From the IMG/VR virus record IMGVR_UViG_3300030105_002900, positions 4,422 through 25,394 of that record: 20,973 nt of DNA; one strand, 5' to 3'. Below the pieces are notes generated by a model, which searched no databases, had not been told where the DNA came from, and was given only the letters and a program-made list of their open reading frames with translations. Positions 1 through 20,973 of the stretch are shown piece after piece. The translations under genes and the position numbers were made by a program. The stretch comes from a virus. Position 1 is the first letter of the stretch. Each line of letters opens with the position of its first letter.

Positions 1-1622
1 ACTCTCAAACTGCTGAGAACATAATAGCTGCACTGTCTGGAAGAGATCGTAAGATATCTAAGGTGAAGAAGAGTGACGGTACATCAGAGTATCGTGGGTA
101 CAAGCAGAATGATGATGGTAGTTTCAGCCTAACTAAAGAGTCTATCGACTACATCTATCAGATGAAGGGTAAGACTGCTGGTGCGGGTAAGCCTGGATCA
201 TTTAAGGCGCGTAAGATTCCTGATGAACTGGAAGAAGCCCTACAGCCATTCATGGTCCACAACACACAAGCTGTTGTAGAGAAGTACCTTGATGAAGTCT
301 ACACTGCTGTGCAATATAACAAGTGGTTCGGTAAGGATGGTCGTCACGTTGGTAAAGACCTCTTAGAACTACAGAAGCTGAATAATGCCCGTGGACTAGA
401 AGCTAGAGAGATCTACTACACTGCTGTTAGTAGTCCAGAATCTCAAGTTGTTAAAAATGCACTAAAAGATGATTCTAACCATACCTACCTAAATATTATG
501 AGTGGGTTAGAGTCTACCAACCTTATCCTCGCTCAGGTAGCAAACGTACCACAAGCAACCTTTAACGGTCTTATTCTGACCTCTCGTATGTCAGGTTCTT
601 CTGTGGAGGCTCTTTCAGCATACACAAAGGGTCTGCAATCCCTCTTCACTAAAGAAGGTAGAGAGTTCGCTGAAGCTACAGGTGCTGCGTATCAAGGTAC
701 AATGATGCAGTTGCTGGCTGATATGGGTGGTAACTCGGCCAAGTTCACTACCGCATTCCTCCGAGGCACAGGCTTCTTAGCCATTGAGAAAGGTCAACGA
801 CTCCTCGGTGCTGCTATCGGTAAGGCAATGATTGAGAACATCTCTACTAATACTGCTAAGCTTCTGACTAAGAAGGCTTCTAACGGCCTGAGTAGAAGAC
901 AGGAGAAGAAGTTAATTAGGTATCAAAACCAGTTAGCTGAAATGGGAATCAACCCTAACACCGCGATAGATCCAAAGGCCGCTAAACCTGCCCTCGCTAT
1001 CTCTCAAGAAGAGATGCTACGGGGATCACAGTGGTTCTCTAACACTGTAAACTTCCAGGCAAGTAAAGCTCATAAACCTTTACTCTCTCAGAGTCCTTGG
1101 GCTAAAGCATTCTATATGTTTAAGAGCTACTCTCTCTGGCAAGCAGGATTTATTAAGAAGAATATTGTAGAACCTATTATACGTGAGGGTGATATCAAGC
1201 CATTAATCGTAATGGGTGCTATAGGATACGTAGGTGCCCCTCGTGACATGCTCAGTAAGTGGATCTCAGGTGACTGGGAAGAGTATGAACTCGTATCCGC
1301 AGCTGGATACCTAGGTGCCTATATGAACGCTGGTGGTGCAGGTATTGCTGGTGACGTGGTTAAAGAGGTATTTAGCGGAAGATCCGGCGGAGCTGGAAGG
1401 ATGATCACAGGACCCATTATCAATGATATGTGGAAGTTCGGTGAAGGCGCTGCTAAGAGTGCAATGGCAAGTATAGACGAAGGTAGTCTTAATCTAGATG
1501 ACTTTGGTCGTGCTGCCCTTAAAATAGCTGTACCAGGCGCATTCGCCACAGGTGCAGAAGAATATCTGTTTGACGATAGAACCCCTCAATATGTGCAAGA
1601 TCTTCAGAACGTGGCAGAATAA
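1..1622 (+). CDS. C-terminal part of a large virion (probably ejected/internal) protein, 5' truncated by the window edge
   Basis: The frame is open from the first bases of the window (SQTAENIIAALSGRDRK...), so the GTG at 63 is probably internal and this is the last ~540 residues of a longer protein. The sequence is Ala/Gly-rich and mostly helical, with a hydrophobic Gly/Ala stretch (around IVMGAIGYVGAPRD and AGYLGAYMNAGGAGIAGDVV) near the C-terminus. Long Ala/Gly-rich helical C-termini of this kind are typical of multidomain internal or ejected virion proteins of podoviruses. It is on the plus strand, opposite to all replication genes, and is followed at once by a small membrane gene and a terminator, so it ends the late operon. 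No catalytic motif is visible in the part present. The family was judged from composition and position, not from a specific motif; a large polyvalent protein is equally possible. Confidence 0.75.
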   Translation, partial: SQTAENIIAALSGRDRKISKVKKSDGTSEYRGYKQNDDGSFSLTKESIDYIYQMKGKTAGAGKPGSFKARKIPDELEEALQPFMVHNTQAVVEKYLDEVYTAVQYNKWFGKDGRHVGKDLLELQKLNNARGLEAREIYYTAVSSPESQVVKNALKDDSNHTYLNIMSGLESTNLILAQVANVPQATFNGLILTSRMSGSSVEALSAYTKGLQSLFTKEGREFAEATGAAYQGTMMQLLADMGGNSAKFTTAFLRGTGFLAIEKGQRLLGAAIGKAMIENISTNTAKLLTKKASNGLSRRQEKKLIRYQNQLAEMGINPNTAIDPKAAKPALAISQEEMLRGSQWFSNTVNFQASKAHKPLLSQSPWAKAFYMFKSYSLWQAGFIKKNIVEPIIREGDIKPLIVMGAIGYVGAPRDMLSKWISGDWEEYELVSAAGYLGAYMNAGGAGIAGDVVKEVFSGRSGGAGRMITGPIINDMWKFGEGAAKSAMASIDEGSLNLDDFGRAALKIAVPGAFATGAEEYLFDDRTPQYVQDLQNVAE

Positions 1623-1642
1623 CACGAACTAAGGGTGCTGGA

Positions 1643-1882
1643 ATGGATAATCAGAAGGAAATACTGAAGCTACTGAATCAAATAGCTGATGACAATAAAA
1701 AGAACAAGGAACAGCACAATATAGAGCATGAATATCTTCGTGTTCTAATCGAAGAACATAAAGCTGAGAAGGAACTCAAGCAATTGTTAAAAGAGAAGAT
1801 TATCACTGGGTCCTTTCGAGCCCTCATTTTAGCCTCACTACTCTTTTTCGGATACAGTGTACGAGATTTAATACTAGCCTGA
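1643..1882 (+). CDS. Small coiled-coil protein with C-terminal membrane segment (holin-like or virion accessory)
   Basis: A 79-residue protein. Residues 1-52 are highly charged (Lys/Glu-rich) and heptad-like (LLNQIADDNKK..., LIEEHKAEKELKQLLKEK), consistent with a coiled coil. Residues ~57-78 (FRALILASLLFFGYSVRDL) form one hydrophobic helix. A purine-rich AAGGGTGCTGG precedes the ATG. It lies 20 bp after the large virion gene and just before the terminator, so it is the last late gene. One-helix proteins with a charged coiled-coil N-terminus are often annotated as holins or XhlA-like proteins in phages. That role is inferred from architecture and position; no lysis gene neighbours it on this strand. 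A virion assembly or membrane-anchoring role is the main alternative. Confidence 0.7.
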   Translation: MDNQKEILKLLNQIADDNKKNKEQHNIEHEYLRVLIEEHKAEKELKQLLKEKIITGSFRALILASLLFFGYSVRDLILA

Positions 1883-1901
1883 TCACTTTCTTACAGATAC
1901 A

Positions 1902-1940
1902 AAAAAGCCCCAGCATCCTCTATGGACGTTGGGGCTTTTT
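1902..1940. terminator. Bidirectional Rho-independent terminator between the converging late (+) and early (-) operons
   Basis: A stem of about nine pairs, AGCCCCAGC against GTTGGGGCT with one G-T wobble, encloses a loop of about 12 bases. An A-run lies on the left and TTTTT on the right, so each strand reads a GC-rich hairpin followed by U residues. It sits 20 bp after the last plus-strand gene and 57 bp beyond the last minus-strand gene, as expected for a shared terminator. Confidence 0.92.
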
Positions 1941-1996
1941 CGTTTCTACAGTGTCCCAATCGGGACGGATTACTTAAGACATGTCGGGGGTTATAC

Positions 1997-2149
1997 TTAA
2001 CAACCCAGTACTATCTGTACCACATTCAGGCCTATGATCACGACTAAACATTGCTCTATAAAGCTATAGTCTCGTAAGGTCTTACGGGGTACTTTTTTAG
2101 CAACCTTGGCATTGGCTACTTTAGTAGTCTTCGGTTTTACTGCTGCCAT
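1997..2149 (-). CDS. Small basic single-pass membrane protein, 50 aa
   Basis: Reads MAAVKPKTTKVANAKVAKKV..., with an N-terminal half rich in Lys, Ala and Thr, then a hydrophobic helix (residues ~31-48, IEQCLVVIIGLNVVQIVLG) and a final Cys. The ATG lies two bases after the TAA of the preceding gene, whose last codons (GTAGGTGAA) supply the ribosome binding site, a typical translationally coupled arrangement. It is the last gene of the minus-strand operon before the shared terminator. A positively charged N-terminus followed by one helix predicts an inner-membrane protein with its basic end in the cytoplasm. No family is recognised; a holin or inhibitor role is possible but unsupported. Confidence 0.6.
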   Translation of the reverse strand: MAAVKPKTTKVANAKVAKKVPRKTLRDYSFIEQCLVVIIGLNVVQIVLGC

Positions 2150-2150
2150 G

Positions 2151-2291
2151 TTATTCACCTACTTCTATTGTCTCTATTACAAACGAACCAATCTTAGAAT
2201 CAATCAGGTCACGTACACGCACGAGAGCATCACGTTGATCTACACCCACTTCACCTAGTACTGCTTCAAACTCACTTATTAGTGCTTCCAT
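2151..2291 (-). CDS. Hypothetical acidic protein, 46 aa
   Basis: Reads MEALISEFEAVLGEVGVDQR... to ...FVIETIEVGE. It is acidic, predicted helical and has no membrane segment or Cys. It overlaps the end of the upstream gene (stop at 2272) by 20 bases and is followed two bases later by the 50-aa membrane gene, so it belongs to the chain of coupled small genes. The family is unknown. Confidence rests on the overlap pattern, an uninterrupted frame and a purine-rich region (AATAAGGAAGACGATA) upstream of the ATG. Confidence 0.6.
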   Translation of the reverse strand: MEALISEFEAVLGEVGVDQRDALVRVRDLIDSKIGSFVIETIEVGE

Positions 2292-2472
2292 TATCGTCTT
2301 CCTTATTAAGTTGTAATACTGTCTCTGTATCCAGAGGTTCTAAAGAGCCTAGTAGCTCAATAAGTTCTTCTACTTCATTCTTACTGTACTCAGAAGGGTC
2401 AGCGAGTGCTGATAATTCCTGTAGAGTATCCTTTATTTGATTAACCTCTAAGGTCGTTATCAAGTTGAACAT
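2272..2472 (-). CDS. Hypothetical acidic helical protein, 66 aa
   Basis: Starts at MFNLITTLEVNQIKDTLQEL. A longer frame begins at 2499 (MRLSSRVTN...), but that would overlap the 35-aa Cys-rich gene and has no ribosome binding site. The chosen ATG lies five bases after that gene's TAA, with GAG about eight bases upstream. The protein is Glu/Asp/Leu-rich (EVEELIELLGSLEPLDTE) and looks like an amphipathic helical hairpin. No catalytic motif is present. It lies downstream of endonuclease I in the replication operon. Function unknown. Confidence 0.65.
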   Translation of the reverse strand: MFNLITTLEVNQIKDTLQELSALADPSEYSKNEVEELIELLGSLEPLDTETVLQLNKEDDNGSTNK

Positions 2473-2477
2473 GTTTG

Positions 2478-2585
2478 TTACTCTACTTGAGAGCCGCATC
2501 GGCTGTGGTATTCTTGACCGTCGATGAAGACTACATCGTGATCATTGAAAGCGATCTCTCTATCACACCAGGGACAAAAACCCAT
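2478..2585 (-). CDS. Cys-rich zinc-knuckle microprotein, 35 aa (CPWC...HxxC)
   Basis: Reads MGFCPWCDREIAFNDHDVVF then IDGQEYHSRCGSQVE. The CPWC knuckle at residues 4-7 and the H-S-R-C group at residues 27-30 give four plausible zinc ligands with about 19 residues between pairs, as in treble-clef or zinc-ribbon folds. The ATG is six bases after the stop of endonuclease I, whose last codons (GAGGAGTAA) form a near-perfect ribosome binding site. It is too short for most gene finders. Function unknown; it may bind a replication protein or nucleic acid. Evidence that it is real: spacing, binding site and metal-ligand pattern. Confidence 0.72.
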   Translation of the reverse strand: MGFCPWCDREIAFNDHDVVFIDGQEYHSRCGSQVE

Positions 2586-2589
2586 AACC

Positions 2590-3066
2590 TTACTCCTCTA
2601 ACCATTCCAATGGAACCTTACGGTCCGCGTATTGCCATGTAACCCCTTTGAAGTCACCACGGCCTTTGCCATTACAGATGTCAGCATAGCAGGCCTTACT
2701 GCCTTTCCTGATTCTGTTCTTTGAGTTAGAGAAGACAAATCTAATATCCAACTCAGGCCTAAGTAGCCTGATGAGGAGATGTTTAAGTCTATCATTGTAG
2801 ACCCAGATACCTTTACACTCGATTATGATCTCTTTCCCGCTACGTGTACGGACATAGAAGTCCGGCAGGTATGTACACTGTTTAGCAGGAACTATATACT
2901 TAAGCTTCCCCCACTTAGGTTCAAAATCATAGTCTATATTATTCTGGTCTAGTATCTTAGCGTTGTCTTCTTCTAACTTACTTCTGAAGCTAGGTTGCTT
3001 CTTTTTCATCATTTGATCCGTCTCTATTACTGCTCTGTAGAGGGAGTCAAAACTGGAGGTTTCCAT
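2590..3066 (-). CDS. Endonuclease I, Holliday-junction resolvase (T7 gp3 family)
   Basis: Homodimeric junction-resolving nuclease that in T7 cleaves branched DNA before packaging and helps degrade host DNA. The catalytic set of the PD-(D/E)xK fold is visible: E32 in FRSKLEE, D69 in TYLPDF, E83 and K85 in IIECKG. These are followed by the family's most conserved stretch (RLKHLLIRLLRPELDIRFVF) and a C-terminal PLEWLEE. Length (158 aa) is close to T7 gp3 (149). The ATG at 3066 has GAGG seven bases upstream but overlaps the exonuclease gene by 40 bases. A second start at 3012, 15 bases after the exonuclease stop, would remove a non-conserved N-terminal extension and is equally plausible. It follows the exonuclease and precedes the zinc-knuckle gene. 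Confidence 0.95.
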   Translation of the reverse strand: METSSFDSLYRAVIETDQMMKKKQPSFRSKLEEDNAKILDQNNIDYDFEPKWGKLKYIVPAKQCTYLPDFYVRTRSGKEIIIECKGIWVYNDRLKHLLIRLLRPELDIRFVFSNSKNRIRKGSKACYADICNGKGRGDFKGVTWQYADRKVPLEWLEE

Positions 3067-3788
3067 ATCTCGTCCTCAAACTCTCGCATCCACAAGAGGA
3101 TAGCGTTCTCTGTCAGGAACTGTTCTGCATAGCTCCCGAACCTTTTCTTATACTCTAATAGTACCGCACTATACATATCATATACGGTATCGTAAGTATC
3201 AATGCGCTTAACATGAGAGCTGGACTTCCCAACACCAAAGAGGCCTGGGATGTTATCAACAGTATCACCAGTAAGTAGTTGCTTGTAAAAACACCTTTGA
3301 CCGCCGATCTTATCTTGGAACCACATGTTCTTTTCAACTTGCTTCCCCGCTCCCCAGTTGTAATGGTAACCAGGTACCATGTCTAGGTCTTTATCTCTTG
3401 TAGCTATGACAGTGTGACAGTCGCTTGGTTCCTTCCCTAGCAACTTATATTGCTCAATGGACATGGCATCGTCAGCTTCCTGACCGTAACACATGATAGC
3501 GCCTCTATATTCCACTAGGAAGGATCTTATCCTGTCATAGTGGTGAGGCTTCTCTGACACTCTCTGGCCCTTATAAGGCCTTATAGTGGCTATGTCGTAC
3601 CGGAAGTTAGACTTGTCTGAGCTGGTCAGATAACCTTGGTAACAATCAGCTCCAGTAGCCTCTAAGATCTTGTCTATACGTCCTTGCAGTCTTGCTTGGA
3701 CTAGAGGCCAGGCTAGTGGTCGATACTCTGCATCTGAACAGTTACCGAACTCGTAGGAAAAGATGTCGAAGTCTATTAGTGCTTTCAC
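3027..3788 (-). CDS. 5'-3' exonuclease (T7 gp6-like, PIN/FEN fold)
   Basis: FEN-type 5' nuclease; in T7 it removes RNA primers and degrades host DNA to nucleotides. Metal-binding acidic residues are seen in DFD (residues 6-8), EADD (104-107) and TRDKDLDM (130-137), followed by TGDTVDNIPG-LFGVGK (173-188), the helix-3-turn/helix-hairpin-helix that holds duplex DNA. About 253 aa from the chosen start. I place the start at GTG 3788 rather than ATG 3803: GGGGAGAGAAG precedes the GTG as an excellent binding site, and the GTGA overlaps the TGA of the 28-aa zinc-ribbon gene. The product then begins directly at the conserved beta strand (KALIDFDIF). It overlaps endonuclease I at its 3' end. Confidence 0.93.
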   Translation of the reverse strand: MKALIDFDIFSYEFGNCSDAEYRPLAWPLVQARLQGRIDKILEATGADCYQGYLTSSDKSNFRYDIATIRPYKGQRVSEKPHHYDRIRSFLVEYRGAIMCYGQEADDAMSIEQYKLLGKEPSDCHTVIATRDKDLDMVPGYHYNWGAGKQVEKNMWFQDKIGGQRCFYKQLLTGDTVDNIPGLFGVGKSSSHVKRIDTYDTVYDMYSAVLLEYKKRFGSYAEQFLTENAILLWMREFEDEIWKPPVLTPSTEQ

Positions 3789-3871
3789 CTTCTCTCCCCA
3801 CATTTTCTACATAAGCTATCTTTTATCGTATTCTTAGTGTAGCAGTCATCGCAGATCCAGAATGCGTTCAT
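3785..3871 (-). CDS. Zinc-ribbon microprotein, 28 aa (CDDC...CRKC)
   Basis: Reads MNAFWICDDCYTKNTIKDSL then CRKCGERR. Two CxxC knuckles (residues 7-10 and 21-24) are ten residues apart, an almost minimal rubredoxin-like zinc ribbon. The start overlaps the upstream stop (ATGA) and the stop overlaps the exonuclease start (GTGA), so both ends are locked into the operon. The last codons (GGGGAGAGAAGG) double as the ribosome binding site of the exonuclease gene. No family match can be claimed for so short a product. Its placement suggests that it is co-translated with the exonuclease, perhaps as an accessory subunit; that is inference. Confidence 0.75.
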   Translation of the reverse strand: MNAFWICDDCYTKNTIKDSLCRKCGERR

Positions 3872-4011
3872 CCGTAGACTCCAGACTCCGCTCGTTGCTC
3901 ATCTTGAGACAGCTCATACTCTACAAAGTCAGATCTATCAACAGGCTCCTGTACACATACAGTATAGTGAGTGTTATCTGAATACTTTAACCAGATCTTA
4001 TTATATGTCAT
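3868..4011 (-). CDS. Hypothetical acidic protein, 47 aa
   Basis: Reads MTYNKIWLKYSDNTHYTVCV... to ...DEQRAESGVYG. The N-terminal half looks like beta strands (IWLKYSDN, HYTVCVQEP), and the C-terminal half is acidic and probably helical. It has one Cys and no metal site. Both ends overlap neighbours by ATGA, linking the 30-aa and 28-aa zinc-ribbon genes. The frame is maintained for 48 codons in a chain with no spare bases, which is the main reason to accept it. No recognised family; function unknown. Confidence 0.68.
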   Translation of the reverse strand: MTYNKIWLKYSDNTHYTVCVQEPVDRSDFVEYELSQDEQRAESGVYG

Positions 4012-4100
4012 AATTCTTCTCCACACCATTGGCAGATAGTTTGATGATCATAGTTAGAACGTCTACAGTGAGGGCAAAAAATGATATCGTTAGAGTACAT
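4008..4100 (-). CDS. Zinc-ribbon microprotein, 30 aa (CPHC...CQWC)
   Basis: Reads MYSNDIIFCPHCRRSNYDHQ then TICQWCGEEL. Knuckles at residues 9-12 and 23-26 are separated by ten residues and followed by G-E-E, the shape of a single zinc-ribbon domain (CPxC-x10-CxxCG). The ATG follows directly on the TAG of the 49-aa Cys-rich gene (TAGATG), and the stop overlaps the next start (ATGA). A purine-rich AAGAGGATAGCTAG precedes the ATG. The product is a whole small domain, not a fragment. It may bind DNA, RNA or a partner protein; nothing in the sequence decides which. Confidence 0.77.
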   Translation of the reverse strand: MYSNDIIFCPHCRRSNYDHQTICQWCGEEL

Positions 4101-4250
4101 CTAGCTATCCTCTTGTCTGATTTCTTCTTCAACAGTACAAACATCATCGCGACAATAAGCTGGACAGTCTTCTGTCTGCTTGCCTGGATAGTGGATGGGA
4201 CAGTAATCCCACCCCTTATTAGCATACCAGCAAGAGTCACAGTCACTCAT
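4101..4250 (-). CDS. Cys-rich acidic microprotein, 49 aa
   Basis: Reads MSDCDSCWYANKGWDYCPIH... to ...EEEIRQEDS. Six Cys and one His occur in the first 38 residues (C4, C7, C17, H20, C29, C33, C38), in CxxC, CPxH and CPxxC groupings, followed by an acidic tail. This could bind one or two zinc ions. The start overlaps the stop of the single-strand-binding-like gene (TAATG), and the stop abuts the next start. An overlapping frame on the same strand (81 codons, 4001-4246) lacks any of these features and is taken as the shadow. Function unknown. Confidence 0.75.
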   Translation of the reverse strand: MSDCDSCWYANKGWDYCPIHYPGKQTEDCPAYCRDDVCTVEEEIRQEDS

Positions 4251-4843
4251 TAGAATGCACCTTGAAGCGCTACCTGTTTGAAAAGTTCAGTCTCTTCGAA
4301 GTTTAATGCTTCCTTGATACGCTTCTGCTTGAACTCTGGGAAGGTCTCCCACAAGTCCATATCAGGATCATCCATGTCGAAGGTAAAGGTATCATTAACT
4401 AGGGCTGGAATATCCATGCCTACTGGGATGCCTGTGACTGCACCTTGACCAGCTACCTTAGGATACCCACCAGAGTTGATAGACACAGTAACCATACAAG
4501 GCTTACCAATCAACTTAGACACGTCAGTATCAACAGGAGACTCAGGTGTCAGTGCTGCAACACGAGCCATCATGGTAGCGATGAAACCGCCTGGCTTATC
4601 TGGTACGAAGTCATTATTCTTAAACTGCTCAGATACCCAGTGTGGACGTCCGTCTGCCATAAGAGAGTTGACTAACTCATATGTGAATTCCATCTTAAAG
4701 GTAGACTCGATCTCTTTACCTTCGTATACAAACCCTGGCTGATGACCTAAATCTGTAATACCGACTAGGCGTGCCATATGCGTGCCAGCAGTTGGATGAT
4801 CCGCTGTACTGGCTGATTTACTACTTCTTGCTATTAAGCTCAT
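4250..4843 (-). CDS. Putative single-stranded-DNA-binding protein (T7 gp2.5 position)
   Basis: A 197-residue soluble protein with beta-rich segments (GTHMARLVGITDLG, FKMEFTYELVNSL, KPCMVTVSINSGG) that fit an OB-fold. An acidic stretch (FDMDDPDMDLWETFPEF) lies near the C-terminus and the last residue is Phe. T7 gp2.5 also uses an acidic tail ending in Phe to contact the polymerase and helicase, although here the acidic patch is about 30 residues from the end. It lies directly downstream of the polymerase and upstream of the exonuclease, matching the gp2.5-like role. GAGGATATAGT precedes the ATG. This N-terminal pattern (SKSASTADHPTAGTHMARLV) is common to phage proteins annotated as binding proteins; the role is inferred from position and shape rather than a diagnostic motif. 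Confidence 0.68.
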   Translation of the reverse strand: MSLIARSSKSASTADHPTAGTHMARLVGITDLGHQPGFVYEGKEIESTFKMEFTYELVNSLMADGRPHWVSEQFKNNDFVPDKPGGFIATMMARVAALTPESPVDTDVSKLIGKPCMVTVSINSGGYPKVAGQGAVTGIPVGMDIPALVNDTFTFDMDDPDMDLWETFPEFKQKRIKEALNFEETELFKQVALQGAF

Positions 4844-4859
4844 ACTATATCCTCAATTT

Positions 4860-4976
4860 TCATATGTCTTTTTCGCCCTTAATAATTATAGGGTCTGATT
4901 TCTCTTTAGAGCATACAGGACACGCTTCTTTGTATCCGTACCATTCAGCTCCGCATGTTACACATCCGTATTGCAT
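4860..4976 (-). CDS. Zinc-ribbon microprotein, 38 aa (CVTC...CPVC)
   Basis: Reads MQYGCVTCGAEWYGYKEACP then VCSKEKSDPIIIKGEKDI. Two knuckles, CVTCG at 5-9 and CPVC at 19-22, are ten residues apart, a classic short zinc ribbon, followed by a charged tail. The ATG at 4976 has GAGG eight bases upstream; an in-frame ATG at 5003 (MSLEYEELT) would add nine residues but has a weaker site. It lies between the polymerase stop (5008) and the binding-protein gene. A seven-codon frame (MKIEDIV) then bridges to the binding-protein start and carries its ribosome binding site. Function unknown; probably co-expressed with the replisome. Confidence 0.75.
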   Translation of the reverse strand: MQYGCVTCGAEWYGYKEACPVCSKEKSDPIIIKGEKDI

Positions 4977-5007
4977 GGTGAGTTCCTCATATTCTAGTGA
5001 CATCCCA

Positions 5008-6801
5008 TTAATGCGTCTCCGCTAGATTCATACCCACCTTAGCTTCTGCGTCAAGTGATATGTTTAGGTTGAAGTGCTCGCCTGCTGTTACAATTGATTT
5101 GACTGCTAACTTACTGTAAAGTTCAACATCTTTCGGTAAAACCTCAGATTGTCCTTCATCGTGCATATCAAGCACCTTATGTGCTGTAATATCGTTAGCT
5201 GCTACGTCGTCCCATAGTTCGATACAAGACTGTTTCATTACTATGGCTCCAGAGTGTTGGAGAAGAGTATTAAGTGCCTTGTGGGCCATTACACGGCCGT
5301 CAGGACCCCTTCTCATCATTACTTTGCGACCGTCCAGACCTCTGAGCCAGCCTTTGCTACTTGCGCGCTTAACTCGTTTGATAAGTTTTTCAAGGTTAGG
5401 GATAGCGTCGAGAAACTTTCCTCTAATCTCTTTTCCGTCATTGGCAGATCCTCCAATAATCGATCCGAGTTTTGCATCCCCTGCACCATAGATGAATGCG
5501 TAGATAAAAGTCTTTGCAGCATCGCGGTTTGGAAGTCCAGCTGCTCGTTGGTTAAACTCATGGATATCTCCTGATAGGATTTCGTGGGTGTATTCAGCGT
5601 CGTTCATGTAGTGGGCTAACATCCTCAACTCTAAACCTGAGGCGTCGTGTCCAACCAGCTTGTAGTTTGGACGGGGTATGAACAAGGAACGCATCGCGGT
5701 ACCGTAGGGAACATTCACCGAAGCCTTCGGGATGTTAACGACGGTAAAGTGTCTCATCCGTCCAGTATTTGTCCCACATGGATTCGCTCCAGCGGGTAAA
5801 GTCTGATTTGGTCTCAAGGACTTCAACCAGCCCTCTATCTGTGAGCGACGATGCCTGCATGTCAATCTCTCCTTCACTTTAGTAGGTAAGTTACCTTCGA
5901 TACCATAGAAGTCTCCCTCTAGCTTAGGGGAGGTTCTATCTCCTGTCAGCTTAGAGTAGTTCCAGTTCTCCGGAACCCAGCCGTGTGATAGTAGGTAGTC
6001 CTTTACTTTTGCGACCGAACCAAGGTCAAAAGGGATAATATCAACACGAGTGAAAGGACCAGAACAATAACTAATGTCTTCCCGATAGCGCCTAGTATAC
6101 TTACCAGTGCTTGTGAAAGGAGCCATAACAGTTGCTCCCCGCTGCTTGACTGTACTGGGAAGAGAGGGAACCAGCTCTCTATCAATTCCATCAATCTTGT
6201 GTGTAAGCTCTTCAATGAGGCTGTCAGCCGCTGGCTTATCAAAGTATATTCCATAATGCTCTTGCTCCGAGATTATCTTAGCGATCCTGTACTCTATGTC
6301 AAGAGCATCTTGCCACTCTTTTATCGGGGTCAGTTCAGAGGTAAGTGAATGATATGTGAGGACGTTGATTCCCACGTCTTCTTTGCAGCGATGTAACATA
6401 TCGGGACTGAATACTGTCCAGTCCTCGTGTCCAGGTTTACCCTTGCCGACTCGATATCCCCAACATGCAAGGCTGTGAGGTCCACCCTTAGAGGTAAAAC
6501 CAAATGGTTTGGGGCGATCTGGATTTGACAGACGCGACATAACCAGAGTGTCAGTGATTTTAACATCTTTACTTGGCTCCCAGCTCCATAGCTTCTTTAA
6601 GAGGGGTAGGTCGTAGTTCAGGATATTGTGTCCGACTAATTCGGTCGCCTGATCCATAAAGGAGTACGTAGTTGTCTTGTTTAGTTCGCTTGTCCATTCG
6701 TACTTCTCCCCTGTATCTAAGTCCTCTGCACATATGCACCAGATCGTATCTGCTTCATCGTACAGCCCATTTGCTTCGAGGTCGAATACTAATCTTGACA
6801 T
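5008..6801 (-). CDS. Family A DNA polymerase with 3'-5' exonuclease domain (T7 gp5 type)
   Basis: Replicative phage polymerase. Exonuclease motifs: FDLEANGL (residues 6-13, metal ligands D7 and E9), GHNILNYDLPLL (57-68) and CKEDVGINVL (139-148). Polymerase motif A is GHDASGLELRMLAHYM (384-399, D386), motif B RDAAKTFIYAFIYGAG (426-441, with the Tyr that favours dideoxynucleotides in T7), and motif C MHDEGQ (546-551). The order and spacing match T7 polymerase, but the protein is 597 aa rather than 704, so the region between the exonuclease and palm is shortened. In T7 this enzyme works with host thioredoxin; whether a thioredoxin-binding loop remains cannot be judged here. The 48-aa gene upstream overlaps its start by 13 bases. 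Confidence 0.97.
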   Translation of the reverse strand: MSRLVFDLEANGLYDEADTIWCICAEDLDTGEKYEWTSELNKTTTYSFMDQATELVGHNILNYDLPLLKKLWSWEPSKDVKITDTLVMSRLSNPDRPKPFGFTSKGGPHSLACWGYRVGKGKPGHEDWTVFSPDMLHRCKEDVGINVLTYHSLTSELTPIKEWQDALDIEYRIAKIISEQEHYGIYFDKPAADSLIEELTHKIDGIDRELVPSLPSTVKQRGATVMAPFTSTGKYTRRYREDISYCSGPFTRVDIIPFDLGSVAKVKDYLLSHGWVPENWNYSKLTGDRTSPKLEGDFYGIEGNLPTKVKERLTCRHRRSQIEGWLKSLRPNQTLPAGANPCGTNTGRMRHFTVVNIPKASVNVPYGTAMRSLFIPRPNYKLVGHDASGLELRMLAHYMNDAEYTHEILSGDIHEFNQRAAGLPNRDAAKTFIYAFIYGAGDAKLGSIIGGSANDGKEIRGKFLDAIPNLEKLIKRVKRASSKGWLRGLDGRKVMMRRGPDGRVMAHKALNTLLQHSGAIVMKQSCIELWDDVAANDITAHKVLDMHDEGQSEVLPKDVELYSKLAVKSIVTAGEHFNLNISLDAEAKVGMNLAETH

Positions 6802-6935
6802 GGCTTACCATCCCGCAAACCTCTTTGATAGGCTTGCTTCTCTAGCTCATGCACATCTGATAGAGACACATAGACATCGTCGTATTCACCTTTGTAGTCA
6901 GTACCTAAGAAGATGTGATCATTATTATTACTCAT
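6789..6935 (-). CDS. Hypothetical protein upstream of the polymerase, 48 aa
   Basis: Reads MSNNNDHIFLGTDYKGEYDD... to ...GLRDGKPCQD. It is acidic in the first half, with a short helical C-terminal half (VHELEKQAYQRGLRDGKP). The start shares one base with the stop of the 30-aa zinc-ribbon gene (TGATG), and the stop lies inside the polymerase start region, overlapping it by 13 bases, so polymerase translation is probably coupled to it. An alternative plus-strand frame here (6677-6982) has no such signals. The protein has no Cys cluster and no membrane segment. Function unknown. Confidence 0.68.
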   Translation of the reverse strand: MSNNNDHIFLGTDYKGEYDDVYVSLSDVHELEKQAYQRGLRDGKPCQD

Positions 6936-7027
6936 CAGGTGTACCTCGTGAATCCGCACTTAGTGCAATATACTTTATATGACAGTCTTTCCAGACTTAA
7001 GTTCCCGCATTCGCAATAAGTAGTCAT
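6935..7027 (-). CDS. Zinc-ribbon microprotein, 30 aa (CEC...CTKC), nested start
   Basis: Reads MTTYCECGNLSLERLSYKVY then CTKCGFTRYT. Cys5 and Cys7 (CxC-G) pair with Cys21 and Cys24 (CTKCGF), a compact zinc ribbon. The start lies inside the 51-aa gene in another frame, overlapping it by 53 bases, yet has a very strong binding site (GGGGAGAGTAAAG) directly upstream. The stop is followed by the next gene in TGATG. A perfect binding site inside another coding frame plus four well-placed Cys make chance unlikely. No known family can be assigned. Confidence 0.72.
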   Translation of the reverse strand: MTTYCECGNLSLERLSYKVYCTKCGFTRYT

Positions 7028-7130
7028 CTTTACTCTCCCCAGGCTCTTGGTAGGGCCATCTGCTTAGTATCTTACTATTGTCTTCTGGACGTCTTGCTGT
7101 ACCTTTACCGCCGTGCCATTGTCCTCTCAT
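6975..7130 (-). CDS. Small conserved-type phage protein with GGKG/RP motif, 51 aa
   Basis: Reads MRGQWHGGKGTARRPEDNSK... to ...RELKSGKTVI. The N-terminal pattern QWxGGKGxxxRPxDxxK resembles a short hypothetical protein of many lytic phages that carries GGKGS and RPxD motifs. I recall the pattern but know no function for it. It is basic and probably unstructured. The ATG shares one base with the stop of the 42-aa Cys-rich gene (TAATG), and its last third overlaps the nested 30-aa zinc-ribbon gene in a different frame. It belongs to the string of short genes between MazG and the polymerase. Confidence 0.72.
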   Translation of the reverse strand: MRGQWHGGKGTARRPEDNSKILSRWPYQEPGESKDDYLLRMRELKSGKTVI

Positions 7131-7258
7131 TATCCAGGAGACTCCTCATTGTTGATATAGTCATAAGACCATCCGCAGTTATTGCACCAGTCGCAGTGAG
7201 TACTAGACTGTATATCTGGGTTGTTGCAACACGCTACACCGTATCCTGAATCACTCAT
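7130..7258 (-). CDS. Cys-rich microprotein, 42 aa (CC...HCDWCNNC)
   Basis: Reads MSDSGYGVACCNNPDIQSST then HCDWCNNCGWSYDYINNEES. Ligand-like residues are C10, C11, H21, C22, C25 and C28, with an HCxxCxxC cluster that could hold one zinc with C10 or C11. The start overlaps the MazG stop (ATGA) and the stop overlaps the next start (TAATG). The opening MSD-x-Gly/Cys and scattered Trp-Cys pairs resemble the 49-aa Cys-rich gene at 4101-4250 (MSDCDSCWY...), so the two may be divergent copies; that is inference from a short match. Function unknown. Confidence 0.72.
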   Translation of the reverse strand: MSDSGYGVACCNNPDIQSSTHCDWCNNCGWSYDYINNEESPG

Positions 7259-7566
7259 CGGTTATCTCCTGAGCCTTTGATGACATCCCGCTCTTTACGG
7301 TCTGTAAGCTTCTCTATGTTCATCTGAGCAGCTTGAGAGAGGCTAAGGCCCTGAGTGTCTAAGCATGCTGTGAGTTGCCAGAGGACGTCTCCAGCCTCTT
7401 TAAGGACATCGTCAGTAGATACGCTGTCATAGTCACCACGGTAGAGCTTAGCAAATAGTCTAAGGAACTCTCCCACTTCTTCGGGTAAGCCTAGAAATGG
7501 GTAGACCTCATGCTTGAAATCAGCAAACTTCATAGCATCTATTTGGTACTGTTCTAAATCATTCAT
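7255..7566 (-). CDS. mazG: MazG-like nucleoside triphosphate pyrophosphohydrolase
   Basis: All-alpha NTP pyrophosphohydrolase of the MazG family, 103 aa, about the length of a single-domain enzyme. The metal-binding EExxE helix is GLPEEVGEFLRL (E29, E30, E33) and the second ligand helix is KEAGDVLWQL (E57, D60). Phage MazG proteins hydrolyse (d)NTPs and have been proposed to adjust the host nucleotide or (p)ppGpp pool during infection; the true substrate cannot be read from sequence. The start overlaps the primase-helicase stop (ATGA), and its own stop overlaps the 42-aa Cys-rich gene, so it is tightly embedded in the replication operon. Confidence 0.9.
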   Translation of the reverse strand: MNDLEQYQIDAMKFADFKHEVYPFLGLPEEVGEFLRLFAKLYRGDYDSVSTDDVLKEAGDVLWQLTACLDTQGLSLSQAAQMNIEKLTDRKERDVIKGSGDNR

Positions 7567-9287
7567 TTCTTAATTTGCCTATAGTTAGCCGGCTCTATAG
7601 TAGAGAGCATTCGTCCAGTTGTCTCATCGAACTTAAGGAAGCCAGCGCTACCTGTACGTCCAGTGAAGCGACACTTGAGGACTGTGAGTTCTGTAGTATT
7701 AGCACAGTGTATATCAGGGTGTTGTTGATTGCGGGACAGACCTATAACGTCCCAGGAGAGTTGCTTGATCGAGGCTGAGCCCCGCAAGTCATCTAAGGTA
7801 GGAGTGGCTCCCTCTTCGAACGATCGTCTAGAGGAGTCACTTTTCTTGAGATGCACCACCAAGAAGATGATTACACCAGTCTCTTTCACTAGCTTAGCTA
7901 GCTTAGTCATTATGGTATCTATTCTTTCTCTTTCCCCACCATCGCTTGCAAACTCAGAAACAATGATAGAAAGATGATCGAGGAAGATGATATTATGTCC
8001 GGTAGAGGTAAAGTAACGGAGTTTACTGAAAAGAGTATCGTCATCCATACCACCAAAGAAATCGTAGAGGGTAAAACGACCAGAACTAAATATCTCATCA
8101 AAGGCCTGCTTCTCAACTTCTGGAGTAACTTTAACATCTGGGAGGGTTATCCTTTTATTAAGGTGTAAAGACAGCATGCCACCAATAGTATCCCCTACGT
8201 CCTCCTCTAGTGCTATGTCAGCAATCTTGAAGTCGGTTGTTTGATAGTAGTGGTACTTGAGCTCTCGAAGGAACTGTGTCTTACCACAGCCTGAGCCAGA
8301 GGTGACTGTAATGATGGAGCCAGGCCTGCAACCGTATGTTTTCTCGGTTAATCCTGACATGGTGGAGGGGTATGGGTGACAGACAGAGTTGTTAGAGTCC
8401 TTATAGCGACTCCAGCAATCTCCTGCATCAAGGATGCCATCTGGTTGATACTTCTTAGCATTAGTGAGGACAGCCCATTTAAGGTCAGTGCCCTTACCTT
8501 TGACAAGCATCTCGTTAGGATCTTTCTCAGTGAACTTAGCAACGAAGACTTTACCAGCTAAGACTTTACAGACTTCTTGTGTTGCTTGCTTGCCAGGAGA
8601 ATCCTGATCAAAACAAAGAACAATTTCATCGTAGCCGTCGATGAGATCCATATTTTCTGAGATGCTTCTAACCGCACTGCTGGACCCATGTGGGAGTGAT
8701 ACCACAGATGGTTCCCATGATATATTAGACTGTTCTTTAAGGACTTGGTATAGGGATAAGGCATCTAATTCGCCTTCAGTTATGAATAGTTTCTTTCCGG
8801 TGGGGTTTACAACGTTAGCTCCGAATAGTTCGACGTTCTTACAGTCGCCGATGGAGCGGAATGATTTGTCTGAACAGACACGTTGTTTAAATCCTGTTAT
8901 GTCGCGATTCTTGGACATAGGATAGAGATGGAAGATAGGGGTTGACCCGTCTCTAGAGTCAAGCCCCACTCTTACACCATACCTCTCACAAGAAGCATGA
9001 GAGATACCCCTGCCGCTAAGTTCACGAACAGGGTGGTGTAAACATTCGTCAGTACTACTGATACTCAGTACATGAGACGGACCTCGAACAGTAGGTGTTT
9101 TCTTATGCTCAGTATTACTTCCCTCAACAGTGTTACTGCCCCGTTGATACGGGTCGTGGAAGTACTTACCACAAGAAAAACAGTGTGCATTATCGCCAGA
9201 ACCATTCTCCCCTTCATAGATCTTATAGCCGCTTCTGCTGCCACAGTCGGGGTTCGGACACACATTAGATTCTAGTACCTTTCCCAC
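7563..9287 (-). CDS. Primase-helicase (T7 gp4 type)
   Basis: Bifunctional replication enzyme. The N-terminal zinc domain has Cys10, Cys15, Cys36 and Cys39 (CPNPDC ... CFSC), the primer-recognition site. The TOPRIM primase core shows LFITEGELDALS (168-178, catalytic Glu) and CFDQDSPGKQA (225-235, acidic metal ligands). The RecA-like helicase domain has Walker A VTSGSGCGKTQFL (328-340), Walker B IIFLDHLSIIVS (433-444) and later VVHLKK, DDLRGSASIKQ and CRFTGRTG motifs of the DnaB superfamily. At 574 aa it is close to T7 gp4 (566). The start is a GTG with GAGGAGAACC upstream. An internal start for a primase-less form, as in T7, is not obvious. Confidence 0.97.
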   Translation of the reverse strand: MGKVLESNVCPNPDCGSRSGYKIYEGENGSGDNAHCFSCGKYFHDPYQRGSNTVEGSNTEHKKTPTVRGPSHVLSISSTDECLHHPVRELSGRGISHASCERYGVRVGLDSRDGSTPIFHLYPMSKNRDITGFKQRVCSDKSFRSIGDCKNVELFGANVVNPTGKKLFITEGELDALSLYQVLKEQSNISWEPSVVSLPHGSSSAVRSISENMDLIDGYDEIVLCFDQDSPGKQATQEVCKVLAGKVFVAKFTEKDPNEMLVKGKGTDLKWAVLTNAKKYQPDGILDAGDCWSRYKDSNNSVCHPYPSTMSGLTEKTYGCRPGSIITVTSGSGCGKTQFLRELKYHYYQTTDFKIADIALEEDVGDTIGGMLSLHLNKRITLPDVKVTPEVEKQAFDEIFSSGRFTLYDFFGGMDDDTLFSKLRYFTSTGHNIIFLDHLSIIVSEFASDGGERERIDTIMTKLAKLVKETGVIIFLVVHLKKSDSSRRSFEEGATPTLDDLRGSASIKQLSWDVIGLSRNQQHPDIHCANTTELTVLKCRFTGRTGSAGFLKFDETTGRMLSTIEPANYRQIKK

Positions 9288-9487
9288 AGCTGGTTCTCCT
9301 CATGTAGTTATTCTTCTTCTTCTACATAAGACTATGGGAATCAACACAAGTTCAATTCAATACACAAATATAACAGTATAATGTAACTATACCTTACTAA
9401 GTATTCGCAAGGATGCCACGTTGCAGTCTTTACTCCTAACACGGTGATGCTTTCTTAGGGAGATCGTAAAAAGACTACCAACCAAGC

Positions 9488-9610
9488 CTACAGAGGAAAG
9501 TATAGGAGGTAAGAGGATAAGTTTAGGATAGAAGTCTCTACCTTTGTTATCCTTTTCTCTATTGGACAACTTATTTCGTGTTTAGTTTCATCAACATGTA
9601 TAGTTTTCAT
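9488..9610 (-). CDS. Hypothetical protein, 40 aa
   Basis: Reads MKTIHVDETKHEISCPIEKR then ITKVETSILNLSSYLLYFPL. The evidence is an excellent binding site (AGGAGAATACAT) before the ATG, the same AGGAGAATAC sequence that precedes the 51-aa gene at 10365. A different frame (9387-9569, starting only at TTG and ending in a hydrophobic segment) overlaps its second half. A -1 shift would join them, but I see no slippery heptamer. The N-terminal half is charged and the C-terminal end hydrophobic, with no recognised motif. Below it, 9288-9487 holds no gene, only AT-rich DNA and a small inverted repeat (ATGTAG/CTACAT). Confidence 0.5.
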   Translation of the reverse strand: MKTIHVDETKHEISCPIEKRITKVETSILNLSSYLLYFPL

Positions 9611-9639
9611 ATGTATTCTCCTGTTAGATAGTACATAGA

Positions 9640-9813
9640 TTACTTCCAGTCAATTACGACCGAGGGTACGATCTGGTCGACAGTTCCTTTAAACATAGGT
9701 GAGGTAAGCTCGATAACTTGACCTTCCAGACATATGCTATGATATTGACCTGCATGCTTAATTGCAAGGTGTATAAACTCCTTACATACTTCATCTAGCT
9801 TGGGGTTATACAT
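9640..9813 (-). CDS. Hypothetical protein, 57 aa
   Basis: Reads MYNPKLDEVCKEFIHLAIKH... to ...VDQIVPSVVIDWK. The N-terminal half is helical, and the C-terminal half carries beta-like stretches (GQVIELTSPMF, IVPSVVIDWK). A near-perfect binding site (TAGGAGGGTTACATT) precedes the ATG, so translation is likely efficient. Two Cys and three His are present but not in a zinc-knuckle arrangement. The upstream 115 bases (9814-9928) hold no gene but do include the 16-bp palindrome at 9911-9926. No family recognised. Confidence 0.65.
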   Translation of the reverse strand: MYNPKLDEVCKEFIHLAIKHAGQYHSICLEGQVIELTSPMFKGTVDQIVPSVVIDWK

Positions 9814-9910
9814 AATGTAACCCTCCTACTTAGCTCTTAACAGACTGTACTTTAAGATGAGACTCTTTGTGTAAATCCCACCTTAGCGTACAGCCTGAGA
9901 GTACTAAGAA

Positions 9911-9926
9911 GTAATACAGGTATTAC
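9911..9926. promoter_or_regulatory. Perfect 7+7 palindrome, operator-like or hairpin
   Basis: GTAATACAGGTATTAC has perfect seven-base arms and a two-base centre. It lies three bases beyond the stop of the 90-aa membrane-type gene and about 100 bases upstream of the 57-aa gene on the minus strand. Its core, TACAGGTA, recurs in the gap at 11472-11482 and 11546-11556. It could be a protein-binding site or a small RNA hairpin; it has no U-run, so it is not a terminator. Confidence 0.45.
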
Positions 9927-9928
9927 GC

Positions 9929-10201
9929 TTAACTATGCAGTACGAAATCCTTCGCAACTGCAAACAGGGCCGCAAAGAAGGCTGCGACTTTAGTCACAAT
10001 ACCTTTCAGTGCAGGCCATACCCATGGTAACTTTGCATTGACCATTACTAGTAATGCCGACGTACCATAGCTACGTGCAGAGGACACTGTGTCTACTGCG
10101 ACGTGTTCGGCTGTATAGCCTTTGTAACGTAAGCAGCCCCATGCAAACTTAAACCATGCAATGGTACCGAAACGCAACCTCTTCTCTTCTTCTTCGGGCA
10201 T
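9929..10201 (-). CDS. Putative membrane-associated protein, 90 aa
   Basis: Reads MPEEEEKRLRFGTIAWFKFA... to ...AALFAVAKDFVLHS. The first ten residues are charged. Residues ~13-30 (IAWFKFAWGCLRYKGYT) are aromatic and basic, and residues 62-87 (PALKGIVTKVAAFFAALFAV) form a hydrophobic, Ala-rich helix. Motifs of a known enzyme are absent. GAGGTTGAT precedes the ATG. It lies 8 bp after the 51-aa gene on the same strand. The shape fits a peripheral or single-pass inner-membrane protein acting in early or middle infection; the role is unknown. Confidence 0.7.
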   Translation of the reverse strand: MPEEEEKRLRFGTIAWFKFAWGCLRYKGYTAEHVAVDTVSSARSYGTSALLVMVNAKLPWVWPALKGIVTKVAAFFAALFAVAKDFVLHS

Positions 10202-10209
10202 ATCAACCT

Positions 10210-10365
10210 CTAATGATATACATTAACTTGCGGATCTCCGTTGAGCAAGTGTTCAAACTTAGCTCGACGGGTCTTGAGGTATTCATTATGGTAATATCTA
10301 CCCATAACAAACACCATAGTGCCTTTCCACGCATATGCGAAAGGGTAACTCAGGTTTGGAAACAT
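10210..10365 (-). CDS. Hypothetical basic protein, 51 aa
   Basis: Reads MFPNLSYPFAYAWKGTMVFV... to ...NGDPQVNVYH. It is aromatic in the first half (YPFAYAW, YYHNEYL) and basic in the middle (KTRRAKFEHLL). The binding site is very strong (CTCCAGGAGAATAC) and nearly identical to that of the 40-aa gene at 9610, suggesting similar translation levels. It is eight bases upstream of the next gene. No Cys and no clear membrane helix. No family recognised. Confidence 0.65.
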   Translation of the reverse strand: MFPNLSYPFAYAWKGTMVFVMGRYYHNEYLKTRRAKFEHLLNGDPQVNVYH

Positions 10366-10439
10366 GTATTCTCCTGGAGGGGGTTAGTTATCCTACCTTA
10401 ATTGGCGTTTAAGGCAAGCTTGGCCTTCAGGTGTGTGTA

Positions 10440-10526
10440 TTATCCGTCACCTTCATTTGAGGAGCTATTCCGGTTATCAGCTCCTCGTTCCCTTGTACCA
10501 GTGCGCTTAGGTACAGTGGTATTCAT
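10440..10526 (-). CDS. Very short hydrophilic peptide, 28 aa
   Basis: Reads MNTTVPKRTGTRERGADNRN then SSSNEGDG. It is Thr/Arg/Asn/Ser-rich with no hydrophobic core, so probably disordered. A strong site (CAGGAGTAAGTGT) precedes the ATG. An 8-bp perfect inverted repeat lies within the coding sequence, so it may instead be a leader for a structured RNA. The following 74 bases to the next gene contain an imperfect hairpin around AAGCTT but no U-run. Acceptance rests almost wholly on the binding site. Confidence 0.45.
   Translation of the reverse strand: MNTTVPKRTGTRERGADNRNSSSNEGDG
10459..10486. repeat. 8-bp perfect inverted repeat (GAGGAGCT/AGCTCCTC)
   Basis: Two perfect eight-base arms separated by 12 bases give a stable hairpin inside the 28-aa reading frame. 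On the minus-strand transcript it also carries a GAGGAG sequence in the stem, so it could sequester a ribosome-binding-like sequence. No T-run follows, so it is not a standard terminator. Confidence 0.55.
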
Positions 10527-10555
10527 ACACTTACTCCTGTGAGACGAGTACTAGC

Positions 10556-10789
10556 TTAATGAGATACGTTCTCATCAGTGGTTCCGTCGTCATCTTCGAA
10601 GCAATCAGCTTCCGTAAACAGCTCGTACTTTAACATGACTTTAGCAATCTCAACATTCTGCTTGTCCACTGGAATTGAACGTAATACCTCGTCGCATTCT
10701 GACAAGAGAGCAGTCGTATCACACTTAAAAGTTGGATACAAGCTGAGGAAGTCATTCTTAGCTGCTAACTTCACGGCGTAGTGCTGCAT
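10556..10789 (-). CDS. Hypothetical acidic protein, 77 aa
   Basis: Reads MQHYAVKLAAKNDFLSLYPT... to ...FEDDDGTTDENVSH. It is helical, with an acidic C-terminal tail (EADCFEDDDGTTDEN) and three Cys that are not paired. The ATG is preceded by a near-consensus site (CAAAGGAGGCTTAT), among the best in the window. It is transcribed after the TTG-started membrane gene and before the 28-aa frame. Acidic small phage proteins often bind host proteins or mimic DNA; no specific partner can be named here. Confidence 0.75.
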   Translation of the reverse strand: MQHYAVKLAAKNDFLSLYPTFKCDTTALLSECDEVLRSIPVDKQNVEIAKVMLKYELFTEADCFEDDDGTTDENVSH

Positions 10790-10814
10790 ATAAGCCTCCT
10801 TTGGAGGAATACGG

Positions 10815-11189
10815 CTATAAATTAAGACGCTCCCCTAGAGTGAAATCAGTCATACGTGCGGACACATGGTCGAAGAAACCCACTATTTCATCACCAATAA
10901 ACACAGGCACGGTACCTGAAGGGCACCGCTGGAGACAGGCGTTACGGACAATAGATGCCATCACTTCCTCCTCTGTCTGCTTGGGATTAGATTCATCTAC
11001 ACCCAGAGGACTGGGGGACGTAAGAACAATTGACTTGCTCCCGACTTCCGACCCGACCTTAGGCGCATTGCTAGTAGTCGGCGTTAAGGGTTCCGACTTG
11101 TGACGATCAATGTTAAACCAAGCACCTGCACTCAGACACAAGGTAACAATTACCGCCAGACCAAAGTATTTCTCAATGAAAAGCTTCAA
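10815..11189 (-). CDS. Putative membrane-anchored protein, 124 aa, TTG start
   Basis: The N-terminus (MKLFIEKYFGLAVIVTLCLS then AGAWFN) is a charged start plus one hydrophobic helix, an uncleaved anchor or signal peptide. Next comes a Pro/Ser/Thr-rich linker (residues ~30-70), and then a small C-terminal domain with two Cys (NACLQRCPSG) and PVFIGDEIVGFFDHVSAR. The start codon is TTG, chosen because AAGGAGATC lies just upstream. A plus-strand frame over the same DNA has no binding site or domain features. The layout suggests a periplasmic or envelope-facing domain. Upstream, 11190-11765 is gene-free. Confidence 0.72.
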   Translation of the reverse strand: MKLFIEKYFGLAVIVTLCLSAGAWFNIDRHKSEPLTPTTSNAPKVGSEVGSKSIVLTSPSPLGVDESNPKQTEEEVMASIVRNACLQRCPSGTVPVFIGDEIVGFFDHVSARMTDFTLGERLNL

Positions 11190-11242
11190 TTGAGATCTCC
11201 TTCATGACATTACATTTAGGATGAAGCCTAAGGCCCTCTATT

Positions 11243-11348
11243 CTAACCTCTCTAGTGGACCCGCTACAGTCCTATTACACCTTAACCCCAGACTGCTGGG
11301 AAGATATAAGCCCTTGGTGGTAGGCAGGCATACCCGTTGAGAGGTTAG
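11243..11348 (-). ncRNA. Candidate multibranched RNA closed by a perfect 10-bp stem
   Basis: CTAACCTCTC (minus strand, 11348-11339) pairs perfectly with GAGAGGTTAG (11252-11243) across 86 bases. Inside, GGTA/TACC, CCCAG/CTGGG (tetraloop CAGT) and GGAC/GTCC each form short hairpins, so a four-way-junction layout is possible. Nothing is known of a matching family; this is a fold read by eye. Confidence 0.4.
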
Positions 11349-11748
11349 GGATGAAGACCCTAGACTTCGTGTGGTAGTACATTTATAACCTGCCATGTCC
11401 TCATGCAGGGCCTTTCAGAGCTATGCACAGTTCGTTTGTGACAGATGTGATTACAAGCAACGGTTTTAAAGTACAGGTACTACGCAAGTAATCAGGTAGT
11501 CCTCAACCTATTGGTGTTAGGTTGGTTAGTAGTGAGTATAACCTCTACAGGTACTAGGGAAACGCTCAGCCCTAGTTCTGGCAATCTCTATTTTAAGTAC
11601 CACAGGGCTTAAAGATGCTACTTAGATTGGAATCCATGTAGGGCAATCATCTTAGGATGTGACACTGCCCAGCTTACATACTAGCTGGTGCATTTCTTAC
11701 CTACCATATCTCTGGCAGCTACCGATAGCTACCCAGCATTAGCGGGGT

Positions 11749-11765
11749 CAAGGAGTTGAACCTTG
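11749..11765 (-). other. tRNA T-arm-like hairpin directly after a stop codon
   Basis: On the minus strand CAAGG-TTCAACT-CCTTG has five perfect pairs and a seven-base loop matching the TTCRANY T-loop consensus. It is followed by ACCCCGCT, which could be a 3' acceptor strand. The 5' partner (GCGGGGT) and the D and anticodon arms are missing; the coding sequence of the upstream gene ends one base before the hairpin. Confidence 0.45.
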
Positions 11766-12191
11766 CTACTCAGAGGTGGAATGGCTGGCGTCGAACTTCA
11801 ACTCTTGCAGTTGAACCTCAGCAGAGGCTTTAAGAGGCGTCACCTCACCAGTAGAGGACGAGTCAGTAGACGGCTGCTCATCAATGATGGTAGTCTCTGA
11901 TCCAGCCTTGGGACTGACCTCAGAGACGTCATCTATTCTCTCTCGAGAGACCGCCGGCTCTCGTTCTTTCTCAGCGTGGCAGGCTGTTGCTCGAGCAACT
12001 ACCTCACTCTTCTGGCCTACTGGGAAAGCCTTATTGATCGCTTTCTTACCCATCAACACAGTGGCATTGTGAAGATGGTCAAACAAGAAAGCTACCCCTA
12101 GGAGGAGCATCCCGCTCCCATACAACAGGTAGCTGGGGGCATTGCCCGCCATCTCTTCGAGAGCTACCTTTACACTATTACTTTTACTCAT
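11766..12191 (-). CDS. Putative single-pass membrane protein with long acidic/Ser-rich tail, 141 aa
   Basis: Residues ~19-38 (PSYLLYGSGMLLLGVAFLF) form one hydrophobic helix, followed by a basic stretch (MGKKAINKAFPVGQKSE). The C-terminal half is low-complexity and rich in Ser, Glu and Thr (SPKAGSETTIIDEQPSTDSS), probably disordered. AAAGGAGTGACG precedes the ATG. The architecture, with a short N-terminal anchor and long flexible tail, suggests an inner-membrane protein with a cytoplasmic tail, but no family is recognised. Its stop abuts a T-arm-like hairpin and the structured gap. The codons for TTII contain one copy of the recurrent ACTACCATCAT word. Confidence 0.72.
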   Translation of the reverse strand: MSKSNSVKVALEEMAGNAPSYLLYGSGMLLLGVAFLFDHLHNATVLMGKKAINKAFPVGQKSEVVARATACHAEKEREPAVSRERIDDVSEVSPKAGSETTIIDEQPSTDSSSTGEVTPLKASAEVQLQELKFDASHSTSE

Positions 12192-12259
12192 TACACGTCA
12201 CTCCTTTCATCAGTTACACCACGGTAGGACACTATTGCGAATGCCCTACGATTGTGTTA

Positions 12260-12511
12260 CTATTCCTCCCATTCCGACCCATTCATCATGCTACGGATAA
12301 TACCTCCCAGCATCTCCTTAAAGAGGCAGAGCTCCTCAGTGGTGAGGTTAAGGACAATAGGGACGAACTCGCCATCCTTATTCTCAAACATCACCAGTGC
12401 AGGGCCTTCAGGTTTAGCATCGTCTCTAAGATGCTTAATAAGATGCTCGATATTATGATTACCACCAAACACCCCAGGTACTACGCCACCACCTTCTGTA
12501 TCTTCAGCCAT
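12260..12511 (-). CDS. Hypothetical protein, 83 aa
   Basis: Reads MAEDTEGGGVVPGVFGGNHN... to ...MMNGSEWEE. It has a Gly-rich N-terminus, then helices (NIEHLIKHLRDDA, TEELCLFKEMLGGIIRSMM) around a central segment (GPALVMFENKDGEFVPIVLN). The strand-turn-strand then helix order suggests a small alpha/beta fold. The start shares one base with the stop of the two-helix membrane protein (TAATG), so the two are probably translated together. No known family; a partner protein of the membrane neighbour is a reasonable guess only. Confidence 0.7.
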   Translation of the reverse strand: MAEDTEGGGVVPGVFGGNHNIEHLIKHLRDDAKPEGPALVMFENKDGEFVPIVLNLTTEELCLFKEMLGGIIRSMMNGSEWEE

Positions 12512-12762
12512 TAACCTTTCTCCGTAAAGAAGTGTAAGAACGCAAATAGTAATAGATCAGAACTGATAAGCACCGTCGTAACGATGATATCAAAGTTCTC
12601 CTTCTTAAACTCTAACATCCCTGACATATAGAGAAGGACAAAGCTAGCATTCAGCATGAGCGCTAGCATCGTAATCTGTATTGCCTTAGTTTTAACACGA
12701 CACATTGTATGGTCTTCCCTCTCCATACTCTGACCCTTGCCTTTATTACGCAGTGTGGTCAT
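12511..12762 (-). CDS. Two-helix membrane protein, 83 aa (holin-like)
   Basis: A basic, hydrophilic N-terminus (MTTLRNKGKGQSMEREDHTM) is followed by two hydrophobic helices, residues ~27-48 (KAIQITMLALMLNASFVLLY) and ~57-78 (FDIIVTTVLISSDLLLFAFL), with a short charged loop. Size and topology fit a class II holin. About 700 bases upstream lies a SleB-type cell-wall hydrolase, which makes a lysis or envelope role attractive, but both genes sit in the early-strand operon, so this is inference. A strong site (GAGGAGGTGAGGT) precedes the ATG. Confidence 0.72.
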   Translation of the reverse strand: MTTLRNKGKGQSMEREDHTMCRVKTKAIQITMLALMLNASFVLLYMSGMLEFKKENFDIIVTTVLISSDLLLFAFLHFFTEKG

Positions 12763-12779
12763 ACCTCACCTCCTCACCT

Positions 12780-13448
12780 TTAGGCTGCTGCTTTTTCCAG
12801 TTCGTTAATAGTATCGTTCAGAAGTTCCGTATTGACTATTCTAGAACCACAGTTGCAACAGTCACCATCGGAATCTAACCCACCATTAATGAGATCTTCC
12901 TCACACTCAAAGCACTCCTTCTCAAACTCACCCATACCACACAGCACCTTGACAGCAGCACTTAAGAACTTCTCACGCTTAAAGCGACGATGATTCTCGT
13001 AGATACTCTGTGTATGATCGTCATCATCGTAGATATTGAAACAGTTAGAAGTCTTGAGCTTGATCAATGTGTCGAGCGACACCAACGCAGTCAGGGTACG
13101 TAGTCGAGGTCGGTGGAAGATAGTGAATTCATCATCTACGGATGTCGTCCCCTGCGCAGCCTCTATCAAGCTTTCAGCATCAGTGTATGTCGGGTCACCC
13201 ATACCGATAGAGCGGCCTGGCTTAAACCCGTTAGGTAGCTCAGTAATAGTATTTTCAAGATCCTTACCTAGAACAGCTTCAATACCTTTCATCAACTTCT
13301 TCATATCAACACCGAACTTAGGTGCGAATATGACATGATGAATATGTGCGGGAAGGTCAGAGCTGCGCTTCTTCTTAAAGAAGTTCACGCTGCCCATCGT
13401 AGCCCCGAAGATTGCTACCTTCGGGAGAAAAAGAATTAAATTTAACAT
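12780..13448 (-). CDS. Hypothetical protein with hydrophobic N-terminus and C-terminal zinc ribbon, 222 aa
   Basis: I start at MLNLILFLPKVAIFGATMGS (13448), eight bases after the hydrolase stop, rather than at the GTG seven codons upstream. The N-terminus is hydrophobic (one helix, then basic KKKRSSD). The middle (residues ~35-150) is mixed alpha/beta without a known motif. Near the end, CFECEEDLINGG-LDSDGDCCNCGSR holds two Cys knuckles (CxxC and CCxCG) spaced like a zinc ribbon. A role in protein or nucleic-acid binding at the membrane is conceivable; no family is recognised. A short gap separates it from the two-helix membrane protein. Confidence 0.72.
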   Translation of the reverse strand: MLNLILFLPKVAIFGATMGSVNFFKKKRSSDLPAHIHHVIFAPKFGVDMKKLMKGIEAVLGKDLENTITELPNGFKPGRSIGMGDPTYTDAESLIEAAQGTTSVDDEFTIFHRPRLRTLTALVSLDTLIKLKTSNCFNIYDDDDHTQSIYENHRRFKREKFLSAAVKVLCGMGEFEKECFECEEDLINGGLDSDGDCCNCGSRIVNTELLNDTINELEKAAA

Positions 13449-13455
13449 AATAGCC

Positions 13456-13884
13456 TTACCTCTCTTCACTTAAGAAAAAGATGTGATCGCCCACTCTACC
13501 GGCAATACCTAACGTCTCACCCCACGACACAGTGTGTGTATTCCACAGGTTCCATGTCATGTAGTTAGTTGCACCACCGGTGCGGTCGAGAGGTTGCTGA
13601 TGGTAGTACCACGTAACGTGAAACATAGCCTCTTCAAGGGCCATGCGGTCAGCAGTGTTGTGTATACGGCCTTTAAGGTAGCCGTACCACTCTGCTGGAT
13701 CTTCTGGCATCCACGACTTTGCGGAGTTATACCAGCTGAACTGTAAGCGTTGCTTGACCACACCGCAGTATGTATCAGGCCACCGCTTACTTCTTACACG
13801 GTTACGTACCACATCTAATACCCAACGTTGTCCTAGTACAGATTGATCACGTGCCTCGTAGTATATGTTAACTGCTTGGCACAT
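13456..13884 (-). CDS. SleB-like cell-wall hydrolase (Hydrolase_2 family)
   Basis: The 142-aa protein matches the SleB/CwlJ-type glycosylase-like domain: N-I-Y-Y-E-A-R with the catalytic-type Glu at residue 10, VLDVVRNRVRSKRWPDTYCG for the conserved V-x-N-R-V and P-T-x-C-x-V elements, LQFSWYN, and a later hydrophobic ATNYMTWNLW segment. This family cleaves the glycan backbone of peptidoglycan. There is no signal peptide in the frame, so it would need a holin or another export route, or would act from outside as a virion part. The preceding gene does have a signal peptide. Its place in the early-strand operon is unusual for an endolysin. Confidence 0.85.
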   Translation of the reverse strand: MCQAVNIYYEARDQSVLGQRWVLDVVRNRVRSKRWPDTYCGVVKQRLQFSWYNSAKSWMPEDPAEWYGYLKGRIHNTADRMALEEAMFHVTWYYHQQPLDRTGGATNYMTWNLWNTHTVSWGETLGIAGRVGDHIFFLSEER

Positions 13885-13922
13885 AATTTCTGCATTGTCG
13901 AACGGTGTTGGGGGACGTAAGA

Positions 13923-14213
13923 CTAGCTGGCCTTTGGGAGCTCAGTTGCCTCAGTATCGGTGGAAACGATATCACGATACTTATCCTGCACATCCTTGAT
14001 GAAGGTGCGGATATAGACCGTAACACGGGTCAGACCACTAACTTCATCAGTTTCAGTCTGTACTGTTATCGCTGCTGGTGCAATGACCTCAGCACTGGCT
14101 ACTTCTTCTCCTGCATTAGCACGATCAACCAGCGTTAGCAATAGTAACGTAGCCAATGCGATGTAGCACACTTTCTTACAGAGAGCTGCAGTTTGATCAA
14201 ATAACTTTTCCAT
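13923..14213 (-). CDS. Secreted or periplasmic protein with signal peptide, 96 aa
   Basis: A typical signal peptide: basic start (MEKLFDQTAALCKK), hydrophobic core VCYIALATLLLLTLV, then DRANA with cleavage likely after ANA (residue 34). The mature part is Ala/Glu/Val-rich (EEVASAEVIAPAAITVQTET) and ends in a short helical segment (YIRTFIKDVQDKYRDIV). No lipobox is present, so it is not a lipoprotein outer-membrane spanin. It is followed by the SleB-like hydrolase 38 bases later, suggesting an envelope-targeted pair. AAAGGTATATAATC precedes the ATG. Function unknown. Confidence 0.75.
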   Translation of the reverse strand: MEKLFDQTAALCKKVCYIALATLLLLTLVDRANAGEEVASAEVIAPAAITVQTETDEVSGLTRVTVYIRTFIKDVQDKYRDIVSTDTEATELPKAS

Positions 14214-14294
14214 GATTATATACCTTTAGTCGATAGCGAAGATGCTACCATTCATACTGCATTACAGCATGTAGTTAACAACTTCTTTATGAGT

Positions 14295-14372
14295 TCGGTG
14301 GACGCTAAGTAACAAGGCTCTATACATTGGCGCTGTAGTCCTTGGTATTACTCATTTGTCTAACTCCACCAA
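14295..14372 (-). ncRNA. Long interrupted hairpin (8+5+5 bp) in the gap before the signal-peptide gene
   Basis: On the minus strand TTGGTGGA pairs with TCCACCGA (one G-U), AGTAA with TTACT and CAAGG with CCTTG, with small interior loops. A GGTGGAG and an ATG opening an 11-codon frame (MSNTKDYSANV) lie in the 5' side of the stem, so it could be a leader-peptide or translation-control element for the downstream genes. The rest of 14214-14473 has no gene but two further hairpins (GTTT/AAAC and TCAGG/CCTGA, each with a seven-base loop). Confidence 0.4.
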
Positions 14373-14473
14373 TGTCCCTCTAGTCTTGGCTAAGGGCTTG
14401 GCTGTGTGTGAATCAACACTTCGGCTCTCGCATCAGGGTTACGACCTGAGTTTGCCCGCTAAACAGATAGCGC

Positions 14474-15124
14474 TTACCATTGCAACTGTTCGTCCTTACT
14501 ATTTCGGAGACCCTCCAGACGGGATTGATATTCAGCGTCGGTCTCACCTTTTATACGATTCTTACCATGCCTACCTTTACCTTTGCCACCCTTCCCATTA
14601 TCTTTGTGACGATAAGGGACGATAGTATCGGCTCCAGTAGATTCTACTACAACATCCTTGAACTGACCTAGCTCTTCAGAGAGGAATACAGAGCGTCCAC
14701 CTTCCTGACCCTGAATATGCTTTTGACGGTCTGTAGTACCCTTTTGAGAGGCACGTGCATATAGTCGAGGATTTAATACCTTACTCCAAAGCTTTTCAGG
14801 CTTGGAGATACTGCTTAGATCTTTAGGCAACTGATTCAGATCAACTAGGAAAGGGTCACCTATTCCTTTGGTCTGGCCAGTACACCGGTCTACATCTTTC
14901 TTTTCGGACTTCAAATCTCTCTCAACAACAGTTCGTTCAGCCAAAAGCTTTTCAACTTTAGCGCAGAGTTTGTTAAGTTGTACATCAATACGGTAAAGCT
15001 CAGTATCAAGCTTATACCAGTCGTACCAAGAACTAATACAGAACATCGCCGGAATAGTCCGACGTCTTTGTAACCAAACTTCGCCGCCGTTAAGAATATG
15101 GTGGCGGACTAGTACTTTACTCAT
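14474..15124 (-). CDS. Hypothetical basic protein, 216 aa
   Basis: The start MSKVLVRHHILNGGEVWLQR is chosen at 15124: GAGGATATGATC lies upstream and puts the binding site at a proper distance, whereas the first ATG (15130) is too close. The central part (residues ~40-80) is helical and heptad-like (LNKLCAKVEKLLAERTVVER). The C-terminal part is rich in Lys, Gly and Arg (KDNGKGGKGKGRHGKNRIKG), suggesting nucleic-acid contact. It has no catalytic motif known to me. It begins a transcription segment directly after a terminator, between the structured intergenic RNAs. Virion, RNA-binding or regulatory roles are all open. Confidence 0.72.
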   Translation of the reverse strand: MSKVLVRHHILNGGEVWLQRRRTIPAMFCISSWYDWYKLDTELYRIDVQLNKLCAKVEKLLAERTVVERDLKSEKKDVDRCTGQTKGIGDPFLVDLNQLPKDLSSISKPEKLWSKVLNPRLYARASQKGTTDRQKHIQGQEGGRSVFLSEELGQFKDVVVESTGADTIVPYRHKDNGKGGKGKGRHGKNRIKGETDAEYQSRLEGLRNSKDEQLQW

Positions 15125-15160
15125 GATCATATCCTCAGTTGCTTAATCGATATACCCCCT

Positions 15161-15229
15161 ACCACAGTGGCTTCTGAGCGCTCTGTGGTGGGCTGGTGAG
15201 AGGACACCAGTTACTGTGGACCAGACAGT
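15161..15229 (-). ncRNA. Three consecutive perfect hairpins in the leader of the 216-aa gene
   Basis: Reading the minus strand: ACTGT/ACAGT with a seven-base loop (15229-15213), CTGGTG/CACCAG with a six-base loop (15210-15193) and ACCACAG/CTGTGGT with a 15-base loop (15189-15161), separated by only a few bases. They follow the terminator hairpin without pause. Three neat hairpins in 69 bases in a non-coding leader look functional, for example as a regulatory leader RNA. No known class recognised. Confidence 0.45.
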
Positions 15230-15259
15230 AAAAGCCCCTGTGGGTCAATACAGGAGCTT
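15228..15259 (-). terminator. Rho-independent terminator after the 479-aa gene
   Basis: On the minus strand AAGCTCCTGT pairs with ACAGGGGCTT (ten pairs, one G-U) around an eight-base loop, followed by TTTT. It lies about 45 bases after the stop at 15303. Upstream CCCCT could pair with AGGGG instead, so an attenuator-like switch is possible. Confidence 0.72.
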
Positions 15260-15302
15260 CTAGGGGTATTATGAGTGTGCTATGATGGTAGTACAGGGGG
15301 CA

Positions 15303-16742
15303 TTAACAGAGTTTCAAGCCTGCTGCCTTGTTAACCTCGTCTAACATGTCCGAACGACGCACTGACTCGAAACCTTGACCTGTTAAGATGCCAGTATTCG
15401 TAGTGCTGAATCCTCTACCGTGGAGAGTGGTAGGGATATCATTCGGATTGAACATTGCTTTCAGTTCTTTCTTAACCATTTCACGGAGACTAAACTCGAT
15501 AGCTGGAAGCATATCTTGCACCGTTTTCTTCGCAGTATGCTCAGCAATGATGCGAGCAACTGATTGAGAGAAGTACATACCGTGTGAGAGGTTCTCAGAT
15601 AACTCATCGATGGCCTCATCACTAGGGATATACTTTTGTTTCGGCGGTGCCAAGGCCTCGATCTTACGTGTAACCTTAGCCACGAATGCATCCCGTGGAG
15701 GACCGACGAGGATAAAGTTACAACCTAACTTCTTTATAGGCTTCTTTATAGGCTTCGGTGGAGCTAAAGGAACAAAGAAGGCTGGTTGTATACCTAACCG
15801 AGTATACAACTTAACTAGCGATTCGCCGCTACCTTCGCCATGCTTATGATAACGCTTCACTGCATGAAGATAACGCTTCAGCGGATTACGATACACATAT
15901 TCACGACGGGGGTTGAGGACTTCGTGGTCTTTCAACCAAGCCTCAAAGCGAGTATATTCACCATGTTCTATGGCAAGGACTTCTTTAGGTATTTCTGAAG
16001 TCCATGGCACATTTGCATATAACATCTCTAGCCCAGAAGGCATAGGAAGCAACTGTACTGTTTCATTCTTACTGTTACGCTCGGTAGTTTTGCGGCTTTC
16101 TAGCCAAGAGTCGTATCGAACCAACTCACCCACATACCAAACCAAATCGTTAGTACCGAGACCAATCTGCTCATGGGTATCTTCATTCGCAGCAATGGAA
16201 GGATCTACCTGACGTTTGGGGCTAAGCATGCAGTTCTTATCTTGCCAGAACTCATACCGCTCCGCATCCCAATTAGCTGATTTCTCAGCATAATTCAGTA
16301 GCTCCATGATGGTAGGGCAGCGATCGCCATGCCAACCTTTCACAGGATTTGGATTCTCCCAAGTGGGAGGCATCGGTTTGGAAACCCGATCAGTTCTCTT
16401 CGCAGCCTGAGAGTTCTTAGTCGCAAAGGCGTAAACCTTGCTATAATCAACCTCAGGGTCGTACACACAAAAATTATTCTTCAGCGGTTCATCCTGTAAG
16501 GGATAAGCAGCTAGCCAAGACGCTAGCTCAGGGTTGATATCCTGAGAGAGTATAGAGTCTGGGAGATTTAACTCACGCTCTAGACCTGCTATCGTCATAG
16601 ACCGACACTTAGGTGATAAGTGTTCCGGTATCGGTACGGTCTGTAAGTGACTAGTATTGGAGTTACTAATCGCTTTAGCTAAAGGTTTAATTTTCCCTTT
16701 TAGCACTGGCTTTGCCGCAGAATATTTCGGTTGGAGCATCAT
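15303..16742 (-). CDS. Large protein of unknown function, 479 aa
   Basis: The largest unrecognised product in the early half. It has a basic N-terminus (QPKYSAAKPVLKGKIKPLAK), a hydrophilic Trp/Tyr-rich middle (KGWHGDRCPTIMELLNYAEK, WYVGELVRYDSWLESRKTTE), a direct repeat PIKKPIKK near residue 350, and a helical C-terminal region (DEAIDELSENLSHGMYFSQS, EFSLREMVKKELKAMF). There is no Walker motif, membrane segment or signal peptide. GAGGACAGAGCT precedes the ATG, with the gene-free region 16743-17275 on its 5' side and a terminator on its 3' side, so it may be a single-gene transcription unit. Function unknown. Confidence 0.75.
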   Translation of the reverse strand: MMLQPKYSAAKPVLKGKIKPLAKAISNSNTSHLQTVPIPEHLSPKCRSMTIAGLERELNLPDSILSQDINPELASWLAAYPLQDEPLKNNFCVYDPEVDYSKVYAFATKNSQAAKRTDRVSKPMPPTWENPNPVKGWHGDRCPTIMELLNYAEKSANWDAERYEFWQDKNCMLSPKRQVDPSIAANEDTHEQIGLGTNDLVWYVGELVRYDSWLESRKTTERNSKNETVQLLPMPSGLEMLYANVPWTSEIPKEVLAIEHGEYTRFEAWLKDHEVLNPRREYVYRNPLKRYLHAVKRYHKHGEGSGESLVKLYTRLGIQPAFFVPLAPPKPIKKPIKKLGCNFILVGPPRDAFVAKVTRKIEALAPPKQKYIPSDEAIDELSENLSHGMYFSQSVARIIAEHTAKKTVQDMLPAIEFSLREMVKKELKAMFNPNDIPTTLHGRGFSTTNTGILTGQGFESVRRSDMLDEVNKAAGLKLC

Positions 16743-16854
16743 AGCTCTGTCCTCATTCTGTTAAGGTAAAATGTGTGACAGGTTCCTTTATTACGACTGG
16801 ATGCCTGACTAATAGTCGATGCGTATACCATTTCCGCCACTTCCGTCTAGGAAG

Positions 16855-16871
16855 ACGGGATTCGAACCCGC
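16855..16871 (-). other. tRNA T-arm-like hairpin (GGTTCGAATCC)
   Basis: GCGGG-TTCGAAT-CCCGT on the minus strand matches the T-stem/T-loop consensus exactly, with one G-U closing pair. It is followed by CTTCCTAG, to which an upstream CTAGG at tRNA-like distance (71 bases overall) could pair partially. The 39 intervening bases do not form D and anticodon arms, so this looks like a degenerate or reduced tRNA. Confidence 0.45.
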
Positions 16872-16916
16872 AGATATATCTTGTTGCTTTAATCTCTTGA
16901 GACCCCTAAACACCTA

Positions 16917-16933
16917 GCAGGATTTGAACCTAC
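16917..16933 (-). other. tRNA T-arm-like hairpin (GGTTCAAATCC)
   Basis: GTAGG-TTCAAAT-CCTGC has five pairs (one G-U) and a consensus seven-base T-loop. Upstream ATACCGA could pair with TAGGTGT at six of seven positions as an acceptor stem, giving a shortened body of 34 bases instead of about 41. CGCAA/TTGCG is a five-base stem in that body, but its loop is 11 bases rather than seven. Confidence 0.45.
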
Positions 16934-17003
16934 CGCCGCAACTAACGTGCCTTTGCGATAGCGTACCTCGGTATTCTGTCATAGTCAGGCAGTGGCCATC
17001 GTC

Positions 17004-17020
17004 ACTGGAATCGAACCAGT
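17004..17020 (-). other. tRNA T-arm-like hairpin followed by GCCA
   Basis: ACTGG-TTCGATT-CCAGT has five perfect pairs and a consensus T-loop, followed by GACGATG and GCCA, so it looks like the 3' end of a tRNA with an encoded CCA. The matching 5' acceptor strand (CATCGTC) is absent from the 200 bases upstream. A phage attachment core copied from a tRNA 3' end was considered, but no integrase is present. Confidence 0.45.
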
Positions 17021-17275
17021 ATCGTTGTTTGTGTCTCCATTTGTTGTTAGTAGGATCAGTAGAAGTAAGAGACTAGCTTAGCTTACATAACACATGTAGT
17101 TAGATTTAGCATTATGATTTAGATCACTAGGTATTTGATGAATTACCCTACCTAATTGATGCTCAGAATGCCCCTCAGAGGCCCTAGGAAGCTCTCTGGC
17201 CAACGTTAGCGTCAGAGGTGGCTAAGACTTTACAAAGCTACGTTTATCGCGTTCACGGTGCTTATAAACCGGTGC

Positions 17276-17494
17276 TCAACAGCACACTTTCAGTGGAATA
17301 CCACTCGCAGAGAGCACTTCTCCGAAGACTTCACCAACGTCGGATGCTACCTCCTCACTTGTGATGGTAGTATCTGAGGCATATTCAAGATGGCCTATCT
17401 CACTGCTAGTGGCGATTGCCACGCCCTCTACAACAGCTTTAATCCTTGTATACCGCATAACACTATCTCCAATAGTTTTTCGTAATACTGCCAT
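17276..17494 (-). CDS. Hypothetical protein, 72 aa
   Basis: Reads MAVLRKTIGDSVMRYTRIKA... to ...SGIPLKVCC. It has a basic N-terminus, then an acidic Ser/Thr/Val-rich body (SSEIGHLEYASDTTITSEEV) with probable beta strands, ending in a Cys pair. The codons for DTTIT contain a copy of the recurrent word TACTACCATCA. GGATGTGG lies upstream of the ATG. The gap between this gene and the 134-aa gene (17495-17611) holds no gene, only a second T-T-A-C-T-A-C-C word. No known family. Confidence 0.6.
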   Translation of the reverse strand: MAVLRKTIGDSVMRYTRIKAVVEGVAIATSSEIGHLEYASDTTITSEEVASDVGEVFGEVLSASGIPLKVCC

Positions 17495-17611
17495 ACCACA
17501 TCCATCTGTTAAGTATAAGAACAGATTTCATATCTAGTGGGTAGTAAGATCATACAGATTGGAATTCAGTACAACCAAGTCAGAGTACTCATTGAGAATA
17601 CCCTGAGTTGA

Positions 17612-18016
17612 TTACACAAATGCTCCTATAATAGTGGCCGATGAGCCAGGGTGCAGGATTGCACTGATGAGATAGATTGACACCAGCACACCGACGAATA
17701 GAGCTACCTTCCCGTAAGGAGGTTTCTCTATTCGAGGGTAGGGCGTTAGTAGACCTAGCTCGTCACTCCCGTCCGCATGGAAGCGGGGTATATCTGGCAT
17801 CGACTTGTCCCGTCGCGCCACCGTCCCTGCGCGTATCGTTGCAGCCTCACTCTGGCCGATGGACTGTGGATCTTCAAAACCCTCATCGAAGGTCTTATAG
17901 TGCCGCCAGTTGATCGGTATGTCAGCACGGACACGGGGCATGTCAACACTTATGCGATCGTCTACCGTAGCGATAGACGTCTTCTTCTTAGAAGCTTTAC
18001 TCTTTTTACGACTCAT
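17612..18016 (-). CDS. Putative C-tail-anchored membrane protein, 134 aa
   Basis: A very basic start (MSRKKSKASKKK) leads into a hydrophilic, Arg/Asp-rich middle (DDRISVDMPRVRADIPINWR, ARRDKSMPDIPRFHADGS) and a single hydrophobic helix near the C-terminus (residues ~104-121, KVALFVGVLVSIYLISAIL) followed by a short tail. The layout suggests a cytoplasmic basic domain anchored at the inner membrane. GAGGTAGTTGTT precedes the ATG. It comes 12 bases after the toxin-binding-domain gene on the same strand. No catalytic motif; function unknown. Confidence 0.72.
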   Translation of the reverse strand: MSRKKSKASKKKTSIATVDDRISVDMPRVRADIPINWRHYKTFDEGFEDPQSIGQSEAATIRAGTVARRDKSMPDIPRFHADGSDELGLLTPYPRIEKPPYGKVALFVGVLVSIYLISAILHPGSSATIIGAFV

Positions 18017-18028
18017 AACAACTACCTC

Positions 18029-18214
18029 TTAATAGGAAAGGCCATGCTTCATATTACGAAGGACGCCTAGGACTTTATGCGCACCAGAATCAGTGCATGA
18101 ATGCTCGAAAGGAGTATCTCCATCAAGCATAGTGTTAGGACTTTTGAACCACTCAATTGCAGCTGTCCGATTACCGAAGACATCAATAGCAGCAGTTACG
18201 ATTTCTTTATACAT
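18029..18214 (-). CDS. Free-standing MbcA/ParS/Xre-type antitoxin toxin-binding domain (DUF2384-like), 61 aa
   Basis: Reads MYKEIVTAAIDVFGNRTAAI... to ...NMKHGLSY. It carries the family signature of the C-terminal domain of Xre/MbcA/ParS antitoxins that bind RES-type toxins: VFG near residue 13, A-x-x-W with PN, then L-x-G-x-TP-x-E, T-x-x-G and a final V-x-x-x-L-x-x-(M/I)-x-HG. The usual N-terminal helix-turn-helix is absent, and no RES toxin is visible in the window. The start at 18214 is chosen because GGAG lies six bases upstream; the frame can be extended to 18250 without a binding site. It overlaps the upstream membrane gene by eight bases. A role in neutralising a host toxin is inference. 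Confidence 0.82.
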   Translation of the reverse strand: MYKEIVTAAIDVFGNRTAAIEWFKSPNTMLDGDTPFEHSCTDSGAHKVLGVLRNMKHGLSY

Positions 18215-18473
18215 CAGGGACTCCATCTGAGTAAGATTCAACAAGAGCATCTATTACAAGCTCATCAGGCATTGGACACATTCTCAATAAGATGATATCT
18301 CCAACCATGAAACTACTGTTCCGCTGGTATTCAGCACACTTCTGACCGTGATACTCAAAGTACATTAAGATCACCACGACCACACCTACTGTGAAAGTCA
18401 TACAACCTATAGCAATCACGTTACCTAGGCTGTAGATGAGTGACTTCTTCCAGACAGATTTCTTCTTTCTCAT
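18207..18473 (-). CDS. Putative single-pass membrane protein, 88 aa
   Basis: I use the ATG at 18473 (MRKKKSVWKKSLIYSLGNVI), since AAAGAGGTATC lies upstream; the longer frame starts only with TTG. A basic N-terminus precedes a long hydrophobic segment (residues ~13-38, IAIGCMTFTVGVVVVILMYF), then a soluble part with three Cys (C46, C66 and others) and an acidic tail (DELVIDALVESYSDGVPDV). The positive-inside pattern predicts a cytoplasmic N-terminus and external C-terminal domain. Eight bases of overlap link it to the toxin-binding-domain gene. A phage envelope or exclusion factor is possible. Confidence 0.7.
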   Translation of the reverse strand: MRKKKSVWKKSLIYSLGNVIAIGCMTFTVGVVVVILMYFEYHGQKCAEYQRNSSFMVGDIILLRMCPMPDELVIDALVESYSDGVPDV

Positions 18474-18500
18474 GGAAAGATACCTCTTTAACAATGACAG

Positions 18501-18779
18501 CTAATGCTTACCTCTAATGTAGTCAGAATATGATACGCAAGGGTCTGCTACTTTGGGGAGGTTCGTCCTCAATGAGTTGTAGTCAGGATCGTGGAAGTTT
18601 TCCAGAGGTGGGAGAGGGTTAAAAGGATGCGACTGTGATACAGTGCGGGGCTTAATCCAACGGGTTGAGGGGTTACGACCTATACCCCAATCACGATGAG
18701 GGTATGTAGTAGGTCGACGGGAGGTTACAAGTCGATGAGTGACGCATACTCTTCTACGACGGATGATGGTAGTCTTCAT
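18501..18779 (-). CDS. Hypothetical very basic protein, 92 aa
   Basis: Reads MKTTIIRRRRVCVTHRLVTS... to ...PCVSYSDYIRGKH. The Arg content is high (RRRR at residues 7-10), with many Pro, Thr and Ser. It is predicted mostly unstructured, with no hydrophobic core. The ATG overlaps the upstream stop (ATGA). The codons for TTII contain one copy of the recurrent ACTACCATCAT word. Basic early phage proteins sometimes bind nucleic acids or host polymerase, but no specific family can be named. Confidence 0.62.
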   Translation of the reverse strand: MKTTIIRRRRVCVTHRLVTSRRPTTYPHRDWGIGRNPSTRWIKPRTVSQSHPFNPLPPLENFHDPDYNSLRTNLPKVADPCVSYSDYIRGKH

Positions 18780-19243
18780 CCTGTAGCCCCTAATTGAAGT
18801 ACTACCTTGGTAATTACTGACTTGCCTTGATAGAAGCCTAAGTATAATCTTCCATCTGTATGCTTGAATAGAGTACTTCTTTCTTCACGGTAACGGCACA
18901 TAGTACCGATAGCACACCAGAGACCGTTATTTAAAGTACACACATCATATGTATGCTTTGTCATACCGTTAGTATACCGGAGGAAGTAAGTACGAGTGGG
19001 GTCTGCCTTTTCTAAGAGGATAGCGGCACAGAGTACCTCCTTTCCCTCACTTGTGTAAGATACTAGCTTAAGGTAGGCGTCTAGCAAGTAGTTCTCAGGG
19101 AGTAGTGACATACGATACATAGTCTGCATCGCACACCAGATACCACTGATAAGAGGCTTCTCGGTCAATTGCTCACCAGTTACGCCGTCATCCCCCTGAT
19201 AACGACGATAGATATGGTACTCACGTCCCGGTAAGATACACAT
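18776..19243 (-). CDS. Hypothetical protein with internal duplication (G-I/L-WCA-x-x-TM), 155 aa
   Basis: Residues ~34-46 (GIWCAMQTMYRMS) and ~107-119 (GLWCAIGTMCRYR) are clear repeats, so the protein is probably a tandem of two similar alpha/beta domains. Its Cys residues may be structural. Strand-like segments follow each repeat (DAYLKLVSYTSEGKEVLCAA, RSTLFKHTDGRLYLGFYQGK). The start has a very good site (TTGGAGGTGACACT). The fold recalls no family I know. It is followed by the basic 92-aa gene, with the overlap ATGA. Early host-takeover function is guesswork. Confidence 0.72.
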   Translation of the reverse strand: MCILPGREYHIYRRYQGDDGVTGEQLTEKPLISGIWCAMQTMYRMSLLPENYLLDAYLKLVSYTSEGKEVLCAAILLEKADPTRTYFLRYTNGMTKHTYDVCTLNNGLWCAIGTMCRYREERSTLFKHTDGRLYLGFYQGKSVITKVVLQLGATG

Positions 19244-19257
19244 AGTGTCACCTCCAA

Positions 19258-19563
19258 TTACATTAGATAGACAGAGTAGCGCTGACCAGTCTCAGGGCTA
19301 CGTCCTAAGACATTGACCTGATGATGGATTACTCTACCGTGAAGATTGATGTTATAGACAAACGACTCAATCTCAACTAAGCCTTTAGCCTCAAACATAT
19401 CAGCGAGAGCGATAGCAATACGCTTATAGATCTCATCGATCTCATCCGTCACAGCCAGCCCGACTTTACTAAAGTTCAAGTCTTCGGGACGGATATCAAT
19501 ATTGCGATTGTTGAACCGCGGTAAGTGAGTGAGTCTGCTGTCAAGCTTCAACGTACTAGTCAT
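19258..19563 (-). CDS. Hypothetical alpha/beta protein, 101 aa
   Basis: Reads MTSTLKLDSRLTHLPRFNNR... to ...GQRYSVYLM. It is predicted as a helix (EDLNFSKVGLAVTDEIDEIY, KRIAIALADMFEAKG) followed by beta strands (VEIESFVYNINLHGRVIHHQ, VLGRSPETGQRYSVYLM). It has no Cys and no membrane segment. The start overlaps the preceding gene by eight bases in another frame, which is the usual coupling in this operon. No characterised family is recognised. Confidence 0.68.
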   Translation of the reverse strand: MTSTLKLDSRLTHLPRFNNRNIDIRPEDLNFSKVGLAVTDEIDEIYKRIAIALADMFEAKGLVEIESFVYNINLHGRVIHHQVNVLGRSPETGQRYSVYLM

Positions 19564-19768
19564 CGGAAGACTCCGTTTTATAACGACATAGGATCATAAT
19601 ACCTGTCTTGTTGGTACGTTTATGAGCATAGTAAGCCTCCAAGGTGTCTTCCTTGGCGATCTGACATGCAGCCATAGAGTCTTGAACAAACTCATGACGT
19701 GTCGGGGAGATGTAGCCACCGTCATCGTCGTAGACAAACATCATTACTACAAGAATTATAATCTTCAT
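19556..19768 (-). CDS. Small protein with hydrophobic N-terminus, 70 aa
   Basis: Reads MKIIILVVMMFVYDDDGGYI... to ...YKTESSDD. A short hydrophobic start of about 12 residues followed by an acidic loop resembles a minimal signal sequence or membrane anchor. Next comes a helix (EFVQDSMAACQIAKEDTLEA) and a strand (TGIMILCRYK) with one Cys each, which could pair outside the cytoplasm. Many tailed phages carry similar short early proteins of unknown role. GGGGATCGGATC precedes the ATG. The gene overlaps both neighbours by a few bases. Confidence 0.68.
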   Translation of the reverse strand: MKIIILVVMMFVYDDDGGYISPTRHEFVQDSMAACQIAKEDTLEAYYAHKRTNKTGIMILCRYKTESSDD

Positions 19769-19971
19769 GATCCGATCCCCTTATCCATTACTGTTGATTT
19801 GCGCAAACGGGAAGTGCTGGCATCTATTGTCCGAGCTGAGATAAGTTCGGCACAGGCTGGACAAACAACTTTGCCACTGGGTAGTACAACCCAACGATTG
19901 AGATACTTATCGGCCTCTTGAGTCGAACTGACACAGAGATCACACTGATAGATCTTAACTCTATTAATCAT
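19765..19971 (-). CDS. Zinc-ribbon protein, 68 aa (CDLC...CPAC)
   Basis: Reads MINRVKIYQCDLCVSSTQEA... to ...VMDKGIGS. Cys10 and Cys13 (CDLC) pair with Cys37 and Cys40 (CPAC) around a strand-rich segment (KYLNRWVVLPSGKVV), so this is a zinc ribbon or treble clef of about 35 residues. The tail is basic and Ser/Thr-rich. It has the same ligand logic as the much shorter microproteins in the replication region. GAGAAGAAGTT precedes the ATG. Both ends overlap neighbours by four bases. Possible DNA, RNA or host protein binder; not assigned. Confidence 0.75.
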   Translation of the reverse strand: MINRVKIYQCDLCVSSTQEADKYLNRWVVLPSGKVVCPACAELISARTIDASTSRLRKSTVMDKGIGS

Positions 19972-20171
19972 AACTTCTTCTCCATATCTTCAACAAGCTC
20001 TAAGAGCATTGTGTAAGCCATCTCAAGACGCTTAACACCATGAGCAAGCTCCAAGATCGCGAGGTTGTTACCATTACGGACAGCCATAGAATACTGACGC
20101 TTCATCTCATGGAGATCAGACGCAGCTGAGTTGGTTGTCTTATGAAGTTCTCGAAGATGTATATAGGCCAT
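19968..20171 (-). CDS. Helical hypothetical protein, 67 aa
   Basis: Reads MAYIHLRELHKTTNSAASDL... to ...ELVEDMEKKL. Almost entirely helical, with two long amphipathic helices (residues ~18-35 and ~45-66, such as VKRLEMAYTMLLELVEDMEK), suggesting a helical hairpin or dimer. The start at 20171 is one base after the stop of the upstream gene, whose final codons (AAGGATCGT) supply the binding site; the longer frame to 20216 lacks one. No Cys, no membrane segment and no known family. Confidence 0.68.
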   Translation of the reverse strand: MAYIHLRELHKTTNSAASDLHEMKRQYSMAVRNGNNLAILELAHGVKRLEMAYTMLLELVEDMEKKL

Positions 20172-20172
20172 T

Positions 20173-20646
20173 TTAACGATCCTTAGGTAAGTGTGTAGGG
20201 AATTCGTCATAACCACGATACAGTGGGTTATAACGATACTTATTAGAACGTGCCTGATTCCGCCTGATGCTTAAGCAGTTGTAATCATCCGAACCATACA
20301 GCCACGTATCCTCACCGATCTCAGTAATGCCTCGAATGATGGTAGTACCACCTACCTTTGCATCCTCTATGAGAATACCAAGATCATGTACAGCAGCATG
20401 GTTATACAACATAGCGCGTTCTGTGACACGCCCCCTGCTATAGCATTTAGCTTCTTCATAGATCCAGCAAGTGTTAACCTGTGATAAGTTCCATTCAGAT
20501 TGGACCCAACCACCTAAATCACCCTCCTTAACACCTTCACAGATGTCACGTAATGCCTTGATACGGTAGAGGATAGTACCGCACGGCAATTGGGTTATAA
20601 TTCTAGTTAACTCATACTTATTATGAATATGTTTTTCTTTTACCAT
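20173..20646 (-). CDS. Beta-helix-like (hexapeptide-type) phage protein, 157 aa
   Basis: After an N-terminal YRIKALRDI and GDLGGWVQSEWNLSQ segment, the middle contains short near-periodic units (WIYEEAKCYSRGRVTERAML, then YNHAAVHDLGILIEDAKVGG), each with small hydrophobic residues at regular steps, the pattern of a left-handed beta-helix. Many phages carry a small protein of this type, with the LxRIxALRDF-GDLGGWI start, of unknown role. It is the first gene downstream of the right-hand leader. AAAGGAGATGCC precedes the ATG. The codons for GGTTII carry one copy of the recurrent 13-base word. Confidence 0.72.
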   Translation of the reverse strand: MVKEKHIHNKYELTRIITQLPCGTILYRIKALRDICEGVKEGDLGGWVQSEWNLSQVNTCWIYEEAKCYSRGRVTERAMLYNHAAVHDLGILIEDAKVGGTTIIRGITEIGEDTWLYGSDDYNCLSIRRNQARSNKYRYNPLYRGYDEFPTHLPKDR

Positions 20647-20680
20647 AGTGGCATCTCCTTTCTTCGGTAATAGGGTTTAG

Positions 20681-20756
20681 TAAATCCACAACATAAGCCT
20701 AGAGGGCACTGTGGCCGCACTCATAGCGATGAGTCTAGTACGTCTGCGTGGATTTA
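20681..20756 (-). ncRNA. Candidate structured leader RNA closed by a 9-bp stem
   Basis: TAAATCCAC (minus strand 20756-20748) pairs with GTGGATTTA (20689-20681). Inside, CTAGA pairs with TCTAG, and within that ACTCAT-CGCT-ATGAGT forms a perfect hairpin with a four-base loop and GGC/GCC a short second arm. The result is a nested three-way-junction shape only 76 bases long, 35 bases before the first start codon. It could be a regulatory leader; no known riboswitch motif recognised. Confidence 0.42.
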
Positions 20757-20844
20757 GTGAACTCTACTGATTGAACTTCGTAAGCTGCCGGAGAGGTCGC
20801 TCAACCTGTGAGGACTTCAGGTGCTTATCGCATGTCAGGGTCAG

Positions 20845-20864
20845 ACTGGACTTATAAGCCCAGT
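20845..20864. promoter_or_regulatory. 20-base near-palindrome, operator-like
   Basis: ACTGGACTTATAAGCCCAGT pairs nine of ten positions (the tenth as G-U in RNA) around CTTATAAG. It lies in the leader about 200 bases upstream of the first gene. It could be a dimeric regulator site or a hairpin in the leader RNA; no other copy is found in the window. Confidence 0.35.
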
Positions 20865-20907
20865 ATAGTGGTTCGGATGGGGACGGGATAGTGCAGTTAG
20901 TTAGTCC

Positions 20908-20920
20908 ATGATGGTAGTAC
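20908..20920 (-). repeat. Copy of a recurrent 13-base word (GTACTACCATCAT on the minus strand)
   Basis: The exact 13-base word also occurs at 15282-15294 (gap) and 20336-20348 (coding). Shorter forms occur at 11372-11380, 11884-11894, 13598-13609, 16306-16315, 17362-17372 and 18763-18773, all in the same orientation. Its meaning is unknown. Confidence 0.5.
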
Positions 20921-20973
20921 CTCTTAGAGGGTTTGGGATGACGTGTCGATTATTTTAGAAAGACACCGCTTAA

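What the first reader, a model, noticed from the sequence alone, without database searches (positions are those of the whole stretch)
16743..17275. Cluster of three tRNA T-arm-like hairpins without complete tRNAs
Three exact T-stem/T-loop signatures occur within 166 bases, all on the transcribed strand, one followed by GCCA. I could not place D, anticodon and acceptor arms for any. They may be degenerate phage tRNAs, reduced tRNA-like RNAs, or decoys for tRNA-modifying or tRNA-cutting defence enzymes. Two of them lie within a perfect 10-bp inverted repeat, which suggests that a larger RNA is being maintained.
Basis: partly seen in the sequence, partly recalled or inferred. Interest (0 to 1): 0.66.

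Follow-up and report, generated by a model that had tools for sequence, protein, structure and literature searches.

The report
Phage tRNA-mimic RNAs resembling Y RNAs
A small marine-type phage carries at least one RNA that copies the elbow of a transfer RNA in rearranged order with its amino-acid end sealed off, as in bacterial Y RNAs, but apparently without the Ro60 protein that Y RNAs normally serve; it is probably a tRNA look-alike rather than a broken tRNA.

Summary
The three T-arms are real, all on the minus strand, and far beyond chance; no tRNA finder calls a tRNA. This is the topology of YrlA, the bacterial Y RNA tRNA mimic. A covariance model built from 11 other sequences, window excluded, scores it 63 bits (E 6e-19). 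The same model independently finds Y RNA arrays beside Ro60 genes in phages and bacteria. A second module of the same kind lies at 11718-11765. Relatives of this phage (Zobellviridae phage GX1 and others) carry YrlA-like RNAs in intergenic regions. GX1, deposited as complete, has no detectable Ro60 gene, and the Ro60-associated motif of phage Y RNAs is absent here. The other two T-arms (T1, T2) stay unexplained, and the 10-bp inverted repeat is not significant (13% by chance). Best reading: orphan YrlA-like tRNA mimics acting on proteins that grip the tRNA elbow (PNPase, tRNA-modifying enzymes or tRNA-cutting nucleases). Architecture well supported; function inferred only.

The parts
16855..16871 (-). 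T3: T-arm of module A (GCGGG TTCGAAT CCCGT)
16840..16854 (-). closed acceptor hairpin of module A (CTTCC-TAGAC-GGAAG)
   Evidence: read from sequence; pairing in R1 and RF02553 alignments
16821..16837 (-). Leu-type D-arm of module A (GCG GAAATGGTATA CGC), after linker TG 16838-16839
16794..16818 (-). possible anticodon-like hairpin (CGACT, 15-nt loop, AGTCG) following the D-arm
   Evidence: sequence only; ordinary anticodon-like hairpins follow the D-arm in several bacterial modules; weak
16917..16933 (-). T2: T-arm, partners unresolved
17004..17020 (-). T1: T-arm, followed by GACGATG-G-CCA (16993-17003), partners unresolved
16802..16811 (.). arm of 10-bp inverted repeat (partner 16982-16991); not significant
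16743..17275 (-). non-coding gap that holds the cluster, directly upstream of the 479-aa gene
11718..11765 (-). module B: second permuted module (CAAGGTTCAACTCCTTG, A, CCCCGC-TAAT-GCTGGG with one mismatch, TA, GCT ATCGGT AGC)
   Evidence: descriptor scan; unconstrained fold
11699..11790 (-). module B with predicted basal stem; its 5' strand overlaps the 3' end of the 141-aa ORF (11766-12191)
   Evidence: MFE -31.6, z -2.15, 4 of 200 shuffles as good

Best explanation
T3 and its downstream sequence encode a non-coding RNA module that mimics the tRNA elbow in circularly permuted order: T-arm, acceptor helix closed by a loop so that no 3' end can be charged or given CCA, then D-arm. It works like the tRNA-mimic domain of YrlA Y RNAs. 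The phage has a second such module (B) and appears to be an orphan user, with no Ro60 gene found. Shown by sequence and covariation: the arms, their order, the closed acceptor. Inferred: that the RNA is transcribed and acts by occupying proteins that grip the T/D elbow without needing an acceptor end. Host PNPase is the first candidate, since the YrlA domain is reported to bind it (PMC8394870); tRNA-modifying enzymes such as TruB and DusA, or tRNA-cutting nucleases, come next.
For: Closed acceptor plus D-arm found next to T3. A model built without the window (A3/R1) gives 63.0 bits, E 5.6e-19. In the training alignment all 5 acceptor pairs show two-sided changes, 96% paired. RF02553 YrlA is the highest-scoring family in the region and pairs T-arm, acceptor and D-arm (19 bits, below the gathering score; Ro60-linked phage and bacterial Y RNAs score only 26-50). 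R1 finds Y RNA arrays next to Ro60 in phages Olaya and CcrColossus and in two bacterial regions not in training. Relatives carry YrlA-like modules: GX1 E 8e-5, L077 E 4e-5. GX1, deposited as a complete genome, has no TROVE match even at E 10. Module B folds as a Y-like RNA unaided.
Against: No transcript data. Folding energy of region A is not unusual, and the free MFE pairs T2 with T3 instead of forming the module. RF02553 score for A is weak (E 0.31) and B has no YrlA match. The training set came from a pattern modelled on window A (T-arm plus TGGCGGAA), and only hits with closed acceptors were kept; R1's score for A is therefore partly circular for the two arms and not wholly unbiased for the acceptor. 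T1 and T2 are unexplained. No Ro60 gene, host or binding partner is known.
Confidence: 0.62

Rival explanations
1. Remains of a tRNA gene cluster: T1, T2 and T3 are 3' halves of decayed tRNAs, and the Leu D-arm is the 5' half of a decayed tRNA-Leu that happens to abut T3.
For: T3 to the D-arm has exactly the spacing of two abutting CCA-less tRNAs (CTTCCTA-G-ACGGAAG). T1 carries GCCA. Other T7-like phages in the helicase family have real Leu and Arg tRNAs, and relative L077 has a near-complete tRNA in a comparable gap.
Against: T-arm and D-arm are intact while their own halves are gone, and the two strands pair perfectly with each other. The same closed acceptor recurs with compensatory changes in unrelated phages and bacteria. 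A second module occurs 5 kb away.
Confidence: 0.2
2. A canonical Y RNA that recruits a host or undetected phage Ro60/Rsr protein to PNPase.
For: Same tRNA-like topology as YrlA. Some phages do carry Rsr (105 records).
Against: No TROVE in the 25-kb own record, GX1 or the other relatives. The motif TTACTTC...GTTCC seen around phage Rsr-linked Y RNAs is absent around A and B. Planctomycete Y RNAs lack that motif too, so this is not conclusive.
Confidence: 0.15
3. A cis-acting element in the phage mRNA, for example a processing or stability structure between genes, with no trans partner.
For: A lies in the leader of the 479-aa gene. B follows the stop codon of the 141-aa gene, and its stem overlaps the coding end. 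The sites are intergenic in several relatives.
Against: A simple hairpin would do; conserving the T-loop and D-loop sequences suggests recognition as tRNA.
Confidence: 0.2

Closest known systems
YrlA bacterial Y RNA (Rfam RF02553; structure 6CU1)
   Same: Order T-arm, closed acceptor hairpin, D-arm; circular permutation of tRNA (PMC11472068).
   Different: No Ro60 gene found, no Ro60-associated flanking motif, no clear long basal stem for A; Leu-type D-arm; extra lone T-arms nearby; score below the family's cut-off.
Rsr-linked Y RNA arrays of phages Olaya and CcrColossus
   Same: Same module, detected by the same model.
   Different: Those sit beside the rsr gene and carry the TTACTTC...GTTCC flanks; these do not.
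Circularly permuted tRNA genes of algae and archaea
   Same: 3' half precedes 5' half (PMC3978253, seen only as a search listing).
   Different: No excisable linker; the acceptor is closed; no anticodon-loop junction to make a working tRNA.

Membership tests
YrlA Y RNA (RF02553) | permuted T-arm / closed acceptor / D-arm | tested here: met
   B:
YrlA Y RNA (RF02553) | score above Rfam gathering cut-off | tested here: not met
   A 19.0 against 69; but Ro60-linked phage and bacterial Y RNAs also fail, 26-50 bits
YrlA Y RNA (RF02553) | basal stem of the two ends, Ro60-binding | tested here: inconclusive
   B has a predicted basal stem, A none clear; Ro60-associated motif absent from both
YrlA Y RNA (RF02553) | encoded near a Ro60/Rsr gene | tested here: not met
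   own record (a fragment); GX1, L076, L077, L022
YrlA Y RNA (RF02553) | binds PNPase; modified by DusA and TruB | not testable with these tools
   literature only (PMC8394870)
tRNA | complete cloverleaf with free acceptor and anticodon | tested here: not met
tmRNA | tRNA-like domain plus tag reading frame | tested here: not met
   ARAGORN -m finds none; Rfam matches only the T-arm

The most novel reading that the evidence does not exclude
Several unrelated phage lineages carry Ro60-independent, uncharged tRNA-mimic RNAs (closed-acceptor, permuted, sometimes fused into other tRNAs as in Burkholderia phage FLC9) that act in trans on host tRNA-binding proteins, for instance as decoys against tRNA-cutting defence or as PNPase ligands.
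Probability: 0.35. Interest if true: 0.8.

Novelty: new variant of a known kind. Interest (0 to 1): 0.62.

Why it matters
Y RNAs have been described as partners of Ro60. Phages with the tRNA-mimic half but no detectable Ro60 would separate the two and point to a job for the mimic alone. YrlA has been proposed as a competitive inhibitor of a tRNA anticodon nuclease (PMC7790460); phages under tRNA-cutting defence are a natural place to test that. Standard annotation misses these RNAs: tRNA finders skip them and Rfam's YrlA cut-off rejects even the Ro60-linked phage ones examined here.

Tried and rejected
Complete tRNAs with default, intron, tmRNA and mitochondrial settings of ARAGORN: none here. 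Regular-order tRNAs for T1 and T2 (upstream acceptor strand plus D-arm): nothing above shuffles. Inverted repeat as the basal stem of a larger RNA: 13% by chance, folding z near 0. DNA homologues in annotated phages: none for the neighbourhood; for the cluster itself only a 53-nt core match in phage FLC9 plus chance-level tRNA matches. The 479-aa neighbour as a divergent Ro60: no Pfam or PHROG match. Split or permuted functional tRNA joined at the anticodon: by eye the candidate anticodon strands do not pair. Promoter and terminator scans gave nothing on the minus strand.

Full report
Observation. On the minus strand the window holds three perfect T-arms at 16855-16871, 16917-16933 and 17004-17020, in the 533-b non-coding gap between a 72-aa ORF and the 479-aa gene. 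A fourth lies at 11749-11765. Markov shuffles give 0.10 such arms per window. ARAGORN reports no tRNA or tmRNA at default, intron or tmRNA settings; its mitochondrial mode makes three calls in the window, none at these arms. Rfam tRNA does not match. The inverted repeat TGCCTGACTA/TAGTCAGGCA is real, but 38 of 300 shuffles hold one as long.

What T3 is. Reading 5' to 3' from T3: GCGGG-TTCGAAT-CCCGT, then CTTCC-TAGAC-GGAAG, then TG, then GCG-GAAATGGTATA-CGC, a standard Leu-type D-arm. The acceptor is therefore closed into a hairpin and the D-arm comes after the T-arm: a tRNA elbow in circularly permuted order. Given a short query, Rfam's highest-scoring family here is RF02553 YrlA (19.0 bits, E 0.31; tmRNA matches only the T-arm), and its alignment pairs exactly these three helices.

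Is the module real? I scanned viral contigs for a T-arm followed by TGGCGGAANNGG within 10-18 b; the acceptor was left free. Of the hits with a perfect T-stem, six of seven had a closed acceptor of 4-5 bp with quite different sequences (L031 and L034 carry the same element). Eleven modules, ten of them from these scans and one from phage FLC9 found by DNA similarity, all without the window, were aligned: the acceptor helix has two-sided changes in 5 of 5 pairs and is 96% paired. The caveat is selection: the pattern came from window A, and only hits with closed acceptors were aligned. A model from this alignment scores window A 63 bits, E 5.6e-19. In 45 further contigs of T7-like phages its best hit was 27.8 bits, and several of its hits there are ordinary tRNA genes.

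Positive controls. Using a bacterial Ro60 protein, 105 phage records with a relative were found. The model finds module arrays directly upstream of that gene in Xanthomonas phage Olaya (3) and Caulobacter phage CcrColossus (4), and near TROVE in Dokdonia (3) and Neorhodopirellula (3); none of these modules was in training. In one search the TROVE gene also lies about 1-3 kb from two training modules, L039 and L063; the training module L036 is 70 kb from its TROVE. RF02553 gives these known Y RNAs 26-50 bits, under the cut-off of 69, so a low score does not exclude membership.

The phage and its relatives. The primase-helicase is 57% identical to Zobellviridae phage GX1 (PQ867844) and about 46-56% to three contigs. 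GX1 has a YrlA-like RNA at L154:11604-11706 (E 8e-5), and L077 one at 7541-7644 (E 4e-5), both in an intergenic stretch upstream of the helicase, as is window module B. Three of these phages share a further tRNA-like hairpin with paired changes (six of 37 pairs; z -3.7 in GX1). The gap upstream of the large gene next to the finding holds T-arms also in L022 and a near-complete tRNA in L077; the large genes of the window and L022 are only weakly alike, so synteny there rests mainly on the neighbouring 218-aa gene. The TROVE model finds nothing in the own record (a fragment; E up to 0.001), nor in GX1 (deposited as complete), L076, L077 or L022 at E up to 10.

Second module. At 11718-11765 the fourth T-arm is followed by CCCCGC-TAAT-GCTGGG (one mismatch), TA, and GCT-ATCGGT-AGC. 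The descriptor that finds it has a background of 12 per 4.5 Mb of shuffled sequence, about 0.06 per window, against two found here. The free fold of 11699-11790 forms T-arm, closed acceptor, a short hairpin in the D-arm region and a basal stem (z -2.15); the basal and D stems compete for two or three bases. Rfam YrlA does not match it.

Function. YrlA is reported to bind PNPase through its tRNA-like domain and Ro60 through its basal stem, and to be modified by DusA and TruB (PMC8394870); its permuted fold is known (PMC11472068); it has been suggested as a competitive inhibitor of an anticodon nuclease (PMC7790460). Around phage Rsr-linked Y RNAs I see TTACTTC (or a close variant) before and GTTCC or TTCCCC after the module; around modules A and B neither is present, though Planctomycete Y RNAs lack it too. 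With no Ro60 found, an action through elbow-binding proteins is the best inference, PNPase first. None of this was tested.

What stays open. T1 and T2 have no partners above chance. Region A as a whole does not fold better than shuffles, and its free fold pairs T2 with T3, so whether one larger RNA exists is unknown. The host is unknown.

Noticed in passing
L155:2990-3420 (Burkholderia phage FLC9, LC667451): tRNA-like genes whose anticodon loop seems replaced by a permuted module with a closed acceptor (CTGCGCG-TTCG-CGCGCAG; CTGCCCC...GGGGCAG), unannotated, in a tRNA cluster; no TROVE in the 321-kb genome.
   Followed up: partly
L159:1646-1713 (CcrColossus): The annotated tRNA-Gln appears to overlap a Y RNA module upstream of the TROVE gene.
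   Followed up: no
L154:11960-12090, L076:8228-8368, L077:8003-8124: Conserved tRNA-like hairpin with extended acceptor stem and the anticodon loop replaced by a hairpin in GX1-like phages.
   Followed up: partly
L154:11551-11601, L076:7774-7824: Module with the loop CTCCAAA, identical to a tRNA-Trp anticodon loop as recalled, with a C-G to T-A change in the stem.
   Followed up: no
L149:5469-5956: Three closed-acceptor modules in a phage contig without tRNAs or TROVE; the third has an 8-bp basal stem CTATCTCG/CGAGATAG.
   Followed up: no
L029:8225-8274 and L030:194-241: Two contigs with long tRNA-like RNAs sharing a GCTAGTAAAAG motif and extra T-arms.
   Followed up: no
L077:11021-11817: Primase-helicase gene split in two; Rfam group I intron matches in the gap, below its cut-off.
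   Followed up: no
window 20173-20646 (-): 157-aa protein with a sub-threshold match to Immunity protein 31.
   Followed up: no
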